Of a DNA stretch of 64,000 bases, positions 1 through 64,000 are shown piece after piece. The number at the start of each line of letters is the position of its first letter. Within the stretch, counting starts at the first letter, position 1. The position numbers and the translations under genes are program-made. This DNA is from Globomyces pollinis-pini (Eukaryota > Chytridiomycota > Chytridiomycetes > Rhizophydiales > Globomycetaceae). The notes beneath the pieces are model-generated. The model saw only the letters and a list, made by a program, of their open reading frames with translations, did not search any database and was not told the DNA's origin. The DNA lies in assembly GCA_025399215.1 (NCBI GenBank), contig MU621090.1, positions 1 to 64,000 on the forward strand. Direction: 5' to 3'.

Positions 1-2707
1 TGAGGATTCTTGGATAACAATTGTATAATTTCAACTAATGATAACAGTTTTCGTTTTTCCAATTCATCTAATATTTGAATCAATTTTGGACTGGTTTCGG
101 CATTAACATCCATACCCAAATCTACCGTTAGATCAATAATCAGTTAAATCTAACCAGATTGAGCACAGAATTCAAATGCTCTGGTCCATAAACCTGGTTG
201 TTTATCACTAAACAATTAAATAACAATTGGTTTACCCAAATTTATGACAAGTGGCTAAAATGTTTGTCAAATCTTGATTTCTCATGTGGTGTGATAAACA
301 ATCATCATATCTGTTGTTTAACAAGACTTATTTACAATTCAAGCTTCTCATAGAGAATTAAAACACCTTCATCAAATTCATGTTGTTTGCAAAGTACCAA
401 AGCATTTTCCAAATCATATTGAACCTATCATTAGTATATTTAATAGACTCACATTTTGTGAATTCAAAAATTTTAATAGCTTATTTTTCCATATTATGTT
501 GGACACATTTGCACTATATAACGACAATTGAATGTCCAATAACAAGTCACAAAGCAATTGAAAAGAAGGATCGTTTGGGGTTTCAACTTTTAATTGCTCA
601 CTTTCAATCTCGATGCCAAATTTGAGTTTCAAAATACCTTCAAGGAATTTACTTTGCCATTCTGGTTGATTGACGTAGAATGGCACCATATCCTTAAAGG
701 ATATAATGTCATCATCTTTAATATGTTGAAGCAGTAAACTAGTCATTCTTTCTGGTCTCTTCATGACTAATGAATGACCATACTTGACGAGTGTCTTTTG
801 AAAGAGTTGTTCATTTAGACTAGCCAAATAGCTGATTGCATCATCATGTAACTGTAAATCTAAAACTGTCAATGAATGAAAAATTACCTTCTATTTGAAT
901 CTTAATGTACCAATCATGCTGTGTAAATTTCAAGGCGATTCTTAATGCTTGTTGATAATAACCAGATTGTCTACATACTATAATAGCAGTATCTACATCA
1001 AATGCAATCGATTTATCAATAAATTCATTCAAATGAACAAGGTCCTTCAATTTTGTATAACAATTCAACAACAACGTCGTATGGTTTGGATTCGCCAACT
1101 GCTGATCATGTAATTCCTTCAAATAAGCGGTCAAATTGTGAATTCGTTGGGCATCCAGAAACTTCCTTATCACAAAGGAGGGTTGTAGATGTCCTATCGT
1201 ACGCATGTATTGTTTCATCGATGCATTAAACTCCCCTTTCGAGTAGAGATAATCACCATTGCGCTTACAGATATCCATGACTGTAAGTCTTGCAGGGTCC
1301 TCTGTATTTTTCAAACAAAATTGGATTAAATCTTCGATATTTCGGGATTTGCTAACATTGTTTGAATCTGTGGTTGGTTGCAGCACTAAATTAAGAGATA
1401 GTGTAAAGTAATTCTTTTCGTTGAGAATATCTAGGCGAGCCTGTAGATCTTTTTCGCGCAAATGAAAGACCTTACATTAGTGAAACTAAGTACATTATTT
1501 TCGCTGGTAAAGACAATAATATCTCCCCATTCACAGATGATATGCTTGATTGGTTCTCCAATTGCTTTAGATGCTGTGCGATTGAAGATTCGTTTACCAA
1601 AATCATCCCGAAAGGCAACATATTTCCCTTTTAAATCATATATGGAGAGCAATGTCCCATTTCCAGTGATTCTGTCATTGCGTTAATTTCTTTTGCTTTA
1701 CCCGTCATCTCCCAACGTATTTGCATCATGAAAGTCATATGATACAATCATCAAATAACCTTTATACCATTGTATTTCCGACTTTTGTCCTGATTTATAA
1801 AAAATTGAATCTCTCACCTTCAATAAGAAAGCAAGGTCCTACAGTTTAATCAATTTTAATTCAACTACCTTTTCCATCTGGTCCATAAAAATAAACTGCA
1901 CCTTTTGTAGCAAGTACCATCTCTTGTTCACGTTCTTGGGGACCAATAATTGAATTTTTGCTATCAGCACCCATGTTGTCCAATAGTAACTACACGTCAA
2001 TTCAAGATATTTACGCAGCCTTCCTTTGTGGATGTCATACATGTGAATATTTTCTGTTGGGTAACTATATACAAAAACGTTCCACCATCCTGTTCTCTAA
2101 ATCCAAGTCCTATCATTAATTAGAATTAGTAACCAGTAACAATCTCTGATCCTTCATGCAAAACTTTTGATTTGGTTCCTTTATCTCTTGATATATCTCC
2201 TTTCAATTTAAACATAATATAAAGATACCACGAATTAAGATCACTATACCATTTTCCAATCCAACCGCTACTTGGGTCATATTTTCCAAGACTGCAAAAG
2301 CTGTAACCTTAATGTCAGATGTTTGATCCTTACGGGGAATATTTTATTTCCATATGTTATTCGAATGGATTTGATCAGAGTTGGTGGTGTTGATTTAACT
2401 GCTTCAACAGTCCAAACTTTTAAAGTCGGAACACCAGCACTATCTTCACCAATCGATAGCAAGATTGACCTTTTCTTTAAATACAGTAGTTGAGTAATTC
2501 TTTTCGGATAAGCTTTTAATAACCAAGTGCACTTTATTGATCTATCAACATGATAAAGATTTCCATCCTGACGTTAAACGAGTGAGTTGATACCATATCT
2601 CCGATAAAGATACCATTTGTAATGCAAGTTGTTTGTGCTTTAAAATCATTTATTGATTCCAGTTGAGTCTTATCAAAGAATGGGAATGACTTCCAAGTTA
2701 CAGACAT
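1..2707 (-). CDS. VPS11: VPS11/PEP5, HOPS-CORVET core subunit (C-terminus beyond window)
   Basis: VPS11 is a scaffold of the HOPS and CORVET tethering complexes, which act at endosomes and the vacuole. The minus-strand product starts MSVTWKSFPFFDK, like the usual VPS11 opening of a short basic stretch followed by FFDK. It continues through a beta-propeller part (about 2640-1500) into the clathrin-repeat region. That region (about 1290-1030) carries the family hallmark segments YLYSKGEFNASMKQYMRTIG, VIRKFLDAQRIHNLTAYLKE and HTTLLLNCYTKLKDL. Several short introns interrupt the gene. The C-terminal RING region lies to the left of the window. An earlier in-frame start at 2734 would add a hydrophobic leader (MFHWFLLFF); I prefer 2707 because the family starts there. 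The start lies about 140 bp from the divergently transcribed MTR3 gene, so the two share a promoter region. Confidence 0.9.
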
Positions 2708-2848
2708 GAAAAATAGTAAAAACCAATGGAACATAATACATAGAGTTGTATATTAATAGTCTATACATTAGAGTATGTCTATATAAACTTTGTCTTTCAA
2801 AGGTGTCTTCAATCCTTTCCATTTATTTTTTTTTGTTTCTCAATTCTG

Positions 2849-3747
2849 ATGGTGGTGGATAGATACAGGATTTATGGACCCGGTAAGTACTGAAGTGATT
2901 GTATTCTCTTTGGATAATCATAAAGAAATTGGTCTAATTATTCAGATGCTACTATAGTACTACCAAAACCAAAAAAGAATGTCACTTTAAAGAACCGAAA
3001 AAACAACAGAACTCAGAATGAAATTAGACCTGTCTTTGTTAATACCGGAACAATAAAACAAGCTAATGGATCTTGTTATTTTGAAGCAAATGCTTTGAAG
3101 GTTATTTGTTCTGTATATGGTCCTCGTGAATCTACACAGAGGACTCAATCAAGTACTAAAGGTATCCTCAGTTGTGACTTCAAATTTGCACCATTTGCAA
3201 CAGTTAAACGTCGAGGATATGCAAAAGTAATTCTTTTTGTTATTTAAACTCAAAGGATGATCAAGAAAGAGATTTCTCACTTATTCTGGAACAAGCTTTA
3301 ACACCAGCTATTCAAGTAGAATTGTTTCCAAAATCTAGAGTCGATGTGTATGTTTTGGTGTTAGAGTCAGATGGCTGTAATGCATCTTTAGCAGCTGCAA
3401 TCACTTGTGCATCAATGGCACTAGCTAATGCTGGAATTGCTATGTTTGATTTAGTAATTCACTTTATGGTTGAAGAATTAGGTCACTGGATGTTCTGCAG
3501 GATTCTTAAATGGAATGACTGGATTGGACTTGGATGAAGACGAAGAATCAGTTATAGATGGTGCAGTAGTTTTAGCAACCATGCCATCCTTAAATCAAGT
3601 GACTCTAATATTACAAACTGGTGAATCTTCCGTTGATGATACCAGCAAAGTAAAATTTATCAACTGGTTAACGTTTAGGCTATTGAATTATGCGTTGATT
3701 CATGTAGTCAGATCAAGGAAATTCTAATAAAGTCTATTAACAACTAA
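2849..3747 (+). CDS. MTR3: Exosome RNase PH-like subunit MTR3 (EXOSC6)
   Basis: This is a subunit of the six-member RNase PH ring of the RNA exosome, which is structural and RNA-binding rather than catalytic in eukaryotes. The spliced product carries RPVFVNTGTIKQANGS, VICSVYGPRES, GILSCDFKFAPFA and the C-terminal ATMPSLNQVTLILQTGE. The order and wording fit EXOSC6/MTR3 better than RRP41. Introns read by frame are 2883-2945 (63 nt), 3227-3255 (29 nt), 3454-3481 (28 nt) and 3650-3678 (29 nt). Removing the third restores an unbroken DLVTGCSAGFLNGMTG. The protein ends KSINN, giving about 250 residues, normal for the family. Confidence 0.88.
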
Positions 3748-3830
3748 ATTGATTCCAAAGATTAGATTGGATTGTTGTTTAAACCGGATGTTTGTATTTG
3801 AGAACTGTTTAAAATGTTTGGTTTTTTTTG

Positions 3831-6800
3831 ATGAATTTTATAAAGACATTTGATCTGTTGACAAATGGGAGAAGAGATTTACTGGATTTGTTTTACTCTA
3901 TCAATTCCAATCAAAAATTTAAAGGAGTTGATGAACTAAAGAAAGAAATGATAGTTAAATTGGGTTCATCTGTATTACAATCAAATCAAAAGAAAATACT
4001 GGATATAATGATGGAATTACAATCAATAAACAATGGAAATAATGATAATATTATCAAGATATTATGGTTATTATCTTCGCTATCCCGCTCTACTCAGGTA
4101 GACCTAGAAGTCAATTAACAATAGAAATCGGACATCTTAAATTCGGAATTGGTTAAAAATGGTCATATTAATGAACCCAAGACCACTTATGAATTATATC
4201 CCGAGGAATTGTTTAGCATCAATACGCAATTTACTGATGATCAAGATGGTTTTGATGGAAATATTGGACAATTGAACCTTCAAATCAACAATCGACTGTT
4301 TAGCTCTTTGAAACATATAAATAAGTCCAATAGTAAGAGAAATATATTAACCGAGAAGAGCGATATGATCTGGAAATTCCCAAATTGGGTAGCCTTCCAC
4401 CTATGTTGTATCCATTAATGAATTCAGAAACATATTCAATAGATAGTGCAATAGAAGATAATTCAAGTATTTACAGCGAAGTTTGTACAACCTTGGAAAA
4501 CTGGGATAGTTACTACACCGATGGAAAGGAAATACATATCCCATCGCTTCTTACTTGGGAACCAAGTGCTACTCATACTTCACCATTTATTTGCGATCAA
4601 CCTTCCAGTGTATTCCATATTGCATTTGATCAGTTTTCAAACAATTGCTTTTTAGCATCAAAGGAACGTTATCTGATTAAGGAGATAGACTTAGTAGATG
4701 TAAGATCGTGTAGGTAACAATTAGAAACTGGTTTCAGTTGCTTCTGGAATTCCTTCCGATTTGTTTTACATCCATCAGGATACCTTTCACTTGGCCAAAA
4801 ACCAGTATGAACATTTGAGAACCTACTCTGTCGGTTCCCAGAGTCTTTGCTCGTACTTGACCTTTTGATTAACTAGTTAAGATTTGTTGAACCATTTTTA
4901 AGACATGGTGGGAGAGTGATTGCATTGAAGAAAATGGCTGAACAATTGCATAATTGTGGATTGACAGGAAGCGCCTTATCTAAATGTTTGGTTCAGTACC
5001 TGAATCATTTAAGTGGTGTTTCATTAACTATTGCTTCGAATCATAAGAAAAAAGCCCACAATCTATTGAATTTATATTGGAAGTTCCGGGACACCTTTTC
5101 CATTACAGAGCAGCTAACTTTACATTTAGAAAAATATGTAAAAAATCACAATTTCTAACACACAGTTCAACAATGCTCAACCTATCACAAAATATACCCC
5201 AATGAAAGTACATATTATTCCTTTTTCATTAATAGATTCTCTCTGACGTTTTTTCAAAGATTCTAGATTTGGATTTAATACACCATTCTGTGCCCGAAGG
5301 AAGCGTTACCGTCAAACTAAAGTTAATTTTAACTTGGATTTTAAAACATTCAACGACTCCTTTATTGCTGTGGGTTGATTATTGGCTTATGAATTATCAA
5401 CCGCATTCTCATGATGCCGACATTTCTCACTTGCCATACTCAAACATCTCTAGTCTTGATCCTTTCGGTGAGTTTTTCATAATACCATGTGAAAAGAAAT
5501 ATGAAGTAAGTTGTTTTATTTCATCTAATAATAAGATGAATGTCGAATTTTCATTTCCTACATTTTTGGATGAAGGACTTGCTGTCAGTATATATAATGC
5601 AGGTTATTGGTGGAGGATTTTGAATGAATGTGACTCTCAGATTTCTTCTACTTTGGTGCAATCTCATTTTGCATCTACCGAATGGATAATAAGCAAGCAA
5701 AGAACGCATTCATTTGTTCAAAAAATGAATGAAAAAGTTCAACGACAGAATAATGAGTGGAAGCGTCTGCAACTTGCTAGCGAAATGCAAAAAATAAAAG
5801 AACTAGAGGATCAACAAATACAAAGAAGCTATATGATAGACAAGGTTGGACAATGCCTTTTAATTGTAGGCGCGGCAGCAATTGCTGGAGAAAGATTTAG
5901 TAGTTATTCAAGAAAGGAATCTTTTGGCTGAAAAGCGACAGAAACTGAAACAACAGATTGAAGTTCGAATTTGTAATGTTAATCTCTTAGGATTTTTTAA
6001 ATACGCATAATGAATATTTGAGGCAGCAAAAATTAAAAGAAGAAGAAGAAGAGGCTGTATATCAGAGAAATATTGATAAAGCAATGGCGGAGCAAGAATC
6101 TATGAAGTTAAAAGAAATGCAAACAATGAAGGAACTGTTTGAAAAGTCATTTAAGTATTTGGATAAACGAGAATATGTTTTAGTGTGGAGAAAAAAGAGA
6201 TTTGAGTTGGATAGTGTCAGAAGAGCATTATTGGCCACTGATTGGTCAGAAGTTCTACATGTTGACGAAACGGTGCAGGAACAAGATAAATTGACTGAAT
6301 CACAATCTCTGCAATCTCCACAAATGTCGACTTCACAAAGTATCTCTTTACAAGAAGAAATAAAAATAGAGCCTCTTTTACCCGATTCATCTCCACAAGA
6401 AGTTAATCAAGGTGGTCATCAATCTCCTTTCGTAGGATTTTCTAATGAATCTGCCCCTCTTGATGTGCAAGAGAGTTTTGTCGCCCCACTTCTCCACAAA
6501 TCTGCTCCAATTAAAACAAATGGTGAATTTTATAACACAACCCAGGAACTGATTGAGCCCTCTGGTTCGAGTGGAGATGATATAACTAGCGTTGCAGATG
6601 CTTTTACACAACGTTCCACTACCCAGTCCATCAGCAGTAACAGAGAAACGGATATGTTTACAGAAACTTTTAATAACATTCGTTGGGTGCTTGATCCCTC
6701 CTTTTCTGACAGTGGTTCTCAAATGCAACAACAAGAGTCGAATGATCTCCTGGATATCGTTAAAATATCGCGCACAGATGATTGGATCCCAATTTACCAG

Positions 6801-7843
6801 AGTTTGGAAAATTCATGTATATTTGCATGGCGAGAACAGATGAAGATCTTGTCCAGGGCAACCCTTTATGCCTTATTCTATCCTACCAATCCTGAAGAGA
6901 ATGGGTTGTTACAATGCTTTGACATTTTAAAGTCGTTTTATTTATTTGGTTCTGGTCAATTCAACATATTGGTTACAGACGCATTATTTAAAGATAATAT
7001 TAACAGCTTGAATCTGAATGGTATGGTTGGAGCTGTACCAGTAAATCGGATCAGTAACTCTTTGGCTTTGTTAAGTCAGTCTGTTGATGATATGTTTGGA
7101 AGCAGGATCTCTGACCACTTATCTTTTGATATACTAGAGCAAACTAAAGGTAAATTCTCTGTTGATGGTGTTGATTATTTGTAGTCACTGAATACCCAGA
7201 CCTATTGACAATGACTTTCAATGTACCCACTCCAAGCAATTTGGTAATCAATTCCGCTGTTTTGAAAAAATATTCTTCCGTATTCAATTTCTTGATGAAA
7301 TTGGTGCAGTCGCAAGAAGCGTTAAACAGAGTGTTTAAATCATCAAAGTGGAGTTTGACTAAACGACAATCTTCAGGGGAAAGTGCTCTAATAACCGAAT
7401 TCTTTACAAAATCGCATCATTTCCTTCAAGCTCTACTCATGTACGTGTTTCAGACTGGAATTGAAGGGTCTTGGAATGAATTTCAATCTCAATTAAATGA
7501 AACTTTACAGCAGCTGGATATTTTGAATTTTGTAAATTATTCTTTGGATCTAAACTCAATTATTAAATCCCATGATTTTTTTGTGGATGAAGTATTGTGG
7601 AAGTTATTTTTAACACCAAAATTTGAATTGATATCATCACATATCATTGATTTATGTAATCTAATTGTGATGTTTTCCAAGATTATGAATGATATACCCG
7701 TTTCCAATTCACTGGCAAGAGTCTGTTTCACGTTCAAAACCAACCTTGAAAGTCTAAAGAGTATACTCGTCCAAACAGTGACTAGTATGAACACTAAAAA
7801 TGTTGGGATATTCTTGGAATTATACGAAAGTATCTCATGTTAA
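3831..7843 (+). CDS. Gamma-tubulin complex protein, GCP6-like (Spc97/Spc98 family)
   Basis: GCPs build the gamma-tubulin ring that nucleates microtubules. The N-terminal half (3831-5500) contains LHNCGLTGSALSKCLVQYLN and LDPFGEFFIIP, typical of the GCP N-terminal domain. The C-terminal half (about 6670-7800) contains LKSFYLFGSGQFNILVTDALF and KYSSVFNFLMKLVQSQEALN, the latter being the gamma-tubulin-binding GRIP2 region. Between them lies a long insert (about 5700-6650): first a charged coiled coil rich in Glu, Lys and Arg, then a Ser/Gln/Pro-rich low-complexity stretch. GCP6 proteins have such a central insert, GCP2-GCP4 do not; GCP5 is the alternative. I start at the ATG at 3831. Several exon borders in 4700-6020 are uncertain. 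Confidence 0.72.
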
Positions 7844-7961
7844 TATAGTTTATTATTATGCATTTGTTTGTGAGATTTGCCTTGTAACATCAAAATTGAT
7901 AGACGTGTTGAAAATTTCTTTAGAATTATTTGTAAATTGAGTAGAAACCAACCATCATCGC

Positions 7962-10900
7962 ATGTCACTTCCAGATTCATTCAACTTTGATGAGCAAAAG
8001 TTACAGTCGTTAGACTCTGTAGAAAAGAAAGAGTTGTTACTCTTTCAATGGTTATCTACCTTGGAAAAAGACTTGATGAAGGCAACAATTAACAACACTT
8101 CCCAACCTCATTTGGAAACTTTATTACTAAAATATCTGATATGCACTTCTCCTCATCCAAATCGACCGACTAGGAGTTTGATTGCGCGTTGTTTCAATAT
8201 TATATATTCAACTGGAGACCATCGTACTTTCTTTGATACCGTTGCAAAAATGCAGTCGTATTTAACAACAAAAAAGCAAGACGATCCATTTGTGAAGATG
8301 TAATATAGAATAAATGATTGACCATTAGAGCAATTATTCACTGTATTGGAGTATTAACAGAAGTTCATGGAGCAAAGGTATTTGCAAAAATTAACGGAAG
8401 GCAATGTCTTTAATGGCTGAAACCGTCTCAATATGTCAAAAAGTCTTAAAATCAGCAAAGGATTTGGATGTAGATGATAACATACAACTAAACTATAGGT
8501 TCCATTAAGATATGAAGCTCTTAAATGTCTGTCTCGGTCTATTAGAGGATCCGGAAAGCCAGTTAACGATTTGGTAGTCAAAGAATTAATGAAACTTGCA
8601 AAATATGGACTGGTAGACAAGTTGCCAATCATACGAGGTGTATCAGCAGAAGTAAATTTATTACAATCTAATTTCTAGCTCCTAGAGGCAATTTATTTAC
8701 ACACATGCCAGCCAAAACCTTTGAACATGGCTGAATTTGAAAGTATCCTTGTATTAATCGTGAAGAGTCTTGATGGATCTAACAAAGCTTCTCGTCAGTC
8801 TTACGCATCTTTGATTGCCAATATATTGATCATGTCTCAAAAGATTGCTCCAATACCAAAGGTTCCCCCCAAGAAGGGGCTAAAAGAGGTATGTGATAGA
8901 TTTTGATAATGTATTAGGAGCCAGCTATTCAATCTGACAAAACTATATTAACTGTTGAAGAAATGCTCTCATTTTTACCTCAATTGTACTACAAAGCGTC
9001 TAGTGCCGAAGCAAGGGTCACCGTTATCGAAGCCTTTGGAAAGTTGTATAGGAATTCTGGCCTTTCATTTATTGAAAATCATTATTCGCTAATTTGCAAA
9101 TCATCATTTGACTTGGCCAGCTACCCAAAATTACAATTGAATAAGTCGGACTCATATCTATGCAAGGAATCAGGAAGCTTTTTATTACGAGAAGTGATTG
9201 GGAAAATGTTAAGTGAACCAGGACAACTGCGAGCCTGTAAAGACTTGGCAAAACGCTTGAGAGCTTGGCCATCAGAAAATCCTGCTGAATCTGTTCCTGA
9301 TACCACCATGATTTGCATTTTGAAGGAGCTAGGTTCTTTGCTTGCGGATCTTGGAGCAGCCGCAATTTCAATTCAAGATGACCTGGTTGAGCCTCTCTTG
9401 GCTTTAATTACCCACCCAACACATGCAGTTCGATTATCTCTGGCAACTTGTATGCGAGAGTTATGCTTGGCATTACCACACCATATCACAAAAGTCATGA
9501 ACAAACTTTTTATATCTCTTCAGAAAGAAATAGGATCCATGACTTCAGATAGAATTGATACAATTGAACGGGTTGTTGGATATGGAAATATTTTATCGGC
9601 TGTCATTGGAATAGTGTCCACTCGACCATTATTCGCTGCGTATGAGGATGCTGCGACAATATTTGGACTCGCCACACAATTGCTAAAGACACACGTGAAC
9701 GCCAAAGACTATCGGATAATGTCTAGCCAATCACAAATTAGTTGGACGTTAATTGGTTCATTGATGTCCCTTGGACCGGATTTTGTAAAAGTGCATGTAT
9801 CACAATTACTGCTTATTTGGAAAAATGTTTTCCCAAAAACTCAAGCCAAAGATAGCGTTATAAATCGAGCAGAATTGGAATGGGGATATTTATTATTTTC
9901 CAAAGATTCTGCTTTGGCTGCTTTAGAAAGTTTCATTACTTTTAACGGCAAAGAATTGGTTACCGCAGATGTTGGGAAGCGTATTATAGTTTGCTTACAC
10001 AATTTATTACAGTTTTTAAATACATTGCAAGGCGCGTATGGTCCAGTGGATGACAAACCTCCATCTCCATTGCATATCAAATTATATGAACGTGAATGTA
10101 TATTAAAGCGACGACTATATAGATGTTTCAAATTGATATCACCAGCTAATTTATACGATGCTATTTTCACATCTCTAGTGAAATCTACCGTAGATACTTT
10201 TGCGTTAGATCCTGAAAAACCTGACCGATTTCTGGCCACGTTAGGAACAAAAGATGGTGCATTTTTTGGCACCATTGGAGGTAGAGACACAGGTGCTTTA
10301 GTCGTCGAAACAGTTGTTCCAACATCACTAGTAAAGGGTACAATGTTTAGTATTGCGAACGATTCGGGAACGGACGACCACAGCATCTCAAAAGTCATAT
10401 ATGATGACACATTGACCCAATCTTTGGATGATATAGTATGCTTTTTAATTCTGATCATAGATTATTCAAAATGTATATCCAACTTTAGAGTATGATCCTC
10501 ATTATCTGTATCTGAACAATGATTTGACCGAAGAAAATAAGCATAATACAAATAAAGCCATTGAACTTCCGGTTCCAGCATCAGTATCCGTAGTGGATGC
10601 AGCAATAGAATTGTTTGCGTTAATATTTCCACTTCAAAATGTTCAAACTCAAGAAACAGTCATGGAACAACTAATTAAGGCTGCTAATCATCAAGGTGGA
10701 AGAATAACTCCTATTAGGAAAGCTTCTTGCTTAATAAATAGCTTGGTGGCAGTGATTGGAGCTTTAAAGTATGCTGCGGCAAAGAAGGGCACCCTGGGAA
10801 GTGGAAAGGTGCTTGTAGCGATGAGAGATTTAGCTAATGTAAAGTTTTTATTGCTAATTGTTCAGATAGTGGTTAAATCTCCCAACACCACATTACGATC

Positions 10901-13900
10901 TGCTGGTTGTGAAATTATTGGTAGGGTGGCAAGAGTGAGCGGAAGTGCTCTTTTTGTAAATCCCATGCTTCAAGAATTTGTTGATCAAGTGGTTAACAGT
11001 CGCGATCCAGATATTAGAGTTGGTGCTTGTTTAGCATTGGGGTCGATTATCAATTTCGTTGGAGGAATGGCAGCTGGGTCTCATCTACGGACAATCGTAG
11101 GTATATTACACTCTTTGGCATCAGATCCACATCCTCTTGTTCATACCTGGGCACTTCATTCGTTGTGGCTAACTATCGAAAGTGCCGGTTTAATGTATGG
11201 ACCATTTGTAAACTCTACATTATCTTTAATTGCCAAACTGTACATGTCCGAATACTATGAACCATCTGCTACAGCTGCAAATACACCAGGTAGTGATAGT
11301 AATGCGGAAGTATATCCAATCTTTGGAAAAATTCTACATGCCTTGGTGGGAGTTATTGGACCAGAGCTCTCGGATTCCGCAAAGTTGCGTGACATCTGCT
11401 TCAACCTCTTTGAGCAATTAAAGAATGACGACAATCCGTTTGTTGTAGTAGAAGCTATCCGATGTATTCAAAACTTTATTATGTTTGCACCAAAGCATGT
11501 TGATATTCCGATAATTATCCCTTTCTTACAAAATCAGTTAGTGGTTAATGAAAAAACACAAACGACAGTGGTTCGTACAGCAGCAGTTACTTGCTTATAT
11601 CAATTGACCCAGAGAGATGCACCTTCAGTACTAGTTGCGGCAACCAAAGATATTTTGGAGGAGCAATTATTTGCTCTATTTGATATTGAACTCGATCCTT
11701 CTGTTCGTGATGAAATTAGGGACATATTATTTGCATTGCTAACAACTGTGGCACCACAGAATCCTTCTCGGTGGATAAATCTCTGCAAGACTATTTTATC
11801 GAAATCTGCACCAACCAACGAGCCTGGTAACGCACCACTTCAACCAAAGCTAGCTCCTGCTGTAGATGAAAATAAAGATGAAGATGATTTAGAGCAAGAA
11901 GCAATCACAGCGACTCCTGTAAAAAAAGCTCCAGAAACTACTGGAGGCACACAATTGAATGTAATGCTTGTTCCACGTTGGAGAACTCATGTTTTCGCGC
12001 TAGAGTGTCTTGAACTTGTTCTTAAGGTAGTATTATCGAAAGGAGCAAAAGAAGATGTAGATTTAGTGTACGCAAGAAAGAAAAAATTGGAAAATATTGC
12101 ATCAAATACCTCTGTAGATTTTCTGGTATTCCGTTTGGGCGATTTAATTAGAATTGCTTTCAACTCTTCTACTGCTAGTGTCAGTTTACTACGGTTAACC
12201 GGATTACGATTGCTCAAATCGTTGTTGGTGGTACATTTGCAACAGTCTTTAACTCTACTAGAATTATTCCTCCGTTCCAGATCCTGAATTTGCAGGTCAT
12301 TGTCTATTAGAGCAATATGAGGTATGCTTGGACTATATTAACTTAATAGGCCCAAATTATATCTGCCTTAGCACCAGCATTTGATTTAGAAAGTTCACCA
12401 GAAGTTACCAGCGCCGGTTGCGAAGTTTGCTCATATTTTTTGGGAAGTGGAGTGATTTTTGATGTCACAAGCAATCTACGGCCGTTCAGGTTGCTTTCAA
12501 CGCTCTTGGAGCAATTCACTGGTAACTTTCTTTTATTTGAACTATAATAAGGTACCGAACCTAAAAGCCATGGAAGAACCCCAAATGCACAGATTATGAT
12601 TAAGCTCTCGGTATTGTCTGCATGGGCTACTTTATTCACAACAATTCGTGATAGGAACAGGGCTAAAGCTGACGAGCTATTTACTTCATTTCTACCAGAA
12701 TTGATGAGTCTCTGGATGGGAGTGCTGGGAGATTTTGCAAGGACACTCGTTGAAGATGGGGAACTTGAGCAAGGTGCCAATGCAACAATCTATACATCTG
12801 CCTCAAAGGATGTCATCAATCCAGTAACCATTTCTTATTTAATTGTTTAGTACTTTCAAACGTCCTGGATTAAAATTATGTCTGCAGTTACTTCTCTTAT
12901 TGAGGAAAAATCACCTCCTTCGCTTGTTGAATTTCCTGATAGATCTGGTACGGAGAATGGCAAGGTTCCAAAAGCGGCGTTTACTTTAATTGGGATATGT
13001 GTTGACTACATTTGCCTGGATTCAAAAGATGATCAATTGGCCAAGGTCCCATCTGAACATTCTGCCAAAACCGCAGCATGTATTAGTAGTTTAAGAAGGC
13101 TATTAACCCCTCGAGTGCTTGGAAATGATTTCTTACCTCTGGTATGATTCTATCTTTTTAAATAGTTAGGGTTATTATTTGGAGTTGCTTAGTCTATTCG
13201 ATAAAGTTACTCAGACAAGAGATACTCCCGCTCAACTGGCAGTCATAGAATTACTCTCTCAAGTTATCAATGACTATAAAGAAACTTACTTCGATGCAAA
13301 CATGAGCCCCAAAGTTGTTAAAACTATTCGAATTATCTTCAATATATTTGCATACCACATTCCTGGTTTAGCAAATAACCCGGCATTTAAAGGTTAGTTT
13401 GTTTTACTAAATGTAGCATCTTCCAATCAACCTTTAACACCAAATTCAATCCAGGCTATTAGCAAAGGGTTTGAACTACTTTCAGTGATCAGCAGTTTCG
13501 AACATCTTGATGGGAACATAAAATGGCAATTCTGTTCCATTACTCTTGCACTTTCAGCTGGTTAGTGATACTATTACTTACCATAGTGATTTTTAAGTTG
13601 AAACAGTTTTCATTAGATTTGGCACCTCAATTATTAAGTTCTTATAGACTATGTATTAGCAATATTGAATCTGTACCTGAATTCAAAACTGAATTTGCAA
13701 ATTCAATCCAAGCCACACTTTTAATGCAATTGGAACAATTGGATGAATTAACGTAAAATGGAATTTGTTAACGTCGGTAGTGATTCTCTTTTAAAAGCCC
13801 AAGTCAATGGAACTGAAATGGATAAATTTGATATCTCAATGATTAAAAATTTATCTTTGATTGTTGTCATTACTTTAACATCTTGTCCTACTTTGACATA

Positions 13901-14585
13901 TGAACCAGATTTTCATCGAAGAGTGTTCAAGAACTTTAACGTGATGTATCTGTGCAATAGTATAGACGTAAAACTAATTTTAAATTCTAAAATCATAGAT
14001 TCAATTGATTGCAGTTCAATCCATAAGAGCATTGATGTTGTTATCGGTTCGATCGGAGGTTGAATATTATTCAATGGGAAACTTGTATGTTAGAGCTTTC
14101 TTTCCCAAGATGTCTCAATTCATTCAATCGGAATGTATTACTCTACAAAATGGTGGAGTTAAAAATATTGGAGTTTTAGATGAAAGTTTGAAAACTTATA
14201 TTCTCCTCACTGGGAGTTACTCTGATTCAAGATTACGTAATGAATTGAATAACTAATGATAGGATATCGTACGTTACAAATCTTGGTGACACTGTTTATA
14301 TCCATTTTGGCCAACATGCCTGACCATTCTTCGAAAGAAGTTGAACAAGTGAGAAATACAATGTCCTCCTCATTATTACAATTTGCGTCCAAACAACAAA
14401 CGGAATTTAAATCGATTGTTCAAACACTTAGTGACGAGTATAAAGTTGTTTTAGAAACTTGTTTGAAAAGGTTAATGAATACAGGATCTATTGGAGATGA
14501 CTCTAATCAAAACAAATCTGGTTCAATTAGAGATCAAGCACAATTATCTTCAGCACCAAAGATTCAATTAAAGATGAATTTCTAA
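7962..14585 (+). CDS. LAA1: HEATR5/LAA1-type giant HEAT-repeat protein
   Basis: Proteins of this family (animal HEATR5A/B, yeast Laa1) bind the AP-1 adaptor and help clathrin-dependent traffic between the trans-Golgi and endosomes. The gene is about 6.6 kb and codes about 2,000 residues, close to human HEATR5B. The N-terminus has LFQWLSTLEKDLMKA and the PTRSLIARCFNIIYSTGD-like segment of HEATR5. The middle has NSRDPDIRVGACLALGSI and HPLVHTWALHSLWLTIESAG, and the C-terminal part VPDPEFAGHCLLEQYE. Almost the whole protein consists of alpha-helical HEAT repeats. Introns are short (about 23-31 nt) and clustered at both ends, leaving two large exons at about 8920-10490 and 10510-12230. A charged, acidic linker lies near 11850-11940. 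Confidence 0.88.
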
Positions 14586-14713
14586 AATAAACGTTTCTAT
14601 CAAATCTTTAATAGTATTATAAACTCAAAATATCCCTTAAATCGCAACTATGCATTGGGATTCTATCAAATTGTTTTAGTACAAATTTTCAAAGAATTTC
14701 TTTTTACTTTGTA

Positions 14714-15349
14714 ATGGGCCTCCTTGATTATTTACCAATTCCGTTAAAGGAAGCAGCTCAAAATCCAGTGAATCAAATCTTGGGGTTTGTTTTCTTGAAC
14801 TAATTAGTTTCATTAGGTAAGTTTTTAAAAGTTTTAAATCTACAGTTTTGTTCTAGTATTTTTGATATTGAAACATTCAACAGATCAACCCATTACTCCA
14901 AAGCATTCACATCCTAGTAAATGAATTGAAAATTGATGAATTTTAGAGGTTATTGTGATCAGGGAATTTACACCAAAAGAACTTTCTGAATTTAATGGTG
15001 TTGATGGGTAAATGAACTTGTGATTGAAATATTTTTAGGAAACCAATTTATTTAGCAGTCAAGGGAGAAGTATTTGATGTGAGTAGTCAACCAGGATTTT
15101 ACGGACCTGGTAATTGATATCAATTAATTATTAGGAAGTAGTTATGAAAATTTTGCAGGACGAGATGCATCACGAGGATTAGCTAATAATTCTTTTGATG
15201 AAAGTTTGTTGACAGATTTGGATAGTTCTATTGATACCTTACAAGATTTGAATAAGGAAGAGAGTGAATCATTAGAAGAATGGCATTCACATTTTCTTAA
15301 AAAGTATACAGTGATTGGTAAATTAGTGAATGAAAAACAAAAAAAATGA
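14714..15349 (+). CDS. DAP1: Dap1/PGRMC cytochrome b5-like heme-binding membrane protein
   Basis: Membrane-associated progesterone receptor (MAPR) proteins bind heme through a b5-like fold and support cytochrome P450 enzymes in sterol synthesis at the ER. The spliced product has a short lumenal N-terminus and one membrane helix (about GFISFVLVFLILKH). The MAPR domain follows: REFTPKELSEFNGVDG, KPIYLAVKGEVFDVSSQ, PGFYGPGSSYENFAGRDASR, and HFLKKYTVIGKLV at the end. The axial Tyr of the YGPG motif is present. The membrane helix is completed only if a 9-nt exon (14808-14816) is used between introns 14785-14807 (23 nt) and 14817-14845 (29 nt). Three more introns of 25-31 nt follow. It ends about 115 bp before IRE1 on the same strand. 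Confidence 0.9.
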
Positions 15350-15464
15350 ATTTCATTTTAATATTACAATACTTTAATACTAATAAGGATTAAGTACTAG
15401 TAATTGGATACTGTAATAAGGAATTGTTTTATTGTGTGTTACTTTGCTAAGCCTCCGGTTAGAA

Positions 15465-18400
15465 ATGAGCCAATTGATGACTCTTAGTTTTTTAACCTTC
15501 ATGATGAATATGTTAAAGAATTGGTTCATTGTATTGCAATTAACAATTGCTCAAACTATTAAAATGTCATTACAATCAAATACTCCAGTGTTATATAAAA
15601 GAAGTGTATTACCTGGTATCAACTATTTATTATATTAACAAAAAGAAAATCCAAAAGATGATATCTTGATTGTAAACACTTTAGACGGTTCTTTACATGG
15701 TTTACAAAAATCTTCTGGGAAATTACTATGGTCTAAAAATCCAAAAAATAAACCAATGGTCAAAGTTACAAATACCGCTGCTTCAGTTTACGAGGATCAA
15801 TTAGACTCTTTACCAAACCCTGATGTAAAGGATATTATAATCGCAAAAACTGACGAATCTTCAGAAAAGGATAAAATCATTTTCATTCCAGAACCAGTAA
15901 ACATCAATTGCATTCTCACCAAATTAGAGTGGAGATGGGGATTTATATTTCGTTGAACCTGGTAGAAAAATGAAAAAGTTTGATGTATCGCTAAAACAAA
16001 TTGTATCAAATAACTTGGGAAACTTGAATGGTCAACATATATTCACTGGCTCAAAGGTGACTTCTGTAGTCGCTATGGACCCAATAGATGGTCATATACT
16101 AGGCACTTTTGGAGATCCTGATAAAATTGTGGAAACAAATCAGATGACAAAAGATGCTATATACTTAAGTCACACCGAGTATTCTTTAAATATTTGGTGT
16201 ATAAATACAAAGAAATTATTGTGGAATATTTCATACACTGAGTATGAGTCCACCGGAAATGGATTATCCGATCAAATGTCGGATTACTTTTCCACTCAAT
16301 TTTTGGCTGATGTTGATGGAGGATTCAGTGTATCATCTCATGGAAGAGGTAAAGACGTTTAAATAACGATTTTAGAACCTGCTTTAAAAACAGAGTTTTC
16401 TTCTCCCGTTATTTCTGCATTTGATATAACAACTAGTGATAATGGTGATGGAACCTCTTTCCTTTCCAAGTCTTATGGAGCTCTTCCCAGCTCAAAAAGT
16501 CAAGATAATGGTGCTTACATTGGAAATTTAGATGGAACGTTCTATTTGCTGTCTGACAAAAATTTCCCATTCATTCAAAAAGAAAAGGCAGAGTTGAATT
16601 CTTATACAGTCGACGAAGAATGTATTACTGGATCGGCTAATTTTCCTGACTGTTTAGTCGGAATGCATGAATTGGAAAGTCCTAGATCATGCTTTATCGA
16701 TGAAGAAATATTACAAGTTAATGGTTTTGGATTATTTGTAAAAACCATAGCAATTACTCTTTTGCTATCAGTTTTCACAGCATTATCATTGTTAATGCGA
16801 AAATTAATATTGAAAAGAAATCCAATCTTGCCAGATTATAGATTAATAGGAGCAACAGAAGAAAAACATTCCGAATCCCCTAAAACCTTAGAGCAAGATG
16901 ATGTTTCCCGATTACAGTCTACCAGTCAAAGTACTGACCTGAAGGAAATTGTATCTGGCACACCAGTTGAAGATGAACCATCTTCACTATCAACTACTTC
17001 CAGTTCAAAACTATACCCCACCACTACTTCCAACAGTTTAAAGTCGATCAGTGTATCTGAAAATGTACTAGGATATGGAAGTCATGGAACTGTTGTCTTG
17101 GAAGGTTTGTTTGAAGGACGACCTGTAGCTATTAAACGAATGCTTGCAGATTTCTATGAAGTAGCTGATCACGAAGTTAAACTTCTTCAACAGTCGGATC
17201 AACACCCGAATGTCGTGAGATACTATTTCAAGGTATTTTCTATTTTATTAATTAATCAAAGGAAACATGTGAGGGGTTTACCTACATTGCGCTGGAGCAA
17301 GCTGCTGGTTCCATGTGTGATCTTATAGCAAGAAAGGATATTGAGGAACTGCACCTAGTGCATAAGGAAATGGAATTGAAAACTATATTCCAACAAACAA
17401 TGCTGGGAATTTCACATTTGCATTCTTTAAATATTGTACATCGTGACATTAAGCCTCAGAACATTCTGATTTCGTTTGCAAAGAAGACTAGAAGCAAACA
17501 CAAAGGCTCTTTACCCAGAATTTTAATATCAGATTTTGGATTAGGAAAGCGATTAGCAGATGATCAATCATCATTTCACAATACAATTTTGCCTGGAGGC
17601 GGTACAGCTGGTACTGTTGGCTGGAGAGCTCCAGAATGTCTTGCCATGCAAATGACTGGTTCATCGAGCTCAAGTGACAATTCACATGGTTGGGTGGAAG
17701 CTGGTCGAAAAAAGAGTGACAACAAGGAAAGTTCAAACAATCCTGTTCGAATCACAAAAGCAATTGATATTTTTTCAGTTGGATGTGTATTCTATTATAT
17801 AGCATCATTTGGTCATCATCCATTTGGTGAAAGATTTTCGAGAGAAGCAAATATATTGAAAGGAAATTTCCGTATTCAACATCTTGATTCTTTACCAGAT
17901 GCAAATCTTTTGAAGGACTTGATCAAGCGAATGATATCAAAAGACCATCGAAAGAGGTACTCATAATTCAATATTAATTATTAGACCAACTGCAGAAATG
18001 GTATTAAAACATCCATATTTCTGGAGTGCAACAAAACAATTATCATTTTTACAAGATTTATCTGATAGACTCGAGATTGAATCCAAAGAGCCACTATCAG
18101 CAACATTAAAATCATTAGAGCGATTATCCAATAAGACTTTTGGAGCAGATTGGCAACGTAAATTTAATCGCACTGTTCTAGACAATATGATGAAATTCCG
18201 AAAGTATGATGGTAGTTCATTACAAGATCTATTACGAGCCATCAGAAACAAGGTATCTCATTCCTTTAATTAATCTTAGAAACACCATTATCAAGATTTA
18301 AGTGAGACTGAGAAAAAGGAAGTTGGTAGTTTACCAAATGGATTTTTAAATTACTATTGTACTAGTAAATTCCCAAATCTATTGTTAAATACTTACTACT

Positions 18401-18468
18401 TTGTCCAACAACATTCGTCATTATCCCAAGATACAATGTTGATTCAATATTTTGCTGATTTAGATTAA
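15465..18468 (+). CDS. IRE1: IRE1 unfolded-protein sensor kinase/endoribonuclease
   Basis: IRE1 senses misfolded proteins in the ER and cuts a transcription-factor mRNA without the spliceosome. Order of parts: a hydrophobic leader (NMLKNWFIVLQLTIAQ); a lumenal beta-propeller (NTLDGSLHGLQKSSGKLLW onward); one membrane helix near 16730-16790; a Ser/Thr-rich linker; the kinase domain with GYGSHGTVVLEG, VAIKRML, IVHRDIKPQNILI and SDFGLGKR (17060-17960); and the C-terminal KEN nuclease domain with DLLRAIRNK and KHHYQDLSETEKKEVG (18090-18460). The HH pair after the last intron covers the catalytic His region. The first intron, about 15617-15647, joins RSVLP to ENPKDDILIVN. About 900-950 residues, normal for fungal IRE1. 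Confidence 0.93.
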
Positions 18469-18784
18469 TAAAACTCTTTTGTATATGATTTTTGGACTGT
18501 TTTAAAGTAAATGACTTTTTGTTGACGTTTCTCAGCTCTTAATTCCAGTTCACACACGAATAGTGTTTTACACGCTTGTGCCTTTTTCGTTCACTATAAA
18601 TGCATTTCTTGACTATTATGAAAGGTTACTTTATTCATTACAGCCAGATCTGATTGGTAAAGTATTTATCAAAAATTGTCCATAGATTACATACTTGATC
18701 GCGTGTATACGCAACCTCAAAACCCATTCGTTCAAGGTAAATAGTATATATTATCTACCTATTTCTATCCCATGATAAAAAAAT
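18469..18784. other. Intergenic region with an unassigned open exon
   Basis: Between the convergent IRE1 and N-acetyltransferase genes a plus-strand frame stays open from about 18534 to 18744, if one 29-nt GT-AG intron near 18658-18686 is removed. It would code a segment like FTINAFLDYYERLLYSLQ followed by DYILDRVYTQPQNPFVQGK and a stop. I found no ATG in frame and no family match. It could be the end of a small spliced gene whose first exon I cannot place, or chance. Confidence 0.3.
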
Positions 18785-19630
18785 TCATTCCACCAAATCA
18801 TTCATAACAATACCAAATTTCGATTTCAATATTTGATTTCTAGTTTTCAAATCATTAAATTTCAGACTTTCACCAATGGCGACACCGAAACGATCACGAC
18901 CATAAAAAGTATATCGAGTGGTAGGACTTCCTAAAAGAGTGAATCGATTACCAAATCGATCAGCCATAGTTGCATATTCAGCATGATGTGGATTAGGTGG
19001 TGTAATATCAGGTCTAGATACATAATCCATCATATCATCAAAATAAGTTTGTGAATATTGATTTGAATCCATAAACCAATATTTTTTAAAACCTTGTTTT
19101 TGTCTTAGGTCATTTGCTAATAAAAACCAACCATTTTGATTTAACCAAGTTCCTTGTTGCATTTGACATTCAATACCACCTGCTCCATAATGAATGGTTT
19201 CATTTTCCATCAACATGGGTGTTAATGGAGCATCAGCTGAAAATCCAACATCACACATATAAGAATCATTACTATTCAACCATTTCACAACCAATACCAT
19301 ATGAGTATCACGTCGATTTGCATTTACATCCATTTCATTTGTGACAGATCGAATCACTTTAGCTGATCTAAATTCTACCTCGAATCCAAAATATTTGAGT
19401 ATCATTGCATAAAGAGTATTTAATTCCAAACAAACTCCACCACGATGAAGATTTATTTTATCCAATAGATTTGTAGGTTTTAAAGATGGAATTGGACCAT
19501 ACCAAACACTTAGATTTTCATAAGGTGTCATTGTAATGATATTCAAATGAATTTTGGTCAATAGATCTACACTTGGAGTTCTTTGTTCATTTAATAAATC
19601 ATACTTTTTTAATATTAAATCCATTTCCAT
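18785..19630 (-). CDS. Arylamine N-acetyltransferase
   Basis: NAT enzymes move an acetyl group from acetyl-CoA to arylamines and hydrazines in the cytosol. The 281-residue single-exon protein has the expected length. The catalytic cysteine lies in LHRGGVCLELNTLYAMIL, the catalytic histidine in DTHMVLVVKW and the aspartate in CDVGFSADAPLTPM, so the Cys-His-Asp triad is complete. The N-terminal KIHLNIITMTPYENLSV is also typical. Fungal NATs often act in detoxifying plant or microbial amines, but the substrate here is unknown. It is convergent with IRE1 and has no introns, in contrast to its neighbours. Horizontal transfer cannot be judged from this sequence alone. Confidence 0.92.
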   Translation of the reverse strand: MEMDLILKKYDLLNEQRTPSVDLLTKIHLNIITMTPYENLSVWYGPIPSLKPTNLLDKINLHRGGVCLELNTLYAMILKYFGFEVEFRSAKVIRSVTNEMDVNANRRDTHMVLVVKWLNSNDSYMCDVGFSADAPLTPMLMENETIHYGAGGIECQMQQGTWLNQNGWFLLANDLRQKQGFKKYWFMDSNQYSQTYFDDMMDYVSRPDITPPNPHHAEYATMADRFGNRFTLLGSPTTRYTFYGRDRFGVAIGESLKFNDLKTRNQILKSKFGIVMNDLVE

Positions 19631-19927
19631 CTACCTCGCTTTTTTTTCATTTAAATACTCAACCTTTATTTTTTGTGTCACCATCTTGATGGAAATAGAT
19701 GTGAGTCAGAACAACGGAATTAAATGGATCTTGATGTAAATCTTGAAGAGAAGTTACGAAAATAAAGAATTTACCATTCGTTGTCAATTCCTTATCTGAA
19801 ATCATCGCTTCAGGTACGTATCCCTGTATAAAAAAACCTCAATCAAAATCCATTAAACACCAACTAATAAAATTGATATTAAAAAAAAGAGTTTATAATA
19901 TCATGTCCATTATTTACATGTAAAAAA
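19631..19927. other. Intergenic region with a short minus-strand open frame
   Basis: This stretch separates the NAT start from the kinase stop. On the minus strand a frame from about 19830 to 19670 reads PEAMISDKELTTNGKFFIFV, then SLQDLHQDPFNSVVLTHIYF, and ends soon after GDTKNK. It is preceded by a possible acceptor (a T-run followed by ATACAG). The composition looks protein-like, but I see neither a convincing first exon nor a known family. It may be a tiny gene or a remnant. Confidence 0.25.
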
Positions 19928-21981
19928 TTATCGAAACGTAATAAATGGATGGTTTAAGGCTTGATGAGCATTGATACGTTGATATGGATCAAAAGTTAAT
20001 AATGATTTAATGAATTCAAGAAATAATTGTTCAAATTCGGTACGAGGTCGTATGATACTCTAACAAAAATCAAATTTGAAATTATACCTGGATAGTTTCC
20101 ATACGTTCAAGAAACGCTTGGGAGGATTGTTCGGTATTGGATGATGGATAATTAATGGTCCCATTGTATCGGAAAATACCTTCATTCATATCACTACAAA
20201 TTAACAATACGATGTTACGGGACTTTGTTGATCATATGTGTTGGGAACGCTCCTAATACTATTTCCATCATCTTTAAATGTTCCATATCCTCATGTGTTT
20301 GAAATAGCTACGTTTAGTGGTGATAGTTACTGCAATCCCTGTATATAATTCTACCAAAATACATCCAAGTGACCACTAATATTAATAATGTTTTTTTTAC
20401 AATATCACATGGATAAGACCAACCCAAATTTAGTATAATTTCACTTTTGGTTAGTAGATAGAGTTACGGTGCTCGATAATGTCTTGTACTGACCACGTTA
20501 CTATGATGATCTATATCGGCTATCGTACTACCAAAATCAATCAAGATGATTTTGGTAGACACAAGCATTTTTCTTGTTTTTGTTTTCGAATTCTATGGTA
20601 AATGATGAAGATGTTACTTTGACGGGTTGAGCTTTGGTTTCATTATCGACCAACATCAAGTTTTCTGGTTTTAAATCAGTATGGATTAGACCTATTGTAT
20701 TTGTGAATCTGTCAAATTACCTTAGTGTCAGTAAGACTCTAAACGTACCTTAGGGAGTTAGTGAGAGTGGATAATACCTAAAATTAAGATTAAATGTAAA
20801 GAACCTAAGATAAGTTATAGAAGAGTCACCTAAATCATGAAGGAATGCAACAGATATAAGCAATTGATGAGCAAAAGATTGGATCTGTCTTAGGCTGAAA
20901 GGAGAGAAATGCACACTTTTAAAGTAATCAAACAAACTCTGAGACAATAAATCAAACACCATACAAATATGATTTTCATATACAAAACAATCTCTTAAAT
21001 GAATACATTGCCTATGTATTAGATATGCGGATTACTTTAGATTGTTGGGATCATGGTATTGTAATTGCTCCAATATTTTGATTTCGATTTTAGATGCATC
21101 GGTATATTTTTGAATTGCTTTGATGATTTTGATGGCCACATGAGTTTGTGAATGACAATCGTATGCTTTCACGACTTTTCCAAATGTACCTTGACCAAGA
21201 AGGGATATGATTTTGTCTATGGTTAGTTTTGAGGTAGTACATCTGTCGGAGAGAAAGGTATGATTGAGAATGATGAGGTGTCCTTCGTGATCATCAATAC
21301 TGCTCGGATATTCAGTTTGTTGATGGATATGATTTAGTATATGCGAATAGCGAGATCGTGGAGGTTGGTTATAGGGTCTGGTTTGTGATCGTGAGCTTGA
21401 TTCATTGTTTCGTCTACTAGTTTGTGAATTTCTTCTACTAGACTGTGATTGAGAGTATCTTGATTCTGATTTTTCCGAATATTGTTGACTATTTCTTTCA
21501 TCGTAACGAGAGATTCTTTTCTCATATCTCGAATTTCTATCATTTCTGATATGAGAGTATCCATTTACCTTGATCTTTCAATTCTTTCATCGTATCGTGA
21601 CTTTCTTTCATCATATCTTGAGGGAGTGAAGTCCATGTCGAATGATTTATCATATCTATCTCCATATCTTCTATCATTATATCTTTAATTAACGAATCAA
21701 GAGATATATACCTCCTATCATCATATCTTTGATTAATAATAAAAAATGAACCTTCTATCATCATATCTTTTGTGAGTTTGATAAAATATACCTCCTATCA
21801 TCATATCTTTAATAAGTTTCTATTGAATATATACCTTCTATCATCATATCTTTGATTAACAACAATAATATATACCTTCTAGTATCATATCTTTTCAATT
21901 AATTGTTATTAAATGATACCTTCTATCATCGTATCTTTGAATTAATTTAGTTGGTTTGAAATACCTAGAAGATGATTCCAT
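19928..21981 (-). CDS. LAMMER (CLK/Kns1/Lkh1-type) dual-specificity kinase with microexon-coded N-terminus
   Basis: LAMMER kinases phosphorylate SR-type splicing factors and other targets. On the minus strand the N-terminus is a run of RYDDR-like units followed by an Arg/Ser/Asn/Gln-rich tail. The kinase domain has the glycine loop [70 protein letters not shown] and [15 protein letters not shown]. The family motif reads [16 protein letters not shown], a variant of EHLAMMERILG. It ends [15 protein letters not shown]. All introns read by frame are 23-30 nt, and several cut inside kinase motifs, for example between RAP and EIIL. About 15 introns lie in 2.05 kb. The start ATG at 21981 is the first codon of an unbroken spliced frame. 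Confidence 0.92.
21683..21964 (-). repeat. Tandem array of six 15-nt microexons and seven 25-30-nt introns
   Basis: On the minus strand the unit ATATGATGATAGAAG recurs with one or two changes at 21920-21934, 21876-21890, 21835-21849, 21792-21806, 21752-21766 and 21712-21726. The stretches between them begin GTAT (once GTTC) and end AAAG: 21935-21964 (30 nt), 21891-21919 (29), 21850-21875 (26), 21807-21834 (28), 21767-21791 (25), 21727-21751 (25) and 21683-21711 (29). Removing them gives an open frame MESSS followed by RYDDR-type units, each intron falling after the second base of an Arg codon. The units are nearly identical while the intervening sequences differ. The next exon (21569-21682) contains further unsplit units of the same kind. 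Confidence 0.8.
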
Positions 21982-22268
21982 TGTAAAATAGAGTAAAAGT
22001 ACAAATGACCAAAGAGAGTACACTCTCTACTAAAGAACTATGGATGATTAATATATTACTTGGTATATCACTTATATGAAGTACTCATTTACTATGGTAA
22101 TTCCTAATCAATATCAAAATACTAATTATTGTAACAACCTCATAAAGTATTACTAAGTAACTAACTACTACTATCAACTATTACCTACTAGCAAGTTACT
22201 GTATCTAGTGACTATCGTTACTTTGGATTGAAACAAATTCACTGTCTTTTACATCTCCCCACTTTGCC
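21982..22268. other. Divergent promoter region, kinase / PEF gene
   Basis: About 290 bp of AT-rich DNA between the two divergent start codons. It is rich in ACTA/AGTA-type short repeats (for example around 22150-22200). No coding frame or recognised element is seen. Confidence 0.5.
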
Positions 22269-24193
22269 ATGTCCCGAAACAACCAACCTCCATACAACTA
22301 TCAACCCTCTCATCCTCATGTTCCTCCTACTCCATACAATCCTTCCCCTTATAATCAAAGACCTAATAACAATCCTCCCCCTCCACCTCAACGATTGCCC
22401 AATTATAACACTCCTCTTAAAACTTTAGCAATCGATGAACAAACTTTGAATCGTTTCAAAGACTTGGAATTAAAGTAATCTCTCTAACTGACTCACTTTT
22501 TAGTCATGTCACTACTGTCTCAAAGTTCGAACAGGATGTTAAAGACTTGAATCAACAAATTAATGACTTACAACTTGCTCTCACTACAAAAGATTCTCTC
22601 ATCAAAGACTTGGACGCTAAAAAAAATCACTTATCCAAATTACTAGAAATTCAACAATCAGAAAATATTAAAAATAACAGCTCTGATGCCTTGAAACAAC
22701 TTCAATCTCAACTCGATTATGAAAGAAATGCTAATATTCAAATGGATGCTTACTTGAAAGAATTACAAGCTAACGCTAACCATCCTGATGTGAACCATTT
22801 GAATGAATTGTTAAATGCTGAAAAAACTGCAAATCTTCAATTAGATGCTCTAGCTCTTTCTTTGAAAAAAGAATTGGCTGAATTGAAAGCTAAGCAATCT
22901 TTAGGTAAGGTTCTTTTGTTTATAGTCTTTTATTTTTAAGCACCTTTGGTGTTCTGACACCTCCTTATCCACAATTAAATATGTCTCGTTGTATCACAGT
23001 ATATCTCTCTCGTTATTCCTTATTTGTATTTGTCTCATTATCCCTTATTTTTATTTGTCTCATTATTCCATATTTGTATTTTTACCTTTAATCTATCTAT
23101 GTTTGTCTCGTTACAAAATAACTGAATTTACTATCGATATAGTATAAACCATTATTATAACCTCTAATGGTTTATTGGTATCTTTCATTACATCTTTAAC
23201 TTACCTATAAAATGCATAGCCACTAATTTCTTAGCATCCCCAACTACCTCAAGCTCTTTTGAAGCATTGCAGCGCCAATTGGATAAAGAAAGAGCTGCGA
23301 ATGCTCAACAAGTTAAAGAAAAAGATACACATATTGCTCGCCTAATTGAACAAATTAAAGGTTTTCATCCTATAGACTGATTTCTTAGAACAAGATAAAG
23401 CATCAGTGGTTAGTTCAAATAGTGATCGCTATATGAGAGAAATCTCTGATTTGAAGAGAGCGAATGCCTCTCATCAACAACAAGTGTGGAATTTAACAGA
23501 ACAATTGAAGCGTGCCAATGAAGCATTAAAACAAAACCAATCTTCATCTGTAGAACCATCAAAACTATTCCTTCGAAATACTCCATCCGGGACCCAACCG
23601 CCATCGGTGGCTCCAAAAGGATTTGATCCAGACTTATGGAAACTCTTTTTAGAATTCGACAAGTTAAAGACTGGACGATTAGATGTGGGAGAACTCCACC
23701 AAACCATTTCTAAAGGCCCATGGCCACCATTGTCACTTAACTCTGCATGGATTCTTGTTAGAATCGCAGATGGCAACGGAGAATTTGTGGTAGCCGATAA
23801 ACTACCAATCATCTGGGCTTTCTTAAAATCCTGTAAACTCACATTTGAAAAATTCGACAAACATCGATCTTCAGCTAACGTATGGGGATTTGTAGAAGAA
23901 AACTCACTCGAAGATGCATTCAAAGCACTTGAAATTCGATTGCCAAAAAAAGCTTTGGCCAATATATTAAAAAAGCATCCATCTCCAGGTAGATTTCAAT
24001 ATCACTCAATCTAGATCGTCGTTACACTTGGGATGAATTTGTTGCTGTGGTTTCATTGGTTAAAGTATGGTTGGTTGAATTCGACAAGATTGATTTGGGT
24101 ATTTGATTAATTGTTAATGTTTTAGATCGCGATCGTGCTATTTCTATGTTGTATGATCAGTATATGATTACTGTGTCGAGGTGTATTCAATAG
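22269..24193 (+). CDS. Penta-EF-hand protein with Pro/Asn-rich N-terminus and coiled coil
   Basis: The N-terminus (22269-22476) is Pro/Tyr/Asn-rich, as in peflin and ALG-2 relatives. A long coiled coil follows (about 22510-22900 and 23250-23560; for example LNQQINDLQLALTTKDSLIK). The C-terminal domain (23600-24193) resembles penta-EF-hand proteins: DPDLWKLFLEFDKLKTGRLD, GELHQTISKGPWPPLSLNSA, then weaker hands ending RRYTWDEFVAVVSLVKVWL and FDKIDLDRDRAISML. Several calcium-loop positions are poorly conserved, so calcium binding may be reduced. PEF proteins usually have no coiled coil, so the combination is uncommon. A 330-nt intron (22905-23234) splits the coiled coil; the others are about 25-30 nt. 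Confidence 0.72.
22990..23085 (+). repeat. Short tandem repeat inside the 330-nt intron
   Basis: About three imperfect copies of a roughly 30-bp T-rich unit (CTCATTATTCCTTATTTGTA-like followed by TTTGT). They lie inside the only long intron I found here. No mobile-element ends or coding capacity are visible. Confidence 0.6.
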
Positions 24194-24553
24194 GTTCAAG
24201 TTATGAAGATAATAAAATTGAATTTTACAAGTTACTTTACTTTTGATGTACATTCACAGTTTATTTGTTTTTTATCGTTCAAGAGCATCATAGATTTGGA
24301 AATGTGGACCAAATCAACCTATCACCGTGTTTTTACGTCACCACACGACCATTTTCTAGAATGATGGTAGGCATCATATGATTAGAATTTCCATTCTCCA
24401 TATGTGTGCATGTACATTACAGCAGACAGTATGTGATCCAAGTATGGATAACAATGGTGGGGGTTGGATAATGACCAGGACAAACAATCACCACAAATAG
24501 AAAACGTAACAACCATCAATATACATTCCTTGTTCTTTTTTGTTAGAATTAGA
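24194..24553. other. Intergenic region
   Basis: About 360 bp between the penta-EF-hand gene and the lysine-rich orphan gene. I see no coding frame, RNA gene or recognised element. Confidence 0.5.
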
Positions 24554-25263
24554 ATGAATCGATATAATCAACCTTATTCGGATCAATCTGATCCGTTATT
24601 TCAAAAAGGTGAAATGATACAAGGAAATCAATTAAATTTGGTACATCATTCCATCAATAACGAACGACTTCCCGCCAGGTAACAGATACAATTCTCATAT
24701 GATAGTGCAGGTAACTTAATTACTCTAACCGCGCAGGATTACCAAGTGCTGCAGGGTTGTATCGATCTAATTCAGCTGGAGGTGGGACATTGAATGGTAT
24801 AGCTGAAGATATGAAATTTCTTACTGGTTTAATGTTAAATAAGAAAAAGAAATCTATATCAGTACCCACATTAATGAAAACAAGTATCAAAACTAAAGAA
24901 CCAACTCAAAAACGTACTTTGATGACATATAAAGAACCTAAATTCAATACTATCAATCCTATCGCATTATACAAATTAAACCCTAAAAAGAAAAAGAAAA
25001 AGAAACTAAATGGATCATCCCATCAGGAATTCACGAAAAAATCAAAATCATTACCCAATATTGTGGATGGCAAACCTGGTCATCCACTAGTTCACGGTAA
25101 TTGGAACCTATCCGATCCAACACTACGTAAACAACCATCAACCATTCAACTAGACGATCCATTCCAACAACAATGTAATTCTATCCCATTAACATCACAG
25201 TTCATCGACTCTCTATCGATTCCGTAATCATAACCCTATCCCTAAATTTTAGACCGCGACGGT
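24554..25263 (+). CDS. Lysine-rich orphan protein with a probable 5-nt exon
   Basis: I do not recognise this protein. It starts MNRYNQPYSDQSDPLFQKGE and has a polar body with a basic tract (KLNPKKKKKKKLNGSS near 24990) and other Lys-rich pieces. This suggests a nuclear or nucleic-acid-associated protein, but that is inference. The frame passes from LPA to GLPSAAGLYRSNSAGG only if a 5-nt exon (TGCAG, 24706-24710) is used between introns 24679-24705 (27 nt) and 24711-24736 (26 nt). A last GT-AG intron (about 25226-25254) leads to a short end reading PPRR. A long open frame continues just beyond in another phase (next entry), so the 3' end is uncertain. Confidence 0.55.
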
Positions 25264-25444
25264 GAAAAAGAAGAATGTAACAGTTGAAGAGGGTAAGAGT
25301 GAAGAATATTTGTTATTTACAATGTTGAGATCGAGAGTATTAAATTTAAATGTACAGGCGAAATTGATGGAGGAGGAGAAATGGAAACGGAGACGAAGTT
25401 TGACACATTTAGGGAAGGATTCTGTACAAACTTTTGAGATTTAA
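25253..25444 (+). other. Open charged frame downstream of the lysine-rich orphan
   Basis: This frame reads TATVKKKNVTVEEGKSEEYL, then LFTMLRSRVLNLNVQAKLME, and ends GKDSVQTFEI. It begins at the acceptor of the orphan's last intron but in a phase that does not join it. It may be the true last exon put out of phase by a sequencing error, a separate small gene starting at the ATG of MLRSR, or chance. The composition (Glu/Lys/Arg-rich, helical) argues for coding. Confidence 0.35.
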
Positions 25445-25989
25445 AACTTGTTTTGAAATGTCCATTTGGATGTTGTATCCAAATTTCTCTGTTTTATCAA
25501 TACAATAAATAAATATGTGACTGGTTATCGTTAGTTTTCAAATGAACGGTTCGTGTTCGTAGACGATAATTCAAAGAATAAAAGGATCTTACTAAACACA
25601 AAGAGCTGGAATCGTTACGTTTAGTATTGTTGTTAGAAGGTAAGTACATTACTTTTTAAGTCCGATTTATTTTCTGGTAACCTTTCACTATTCGACATTG
25701 ACGCGGTAGACCAAACTGTTGAGATTTCACGTATAAATTGTTAAAAGGAACCATCCTCAAAATACATATGGCAAATAGTTCCCATTTGGTCTCCATCTTG
25801 AATGAAACAACACTCAGCAATAGTCTGTAAATATTTCAAATCAGTTTATCGAACACGGAAACTAAATTTCTAGTTTCATTAATCCGATTAGTCATACCAG
25901 ACTTTGACCAATCAGTATAGTATAATCCAAATTAACTTTAACGAAATAGAATATTCTTTTTATTGGTAATAATAATAATAAAAATCCAT
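25445..25989. other. Intergenic region
   Basis: About 545 bp between the orphan gene and the convergent VTC1 gene. I see no coding frame longer than about 30 codons with a start, no tRNA-like fold and no repeat. Confidence 0.5.
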
Positions 25990-26427
25990 TTAACGAGAAG
26001 TGAATTTAAGATAAAAGTTGGCAGAGATTGCCAAGAATAAAACAAGAACGAGGACAGAAGGTCCAACTCTATCATCATAAGGTCCAGCATCACGATTACG
26101 AATCTTATCAGCTCGCCATTGGAATAAAAATAAGGCATAAAACATAAACATCATAGCTACTACTGTAAACATCACACCAGCAATTTGTCCTACAGCATCA
26201 CCAAAATTCAATAATCCTAATGCTAACCCACCCAATACAATACAGAAATGTAACCAGGATAAGAAAGTACGTTCATTGGCAAAGAAAACTTTTGGTTCAA
26301 CTCTAACTGGAATAACGATTCTCTTGTTGTTCATTGTAGTTGGGATTTGAGAATTGGTGCTTCCTCTGCTGGAACTGGTGGTTATATTATCATCACCATT
26401 AATTTCAACATAAGTATGTCCGGCCAT
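25990..26427 (-). CDS. VTC1: VTC1-type vacuolar transporter chaperone subunit
   Basis: VTC1 is the small membrane subunit of the complex that makes polyphosphate and passes it into the vacuole. The 145-residue protein has a polar N-terminus, then VRVEPKVFFANERTFLSWLH, the diagnostic start of the three-helix DUF202 domain. Three membrane helices follow (FCIVLGGLALGLLNFG, VMFTVVAMMFMFYALFLF and VLVLVLFLAISANFYL). The KVFFANERTFLSWL basic/aromatic stretch is the one found in all VTC membrane domains. There is no SPX or polymerase domain, so this is the VTC1 type rather than VTC2-4. The ATG at 26427 is chosen; upstream only a TTG is in frame. Single exon. Confidence 0.93.
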   Translation of the reverse strand: MAGHTYVEINGDDNITTSSSRGSTNSQIPTTMNNKRIVIPVRVEPKVFFANERTFLSWLHFCIVLGGLALGLLNFGDAVGQIAGVMFTVVAMMFMFYALFLFQWRADKIRNRDAGPYDDRVGPSVLVLVLFLAISANFYLKFTSR

Positions 26428-26466
26428 TGTTATAAATATCAACGTAACGTAATTTTTTTTTGTTAT

Positions 26467-26571
26467 TTATAATCCATCCGAAACCAGACCGTTCCCAAAT
26501 TGGGGAGCGTAGTGAATTGGTGTTTGAGTTTCACGACCACGTTTAACCACATTTAGAGGTGAAAAAACCAT
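26467..26571 (-). CDS. Possible 34-residue small protein
   Basis: Just upstream of VTC1 on the same strand, an ATG frame reads MVFSPLNVVKRGRETQTPIH and then YAPQFGNGLVSDGL before a stop. It looks protein-like, such as the small subunits of mitochondrial complexes, but I cannot assign it. It could also be an upstream ORF in the VTC1 leader: its stop is about 40 bp before the VTC1 start. Low confidence. Confidence 0.3.
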   Translation of the reverse strand: MVFSPLNVVKRGRETQTPIHYAPQFGNGLVSDGL

Positions 26572-26914
26572 TCTAAGAGTAACATTAGTGTATGTATTAA
26601 GAGTTTTATAAAAGTACTCGATCGAATGATTCAACTGATAGTTGATGAGGGGAATGTTTGTGTTACAATGTTTTGTACAACAATTTGAATATGAAAATCA
26701 ATACAAAATCCATTAAAATTGAACTATTTGCATCAGTTAACTGATTGATGGATAGTAATAGAACATCATTCATTGATCCACAAGGGAGGCATTACCAGTA
26801 GCCATTAAACCCTCTTTTTTTTTAATTTCGCTCCACTGTTACACTGGAATGGGTTGTTGAAAATCGAAGTGGTCAGAAGCTACCAAAATATAAAAATAGA
26901 AATTCTACTGATCA
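26572..26914. other. Intergenic region, divergent
   Basis: About 340 bp of AT-rich DNA between the minus-strand VTC1 side and the plus-strand membrane-protein gene. A T-run lies at 26815-26823. No coding frame or recognised element is seen. Confidence 0.5.
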
Positions 26915-27430
26915 ATGAGAACAAAACCTGAACCAATTCCAAAGCATACTAAATGTTGTTTTTGTCTAGAGTTACTCACTGGATTAAAAGTGCTGTTAGT
27001 GGTCATTGTACTGTTCTGTTGTGGACTGTTTGTTCTCTTTCAAAACAGTTCTTTGGATTCTTTGATCAGTTTGAATTATTCGGCAAATATTAGTGGATTG
27101 TTATTAACTCTATTGGGTTGTTATACCGTTTACAAAAAGAATCCTTTCTTGATATTGATATACCTATTCATATATGGTTTTTGGATTTGCTTCTCTGTAT
27201 TCTTAACAATTTACTTCATTCAAACTTCTGGATTCAAGAATCAAGTTAAACAGGTGGGGTTGAAAGAGTCTTTAAATGTGTTAAATGTGGATATGCTTAT
27301 CAATTTCTTACGAGGTGGAATCTATGCAACAATGTTTCTGCTCTGGTCCCTCCAATCCGCTCTTGTTTGGAATTTACGTAGATATCAACTTCAATTGTTG
27401 GTGATTAAGAAAGGGAAACCTATCCCTTAG
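26915..27430 (+). CDS. Four-helix membrane protein, family unknown
   Basis: This is a 171-residue single-exon protein. The cytosolic N-terminus MRTKPEPIPKHTKCCFCLEL has clustered cysteines. Four hydrophobic helices follow: about residues 26-44 (LLVVIVLFCCGLFVLF), 58-72 (ISGLLLTLLGCYTVY), 76-102 (PFLILIYLFIYGFWICFSVF) and 133-152 (GGIYATMFLLWSLQSALVW). The short basic tail ends LLVIKKGKPIP. The layout resembles MARVEL- or LAPTM-type tetraspan proteins of the secretory and endosomal system, but there is no decisive motif, so function is unassigned. It is followed within 100 bp by the first dioxygenase gene on the same strand. Confidence 0.7.
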   Translation: MRTKPEPIPKHTKCCFCLELLTGLKVLLVVIVLFCCGLFVLFQNSSLDSLISLNYSANISGLLLTLLGCYTVYKKNPFLILIYLFIYGFWICFSVFLTIYFIQTSGFKNQVKQVGLKESLNVLNVDMLINFLRGGIYATMFLLWSLQSALVWNLRRYQLQLLVIKKGKPIP

Positions 27431-27522
27431 CTGATCTTTACATTCAATAAACCAATTCACTTTCGTTTAATTATGTTGTGTAAAGCCTAAGTCATTCATA
27501 CTTCACTACTTTACAAATTTTT

Positions 27523-28680
27523 ATGATTTCATCACCAGAATTAGTGGATACCTTTGATCTGCAAGAACTAAATAATGGATTGCATATGGATAGACTATTG
27601 AAGACTCTTCGTGAAGTTGGTATTGAATTTGAACCAACAGTTAGGATTCATTCAAATCAAGAATCATGGAATGCCAGATCATCTAATCAATCAGTACTTT
27701 AATCAAGTAAAATCACATTCATTACTAATGCAATAGGTTAAAGATTTCTTTAATCATTCTGTGGATACCAAATCAAAGTATGGATACGATCTATCAATAG
27801 ATGCTGGATGGTTGAACATTGCTGGTGAAAGGTGATGAATACAAACCAATTGATGATTTAGATTAAATCAACAAAGTTCATTTAGAGAGAATAAAGAAGC
27901 ATTTAATATCAGACCGTCGCTGCCATTGAATCTACCTCCAGGCTTTGAAACAGATACCGTCAAACAATTCATTCAGGTATTGTATTAGTAAATGTTTTAT
28001 TGATTCAATCAGGAGTCATATAAAGTTAGGGATCAAGTACTACGCGCTTATGCACAATGTTTAAAAATTGATGATGTTGATTATTTTGTCAAACGACATA
28101 ATCCAAATCAACCTAGTGGAACAGTTTTAAGATCTTTGTTTTATCCTCCAATTGAAACGGAAGAAACTCAAAATATGATCAGAGCTGGAGGGTAATTCAT
28201 CAATCACTGCTTAATTTAGACATTCTGATTTTGGGAGTATTACTTTACTATTTACAGAGCCAAATGACCCTGGTGGTTTAGAAATCGTACAGCCAGGAAC
28301 AATTGACACCTTTGTACCTGTCACATCGGTGAAATCTCAAATCATTGTCAATACTGGTGATTTATTGGAATATTGGACTGGTTCTTATTTTCGATCAACT
28401 ATCCACCGAGTTGTTTTGCCAGCCAGTTCGAAATTAAAACAAGCCCGGTAGGATGAACGTTAAATTAACTATTAGTTATTCGATTGCTTTTTTCAATCAA
28501 CCTGAAGCTACTACACCATTAACAGTCATTCCAAGTCCAATTTTGACAGACGCGAGAGTAAATTTGAACGAACGGCAATCAAGCGCGTATGAAGATTTTG
28601 CTGCCAGCAAGATCAAAGGAAATCCTTCCACTGCTGGGGAACATCTTCGCTTAAGAATTAACCATGTTCATGGGCTTTAA
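27523..28680 (+). CDS. 2-oxoglutarate/Fe(II) dioxygenase, isopenicillin N synthase-like (copy 1)
   Basis: The N-terminal DIOX_N part has GFIQIKNHGMPDHLINQYF. The catalytic double-stranded beta helix has HSDFGSITLLFTEPNDPGGL (the HxD iron ligands), IVNTGDLLEYWTGSYFRSTI and HRVVLP (the distal His), and RYSIAFFNQPE (the Arg that binds 2-oxoglutarate plus Ser). All metal and cosubstrate ligands are present. The family is broad (thymine hydroxylase-like, secondary metabolism), so the substrate is unknown. It is split by about six tiny introns, for example 27621-27645 (25 nt). A paralogue with the same layout lies at 32152-33321, beyond the insulysin gene. Confidence 0.88.
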
Positions 28681-28728
28681 TTCCATTGTTACTTCAATAA
28701 AAAATCTGAAAATTTTCCCTCTTCAATT

Positions 28729-31700
28729 ATGATGACAACTACGACAACAATTCTTAAACCTGATCAGGATGATAGAGAGTATCATGTTTTTACATTGGAA
28801 AATCAACTACAAGTTCTGTTAATATCAGATAAGAATGTAGATAAATCATCTGCTGGTATGTTTATCCACCATTTAATTTCATTTAAAGCTTTGGATGTTA
28901 ATGTTGGACATCTCTGTGATCCAGATGATGGTTAGTCAGTATTGGATTCATGTTTAGTTGCTGGTTTGGCACACTTTTGCGAACATTTGTTGTTTATGGG
29001 TACCGAAAAATATCCAGTTGAAAATGAATACAGTCAAGTAGGACTTATGTTTATTAATTCAAGTTCTTATCATCTCATAATGGAAGTTCAAATGCCTTTA
29101 CATCTGGAGATCATACCAGTAAACAACATCAAATTTTATCATGTTAGATTACTACTTTGATATCAACTCTGATTATTTGGAACCTATCTTGGATAGGTTT
29201 GCTCAATTTTTCGTATGTCCTTTGTTTCTGGAGAGTTGTACAGATCGAGAAATGCATGCAGTCGATTCTGGTAGGTTCAAAATTATTTTGATGACTATAG
29301 AACACAAGAAAAACATTCAATCAGATAGTTGGAGAGGTTATCAATTATTAAAGGATCTTTCTTCTCCAAATCACCCTTTCAATAAATTTGGCACGGGTAC
29401 CTTGCTTTTTTAAACTTACCAAAGGTAATTTGGAAACTCTGAAAGATATTCCTTTAAGCAAAGGGTTGGATATTAGAAAGGTTTTGCTTGAATTTCATGC
29501 CAAATATTACAGTGCAAATATCATGAAGTTGGTGATTTTGGGAAAAGAGTCAATCGAACAATTGAAAGCATGGACAATAGAGAAATTTTCTGCAATCGAA
29601 AATAAGAATATTGAAGTACCTTCATTTCCTGGTCACCCTTTCTCAGATATAGAATTGGAGGTATTGTTATCAACATACTAAGTGGTGCAGCAAAAAATCC
29701 TGATTAAACCAGTCAAAGAATCTCGCAATTTGTCTTTATTTTTCCCTTGCAAGGACCACCGTAAAGATTACAAAGTACATCCACTTCAATACATATCTCA
29801 TTTGGTTGGCCACGAAGGACCAGGATCTATTTTATCATTGTTAAAGTTGAAAGGTATCTTTTTCAAGTGCTCATGTATTCTAGGTTGGGCACAAGCTTTA
29901 TCTGCTGGTGTATCTGGATATGGAGCTGCTGGATTTGAATTTTTCAAAATCACAATTGAAATGTCGGAAGTAGGTCTTGGTATAACTCTCAATAATGCTA
30001 ATATGAAAGGATTTATGGATGATATTGTTGTAATAGTGTTCCAGTACATCAACATGATACGAAGTTTGGGAGCAGTTTCCTGGATATATAAAGAGGTTTG
30101 AATATGATGATTTCATTTTTGCAGTGTAGAAAAATCAATGCAATCACCTTTAAGTTTAAAGAAAAAAGTGCTCCATCTTCATACACTTCCTTGCTAGCTG
30201 GAAATCTTCATATATATCCACCAGAAGATATTTTATCTGGTATTGATATCGTTTTAACATGATAGGACCATATTTGATGGGAAAATTTGACCCTGAAGTT
30301 ATCAACAAATGCTTTGATTATTTCGATGTGGATAAGTTTCAGTAAGGGATGAAAATTTTAACGTTTAGAATGTGTGTACAATCATCTGCAGTTGATCCAG
30401 TTGGGTGGAAGAAAGCTGCTTGGTATGGAACAGAATATTCAGTTGAATCAATTGGGGACAATTTAAAAACAGTAATTAAAAGTCATATTAACAGCAGCGT
30501 CTTCGTTCTTTGGAGCCTAATCCAGATCTTGCTATACCAGAAGAGAACAGTACGTGTATTAACAAAGCTTAAGTGTAGCATTCATACCGGAAATCTTTGA
30601 TGTTGATCAAGTGAAAGTTGAACCACCAGTAGTTAGCCCTAGCATTATTAGAGACACTGCCCTTTTGCGCCTCTGGCATAAGAAAGATGGTTTGGGAGTG
30701 TAGTATTTACTTTTAGATACTTTTTTGGTTCCAAAGGCATATGTATGTTTTGAAATCAAAACACCACTTGCGTACGAGAATGTGAGGTATTGCGTCTTGA
30801 CTCGATTGTATACCGAGCTTTTAAAGGATTGCTTGGCTGAATTTTCATACTTTGCGGAAGTTGCTGGCTTTTCCTACAGTTTAGAGAACTCTACTGATGG
30901 AATCTTATTGACTGCTCATGGTTGCAATGATAAACTATTGACTTTAATCAAAAAAATTGTGCAAAAAATGAATACCTTTCCAATAACCGAGTCAACATTC
31001 AAAAGAGTCAAGGAATCGGTAACTTAGTACATTGTTTACAAATTAGTTGAAACGGAAAATGAAGAATTGGTTTCAAGAATCACCACATTCTCATGCGATG
31101 TATTTTATATCGCTGGTGACACAAGAGAAACTTTTTACAAATCAACAAAAGTTGGAAGTTATCGACGAATTTACACTTTCTGATGTTAAAGAATTTTATC
31201 GTCATTTGTTAGATCAGTTCTGTATGGAAGCTTTAGTACATGGGAATGTAACCAAAGCTGTAAGCTACCAGGTGTGATTAACATATTTTAGGAAGCGATT
31301 GAACTTACAGATGCTATTATAACTGAATTTAAAACTAGACCATTACCTACCAAACCGTTAGAGACTAGAATATACAAACTTCCTCCTGGAACGAATATCA
31401 TCTATCAAAAAGATGTATTTAACCCTAAAAATGTTAATTCTGCCATTGAATTTTGTGTCCAAATTGGATCTATCGCTAATGTGAAAAATAGAACTTACCT
31501 TACCTTGATATCTCAGATCGGACAAGAGCCAGCGTTTGATCAATTACGTACAAAGGAACAATTAGGGTATATGGTATACAGTGGTGTCCGAAAGCAATGT
31601 GAAATGATCTCGTACCGAGTCATTATACAGAGTGAGAGGGACCCAATGTTCTTAGAATCTAGAATAGAAGCATTTTTGGATACACTATTAACGCTACTCA

Positions 31701-32119
31701 TCAACATCAGTGATGAGAAGTACAAAAGTCATCAACAATCCTTGGTAACCAAGTTGTTGGAGAAGCACAAGAACCTTTATCAAGAATCATCTAGGCTTTG
31801 GTCTCACGTAGCATCACGATACTACGATTTTGAACAAAATTTAACTGATGCTTCAGAGATTCCAAAGATATCTAAATCCGACCTTATTGAATTCTTTAAA
31901 GAAAATCTTTCAATGAGCTCTCCTACTCGTAAAAAGGTTTCTGTTCAAATGAAAAGTCAAATACAACAGCCAATGTCGGACATTGATATTGAAAGTACTT
32001 CCTTAATCCAAAAAGCAGCTACTTTACTAGATGATACCGATTTAGAATATTTCAAACAGACTCTAGAATTATCTAGTGTTCCTAACTCGATATATCCTGT
32101 TGATCATTGGATTAAATAA
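28729..32119 (+). CDS. STE23: Insulysin/STE23-type M16A metalloprotease
   Basis: M16A zinc proteases degrade small peptides; yeast Ste23 also helps mature a-factor. The catalytic half has [20 protein letters not shown] with the inverted zinc motif HFCEH near 28973, followed by NEYSQ and [18 protein letters not shown]. The last two are joined by a 26-nt intron (GTAGG...CAAG). Later exons give [40 protein letters not shown] and, in the C-terminal half, [20 protein letters not shown], which is diagnostic of insulysins. The protein ends YPVDHWIK. Several internal borders between 29650 and 31060 are uncertain, but the frame stays readable throughout. It lies between two dioxygenase copies on the same strand. 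Confidence 0.9.
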
Positions 32120-32151
32120 TAAATTTTGTTGTTCCGTATTTTTTCTCATTT

Positions 32152-33321
32152 ATGTGTGATAGTGAATTGGTAGAGACTTTCGATTTGGTTGAACTAAATG
32201 CCGGAAAGAATCTAGATGAGCTTCGAAATGCTTTGAAGGAAGTGGGTAATGAAATTGATTAACCAAAAGGATTCATTCAGGTTAAAAACCATGGATTTGA
32301 TCCAACTTTACTACGTCAATATTTTATAGAAGTAAGTGGAATACTATGCTAACTGTTATTCAGTCCAAATCATTTTTCAATAATCCAAAGGAATTAAAAG
32401 AAAACTACAAATATAAATCAACGAATAATTCTGGATGGTTGGAAATTGGAACAGAAACGTAATCAAAACCAAAATTCTAAAATTCAAGTCTTAATAGAAA
32501 TGACAAATCAAAGGAATTCAAGGAAGCCATCAACTTTAATGTTGATGAATTACCATTAGAATTTCCTGATGGTTTTAATCAATCAACAGTAACTAGATTT
32601 ATTGATGTAAATTGGATTAGATTATAGTTTTACGAGATAGGAATGTCGAAAAGTTTGTCAACAGATACTTCGAGCTTATGCAGCAAGTTTACAAATCGAT
32701 ACTGTTGCAGGTGGTATTGATTTCTTTACAAATTGTCATCAACCACACTTACCTAGTGCATCTATCCTAAGATCTTTGTATTATCCAGCTATTAATCTAA
32801 ATAACAAGACCGACTTGATCAGAGCAGGAGGGTAATATGTCCTTTATAATAAGTTAGACATTCAGATTTTGGTAGTATTACATTGCTGTTTACTGAACCG
32901 AATGATCCTGGTGGTTTAGAAATTGTAAAACCAGGAACTGTTGATACCTTTGTACCTGTGAAATCAGTCGAGTCACAAATCATTGTAAATACTGGAGATT
33001 TATTGGAATATTGGACTGGATCTTATTTTAGATCAACAATTCATAGAGTTGTTTTACCTGAAGTTTCTAAACAAAATCAATCTCGGTTTGCTTTTGTGTA
33101 TTCATATATCCAGTTATTCAATTGCTTTCTTCTTGCAAGCAGAATCTAAAACACCACTTTCAGTGATTCCAAGTCAAATTCTTCGTGAGTCAAATGTTTG
33201 TTTGCAATCTAGAGAATCAAAGGCATTTGAAGATTTTGCAGCTTCCAAAATAAATGGGGTCCCAGCAACTGCTAATGAACATCTACAACTAAGATTAAAT
33301 CATATTCATCAAAATTCTTGA
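32152..33321 (+). CDS. 2-oxoglutarate/Fe(II) dioxygenase (copy 2)
   Basis: This is a paralogue of the enzyme at 27523-28680 with the same exon order. The N-terminus MCDSELVETFDLVELNAGKN is followed by GFIQVKNHGFDPTLLRQYF. The catalytic part has HSDFGSITLLFTEPNDPGGL, IVNTGDLLEYWTGSYFRSTI, HRVVLPE and RYSIAFFLQAESKTPLS, so iron and 2-oxoglutarate ligands are intact. The catalytic half is nearly identical to copy 1, while the N-terminal half has diverged more. It ends LRLNHIHQNS. It starts only about 30 bp after the insulysin stop, so promoter or 3' signals must be very compact. Substrate unknown. Confidence 0.88.
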
Positions 33322-33607
33322 AATATATTTGTAGGTTTTTAGAATTTCGTCTTTGTAATATATCTACAATATGTAGTCGTTTCTTTTGGTGCACATGATC
33401 TTTAATGATGTGAATAATATTCATTTCATCAATATGCATACTTCAAAAGATGAATCTTGATACTATTCATCTCTTTAGAGTGCAAATTTTCAATAGTCGG
33501 GAAAATCATGTCCGAGTCAATCATGGGTTTTACGCGACTAACGTCATCACCATTGTAGCAATTCTTAATAATTTTTCATTAAAAGTTTATTTTGTAAAAT
33601 CTAAAAA
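33322..33607. promoter_or_regulatory. Intergenic/promoter region upstream of FAM72
   Basis: About 285 bp between the second dioxygenase and FAM72. It contains TTTTACGCGACTAAC near 33528-33542, which includes ACGCGA, close to the MluI cell-cycle box (ACGCGT) bound by fungal MBF/SBF-type factors. A single near-match is weak evidence. No coding frame is seen. Confidence 0.3.
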
Positions 33608-34175
33608 ATGTCGTCTCCTTCAATTCATCCACAGTTTCGGTCCAAAGCTGTTTGTGAATTGAATTGTCAACATTGTTCTACCCTTATTTGTTCTCGTGGA
33701 ATGAAAGCAATTTTATTGGGTGATACCAAAGTAAATGTTTTATTGGTATTCATTGATGATTAGGTAGAATTGTATTCTACAGATATTCCCCCTTATAGGT
33801 ATTAATTTTTTTTATTAATAATTTTTAGAGTAGAACTGGTTGACAAAGATTATGTGACTAGAAACTGTAGGTGTAGAATTCGAGATGTTGCTTGTTTAGG
33901 ATGGTACTTTTTAGCAATGTTGTTTATTATTCTAGTGGAAATGTGATTGGTTATCACGTAACTCAACCTTGTGAACGTTGCCTAGACTCTTGCAACAATG
34001 GTCATTTTTGGATGTTTCTGTCTGATGGAGTCTTGGCAACTGAACGATGGAACCCTCAAGGTAGATATGAAAAAGTTGATCATTTCTAGGAAATAGACAT
34101 TTGTTGTGGGTACATTTGACTTCCAAAGAATTTATTGATAAGAAAGAAAGAAATTGGATGCAGGCAAGTCGATAG
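33608..34175 (+). CDS. FAM72 family protein
   Basis: FAM72 is a small cysteine-rich family; in vertebrates FAM72A binds uracil-DNA glycosylase UNG2 and affects DNA repair. The spliced product reads CELNCQHCSTLICSRGMKAI, STDIPPYR, CRCRIRDVACLG, CGNVIGYHVTQPCERCLDSC and NNGHFWMFLSDGVLATERWN, which matches the family along its whole length. The CxxC pairs (CQHC, CRCR/CGN, CERC) suggest zinc binding. There are at least four short introns, including a 33-nt one after the DTK codons (about 33731-33763) and one after PPYR. The ATG at 33608 gives MSSPSIHPQFRS; about 150 residues, as in animals. Confidence 0.87.
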
Positions 34176-34489
34176 CATCTTTAGAATATACCTATTTTTT
34201 TTTTGTTTTCGAATAAATGATCGTTCGGATAATCATAGAGTTAATATTTATACACATGCAATACTGATCAGCAGTATACTATAAATCACGCTTTAATTTT
34301 TCTAATTTGTCTGAAGTGCACATTTAAGATACCGAATTCTTCAAAATGAAAATAAAATCAAGTCCAACGAAATTACGTCCCTGCTGATATAATAGCCCCG
34401 AACAGTTGATGTTTCAAGACATTTTTTAATTTATATTCTATATGCTATATTTCACATTAACCAACAGTAAAAAAGCCGACGTGAATGGC
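34176..34489. other. Intergenic region between convergent genes
   Basis: About 310 bp between the 3' ends of FAM72 and the IRC3-type helicase. AT-rich, with no coding frame or repeat seen. Confidence 0.5.
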
Positions 34490-36612
34490 TTATAATATCT
34501 CTTTCTTAAACTGTTGTTTTGCTTTATCTAGCTTTTTGTTCAATCTCTTGTGTTCTAGTTGTTGCTTTTCGCTTATTCGTTTAGCACCGTGAAAAAATCT
34601 GGTAATTAAATCAGCAGCTATTCCAGCGGATATTTTTTTTGTTGGCAGGATCTCATATTTGATTAACAGTGCCTTTTGCTTTTCCGTTGCAGGTTTTGTT
34701 CGCCAAGGTGCTCCAGCAAGTAACATATTACCTCCAAAACGTGTAAGATGATTCGATATATAATGATCCATTCCTCTTAGAGCATGTGCAAATGTGTCAG
34801 ATGTAACATAATTGTGAGACTTCTGTTTGAAATATTTTCCCTTGAAGGTATACAAACCAGTTTCAAACCCCTTAAACTGACCATCTAATGAAATAAATAA
34901 GTCCAGATGCCCAGCATACCACAATCTAATTCAATGATGAAATTCTTTTGTCCATGAGATAATACATATTTATCATCCGAAATTTTTACCCAGGCATTGC
35001 CTGTCAAATCTTTCAACTTTTCACGATCACAATTAATCTCAGATACGTCAAAAGGATTAGCCATTGGTTTGATTTTAATTCTCAGTTTTTCGGGATCTCT
35101 TGCAAAGTCTTCCATGTCTGTAATTAAATCTAGCGTTCCGCCAGCATTCTCAAATTGATTTGCTGCATCTATGGTGGACGACAAGGATGAGTCTTGAAAT
35201 CAATTAAAACATCTTACTATTCATCACAAAGTCTGAGTTTAAACCAAGTAATGTGGGTACAGTTGCGGCTCTGGATGCACCAGTTATTGAATCCACAAAA
35301 TCTGCTACAAGACAATAATCTTTTCCAGGATAAGTGCGCATCCCTCTTCCTAGCATTTGATGTAACAGCACACCCGATTTTGTGGGTCGAGCCATCAGAA
35401 TAAAATCAATACATGGTATATCAGTTCCTTCAGTTAAAATTCCTTTCAAGAATTAAAATCAAAATTTTACCACAGTTTATCAATACTGGTATTTCATTTG
35501 CCTTGAATTTTTTCAAAATTGATTCCCTGTCTTGTAGAGTTGTTTTACTGCTCAAACCAACAGCATTAATATCGGATGCTTTAAATTCTTCTACTAGTGA
35601 ATTGATATGATCGATATTAACAGCAAACACTAATGCAGATTTTCTTTTATGGGTATCTAGATTTAGTTACAAGTGAGTTTTACTGACACAATTCAAATAT
35701 GTATCTACAACCACTCGATTCCGAGTTTCGGTATTAACTAACTTGGATAGAGCAGTGAGGTTATAGTCTTTGGAGTTATTCAGTGGAATATTGTCGATTT
35801 GAATTTTTGTTTTAACGCTATTCACTTTTACATCACATAACCTATATAATTATTAATTCGATTGTTTGTATACCAGTTTTCTTTGAGCATATCGCTAACT
35901 GAATGGGCATAGGCAATTTTTTGAAATGTTGGTTCCAATCCTATACCATCATGTCGTCTTAGTGTTGCTGAACATCCCCAAAGTTTAATATGATTATTTG
36001 GTTCAAATAATCCAAAGTATTTTAAAATGTTTTGATATGATTCTGCTGTAGCATGATGTGCCTGGAATAAGATATTAATGATAGAAACCTCATCTATAAA
36101 TTAACACACATTAGAACTAACCAATTATGATACATTTGAAATGCATCGGATCAAATCTACTGATCCTCTCCCCACTTCGTTTACCTAGAGTGGCCACACT
36201 TAATCTGAGGAATGAACACTCTTTACCTTCCAAATATAACATCACAATCGTATTCTGCGAGTTTCCTTCCTTGATCAATACCTAATCTCTATCATTAGAT
36301 TCAAATTCCATACTAAATGTGGTAATGTCCGTTCAACAGTTTTATAAGCTTGAAAAAGTAATTCTTGTCGATGTGCAAGTACCAGAGTTTTGGTAGCCAT
36401 AGGAAATGGAGTAGGTATTTTTGGAATTAAATGTGATAGAATGACTGTTTTCCCACTACCGACTTTTGAATTAGATGAATTGTTGAACCTGGCATGGAAA
36501 CGGCAACTCTCTGGTGATCTTCTGTAAATGCATTTAATGTTGCATCAATACATGCCTTTTGGTATGGTCTGAGCACCACAGAATAGAGTCTGAGGAAGCA
36601 ATAACGTTGCAT
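34490..36612 (-). CDS. IRC3: IRC3-type DEAH-family helicase (probably mitochondrial)
   Basis: Yeast Irc3 is a mitochondrial branch-migrating DNA helicase. On the minus strand the protein starts MQRYCFLRLYSVVLRPYQKA. It has a P-loop VGSGKTVILSHL assembled across a 26-nt intron, and DEAHHATAESYQ, whose DE and AHH halves are separated by a 27-nt intron. Further motifs are LWGCSATLRRHDGIGLEPTF, ALVFAVNIDHINSLVEEF, GILTEGTDIPCIDFILMARP and TKSGVLLHQMLGRGMRTYPG (motif VI). The C-terminal extension ending KQQFKKEIL is of the kind found in Irc3. A basic, hydroxylated N-terminus could target mitochondria. Some borders between 35620 and 36300 are uncertain. Confidence 0.85.
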
Positions 36613-37574
<962 letters not shown>

Positions 37575-37579
37575 ACATT

Positions 37580-37991
37580 NNNNNNNNNNNNNNNNNNNNN
37601 NNNNNNNNNNNNNNNNNNNNNNNNNNNNNNNNNNNNNNNNNNNNNNNNNNNNNNNNNNNNNNNNNNNNNNNNNNNNNNNNNNNNNNNNNNNNNNNNNNNN
37701 NNNNNNNNNNNNNNNNNNNNNNNNNNNNNNNNNNNNNNNNNNNNNNNNNNNNNNNNNNNNNNNNNNNNNNNNNNNNNNNNNNNNNNNNNNNNNNNNNNNN
37801 NNNNNNNNNNNNNNNNNNNNNNNNNNNNNNNNNNNNNNNNNNNNNNNNNNNNNNNNNNNNNNNNNNNNNNNNNNNNNNNNNNNNNNNNNNNNNNNNNNNN
37901 NNNNNNNNNNNNNNNNNNNNNNNNNNNNNNNNNNNNNNNNNNNNNNNNNNNNNNNNNNNNNNNNNNNNNNNNNNNNNNNNNNNNNNNNNNN
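37580..37991. other. Assembly gap (N run)
   Basis: 412 unknown bases between the ARF stop and the region upstream of taspase 1. Nothing can be said of its content. Confidence 0.99.
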
Positions 37992-38085
37992 AATGTGGAT
38001 TATTCAACAAAAATTCCAAACAAAACTTTGTCCAACCATTACAAATTTATATTGAATTCAATTGAATTGGTAATTTTTTAAAAAA

Positions 38086-39178
38086 ATGAAGATTCCAATG
38101 GTAATGATGCATGCAGGAGCTGGTTATCATTCACCATCAAATGAAAAACAATACAAAAAGTCTATGAAAGAAATATGTCAAAATACCATGGCAAAATTAA
38201 ATAATGGTTGGACATGTGTAGAAGCTTTAGAATATGTCATTCAACAACTAGAAAATAATTCTTTGACAAATGCAGGAATCCCTGGATCAAATTGTACTTT
38301 GGATGGATATATAGAATGTGATGCTGCTTTAATGACTAAACATGGAATAGCATCTGTAGCAGCAGTTCCAATGACATCTATCAAAGGTCCATTAGACTAT
38401 CACATTCATCCCGTAATAATAATCATATTGATATACTTAATAGAATCCAATTACAATGGTTAAACTTTTGTATGAATATCATTTACAAGGCCCTGATGAG
38501 GTTGGTAGACAACCGCCATTGATGTTGACAGGTCATCATGTTCATGATTTTATAAAACAAACGGGAATACCAATGATTAGTGGATCAGATGCGTTTGAAT
38601 TAATTAATACCAAGCAAATCAAACGATACCAGAATCATTTACGAATTTTATCAGAATCAATTGACACAGAGGATAATGATGAATTTGAAGATACCGTAGG
38701 ATGTATTGTGATGGATCAGTTTGGAGAAATAGCAACGGGTGTATCATCAGGAGGGATATCCTTAAAACGACGTGGTAGAGTTGGAGAAGCAGCTATACCA
38801 GGTGCAGGAATTTGGGTCACCACTACCTCCTCATCTAAAGCTGCATGCAGTCTATCTGGTACGGGTGAACAAATCATGAAAACAATGATGGCCATGAATA
38901 TCACCACTTCACTCATACATTCTACCAATAAACCTTTGACGTTGGGGTCATTATTAACACATCAGTTTTTGAATTCGGCTTTGTTGGGAAAGGATTTGCA
39001 TCGAAACGTGGGTGGGATTGCGTTGGTTGTGGAAGAGGATACAGTGGAGGGTTGGTGGTTTCATACAACTGCTAGTTTATGTATTGCTTTTCAATCTGGA
39101 ACTTCTAACCCAAAGTTTATCATGTCCAGGAAAACCCCAGGATCAAAGTATTCCGTCTCTGGGCAAACTTTTATATGA
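38086..39178 (+). CDS. TASP1: Taspase 1 (threonine aspartase, asparaginase-2 family)
   Basis: Taspase 1 is an Ntn-hydrolase that cuts after Asp in regulators such as animal MLL and TFIIA. The precursor cleaves itself before a threonine that becomes the nucleophile. Here that site is EDTVGCIVMDQFGEIATGVS with the Thr codon near 38693, followed by SGGISLKRRGRVGEAAIPGA, which is closer to taspase 1 than to glycosylasparaginases. The N-terminus has MMHAGAGYHSPSNEKQYKKS and NAGIPGSNCTLDGYIECDAA. One intron of about 30 nt (near 38413-38442) joins HP to NPITMVKLLYEYHLQGPDEV. About 353 residues. The linker before the Thr (EDNDEFE) is acidic. Confidence 0.9.
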
Positions 39179-39290
39179 TTTATCCTTTTGATGTGTTTGA
39201 ATGTTGGACAGGATAGATAGGATTAATGGCTGTATCTCTCAAATAAATAATTAATGGTAAAGATTTCTTAAAAATGATAATATATTATAT

Positions 39291-40687
39291 TTACAAATGT
39301 TGACCGGATGACATAAAGGCTTCTGAAAGCCGTCTTACTTGGGGTTGAGAATACTGAGGTCTAGTTTCCCAAGTAGCGATAGATTGTCGACGCGGAGGTT
39401 CTTTTGACTCTGTGACAGGCATTCCTGTGAATAAATCATCATAAAGTTGCTCCAACGCTCGTTTCTTGCTGCATGGCTCTGGAACGGCTGGGGTCGTGTT
39501 TACTGTTGGTTGTTTGTTCGAAGGTGTGGAAGAGAATACATCTTGATACAGTTGGTCCAACTTTTGTTGGCTGGAAGTGCTAAGGATGTCGACACTACTG
39601 TCATTGACAAAATCAGTGATTGTTTTTGATTTCGAAGATTCACTAGTTGATTGCAATAAAAAGTCTAGTGAATGGTCAGCCATATTGCCACCCATCTGAT
39701 TGGTACTTTGCGGATTATACTCTGATCCATCTAATAGGGGACTGAACATTGGATAGGTGTGGATGGGAGACAGCATAGGAGTGGTTGAGATATAATTCAT
39801 ATTGTTAGTTGGTGATGCAATGGTGTTCGTGAAAGGAGATGCTATTTGATTCATTATTGGAGAAGCTATGGTATTTGTAAAGGGTGAGGCTATTTGATTC
39901 ATAGTTGGAGATGCAATTGCATTAGTAAAAGGGGATGCCATTTGATTCATGAGAGGTGATGCAATTGTGTTGACTGGTGATGCAATATTGTTATTAAAAG
40001 TTGAAGCCATGACAGGAGGAAAAGACAACGGAGGAGCAGGAGGAGGTGACAGAGCAATTAAATCCGCCTGAGGAATCGCACATATTTCATCACCATAAGG
40101 GGACAGAGCAATGATATCCGCAGAAGGAGAGGCAGGGCAGTTTGCATAAGGAGAAAGAGCCAAACCAGTTGGGGAGGCAGGGCCAGTAGGGATTTCCAAC
40201 TTAACAGACGAATTTGGACCAAAAAAATAAGTTCCCTTTTTCTGAGGTCTTTGACTTTGATTAGATGGAATGGAAGAGTGAGATTGACTGCTTTGATTTG
40301 CAGGCATCGATTGAGTATTTTGAGAATTCGAAGAATTCAAGACTTTGTGTTCCTGTAAAGTTTCCAAAGGAGCAACTTTGATTTTTCTGGATTGTTTCTT
40401 TTTAGGTGCATTTCTAGTAGGCCATTGAAAATCTGGATAGTCAATTTTGTGTTGTGTGTATGCTTCATGGGATAATTTCTGATATTCCGCACGAACTTCC
40501 TCAGACTCAACAGCCCAGCATTGAGCAGCCATTTTACTGATTTCATGAGATTTGGTGAGGTTATATTTCTTGACGATGCGATCTCTATTAGCTTTTCTAT
40601 AGAATGAGAGATGTTATTTGATTACCTGTATAAGAAGAAAGAATTCAGAGGTTTTTTGACGGAAGAGTTTGTTCCGTTGCTAGACAT
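39291..40687 (-). CDS. HMG-box transcription factor, mating-type (MATA/sex HMG) class
   Basis: On the minus strand exon 1 codes MSSNGTNSSVKKPLNSFFLY. A 29-nt intron (40597-40625) leads to RKANRDRIVKKYNLTKSHEI and SKMAAQCWAVESEEVRAEYQ, with the box ending YTQHKIDYPDFQW. The pattern KxPLNSFFLYRK...HEISK...W...YPDF is that of the fungal mating-type/Ste11 HMG class (a DNA-bending domain) rather than of HMGB proteins. A basic stretch, APKKKQSRKIKV, follows and could be a nuclear signal. The rest is low-complexity, with many Ser-Pro sites and an 8-residue repeat. It lies divergently from the SEN1 helicase. It may be a mating-type gene or a developmental regulator; sequence alone does not decide. 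Confidence 0.82.
39806..39995 (-). repeat. 24-bp tandem repeat coding an IASP-type octapeptide
   Basis: Within the HMG gene about eight units of an eight-residue motif follow one another: IASPVNT, IASPLMNQ, MASPFTNA, IASPTMNQ, IASPFTNT, IASPIMNQ, IASPFTNT and IASPTNN. The alternation of FTN and xMN units shows a higher-order 16-residue (48-bp) period, so doublets were probably duplicated. Each unit has one Ser-Pro site. Confidence 0.85.
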
Positions 40688-41558
40688 TATTATTATTTAT
40701 GGTAGAATGTATCAAGATGTAGTTCAAGTAGTGGTAACTAGAGAGAAAGGTTAAGGGATCACAGTTTAAATAGGCAAGCAAGAAGCAAGTGCCTCCTCAG
40801 CCAGTTTGAGGATGGGCTGATCGGGGTCTGTAAGTAATTTTTTTTGGATTCTTAATGAATACGATTACCCATACAAGCTAGTTAGTAACTGATGCTAGTA
40901 ACTGTGTTTATTAAGAGTATCAGTAACTAAAAATACTATTATTATTGTTTGTACGTACGTACAACAGTAATTCCGTGTCTTGTGTTGGTTTCAGTGTTGA
41001 AACTGATGTTTGATGTTTGTTTATGTTACCAACCCCTTTCTCTTTATGTATACGAATATCTCTTTATGTATACTGTATCTTAGATTACCCTATTGTTGTG
41101 TATCGTAGAACTAATTTGTTTATGGAATACTATCTACTTTGTTCCTTTGACCGTAACATCATGTTACCTTACAATAACATGGCCTCTAATTGTGTCATCA
41201 AAGTGGATAAATTTTGAATCATTCTATTCACAATTTCATTTCAGTACTTAGATTGTCATCCAATTATTATTACTCATCCATCATTACATATCACAACTCA
41301 TATTGCTTGGAAGTATTCTAATCGTAATAATGAGTACTAAACTTATCGAAAGTCTCAGTTCAAAGTTAGTTTAGCAATTACAGTCAGTTCATTTTATCAC
41401 TTACTTATTCTTAATACCTTCGTCAGCTTTTCAATGTGAAGATAAAGCAATGACTGTTTTTGTGTTTGATAATAGTTTCAATCTGTAATTCCAAGTCTCT
41501 AATGTTACTTATCAATTCAAGTTAGTATATCAGTTGCTAAGGAGGCTACATGTATCTT
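40688..41558. promoter_or_regulatory. Long intergenic region between HMG-box and SEN1 side
   Basis: At about 870 bp this is the longest apparently non-coding stretch in the window. It contains GTACGTACGTAC near 40951-40962, an imperfect repeat TCTTTATGTATAC (near 41041 and 41060) and many ACTAAC/AGTAAC-like short motifs. Open frames such as 41017-41219 have no support. A long upstream region fits a tightly regulated HMG-box gene. Confidence 0.45.
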
Positions 41559-41837
41559 ATGAGTCAACAATACATTGCGAAACCTCTATCCAGTTAAGAC
41601 TAATTAGCAATCCAACAACACCAAAATCATATCAATGAATTGAGTATTCAAAATTTTAGTAAAGAAATAGCAAACTGTCCGAGGTACATTTTAGTTTTAA
41701 AAAGAAAAACACCAGAGATACTTTATCAGTCGGAAACTAACATGGAGGATCTGATGCTATCGAAATTGCAAATGCATAGATTGGATTTAACTCATAACGA
41801 TCATCGGAATGGTCTGTTGATGCCTTCATTCTTTTAA
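41559..41837 (+). CDS. Possible small protein, about 88 residues, unknown
   Basis: A frame open from 41604 to the stop at 41837 reads QQHQNHINELSIQNFSKEIA, then NCPRYILVLKRKTPEILYQS, and ends LLMPSFF. It looks coding (helical, charged), but I know no family. It lacks its own ATG. Joining it to an upstream ATG at 41559 (MSQQYIAKPLS) needs removal of GTTAAGACTAATTAG (41593-41607), only 15 nt. A longer intron from another start is equally possible. It ends about 70 bp before SEN1 on the same strand. Confidence 0.35.
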
Positions 41838-41908
41838 TTTATCCATTCTAACAATTAAAATTCGAATTCTATCTCTATCTTGCTACTATTTACTACTATC
41901 AAATCAAT

Positions 41909-44900
41909 ATGAATACTCACTGTTTAGCTTATCTTGAATGTGTATGCAATTACATTCATTCATTGAATGCTCAACAGCATTTTTTTCACACGCATCCGGA
42001 TCATATAGAAGTCATCGGTCTATTTGCTGTTCTTTCAACTGATACATTTTTCCTACAGGTCAAGGAAAAGCTAGCATCAGATATAAACACTTGTATAGAT
42101 TGTATTGACGATTTTTACAGTATGCTATTGTTAATCTCAATGATTAGATGCAATGGTTCAATATTGCAAATGTAGTAGAACATTATTCAATGACGATTTG
42201 ACCAGTCAATTGTACGAATATCGCTGTTTTAATTGCTAGGGAAGATGAATTGGCCAAATGGAACATGAATAGACAAGAAAGAGTGATACAATCGTATTTA
42301 TATTATGACATTGATCTATTAGAATTCTTCAGCAATTTAAACTAGCTAGAGAAGCCAATAATGATGTACTGGAAAAACAATTACGAAATCAATCATTATG
42401 TGTCACTTATGAATTGTTAAGATACCCAACTTACTTGTCTAACTTAACCTTGAATAATTTGTTTTGTACAATGTTGTTGGAATCGCAACGGAAAAAGAAG
42501 ATGAAGTTGAAAGATATTATTTATCCAGGTTTGTTCTTTTTTTCTCATCCCTAAGGTATATCATTATGATGAGTTTATTTAAATGATAGGTATTTGGACA
42601 TGATTTATTAACCAATCAAAGGTATTGTTAATGAATATATTAAACCATTCAGGTGTCATATTATTTACATCACACAGTAATATTGTAATTCGGCAATGGG
42701 CAAAGATTTGTAATGAATGTTTTGAGGCTGACAACTAGGTTTGGGTACCAGTCAATATCCTATTGATTTGACTCAAAAGGATTCAATTGTGCCAATGATG
42801 AAGCTTATTTTCCAATCTATTAGAATAGCAATGCATTTTGAAAACCGACCAGTAGATTATCAAGACTATAATTTGACCAGTCTTCCAGAATATTCCTGGA
42901 AAGCAATCATAATGACTTTTCAGCATGTAAAGAAAGATTGGTTTGATAGTTTACTTTTTGTTTATGAATAGTATTGCTACGTTTTTATCAGAAGCATGTT
43001 CAGATTGTGATAAATTACTAGTTTTATCACTGATAAACGAGACAGTTGTTGACTATTGGGACATCATGGAACTTCTCGCTATTTTATTGAGGGAAACCGA
43101 TTGTAAATGGATTAAGAGTGCACCATCAATGTATCTACAGAATTGTTGGAAACGTATAATAGATGATCCACAATTCACGGCAATATCCAGAGTATCAAGC
43201 GTAGATCCTACCGTAGCAAAGCAGCAGAGTGTCGCACTAGCATGGATGTTACCATTATGTAACATGGCCATGACCAAAGAATGGATCCCAGAATCATTAC
43301 AAATATTGCTGAACAAATCGGACAAGTTTTCTGATTCATTTTTAAACATTCTCAATGATAGTCTTTTAAAGACTATCAGTTGCGATTGGATGTTTCGCGA
43401 CTTGTTAGATCTCATTCTTCCTTTTTTTCTCAAAAATCGAAAAACGTCTACAAATGCAATGAATGCCATGATGCCATTACTATTTCCCTTGGTCCAAGCT
43501 GATATAGATTCCATCACCACATTCTACAATAATCTCAATTCAAAAAATCCGACTGTTTCGTGTCCAATTCATCGCCGAATGTGGGAATCATTGAGTCGAT
43601 GGCCATTGAATGTAACCCAAGTGAATGGAATGATCCTCTTACTGGTTGATCTGGCCTTTTATGGTCGATTATCATCGCCTGAGGATATTTATGACTTTAC
43701 CGAGTTCAATACAAATATGATGATTATATCTGAAGGATTTTTATTGTTTTTGAAACGATATCAAATGGAAGTGGATTTGGATTGGAAAATATTGTGTCGA
43801 TTGTTTGTGTTTTTCGATGAAAATATACAGCACTTTGCATTACAATGTATGAGAACCAAGACAGGATCGCATAAGTATTCCATATATCTTATTAATGCAA
43901 TAGTATTCAGGATATAATTCAAAGTTATATTGAAAGCATTGGTGCCCCTTTTATAGATTACCTCTTGGTACTTGTGAAAGAGTATCAATCGTTTATCAAA
44001 CAAGGTGATGTCATGGTTAATTCTGGAAAATCTATCTTTGCTTTGTTTTCCTATACTAGCGCAGCCGTCTTTTCCAATGCAAATCTAGGATTAAAGATTC
44101 GCTTTAATTATTGGTTCCAAGTATACTTAACTGCCTTTGAAATTTTGAATAACCCCAAAACTCAATATCAGATATCTACAAAGTCGATCGACTCGTTTAT
44201 TCTCTCTATGATTGAAACCATGAAATCATTTTTACACTACCATACCAAAGCCACTGTTGAATTAAGTAAGAGCAAATTCGAAAATTTTCATCGTGATTTT
44301 GTGGTATATTATGTTTATTGATTGTTAGGAACACACCATTCGAAATTTTGAACAGTGGATTCGACTTTCTACGGATGATATCAATATTGCATGTGTAGGA
44401 TACATTTTGGATTTGTTGAATGCATTTGAAAAGTTCCGGGAAGTTATTCTTCAAACTAATAGGAACGATTTGATTCGATTGCAAGTTCGCAACAACATTT
44501 ACATTTCAAAGTTGAAAGCTTACTTGGACCCAGTTGTTGTGGCAAAACCAATAGTTCGACCTATACCTTCAGCTGAATTTCTCACAAGGACCGTCACGCC
44601 TAGTAGTTCATCTACAATGGATGATGTAGCCAATAATAAGAGAGCTTATGTTGAAGAACAAACTTCCTCACATCCTTCCAAATTTTTCAAAACTGAACAG
44701 CGTATTGTGGTACCTAAACCGGCTGTCAACTTGGGCTTTGCTCCTACAATCCCACAACAGCGTAAAAAGCCATCTGGGATATTCGAAAAGTATTCGCAAG
44801 TAGTTTTTTTAACCATTGTAGGTTGAAAATAGATCATGTTTCTGAAGCAAGACGGAAAGAATTATCCAAGAATGTATGGGCTCCACCACAAGCAACCAGT

Positions 44901-47900
44901 CATGTTCCTGTCAAATCGTTCAGAGTAGATCCAGAACTTGTTCGAGATGCATCACCTGAAAAAGAATCTCGACCGATTAAAAGATTGGAGTTGGCTAATG
45001 TAAAACCACATCCACGTTTGGCACGTCCTGTCCATATACCTACCCAACAACCCGATAAACCGTTATTAGATATCAAGAGTTTTTATCTGTTTGTATTGGG
45101 ATTTGATTTAGAAATGCCGGAAACGCTACCTTCATCACTAGTGTCCAAAATGACACGAATACCATTATTTTTCAATAATACCACACAATATGCTTCAATA
45201 TTTGAACCCTATTTGAAAGCAGAATGCATGACTCAGTTTACACAATCTCTGAGAGATATATCAAATTCATCATTTCCAATCCTTGCTCAACAGGTTACTA
45301 CAATTGACGCATATCATGGTATAAATAATATGGCTAAATTTTTTAGAGTTATCACTCACCATGTCTTTCATGGACTACAGAGAAGAAGCATGGCTACCTA
45401 ACTCCTTATTGTACATTTTCAATGATCAAGCTCAAAGCTTTTTGACCATTATTAGGGAAGTTAAAAAGCAAAAGAATGGTGATGTAGAATTAATAGGTCA
45501 TTTGAATTTTAAAAAGGACAAATCCATCATCCGACCTAATTCACAGTGGCGATCCAAATTCGTTTTAAGCTTGACTACTCATGTTCGAGAATATATAGCA
45601 TTAGCTGAAATTAATCGAAATAGTTTATGTCAAACTATTTTGAGGCCTCCACGTGGATCCGAGATCATTGTACCTCCCGAAATCAAATACAAACGATATT
45701 GTGACAATTTAGGATTAAACAAATATCAAGCAATGGCTGTTTTAGCAGCAGTGGAATCCAAAGATGGGTTTGTATTGATTCAAGGACCACCTGGGACTGG
45801 GAAAACAAAGACCATTCTAGGTATGATTGCTGCAATGCAAAACCATGGTGTTCCGATTTCCGTTCCTGGTGCCGCAACTACGAATATCCGTCAATACCAG
45901 AAACGCATATTGGTTTGTGCACCATCTAACGCGGCCATTGATGAAATTGCAAGGCGATTGATGGCTGGTATTTTAAATATGAAAGGAGTTATCTATAAAC
46001 CAAAAATTATAAGAGTGGGTAATCCTAGAACCATTCATGAAGATGTTCTACCAATCTCATTGGTAACTTTCATTTTATTAACGTAAGGATATGATGATCG
46101 ATAATTCTGCGAACGATGATTCAGATCTAACAGATCTCAGACAACAGAAATCAGATGATTATCGAGAACTGGAGACTCTTAATATTAATATAGCTGCTGC
46201 ACAAGAAAAAGAACGTCAGGAGCCTCATGTTTCAGCACACTCTGAAGTTATTTCTAGTTTGTTTGCCGACTTGGCATCATTAAAGGGAAAAATTGCACTT
46301 GGAAAAACTAAGATAGCTAAATTGAATACTGAAATGACGCGACAAAGACAGAACATGAGACAAAAACTCATTTCAAATGCTGATATAGTGTATGTATTAG
46401 TTTATTGATCTTGGTAGACTTTGCACACTCAGCGGTGCTGCCAGTGACGCTATGATTGATGGTGACATAGAATATGATACGGTAATTGTGGATGAAGCTT
46501 GTCAAGCAACTGAGGTCAGTTGTTTGATTCCTCTGAGACTGGGGATGAAAAAATGTGTTTTAGTGGGAGGTACGATGATTTTAATATTGATAACGATAGA
46601 CCCTAAACAACTACCCCCAACTCTATTGTGTAATCTGTCTATAGAGCGCAAGTATGATAGAAGTTTATTTGAACGACTTATGATTTCATCATTGAAATCT
46701 GTCCATTTATTACGGTTTGTCAAACTTAAACTGACGGTAGAACTCAATATCGTATGCATCCAAGTATCTCTGTATATCCAAATAAGGCGTTTTATGAGTC
46801 TAAACTGCAAGATGCACCTGATATGCGTATCTACAGATCCATTTCTTGGCATTCTAGCATTTATTTTCAACCATACATGTTTTTTGATGTGAATGGTCGA
46901 GAGGAGAAAAGAAAGAATTCTGTATATAATTCCCAAGAAGTTGTTGCTTGTTGTCAACTGGTTCAACTATTAGCTAACGAGAATCCGAATATACAGGTAC
47001 CACAAATGCACTCAACATTAGTTTTCTGGTAGAATTGGTATTATTTCTTTTTACAAAGAGCAAGTAAATAGATTGAAAAGAAGTTTTCGAGAGACTTTTG
47101 GTTTGAAATTTTTATATACTAATGTTTAAGGTAACGGTATACTCTCCCATATCGATATCAACACTGTGGATGGGTTTCAAGGGCAAGAAAAAGATATTAT
47201 TATCCTAAGTTGTGTCAGAGCTGGATCTCAAGGAGGTGTTGGGTTCTTGAGTAATCAGCGCCGAATGGTATATACTTGTATTTTGACAATAGAATGTCGC
47301 TTTAACTAGGGCAAAGTATACTGTTCTCGTTGTAGGAGATCAAGTAAAACTTAAAAAGGATCAGTTTTGGGGCAACTTGGTGAGAAATGCAGAAGAAAGA
47401 TGTTTATGCAAACAAGTGAGTTTTATGATTACTTTAACCTGCAGTTTCGTCCACCACAGCTTTACGATGTGTCTTTCGCTAATCTATACCAAAGTGTTAG
47501 TGAGGAATCTAAGGTTAATGAAGAGAAAAGTACAGAAACTAATCTACCCAAGGTATTACTCTTTGTCTTAATCTGCTAGAGTCGCCCAACTATACACAAT
47601 GTGAGCAATCAGTCATTGTCTTATAAGGACCTGCCCTCTATTCCTGTTAATCGAAGTTCATCCAAAAGTAGTACTGAAAATCAACGATACCCAGAAAGAG
47701 AAGAAGGGATAATAAGATCATCAAACAGTCGTGATAGCTATAATAACCGGGTTTCAAAGTCATCTGATGGTAGACAAGACTCTCAACGACATTCAAGGGA
47801 ATCATCAAGAGCCAATGATAACCAAAGATATCCAGAAAGAGAAGATGGTTCAATAAGATCATCAAACAGCCGTGATAGCTCATATAGTAATCGTCTTCCA

Positions 47901-48185
47901 ACTGAAGCTGATGGTAAACAAGACCCTCGAAGGCAGTCAAAAGATCCCAGAACACCCTCCAATTATTCAAAAAACTATCCTTCGTATTCAGAGAATCGCC
48001 CTAGACCTGATAGAGATTCAAATGTATCTTCTAGAAGTTCCAATTATCGGACAATGGCATCATCGAACGATTATACTGACAAAAACCGTAGTCAATCTGA
48101 AAATCAGTATGCATCTGAAAGATCTAAATCCAAGGCAAAGCATATCAGATTTGAACACTCATCAGATTTAACACCCAAACGTTAA
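41909..48185 (+). CDS. SEN1: SEN1/senataxin-type superfamily 1 RNA/DNA helicase
   Basis: Sen1 resolves R-loops and ends transcription of short RNA polymerase II transcripts. The N-terminal Sen1 domain starts with AYLECVCNYIHSLNAQQHFF and HTHPDHIEVIGLFAV and runs as a helical repeat to about 44330. The helicase core has LNKYQAMAVL, IQGPPGTGKTKTILGMIAAM (Walker A near 45790), KRILVCAPSNAAIDEIARRL, IVDEACQATEVSCLIPLRLG (Walker B near 46490) and DPKQLPPTLL after a short intron. Later exons carry VDGFQGQEKDIIILSCVRAG and NVALTRAKYT-type motifs. The Ser/Arg-rich C-terminal tail (47600-48185) has an internal duplication. About 1,900 residues; some borders between 42180 and 42740 and between 46890 and 47340 are uncertain. 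Confidence 0.9.
47682..47960 (+). repeat. Tandem 141-bp duplication in the SEN1 tail
   Basis: Two copies, starting near 47682 and 47823, code QRYPEREEGIIRSSNSRDS and QRYPEREDGSIRSSNSRDS, each followed by a related stretch (SKSSDGRQDSQRHS and PTEADGKQDPRRQS). The period is 47 residues. The copies differ at several codons, so the duplication is not recent. Confidence 0.8.
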
Positions 48186-48251
48186 TACAAAATGATATAA
48201 TATTCTTATATTTAATAATGTCATTGAATAGAACTATGTAAAACCTAGACA

Positions 48252-49760
48252 TTATTTGATTTCAATTACCAAACGATGAATACTTGAGACTACCAAGAGG
48301 GACAATGATATGCCAACTAACACACCAGTGAAAGGCATATCGTTCCACTTGATCCGAAACGCTGGTACTGTAATCACAATACTACCAACTAAGAGTGTGA
48401 ATAACCCAACGGAACTTCTATGATTGTTAGTATTTGCAATGACCAGGTGCAACACTGATAGACAAATCAGTATAAATCCAACTATGCCAATCATTGGTGC
48501 TATATATTGATTATCAGTTTCTGACTCGAGAATGCCACTCTCATTTACCAAAGAGGTTAGATAATTCATTCCAACAGTTTCAGATGGGTTACTGAGCGAA
48601 AAGGAAGATAAATCCAATGTTAACGTCATATTGACTGGAAACTTTGGAGCGATAAGTGCTGCTTCATTGATATCATTAATCAGCAGTTGTACTGTTCCAA
48701 TTAACAAAATAAGGGACCCATTCAATAGTAAATGTACCCATTTAATTAATTTGACTAATGGGTACAATGATAGAATATGCTTGAATGACTTGACAGTATT
48801 TCCTAAACAATCATACATAACAAAGATAGAAATGAATATTGCTACACCGAAACATCCATACACAAAGTTCTCCACTTGGAATTGAACTGATACTTCAGAA
48901 TCAGGATAATGGCTAAGTACTCGTCGTTCAAACAAATAGTAAGTAGAAATAGAGAGCAAAATACGTGTTTGAATTTGAATAGTTTCCAATGGAATTATAA
49001 AATGTTTGACTTTATCCAAAACTCTGATTGATTCGCGATTAATGAAGAAAATATGAATCACATCAGATATAATTTCTGTTACAACATCGAGTATTACACC
49101 AATACTATACCAAGTATAAAACATTGATGAGTTTGTTTGGAAGAATGAGATCGATAGGGGGATTAATGTCAGAAAAGTGAGACAAGATTTTAGAAACCCA
49201 AAACTAAACATACGTTTGCCAGTTGATGCAATAATCAAGTTAACCAATGTCCAATAGACCCTGCATATGAACATAAAGAAAGCAAAATTCCTTAATGTAT
49301 CTCTTTGAGTATTGAATGTTGCTGGGGAACATGTTCCTAATCCAAACAACAAGACAACTTTGAACAGGAAACGAACAGTTTTTATCAAGCCATTCAGATT
49401 TGCATTCTTATTTAGTTGTAACAGATGTGTGATTGAAATACTAAAAGGTAGATAAATAACCGCGAAGTGTTCCAATAGATTAGTAGAATAAAAGCTACGG
49501 TGACCAAGGACCAACAGAACGGTTCTAGAAAGCATCACTATCCCAAATACATGAGTAAATGTATCATCATAAACTGAAATTATTCCAGATTCGACCTCTT
49601 CTTTGTTTGGGGATGTGTTTATTGGGGAGAGCAAGGTGGAATTGGCAGTAGTTGAAAATGGCCCAGGAGTCATTTCACGAAGATCTAGAGTATCCAAGAG
49701 TCTGTTTTCCGTATCAATTTTCAACTCTTTGATAGATTGGCTATTTTGGAAGTTGGTCAT
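48252..49760 (-). CDS. Polytopic membrane protein, possibly LtrA-like
   Basis: This 502-residue single-exon protein has a polar N-terminus of about 75 residues and then about ten hydrophobic segments, including VFGIVMLSRTVLLVLG, VRFLFKVVLLFGLGT, MIGIVGFILICLSVLHLVIA and the last helix TGVLVGISLSLLVVSSIHRL. A basic RDTLRNFAFFMFICR stretch and the overall layout recall fungal relatives of the bacterial low-temperature-requirement protein LtrA, but I see no diagnostic motif and hold that only loosely. It converges with SEN1: the two stops are about 65 bp apart. The absence of introns in such a long gene stands out here. Confidence 0.55.
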   Translation of the reverse strand: MTNFQNSQSIKELKIDTENRLLDTLDLREMTPGPFSTTANSTLLSPINTSPNKEEVESGIISVYDDTFTHVFGIVMLSRTVLLVLGHRSFYSTNLLEHFAVIYLPFSISITHLLQLNKNANLNGLIKTVRFLFKVVLLFGLGTCSPATFNTQRDTLRNFAFFMFICRVYWTLVNLIIASTGKRMFSFGFLKSCLTFLTLIPLSISFFQTNSSMFYTWYSIGVILDVVTEIISDVIHIFFINRESIRVLDKVKHFIIPLETIQIQTRILLSISTYYLFERRVLSHYPDSEVSVQFQVENFVYGCFGVAIFISIFVMYDCLGNTVKSFKHILSLYPLVKLIKWVHLLLNGSLILLIGTVQLLINDINEAALIAPKFPVNMTLTLDLSSFSLSNPSETVGMNYLTSLVNESGILESETDNQYIAPMIGIVGFILICLSVLHLVIANTNNHRSSVGLFTLLVGSIVITVPAFRIKWNDMPFTGVLVGISLSLLVVSSIHRLVIEIK

Positions 49761-50074
49761 GACAGTTAAAGTTTAGAAAGCGCGTTGTAAATAAGATTAT
49801 CACATTAATTGCACTCAGATCGATGCTCTTGATTGTTTGAATCATGATTTAAGAATTTTCGATAATATAGAAAGTTTAGGAAAGGAATTGATATCACATA
49901 ATACAGTGCTTTCTTTTGGTTGAATTCACGGATAGAGCAAAATCGTATTATTTTTGGAATATTCGTTACTCTTTACTGATGGTAATTGCCATAACTGGTA
50001 ATGTGGGAGTATTCCGATGACTCGACTGACTGTTTGTTTGAAGCTTATTTTTCTCTTTCTTTTTTTTTCCAAAT
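49761..50074. other. Divergent promoter region
   Basis: About 310 bp between the starts of the membrane protein (minus) and the NARG2-like gene (plus). A T/C-rich tract (TTTTTCTCTTTCTTTTTTTT, near 50048-50067) lies just before the plus-strand start. No coding frame is seen. Confidence 0.45.
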
Positions 50075-52610
50075 ATGAAATCAGATGAGTTTATGGATAG
50101 GCTATTGACAACCAGATCACAGATATCTTCAATCTTAAATCCAAACACAGACATGCTTCCTTCGGTATTTTTGACACGACTGACTTCAGTCTTATCCACA
50201 GTTGATGGCGATGGCGAATTGCTAAATTTGGTTCAATTGAGACCTGTTTCCTCATACCCATATAATCCACTGGAATCTAATGTCAATTTGATCACTGCAG
50301 ATACAGTACAGGTAACAGAAGATCCTCAAATTGAAATATCTGACTGTGAATCAGTCCGATCAAGTTCAACACTTGCCAATTCACTTGATTTGGACTCAGA
50401 AGCGCCAATTTCAAATGTATTAGAAAGATTCCCGCCAAGTTCAAATCAAGATATCCAGCTGGAGCCACTGGATGCAAATCGACGTATCTCAAACTCAAAT
50501 TCTTTGACCACTATTGTTGAATTGGATAAAAATGAAGGACCAGAATCAAAACTTAATGTCCTGAGTGTGGTATATGAAACTGCAGCAACCAGCATATCCC
50601 AAGACGTAATTGAACCACTCACTGTTGATAGACGCAGTTCACAGTCTACGATATCTTTACCAAAAAAGAAATCGGATAAATTTGCAGTTGACAGCCTATT
50701 TGACAGTATTCACAAAGTTTCTTCCTTAACGATTGGTAGTTCAAATGAAGCAGAACCTAAAACTTCAAACAGAGCACTTCAACTTGTAGCATCTGAGAAT
50801 ATTCATCAAGATATAGCACTATCATCAACTCATAATATGACAAATCGAATTGTGGATACCCAATGTACCAAAAAAATAGAACGTCCAGCATTGAAATCGT
50901 TGAAAAATAGCCCGTTACCAAACTCAATTCTTTCCCCAGAAGATCATATATTTTATCTAGACTGTCTTAAATCAAATCAAGTAACTTTCTTTTATTAAAA
51001 TTAGTTATCAAGCACTGAAATGAAACGATTTCATCAGCTTCAGACGTTGGTTGCAAAGGAAAAAGAAGTATATAGAATTTATCAGCAGGCGATAACTACT
51101 ATGGATAAAGAAAAGTTTGAAAGGTGCTCGGAGCCAGCAGAACGTCTTTTTCTTGAGAAGATTCAGGAGCGAAAATCAAGAGTTTTTTTCAACTATTCAG
51201 TAAAATTATTATTATTAATTATTAGTCTAATATTAAACACCTCAAGAGTTTGTTTTTTGCAACCGAGTATAATGATAATCCCGCTTTAACATTTGGTCAG
51301 ACAATAGCAAAGACAGTAAGAATTTTACATAGCAATTAATTATTAGGGAAACCTTTTAAAACTTAATTTACTTCCAATTAAAACTGATCTTAAACTACGT
51401 TCCACCACAGAGCGAAAGGTATATGGTTTTTATTTACTAATGATAGTCAATCATGCCAGTAATTAGTGAAGACATGAAGATACCCCCAATGCTAAAGGAT
51501 AAAGATATTGACGTTTGTATAAGTTCCTCTACCCTAGAAACATTAATTAGCAGCTTTGGAACGAATTCGGATGCTTACGAAATTCCAGTTAAGATTGTTG
51601 TAAATGGTTTGGGAACAACTGTATTGATTGATAACTCATTACCACTCCCAAAATTAAACAACAGAGAGAAAATGACACAGTATTTGAAAATGGCTACTTT
51701 GAATCAACTGATGGATGGAGTGTCCCAGAATAATCCAACTATTTGGTACAATCATTGGACTTTTGGAAATCTGAAACTATTAATTAGAACCAACCTTTTA
51801 GGAATCCAAAAGACAAATCGTGTTGCTACAGTCAAATGTAAGTTAGAATATCAAATAGAAAAAGGATATGAAGTACTTGATGATTCTACAAGAATAAATT
51901 GGTGGGCTTCACATTACATTCGACCTAACGCAGAACTATGGGTTGCCAATTTAAATCCTATAAATGAATCCATTATTCGTTTCGATAAAATTCCATCGAT
52001 TGATATTATTCCCAATCGAGAATGGCCCATACCATTTATTAACGCATTGTATTCAATATTAACGGAAGTTAAAAGGTATGATATTATATCTAACAATAGT
52101 TTGCCTGTTGGTCAGTATTATCTTTCAAAAGACTATGGGGCACGATCTGTAGATATTTTGAAATCAGTGCAGACAAAAACCGAACGACCCTTTCCACTTT
52201 GCAGTCTTGTAAATTACCCAAGGCATGTGTATACTTGGCCAATGGTTGAATGGAAAGGACCACCATCACAAATACCATTCACGTTTCCCCCTTCAAGTGA
52301 AGGTCAAAGAAAATCGAAATTGGCAATTCCACTATGGTTTTGCAAGATATTTAAATTGAAGAATAGGTGTAATAGGCAATTATGTCCATATTCACACTTG
52401 ACCAAGAGAGAATTACGAATATTATTTGACCAAGATGATTCAAGATTCATTCCCAGCAGTGGGATGAATGAAAGGGAATCAAATAAATGCAATATGAAGC
52501 GAAGAAAACAACCAGAAGATCGGTCTAAACGGACAAAACTAGAATCAGCAGGGTGGAAAGATGCCGACGCAGCTTCGAATTCATTGAACGATGTACTTCA
52601 ATATGATTAG
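50075..52610 (+). CDS. NARG2/ICE2-like protein with a C-terminal CCCH zinc finger
   Basis: ICE2/NARG2 is part of the little elongation complex that supports snRNA transcription by RNA polymerase II. The N-terminal third (50075-50985) is Ser-rich and disordered. A coiled segment follows (HQLQTLVAKEKEVYRIYQQA). The C-terminal domain has WYNHWTFGNLKLLIRTNLLG, VKCKLEYQIEKGYEVLDDST, INWWASHYIRPNAELWVANL and LPVGQYYLSKDYGARSVDIL, which resemble the NARG2_C domain. After it comes WFCKIFKLKNRCNRQLCPYS plus His, a CCCH-type finger, then a basic tail (KRRKQPEDRSKRTK). Introns are short, for example GTAACT...ATTAG joining KSNQ to LSSTEMKR. The family call rests on my memory of the domain. Confidence 0.55.
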
Positions 52611-52669
52611 TGAAATTGGTAAACTTGAAAAATATATATATAAAACTTTAAACAAAAACTACATGGCTC

Positions 52670-54693
52670 CTACACTGTTTCTCTTTTACCAAAGTTACTC
52701 TTTAAACTTTCACCTAATGAGTCAAGTTCGAATCTTTCGGGATCAGTCAAGAATAGAGCTAAATCGTACTCTATTTCACGTTCAACTGTTTTTTTGTCTT
52801 TTGTATCTTCAAATGAGGACGAGTTTAACCTGCTATCACACAAAGGTTGATTAACATCTATGGTTTCCAATTTGATTTTCTTGCGTCCTTTTTGTATATC
52901 ATCACAAGCACTATGTTTCATTTCCATCTTGGGTTGTGCATCACTTGTAGATAATCCTGCGGAAAACTCCAGCATATTTTTAGTGTGTATTTCGGTAATT
53001 GAACATTGTGGATGGGATATAGACTCAACTCCCATTTCCAACAGTACTTCGCAAATTTCCAAACTATTTGAGTCTATTTCTGGCACAAGCGGTTCTTCAT
53101 ATTGCCCTTTACTTAGATTTAATAGAACTTCATGTATGTTTAATTCATCTTCCTGTTGACTAGTGGTATTCAGGCCACTCTGATAAGATTGTAGAAAAAG
53201 GTATGGATTATCGGGGAACTTTGATTCCATTTCTTTAAAAGACTTTTCAATTTCAAAAAATTGATTGCAGGATTGCTCTTTAAAAAGTTGAAAGTCATTG
53301 TGGTAGGTGATACAATCAGTCCAAACCTGGTCTGTAGCTTCAAACAGTGCAGTTCTACTATTAAATGAAAAATCATTGGATGACTGTAAGCACTTGAACA
53401 TTATGAAATGCTCTTTTAACTACCAATAAATACTTCTTAAAAAAAATACCTGCTCTAGTTTGCCTTCCATTTGTTTCCATCTTACTCGCGAATTGAAAAG
53501 TGAATTGTACCCAGAGCAAGCCAATTTAAAAGCTGTAATGTAGTCAGTGAAACTCTCAGAGAGTCTATCTGATAGCAACCTCAAGAAAGTTACCCAACAA
53601 AATGGTTTCTTTGGAGTTACAGTCAATTCTTTGGATAGGACAACTGAAGATTCTTCGAATAATTCTGCAAGTTCTCGATATAAAGTAACTGGTTTATATC
53701 TTAAAGGAGCACACTCCTTATGACTTAATAACCAGTCCTTCCAAACGGCATCAGTAGCTACAGGTAAATTTAAAGTAGAGTCCCATTGAAATAGAGAATT
53801 TTCTTTCATTGCCTTGATCGAGAAATACTGTATTTTCATCTGGAGGATCAAAAGATATTAGTTTACCTGGTTAAATTGTGATTTTAGTTGAGTTTGATTA
53901 AAGTTAGAACTTGTTAGTTCGTTGAAGATATCACATATAATCGACCAACGATATACATTCTTCTTTTTAGTATCCTTATGTTGTTGTAAGGTTTTGATCA
54001 AAATCAACTTATGTTCATCACACCATTTAATTCGATTAGGTCTCGTTATTTTTGGCACAGCCATATCAACGTTTAATGATTTGAATAAATGGTCAATCTG
54101 TTTGAATAAAGTTGTTTTGGTTTTGAATTTTTTGACTTCCTTGTTTTCTGATATCATCTCATGCCAATCTTCTTCGCTGGCTCTAAATAGACCTAATTTA
54201 TCGTCCCAGGTAAATTTTGGATTGGCATCCAATTTTAACAACACAGAATACATCTCCTTAATCTAAAATAGAATGAATAAGATAATTTGCATACACTATA
54301 TATCTGTGTTTGAATTTTGTGATTATTCCAATTTAATCCAGTGATTCTATTGAATTCTGGTAGGATAGCATCAATATTTTTCAGTCCTGTTATCAAAGGT
54401 GAACTCTTGCAATTATATTCTTCCAATAGTTTAAACAAGATCAGTCTTTTTTCATCATCCCAATCTTCAAACTCCATATTCACCAAGTCATTATTTTCTT
54501 TTAAGGGAGACCAGTTTACTAGATATCTAGTCTTTGATTCTCTGATTGGTTCATCAACTACAATAGGATTCCAAGTGTTTTCTGTGATTGATTTCAAGCT
54601 TCTTTGAGCAATTGTCATTAAAGTCAGATTAGCTACTAATTCAAGAATTTGTTTTTTATTATCTGAGTCACTTGACGCCACACTTGATCTCAT
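52670..54693 (-). CDS. Protein with three tandem Myb/SANT-like DNA-binding domains
   Basis: On the minus strand three related modules follow one another. Module 1 (about 54500-54130): FEDWDDEKRLILFKLLEEYN ... FTWDDKLGLFRASEEDWHEM. Module 2 (about 54020-53680): WCDEHKLILIKTLQQHKDTK ... FQWDSTLNLPVATDAVWKDW. Module 3 (about 53610-53270): CWVTFLRLLSDRL ... FSFNSRTALFEATDQVWTDC. Each ends in a TLFKQIDHLF-like helix. The pattern (W at the start, FxWD, then a W in the last helix) is the Myb/SANT-like domain known from plant and transposon-related proteins. The C-terminal 130 residues are acidic. I take the ATG at 54693; an open frame upstream (54703-54790) has no ATG. Probably a DNA-binding regulator; target unknown. 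Confidence 0.65.
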
Positions 54694-54822
54694 TCTCAAT
54701 TAAAAAATCATCATCAGAGTATCCAAAATATTTTTGAATGAAATCTTCGGTATCCAGAAACTGGAAAAATAGTATTGTGATGGTTTGGTGTTTAAATTGA
54801 TCTAATTATTGTTTTTATTAAA

Positions 54823-55857
54823 CTAATCCTTCTTGTCATATGTGTCCACTATGGATCCCAAAAATAACTTGAGTAGATCAACATCCCTTAAATTTTGATC
54901 ATATACACTAACAGTATCAATAATATCTTCCGTAGATTTGTTGTCATCCAATAAGCGTAAAAATTGTGTCGATTCGGCATCATTTCCAACTTGGATAAAT
55001 TGATATGAGATAGAATGCCCATAACCACGATGTGATGTATAATTTTGACAATAATCAATGACATCCAACACCTTATTGTCATCTTCGCCAGATGGTGCCC
55101 CATCAGTGATAATAAAAACTAGCAATGGCTTCACAAACGTTCCTGCTTCCATCTCATCATATACACATGGAAGTAACACTCGCTGTTCAAGTGAAGTTCC
55201 TAATGGTGTTATACCAAAAAAATTGTGATCTGTGATGAGATCAGATACTTCTTGCTCGCTCTTTAATCCAATCCGTTCGTGATCGCTATTCAAAAACTTG
55301 ACTGTTATACCTTCTTCATTGAATTGTGAGTTCAGAAATGCTATTTGACCAAGTAAATGTTTCATATCGTCAATACGCCGACCGTCATCTTCAAAAGACA
55401 TTGATCCAGAATCATCTACTAGAACTACTATTCTGTAAAGAGACAGAGCAGCTAAGTCATAACATGCTTCCACGTTGATCTTAAGCTTTCTTGCCAAAGA
55501 GTTAAATTCAACCTTTTGTACTTTTTGAATCAGTTCCATAGGAACGGTTGAATAACATTTTTCCAGCATTTTAGTCTGAATAACTTTCTGTAGCCTATTT
55601 TGAATAACGTTGGACGACGTAGTAGGATTTCTAGGCGGAACAGGGGGCAATTTGTTCAAGCTAGCATACGTAGGTGATCCGGACAAAGAAGCAGCAGGGC
55701 TGGTGGTATATGGAGGAGACTGAGGGTAATTTGTCGGATTATTCTTGATTGGAATGTTTGTATTGACAGAGGGAGTATAGGGAGTGTACGTAACTGGATG
55801 CCCAGTGTATGGGAATGGCAGAGGCTTAAGCGCAGTTCTCTCTGTTGATTTTGACAT
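54823..55857 (-). CDS. von Willebrand factor A domain protein with Pro/Ser-rich N-terminus
   Basis: The 344-residue single-exon protein begins MSKSTERTALKPLPFPYTGH and has a Pro/Thr/Tyr-rich N-terminal 100 residues with SH3-type PPVPPRNP. The vWA domain follows: YRIVVLVDDSGSMSFEDDGR carries the MIDAS metal motif DxSxS, FFGITPLGTSLEQRVLL the conserved Thr, and LLVFIITDGAPSGEDDNKVL the Asp. So the metal site looks complete. Proteins of this type are common and lineage-expanded in filamentous fungi, with mostly unknown roles, perhaps in vesicle or ubiquitin-linked assemblies. The ATG at 55857 is chosen because only a TTG lies further upstream in frame. Confidence 0.85.
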   Translation of the reverse strand: MSKSTERTALKPLPFPYTGHPVTYTPYTPSVNTNIPIKNNPTNYPQSPPYTTSPAASLSGSPTYASLNKLPPVPPRNPTTSSNVIQNRLQKVIQTKMLEKCYSTVPMELIQKVQKVEFNSLARKLKINVEACYDLAALSLYRIVVLVDDSGSMSFEDDGRRIDDMKHLLGQIAFLNSQFNEEGITVKFLNSDHERIGLKSEQEVSDLITDHNFFGITPLGTSLEQRVLLPCVYDEMEAGTFVKPLLVFIITDGAPSGEDDNKVLDVIDYCQNYTSHRGYGHSISYQFIQVGNDAESTQFLRLLDDNKSTEDIIDTVSVYDQNLRDVDLLKLFLGSIVDTYDKKD

Positions 55858-56035
55858 TTTGGAATCTTTGTATGAGGTAAAGGACTTAAAGGAAATTCTT
55901 TTAAGACTCAACAAGCCACCACAGCTACCGTTGGTGGCCAAGCAAATTATGATTTCCTTTGATGTTAAAACACACCAAAAGCGTGGGTAATGCTATGCTA
56001 TTTTGGCTTTTATTCACATTGTTACCCATGTTATA

Positions 56036-59000
56036 CTAAAGGTCAGCCACTTTGTGTGGAAAGAGTAGGACACTACCATCAAATGCTGAGTGTTTGGTTT
56101 GATTAAGAAGTACTCCCAATCCACAGAACTCTCCACATGAATTACATACCATTCGATTATAGACTAATCTATCTTGGGCACTACAAATTGTTATTTCTTG
56201 ACAATTGGACGACGTGATCTCTTCCGATTTGATTCCTATACAATCTGCTTGGAGAACTAGTTGTAATGCAACATCTTTATCATTGAGAAATTCACCCGGA
56301 TATGATAGACCTTTAACTTCGGAACATATCCCATGCACCAGTAATTGTCTACAGGTACAGCAATAGTAATTTACAATATCTCCATTTTCAGAAACACTAC
56401 CATCTTCGACACAAGTTTCACTTTCAATGACACTCACTTGTTCTCGAAATGTAGAAACACTTGGTATTGAGGCAGTTTTTAACGAAGGATCCGCAATCTA
56501 CATATAATAAAGTGGTAACAAAATTACATCATCAACTGTTTTAATATCTAATACGTTGGAGTAGCGAAACTGAATATCAGAATCAATTGAATACCTTTGA
56601 AAGGTCCAAAATAAGATTCTCGGCAGTTAGTGATTTGTCAACTAAAGTTGACTCCTCTGTTGAAGGTGGATCTTTAGATATAGCATTCAAATCCCCTGTG
56701 GAAGGTAAATTATTCGTACAGCCCGCTTCTTCAACTACAAGTACTGATTCAGCTTTGGCCTCAATGTCGGCAATCTGAGTACTGATAATCTTCGATTTCT
56801 CTTCCAATAACTGCTGCTGATATTTTTCTTCAACAGTTTCAACATAAACAGTTAGTGATTTTTCAGCTTCTAGTAGAGTTGTAAACTTATCAACTCGATT
56901 CCTTATCCACATTGGCAACAGTTCAATGTAACGACTGTTGGTTGAGAATCGAGAGTCAAGCAGTATAATGGCTCCCCAATCATTTCGATGTCGAATACAC
57001 CTCCCAAGAGCCTGATTCAACGCTCGGAATGCTTGCATCTCATACCTACTTGTTAGACCACTATTGTTTACCATTCATTTCCAGTAAGTAATGATTTTGG
57101 CTTATAGAATGCATTGTTATACACCCGTTTCTCTTTCACTCGTAGATTCTTGATACTTGGGAAAGGTAGTCCAATGCAAATCACTCCTCGAGCTCGCTGA
57201 TCTACCATCAGTATATGTTTATTATGCCTGAAAAGTCTATTCCTTCGCTCATCTATTCATCAGAATTAATGCAANNNNNNNNNNNNNNNNNNNNNNNNNN
57301 NNNNNNNNNNNNNNNNNNNNNNNNNNNNNNNNNNNNNNNNNNNNNNNNNNNNNNNNNNNNNNNNNNNNNNNNNNNNNNNNNNNNNNNNNNNNNNNNNNNN
57401 NNNNNNNNNNNNNNNNNNNNNNNNNNNNNNNNNNNNNNNNNNNNNNNNNNNNNNNNNNNNNNNNNNNNNNNNNNNNNNNNNNNNNNNNNNNNNNNNNNNN
57501 NNNNNNNNNNNNNNNNNNNNNNNNNNNNNNNNNNNNNNNNNNNNNNNNNNNNNNNNNNNNNNNNNNNNNNNNNNNNNNNNNNNNNNNNNNNNNNNNNNNN
57601 NNNNNNNNNNNNNNNNNNNNNNNNNNNNNNNNNNNNNNNNNNNNNNNNNNNNNNNNNNNNNNNNNNNNNNNNNNNNNNNNNNNNNNNNNNNNNNNNNNNN
57701 NNNNNNNNNNNNNNNNNNNNNNNNNNNNNNNNNNNNNNNNNNNNNNNNNNNNNNNNNNNNNNNNNNNNNNNNNNNNNNNNNNNNNNNNNNNNNAGCACGC
57801 CATTGGGGATCCGTTTTCCAAGCTTTAGAATGGATAGCCCAAGTTGATCTTGATATTGGTCCGTTTCAAAGTTAGCAAACACTCCACATAATGGTGATCT
57901 ATCTGGTCCGCTGGATATGCTACCCACCCATAGCTGCAAGTTAATTGATAGATGCATATTACATTCTCATCCGGAACTACATGAGGAGCCTCGAGAGTGT
58001 GTTCAAAATGTATCCCCAACTCTTTGGCGTAAGAAACAATAGGACTGAGGGTCCCACTAAGATTAGCCATTGAAATGTAGAAACCTGGTAAGGATAACCG
58101 ATCTACAAAGCTTTCCTACTTCGCTAAATATAACGCCAGCATTGAGACACCAAAAATGTATGGAATAGATTGGGTCTTTCTCTTTTGCTTCACTTTCTGG
58201 GTTTTCTGTGAATTTAGGTCTGAATCTATATTCGTCTTTTTGGATTGACTTGGATAATAGGACCTTGAATTCTAATATTATATGTACTGAAGTACCATTT
58301 CGATAATCTGTGGTTTCTTGAAACAGCATAGAAAAAGAAGTAATGAGTTTTTCAAGAACAGAAATCGTATCCAAAGGAAACTTTGGAGATAGCTTTTTTC
58401 TTTCATCATTAGCATCTATCAAATAAGCCATTATAAAATTTACCTTTATCAACATCATCTTCTGGCTGGTGCGTTTGTGATTGACGAGAAGCAGAATTTG
58501 CGTTTTGTGGAAAACTAAAGTCAATATGAAAGAACATATGTACATTGGGAATGAAATATGACTTAATATAATGGCTCTTTTCTTTGGACAGCGTTCATTT
58601 AACTGACTTACACACAATTTTAAGTTTTCCAATCTTTGGTTACACATAGGTTGAAATACATAGACAAAGACATTCCTTTGTTTTGAAAGATTTCCTTGAT
58701 TTGATGTCCAGTCCAGAGGCGGTAGGTTTTATCCAACTCTTTTAAAGGAAATCCTTGTGATTTGTACTCGTCCATCCAATCTCTTACAACCTTTACGAAA
58801 GTTTTAAGGTCTTTGGTTTCATACAAGTGCTTCTTTGAGCGTCTCTTTCCAGATGCATGTATACTGAGAAACATTAAAGCAACTAAATTAAATGAATCAA
58901 GCGTACTTTACCACTTAAATCTTCTTCTGAAATCTCTGAGCTTGCACGTTCCATACATGCTTCTTCAATATTGTGGGCTGCAAATCAATTTTAAACATTA

Positions 59001-60077
59001 AAACCTTCATCAATAATCAAAACATTATTATCTATACCCACAGCAGTTATTTTTCTTATATCTAAAATAATTATCGCGATAATAAATACATGGATCAACT
59101 AGGCATAAGGTAAAAAAGATTACTAATGTAGTTGTATGGGGCAAACACAACTTCAGCTTCCTTTTTTAAAGTTTTCGCAGCATAATACGGACAAAATCCA
59201 CTATTAAGTCCTAGTTGATAAGCGACAGATCAAAAACCAGCTGTCACTATATCTTCAATGTCCCAAATTTCAGGAAGTATATCCGAAAGCTCCTGTGCTG
59301 AACGTTTTTCATTCCCTCTGGCGAACTTACATCCATTAAATTCCAATAATCTATGACTGAATATTAGATTACGTTACTCACCATTTATCACGCTTGTTTT
59401 TTGCCCGTCGCACTTTTGAATGGATGCAGAGATGGTCTCTACTGGCCAGTATTGACATCTTTGGTTTGTTCTGACATTGATTTTTTAATTCCGATACAGT
59501 TTGTTGAATCTGAGATTGTGTTCGACTATATTAGTGTCAGTTGCGATGACGTTGAACCTCGTAATGAATATTTTTGGAACGTGAAATGAATCATCGAATT
59601 TTGGTCGCTTGTCCAAGTCAATAGTGGAATCATTAATGGGCTGAGTCTCTATATGATTCATTGGCACATTTCCTTCTATTCGAGCTCCCATATTTTCAGC
59701 AAGCTGTTCAAAATATATTCTTCGCCTCTGTTTTGCATGTTCCAGCCAACTGAGTGAACTGCATAGTATAGATAAGGTCTTTCCTGTTCCTGTTGGAGAT
59801 TCTAAGATTGCGCTTTGCCCTTTATCGATGCTTTCGATAATCTATCGTTACTTAACCTCAGACAAACCTTCTTCATTAGTTCCAGCTTGAAAGTTAAACT
59901 TCCATTTAATACCTGAGATGGATAAGGCGTATAAGGAAATCGGACTTTGACTCCAAGTATGTGTTGGTGAGTGTTCTCTTCAGGATGTTCGACTATCATC
60001 TCATCAATGCATTTTGCTTCAAGTTTGGCTTTCTTCTTTACCTTCGTTTCTATTTGAATATCTAATTTTTCTACCAT
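56036..60077 (-). CDS. FANCJ/BRIP1-like Fe-S DNA helicase (interrupted by a gap)
   Basis: FANCJ is a 5'-3' XPD-type helicase for G-quadruplexes and crosslink repair. The N-terminus has VRFPYTPYPSQ and LMKKVCLRLSNDRLS, followed across an intron by ILESPTGTGKTLSILCSSLS (Walker A near 59790). The Fe-S region has CKFARGNEKRSAQELSDILP and a CPYYAAKTLKKEAEVVFAPY-type segment (about 59340-59130). The C-terminal motif reads YEMQAFRALNQALGRCIRHR and NDWGAIILLDSRFSTNSRYI, the FANCJ wording rather than that of CHL1 or RTEL1. A gap (57276-57793) hides part of helicase domain 2. The C-terminal end carries two CxxC pairs (CCTC and CNSC). Introns in the last part (25 and 30 nt, phase 0) join it to the helicase frame. 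Confidence 0.85.
57276..57793. other. Assembly gap (N run) inside the FANCJ-like gene
   Basis: 518 unknown bases within the second helicase domain of the FANCJ-like gene. The coding frame can be followed up to both sides. Confidence 0.99.
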
Positions 60078-60766
60078 TTACTTTAACTGAAATGTTAAGA
60101 TTAATTTAGTTTTGTTACCAATCAAAGCTTAGAGACAAAGCCATTTCACTCATGAACTACGTTTTATAAGGGAAAATGATTTAAAAATGAACATCGTTTA
60201 TTACTACTATATATACATTGATTGAATCATACAACGTTCTTCGCAAGACCTTAAATCTAAAAGATTAATATCATATAAAAGATATGCATCTCAGTAGCCT
60301 TTTTTTCTTCAGAGAGACATTAACTAACTTTCATCCTTGATTGTGATTTCACAAACAAAGAAATCCCTATTAAGGAGTAAACCAAACTTCAGAATTCCAA
60401 TGCAAGTTCTATCAACAAACCTTTCAAAAAGAAAGTCCCAGTCTTACAACAGAAAGAGTCGCGGTGTCAATACTGAAAACCAGTGGATGACGGTGTCTCT
60501 CATCCTGTTGGCCAACCAGCGTTTCATCGGAGAATGGATATAACTAGTTATCTTCATAGATGCTTGCAAAAGTTAGTTGACTTACCTTTACAATAATTTG
60601 AATTTAAAAGAAAAATTGGATTTTTTTAATTTGTATGCGAGTGGCTTGAAGTAGCAGTAATGCTCCGATTCCCAGACTTATCAGATTAGCACGTGTGAAA
60701 TACATTCTCCAAAGGTAATTCACACATAGAAACTATAAAAGAAATATGGAAGGAAAATAGGAGTTC
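60078..60766. other. Divergent intergenic region with small open frames
   Basis: About 690 bp between the FANCJ-like gene (minus) and alpha-glucan synthase (plus). On the minus strand a 33-codon ATG frame (60604-60705) begins MYFTRANLISLGIGALLLLQ and looks like a small one-helix membrane protein. Further down, another minus-strand stretch (about 60420-60545) reads LYPFSDETLVGQQDERHRHP. The two share a frame but are separated by a TAA, and I cannot join them into a gene. ACTATAAAAG near 60731-60740 may be the TATA box of the glucan synthase. Confidence 0.35.
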
Positions 60767-63700
60767 ATGATTCTGTCATTTGCTTTCATTGCAGCGTTAG
60801 GACAAGCTGCTGTTTGGACAGAAGAAAATGATCCTTATAATCTGAACAAAAACAAGTTAGCAACGGATTCTTTGGACTTCACGGCTGAATGGAATAATCA
60901 CATTTACCACCCATCCCCTCAAAACTGGAGAATACCCTTTTATTCTCTCATGCTGGATCGATTTGCTGATGGCGATCCTGTCAATAATGATATTTTTCAA
61001 ACATTGTACGAATATGATTCTGAACAAGTTAATTTTCACCATGGTGGAGATTGTATGGTAAGAAACGCGAACTAAATAATTCATAGGGTTTGGTTAATCG
61101 ACTTGATTACCTGGAAACGCTTGGTATAAAGGGTATCTATTTAGCCGGTACACCGCTATTGAATATGCCATATGATTGGCATAAATACAACCCTATTGAT
61201 TTAAGTCTTTTGGATCCCCACTTGGGTAGTGTTGATGAATGGAGGTATTTAGTAGACAAAATTCATTCCCGTGATATGCTCGTGATTGTTGACTTGACCA
61301 TCGAGACATTGGGAGACTTATTGGCTTTTGAAAAGTTGGCATTCATATTTTTAACATCTAGTCATGTGAACAAATCAACTCCACTAAATCTTAATGGTTA
61401 TAACTTGGAATACAAATCTAATCGGAGATACAGCGACTTTTTCATCAATAATACTTGGGACGCAAAATGTAATTGGCCAACTTTTTATGATGTAAAGACT
61501 GGTTATCCAAAACCAATCGATGTTCCAAAAGGTTGTTATAACGATGATTTTGCGCATTACGGTGATTTAGAAGCATTTGGAGATTATGATGCATGGGAAA
61601 GACAAGTGACTAAGTTTAACGGCGTGCAAGATCGATTGAGAGACTGGTCTCCTTCTCTAGCTCAAAAATTAGTCCGATTTTCATGTCTTCTGATCGAAGG
61701 AATTGATATCGATGGTATTCGAGTAGATAAAGCAACCCAAATGACGTTAGATTTTGCAACCAAAGTTTGGGCAACTGGTGTACGAGAGTGTGCACGTAAG
61801 TTGGGGAAAAATAACTTCTTCATTCCGGGGGAGATTACTTCAGCAATCAACTTAGGAAGGTATGAATTTTATCTAATTGTATAGTATGTACATTGGTAGA
61901 GGTCGTCTTGCCCATCAACGCCCAAACTCTGTCACTGAAGCAACAAGTACCAGTTCTAAATTAGGATCATTCAGTTTTCGATTAGAACATGGGATGGATT
62001 CAGAGGCATTTCACTATTCTATCTATCGGGGACTACTGTCAATGATGGGGTTAGAAGGAAATATATTGGCAGAGGGTGATACTGGAGATGATATGATTGA
62101 AGCATGGAATGAATTTCTGATTCGTGTTGACTACTTTAATTCATTCACGAAGGAATTTGATCCACGGGATATGTTTGGAGCAAGTAATCAAGACACATTT
62201 CGGTGGCCTTCATTGGAACTCGGAATAGAAAGACAGAGTTTGCTACATTTTATTATAGTGTTAGTGCTACCGGGTATCCCTGTTATAAACTTCGGGGAAG
62301 AGCAACATTTTTATATTCATGATTCAAGGTCTGAAAACTACATATATGGACGGCAACCATTCACTAGCTCTAAAGCTTGGCAGCTTCATGGATGTTTTAC
62401 TGGGAATGCAAGTTATCAATTTCGGAATATGCCTTTTAACGAGAAATCCCGAACTGGATGCTTAGACGCGTCACAGTCAATGGATCATGCGAATCCAACT
62501 TCAGCCTCATTTCTATTTGTTCAAAACCTGTTGGAAATCAGAGAGCAGTACAATATTTTTGTTGATTCGTTTGGATTAGAAACAATGACAAAGTTAGCAT
62601 TGAATGGCAAGAAAGAGTTTCTGTGGTCAGTAAAACGCACATACTTACCATTCCAACGTTTAATTGCTGGAGTAAAAGTGGCCTGGATTTTGTTTTCTAA
62701 TTCTGCAGAAGCAATCACTTTGAATGGCTGCCAAGATGAATCATTGATTATATCTCCATTTGCGCCAGAAATTCAATTAGTCTCACTAACTACCAAAAAC
62801 CAAATCGCCACCGTTAAGAAGAACGCCAATAATGTCAACTGCCTTGAAAAATTATCGTTACCTCCATTTGGTTTTCAACTGTTCTTGGAGCAAAATTTTG
62901 CAATTCCACCTAGTCCCAAAATTGTAGACTTTAAACCTGGGCATGATGCCAGAATCGACATTTTTAAGTATCCTTCCCTTGAAATACAACTTCAGTTTTC
63001 TAGTGCGATGGTTTGTGATGCAATTGCTGGAAGCATTACTTGGGAGGGATCAGAAAAAATTCCTAAACTTGATGCTGGAAGTATTGTATGCGATGGACTT
63101 ATATGGAGAGGCGTTTTTGAAGATTTACCCGAAGCAATTCTTAAATTAACGGTCCAAAAAGGTATACTTTCCAAAGATGGGATAGCTATAAAGGTTTGCA
63201 TGGCACTTTAACGTGTAGAAATCAGTGAGCTGGATATTAAGGTTTGGCAAACCGACCAATGTATTGGTGTTTCCTACAGAGAATGAATTTTCTGGGTCAC
63301 TTCTGTCAATGCAAGAGAATGGAGATATTCAGTTACACAACGATGCTCAGGGGTCGGATCTTTATCGGTACTCTACTGATTATGAAAGAAAATGGTCTCG
63401 CTGGCTACCATATGTACCATTGGCAACTATTGCAAAGAATGAATTCAAGTACATGCAAATGTCAAAATCGAATTTTTATCGTGTCTCTGTACAGGTATGC
63501 TGAAAATCAACCTAACAAAAAGTATTTTAATTCCATATCTGGTAGCTCTGCTTATAAAAGCCATGGTATGTTAGACCAAAAAACAGGAATTGCTATTGAT
63601 TCAGACTCTATGAGCCGTTATCCCTGCCTTCACATCAAAAGTTTATTTAATAAGTTTGGAAATGATATCACCCAGATTTCAAACATGGTATTTTCACGTA

Positions 63701-64000
63701 CCAAAAAAGTTTGGGAATTTGAAGTATTTGAAGATTTTCCGGCCAACATTACTGTGGACATTTGGAATGATGGGGTTCATTTATTTGGAGATATTGACAA
63801 TGATGGAGTACTCGATCGATTACCACCAACTGCACAGGACTCTAACGCGTTACGACTAACTGTTCCCCCAACCGGTTATAGTGGCTGGCTATTGAACATT
63901 GATGACAAGAGTCTTAAATGGACTGTAAAGCCAATTGGTTCTGATTTGAAGAATATGCTCAATATCATCCTAATATCAGCTATCCCGATTTTTACTGGTA
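60767..64000 (+). CDS. AGS1: Alpha-1,3-glucan synthase, N-terminal part (runs off the window)
   Basis: Ags/Mok enzymes build cell-wall alpha-1,3-glucan. They have an outer amylase-like domain, a cytosolic glycogen-synthase-like domain and a multispanning exporter, about 2,400 residues in all; only the outer part is in view. The leader MILSFAFIAALGQAAVW is a signal peptide, followed by NWRIPFYSLMLDRFADGDPV, YLETLGIKGIYLAGTPLLNM, GIDIDGIRVDKATQMTLDFA (the amylase nucleophile Asp region), NFFIPGEITSAINLGR (general acid Glu) and VLPGIPVINFGEEQHFYIHD. The amylase residues seem kept. Introns are short (for example GTAAGA...CATAG near 61059-61086). Further exons continue to the right edge, giving IWNDGVHLFGDIDNDGVLDR near 63760. 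Confidence 0.93.

Follow-up and report, generated by a model that had tools for sequence, protein, structure and literature searches.

A 15-nt exon array, probably derived from exon-intron duplication, and an exon-less cluster of mini-introns in a predicted LAMMER/CLK-type kinase gene of the chytrid Globomyces pollinis-pini

The micro-exon genes (MEGs) of Schistosoma contain arrays of very short exons, most of them 15 bp long and most with a length divisible by three; in the same genes, introns are described as spanning 100 to almost 5000 bp, and the encoded products as secreted parasite proteins (PMC10526429). Zero-nucleotide-exon ratchet points, at which an acceptor and a donor are juxtaposed as AG/GT, are described in long Drosophila introns (PMC8605326). 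In fungi, complex introns called stwintrons have been reported, which are probably removed in consecutive steps (PMC9024468, PMC6616335), and Paramecium introns are given as about 25 bp in length, with retention truncating the product (PMC5014332). In the open-access literature on comparable arrays and abutting introns, we found the schistosome genes and the ratchet points and no chytrid case, and neither pattern built of 25–30-nt introns was found there in a fungus. Here we analyze a 64,000-nt stretch of DNA (the window; contig MU621090.1, positions 1 to 64,000) from Globomyces pollinis-pini, a chytrid of the order Rhizophydiales. The window has a kinase gene with an array of 15-nt exons and an exon-less cluster of introns (Table 1).

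The array is located at the 5' end of the gene (minus strand, 21981–21683), where six 15-nt units, as read from the sequence, are interleaved with seven GT-AG introns of 25–30 nt. Each of the seven introns starts with GT, ends with AAAG, and interrupts the reading frame in phase 2. The spliced N-terminus is MESSSRYDDRRYDTRRYDDRRYDDRRYDDRRYDDRRYNDRR..., in the same frame as the kinase, and the RYDDR repeat extends past the array into the next exon, where it is intron-free and is followed by the kinase domain. The initial annotation had described near-identical 15-nt units alternating with 25–30-nt GT...AAAG stretches, a single frame open into the kinase once the stretches are removed, and introns at the same place in every unit, and all of this is borne out.

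The array is also the most prominent tandem repeat of the window. Tandem Repeats Finder reports it at 21664–21948 with a period of 40, 6.8 copies, and a score of 228, at the top of seven rows. Elsewhere in the window, a 48-nt tandem repeat (39809–39965, 3.3 copies) is located in a predicted minus-strand gene (39291–40687) that appears HMG-box-like by eye, and a 25-nt tandem repeat (23008–23081, 3.0 copies) lies within a long intron called by the gene finder. A pattern consisting of one array unit with its splice-site edges had eight matches in the genome at up to 3 mismatches, seven in the array and one, with 3 mismatches, on another contig; at up to 2 mismatches, it was absent from the genome outside the array. 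A reversed-pattern control had no matches in the whole genome. When the 348-nt array region was searched against the genome at the DNA level, by a search that skips very common words, its only match was to itself. Rfam at gathering thresholds gave no structured-RNA match in the window. Of the three frames of the 15-nt unit, two are open (RYDDR and DMMIE), and the third has stop codons.

Table 1. Positions of features of the kinase gene in the window.
Feature	Position	Strand	Length	Description	Basis
Whole gene, LAMMER/CLK-type kinase	19928..21981	minus		21 introns of 23–32 nt; 497 aa	Pfam and structure matches
Start codon	21981–21979	minus		ATG	Sequence reading
First coding exon	21965..21981	minus	17 nt	ATGGAATCATCTTCTAG, MESSS plus AG of Arg	
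Whole array	21683..21964	minus		Seven phase-2 GT...AAAG introns and six 15-nt exons	Period-40 tandem repeat
Array intron 1	21964–21935	minus	30 nt		
Array exon 1	21920..21934	minus	15 nt	YDDR unit	
Array intron 2	21919–21891	minus	29 nt		
Array exon 2	21876..21890	minus	15 nt	YDTR unit	
Array intron 3	21875–21850	minus	26 nt		
Array exon 3	21835..21849	minus	15 nt		
Array intron 4	21834–21807	minus	28 nt		
Array exon 4	21792..21806	minus	15 nt		
Array intron 5	21791–21767	minus	25 nt		
Array exon 5	21752..21766	minus	15 nt	Holds out-of-frame ATG start of public model BC833DRAFT_1014	
Array intron 6	21751–21727	minus	25 nt		
Array exon 6	21712..21726	minus	15 nt		
Array intron 7	21711–21683	minus	29 nt		
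Exon after the array	21569..21682	minus	114 nt	Extends RYDDR/RYDER repeat intron-free	
Intron 8	21537..21568	minus	32 nt	Alternative in-frame AG gives 23-nt form ending at 21546	
Intron 9	21217..21240	minus	24 nt		Revealed by public protein
Exon-less cluster	20692..20829	minus	138 nt	Five abutting GT-AG introns (25, 27, 29, 28, and 29 nt)	

The statement in the initial annotation that no comparable array is known does not hold, as the exons of schistosome MEGs are described as mostly 15 bp (PMC10526429). Like MEGs, which have arrays of symmetric exons ranging from a few to tens of bp, the chytrid gene has consecutive symmetric exons, in this case six of 15 nt confined to the N-terminus. Unlike in MEGs, the introns are 25–30 nt, the units are nearly identical to one another, and a kinase of intracellular type is encoded. 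The N-terminus (MESSSRYDDRRYDTRR...), read by eye, has no hydrophobic stretch of the type belonging to a MEG signal peptide.

The gene is predicted to encode a LAMMER/CLK-type kinase, for which phosphorylation of SR proteins is a putative activity. The Pkinase domain of Pfam was matched with an E-value of 4.1e-48, and the best match among solved structures was human CLK2 (E 1.9e-85, the first of 1824 matched sequences), with CLK1 also among the closest; the earlier identification of a LAMMER splicing kinase is upheld by these matches. In common with the LAMMER/CLK kinases (Kns1, Lkh1, and CLK1-4), the protein has the kinase domain and the HTDLKPEN loop, together with a putative EHLxMME motif. 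Its LAMMER signature is degenerate, being a variant of the usual EHLAMMERILG, the 11-residue segment of CLK2 with which it aligns. A homologue from Batrachochytrium dendrobatidis likewise has a degenerate signature (EHLRMMEIVLG). The chytrid kinase also differs from this family in its RYDDR tail: the pattern RY[DE]x[RK] occurs 10 times in this kinase and in none of the 33 homologues checked, which were among 120 matches listed of 6624.

The homology to the kinase domain and to CLK2 fixes the reading frame downstream of the array. An initial model of the gene (508 aa, 20 introns) was dropped after the public protein revealed the 24-nt intron at 21240–21217 and the 32-nt intron 8, and the refined model has 21 introns and encodes 497 aa. 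Intron 8 (minus strand, 21568–21537) has two in-frame acceptors 9 nt apart, and the choice between them may change the protein by three residues (NDR). According to the refined model, retention of one intron at a time leads to loss of the C-terminus for 18 of the 21 introns, and the C-terminus is kept for introns 1, 9, and 12.

To place the array among the introns of this genome, we applied a home-made gene finder to 256 kb of sequence, comprising the window, twelve 10-kb samples, and 21 kinase loci. For the neighboring insulysin gene, the gene finder and the public protein give 977 and 967 aa, respectively, with the 10 extra residues in one place, and this agreement makes the gene finder credible. 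Two similar predicted genes, possibly duplicates, are located on either side of the insulysin gene (plus strand, 27523–28680 and 32152–33321). Among the 689 predicted introns, 650 are 36 nt or shorter, 12 are 37–60 nt, and 27 are longer than 60 nt. The usual size is 23–36 nt, and nearly all introns are ~28 nt in Globomyces pollinis-pini. The array introns are therefore of ordinary size for this organism, and it is their close packing that differs. Intron density, as estimated by the gene finder, is ~4 per kb of coding sequence, which agrees with the value of 3.93 introns per kb given for two other chytrids (PMC8476143). Most donors in the array are strong, five of the seven lying at the 92nd–93rd percentile, and most acceptors are weak (4th–54th percentile). 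Stop-free introns with lengths divisible by three seemed depleted (38, vs. 104 and 83 for the two remaining length classes), but this was set aside, because the gene finder tends to read such introns through.

A held-out version of the gene finder, with the kinase masked from training, placed the start at 21981 and found five of the seven array introns. It read introns 3 and 6 (51 nt together, in frame) as coding, yielding a 523-aa product. Under this held-out model, the longest run of 1–30-nt exons in 111 predicted genes was three (in two genes), and the run in the kinase gene was one, introns 3 and 6 being read through; the rarity of six consecutive microexons thus rests on manual reading and on a model seeded with the array introns. 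In the public model, BC833DRAFT_1014, translation begins within the fifth 15-nt exon, at an ATG in a different frame. Its coding sequence includes intron 6, introns 7, 8, and 9 are spliced out, and the model terminates at intron 10. With most of the kinase domain absent, it cannot represent a whole kinase. The kinase in its whole form is missing from the annotation, in which BC833DRAFT_1014 accounts for only 215 aa at 19928–21981 (minus strand).

As the held-out and public models show, signal strength by itself does not dictate the full array. A part of the array might then be left unspliced, with the start lying inside it or with intron 3, intron 6, or both being coding. Both models give readings of this kind, which stay open because two frames of the 15-nt unit are free of stop codons; retaining introns 3 and 6 together also preserves the frame. 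However, the sequence of intron 6 (GTTCAT...TTAATCAAAG) is that of a normal intron, and the score of intron 3 is at the 81st percentile. Complete removal of the introns, moreover, produces one uniform repeat that is carried on downstream, whereas the public reading forgoes most of the kinase domain. We consider partial splicing distinctly unlikely on these grounds.

As to how the array arose, duplication of an exon-intron unit is the favored explanation, short of proof. Tandem duplication of a unit of ~40 nt probably enlarged the array, and the middles of the introns would have diverged later, with the exons and splice sites being kept. The AAAG end, common to all array introns, is rare among comparison introns (37 of 623), and the GTATA donor is found in four of the seven array introns and in 45 of 623 comparison introns (binomial probabilities of about 2.6e-9 and about 8e-4, respectively, for features picked after looking). 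Since these shared ends lie outside the coding part, they favor joint copying of exon and intron. The arginine of the fourth codon is encoded by AGA or AGG in seven of seven cases, as compared with a genome share of AGR codons of 774/1640 (p 0.005); the codons of the exons otherwise fit ordinary codon usage. The initial annotation had offered either unit duplication or repeated intron gain, and the shared splice sites favor the former. The intron cores do not add to this, as they show, as a group, no excess of similarity over other AT-rich introns (p 0.81), although p is 0.036 in comparison with all introns; the closest pair of cores, from introns 3 and 6, has p 0.002 before correction for 21 pairs.

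The same divergence of the intron middles, which are nearly unrelated, would be expected if introns had been gained singly, by repeated insertion at one proto-splice site of a pre-existing coding repeat. Intron-free RYDDR/RYDER repeats located directly downstream also point to this origin, which is a serious rival to duplication and one that we regard as possible. The AAAG and GTATA ends common to the array introns argue against it, as does the self-match of the array DNA being its only one in the genome under the word-skipping search described above. Nor was any trace of target-site duplication seen: splice-junction similarity was assessed by five tests in up to 651 comparison introns, none of which was significant (p 0.19 to 1.0), and target-site duplication was rejected as an intron origin. 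The array differs from an introner family in matching only itself in the genome and in having diverged intron cores, dispersed near-identical copies being absent.

Returning to the favored origin by duplication, we think it fairly probable, on the basis of the sequence, that the locus is a mostly constitutively spliced array, probably from exon-intron duplication, that encodes an arginine/aspartate mixed-charge tail. Each mini-intron would be recognized separately across its 25–30 nt and removed, and full inclusion of all six units would be the main product, because the usual pairing distance is 23–36 nt. Failed splicing would, through the frame shift caused by most retained introns, switch the product off. 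The initial annotation had instead proposed a tail of variable length, with different subsets of the 15-nt exons being left out. Its premise stands, in that all exons are 15 nt and in phase 2 and any subset keeps the frame, and introns longer than 60 nt do occur in the gene models (27/689). However, skipping a single exon requires an intron of 65–74 nt and skipping all six requires one of 282 nt, whereas the nearest-neighbor choice is 25–30 nt. Variable tails as the main mode are very unlikely for this reason, and the number of units would shift in evolution, not through splicing.

The tail encoded by the fully spliced array has the composition of an arginine-enriched mixed-charge domain, that is, arginine together with aspartate or glutamate in a low-complexity stretch. 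Residues 5–75 contain 22 arginines, 18 aspartates, 3 glutamates, and 11 tyrosines out of 71 amino acids (31% R, 30% D+E). Domains of mixed R/D charge are described as going to nuclear speckles in human cells (PMC9324279). By analogy, the tail may act as such a domain, with putative placement at nuclear speckles, and it could help to position the kinase there or to bind SR proteins. In human cells, R/D-rich tails are reported to be encoded by repetitive purine-rich RNA, and CLKs to modulate the capture of such mRNAs in speckles (PMC12629991). Interstasis, as this system is called, was demonstrated in vertebrate cells, in which the GA-rich exons are highly constitutive (PMC12629991). The chytrid gene resembles it in having an R/D-rich tail that is encoded by repetitive purine-rich RNA.

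The exon-less cluster was absent from the initial annotation and is newly added here. It is located inside the kinase domain, between HDL and the HTDLKPEN loop, and its ends are fixed by kinase homology. The cluster has four AG/GT joints, with no exon between the introns and complete introns on either side of each joint. No tiling by five introns was observed in 60,000 random 138-mers of the same intron composition, and the units of the cluster have no mutual similarity (corrected p 1.0). In a [D1,2] stwintron, the donor of one intron is interrupted by a second, internal intron. The kinase cluster differs in having no split donor, each unit being a complete GT-AG intron beside another. Its four joints (20829–20692) resemble ratchet points, but unlike those of Drosophila, they join five complete abutting introns of 25–29 nt, as predicted from the DNA. 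The gene is also similar to the ultra-short introns of ciliates, which belong to another kingdom, in intron size and in truncation upon retention.

Across the 256 kb, the gene finder predicted twelve chains in which at least two introns abut; outside the kinase these composite introns are gene-finder calls, homology having served to check the ends in the kinase only. Four abutting GT-AG introns (27, 34, 32, and 31 nt) occur in a large helicase gene, which we take to be Sen1-like (plus strand, 42529–42652). Such a four-intron tiling was found in 1 of 60,000 random sequences, and the units of this chain are weakly alike (corrected p 0.032). A chain of three introns (31, 39, and 29 nt) at locus L019 (minus strand, 2569–2471) has a tiling found in 11 of 60,000 random sequences, and the similarity within its best pair of units exceeds chance (corrected p 0.006), a pattern that tandem duplication of introns would produce. 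Among 41 coding gaps that measure 46 nt or more, exact tiling was seen in 9 as compared with 0.24 expected, a count that is biased upward by the preference of the finder for such tilings.

These chains bear on a role for the locus as a sensor of splicing capacity, an idea also put forward in the initial annotation. The stacked introns would cause kinase output to drop steeply with splicing efficiency, and the kinase would feed back on its own splicing. The loss of the C-terminus for most single-intron retentions is consistent with such a sensor, as is the pairing of strong donors with weak acceptors in the array. However, stacking is not special to the kinase, given the helicase chain and the other chains predicted, and a high number of introns is usual in this genome. 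A sensor is unlikely in our estimation. The array and the exon-less cluster together comprise 12 of the 21 introns of the gene, and a broader proposal would have these two clusters of mini-introns form a splicing fuse, in which output would track per-intron efficiency in a feedback loop on SR-protein phosphorylation; the composite introns of this chytrid, with two to five abutting introns of 25–39 nt, would in addition constitute a class of recursive splicing that uses minimal introns throughout. This proposal is, in our judgment, improbable.

The locus raises the question of how closely splicing reactions can be spaced. Two reactions that share a 15-nt exon, or none, with introns near the lower size limit, bear on the minimal spacing of spliceosomes, and the 15-nt-exon and exon-less cases are found together in this one gene of a small-genome species. 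The truncation of the public kinase model indicates that automatic annotation can miss such arrays. The locus is a place to watch the multiplication of intron-bearing repeats and the possible use of these as a sensor by a splicing kinase.
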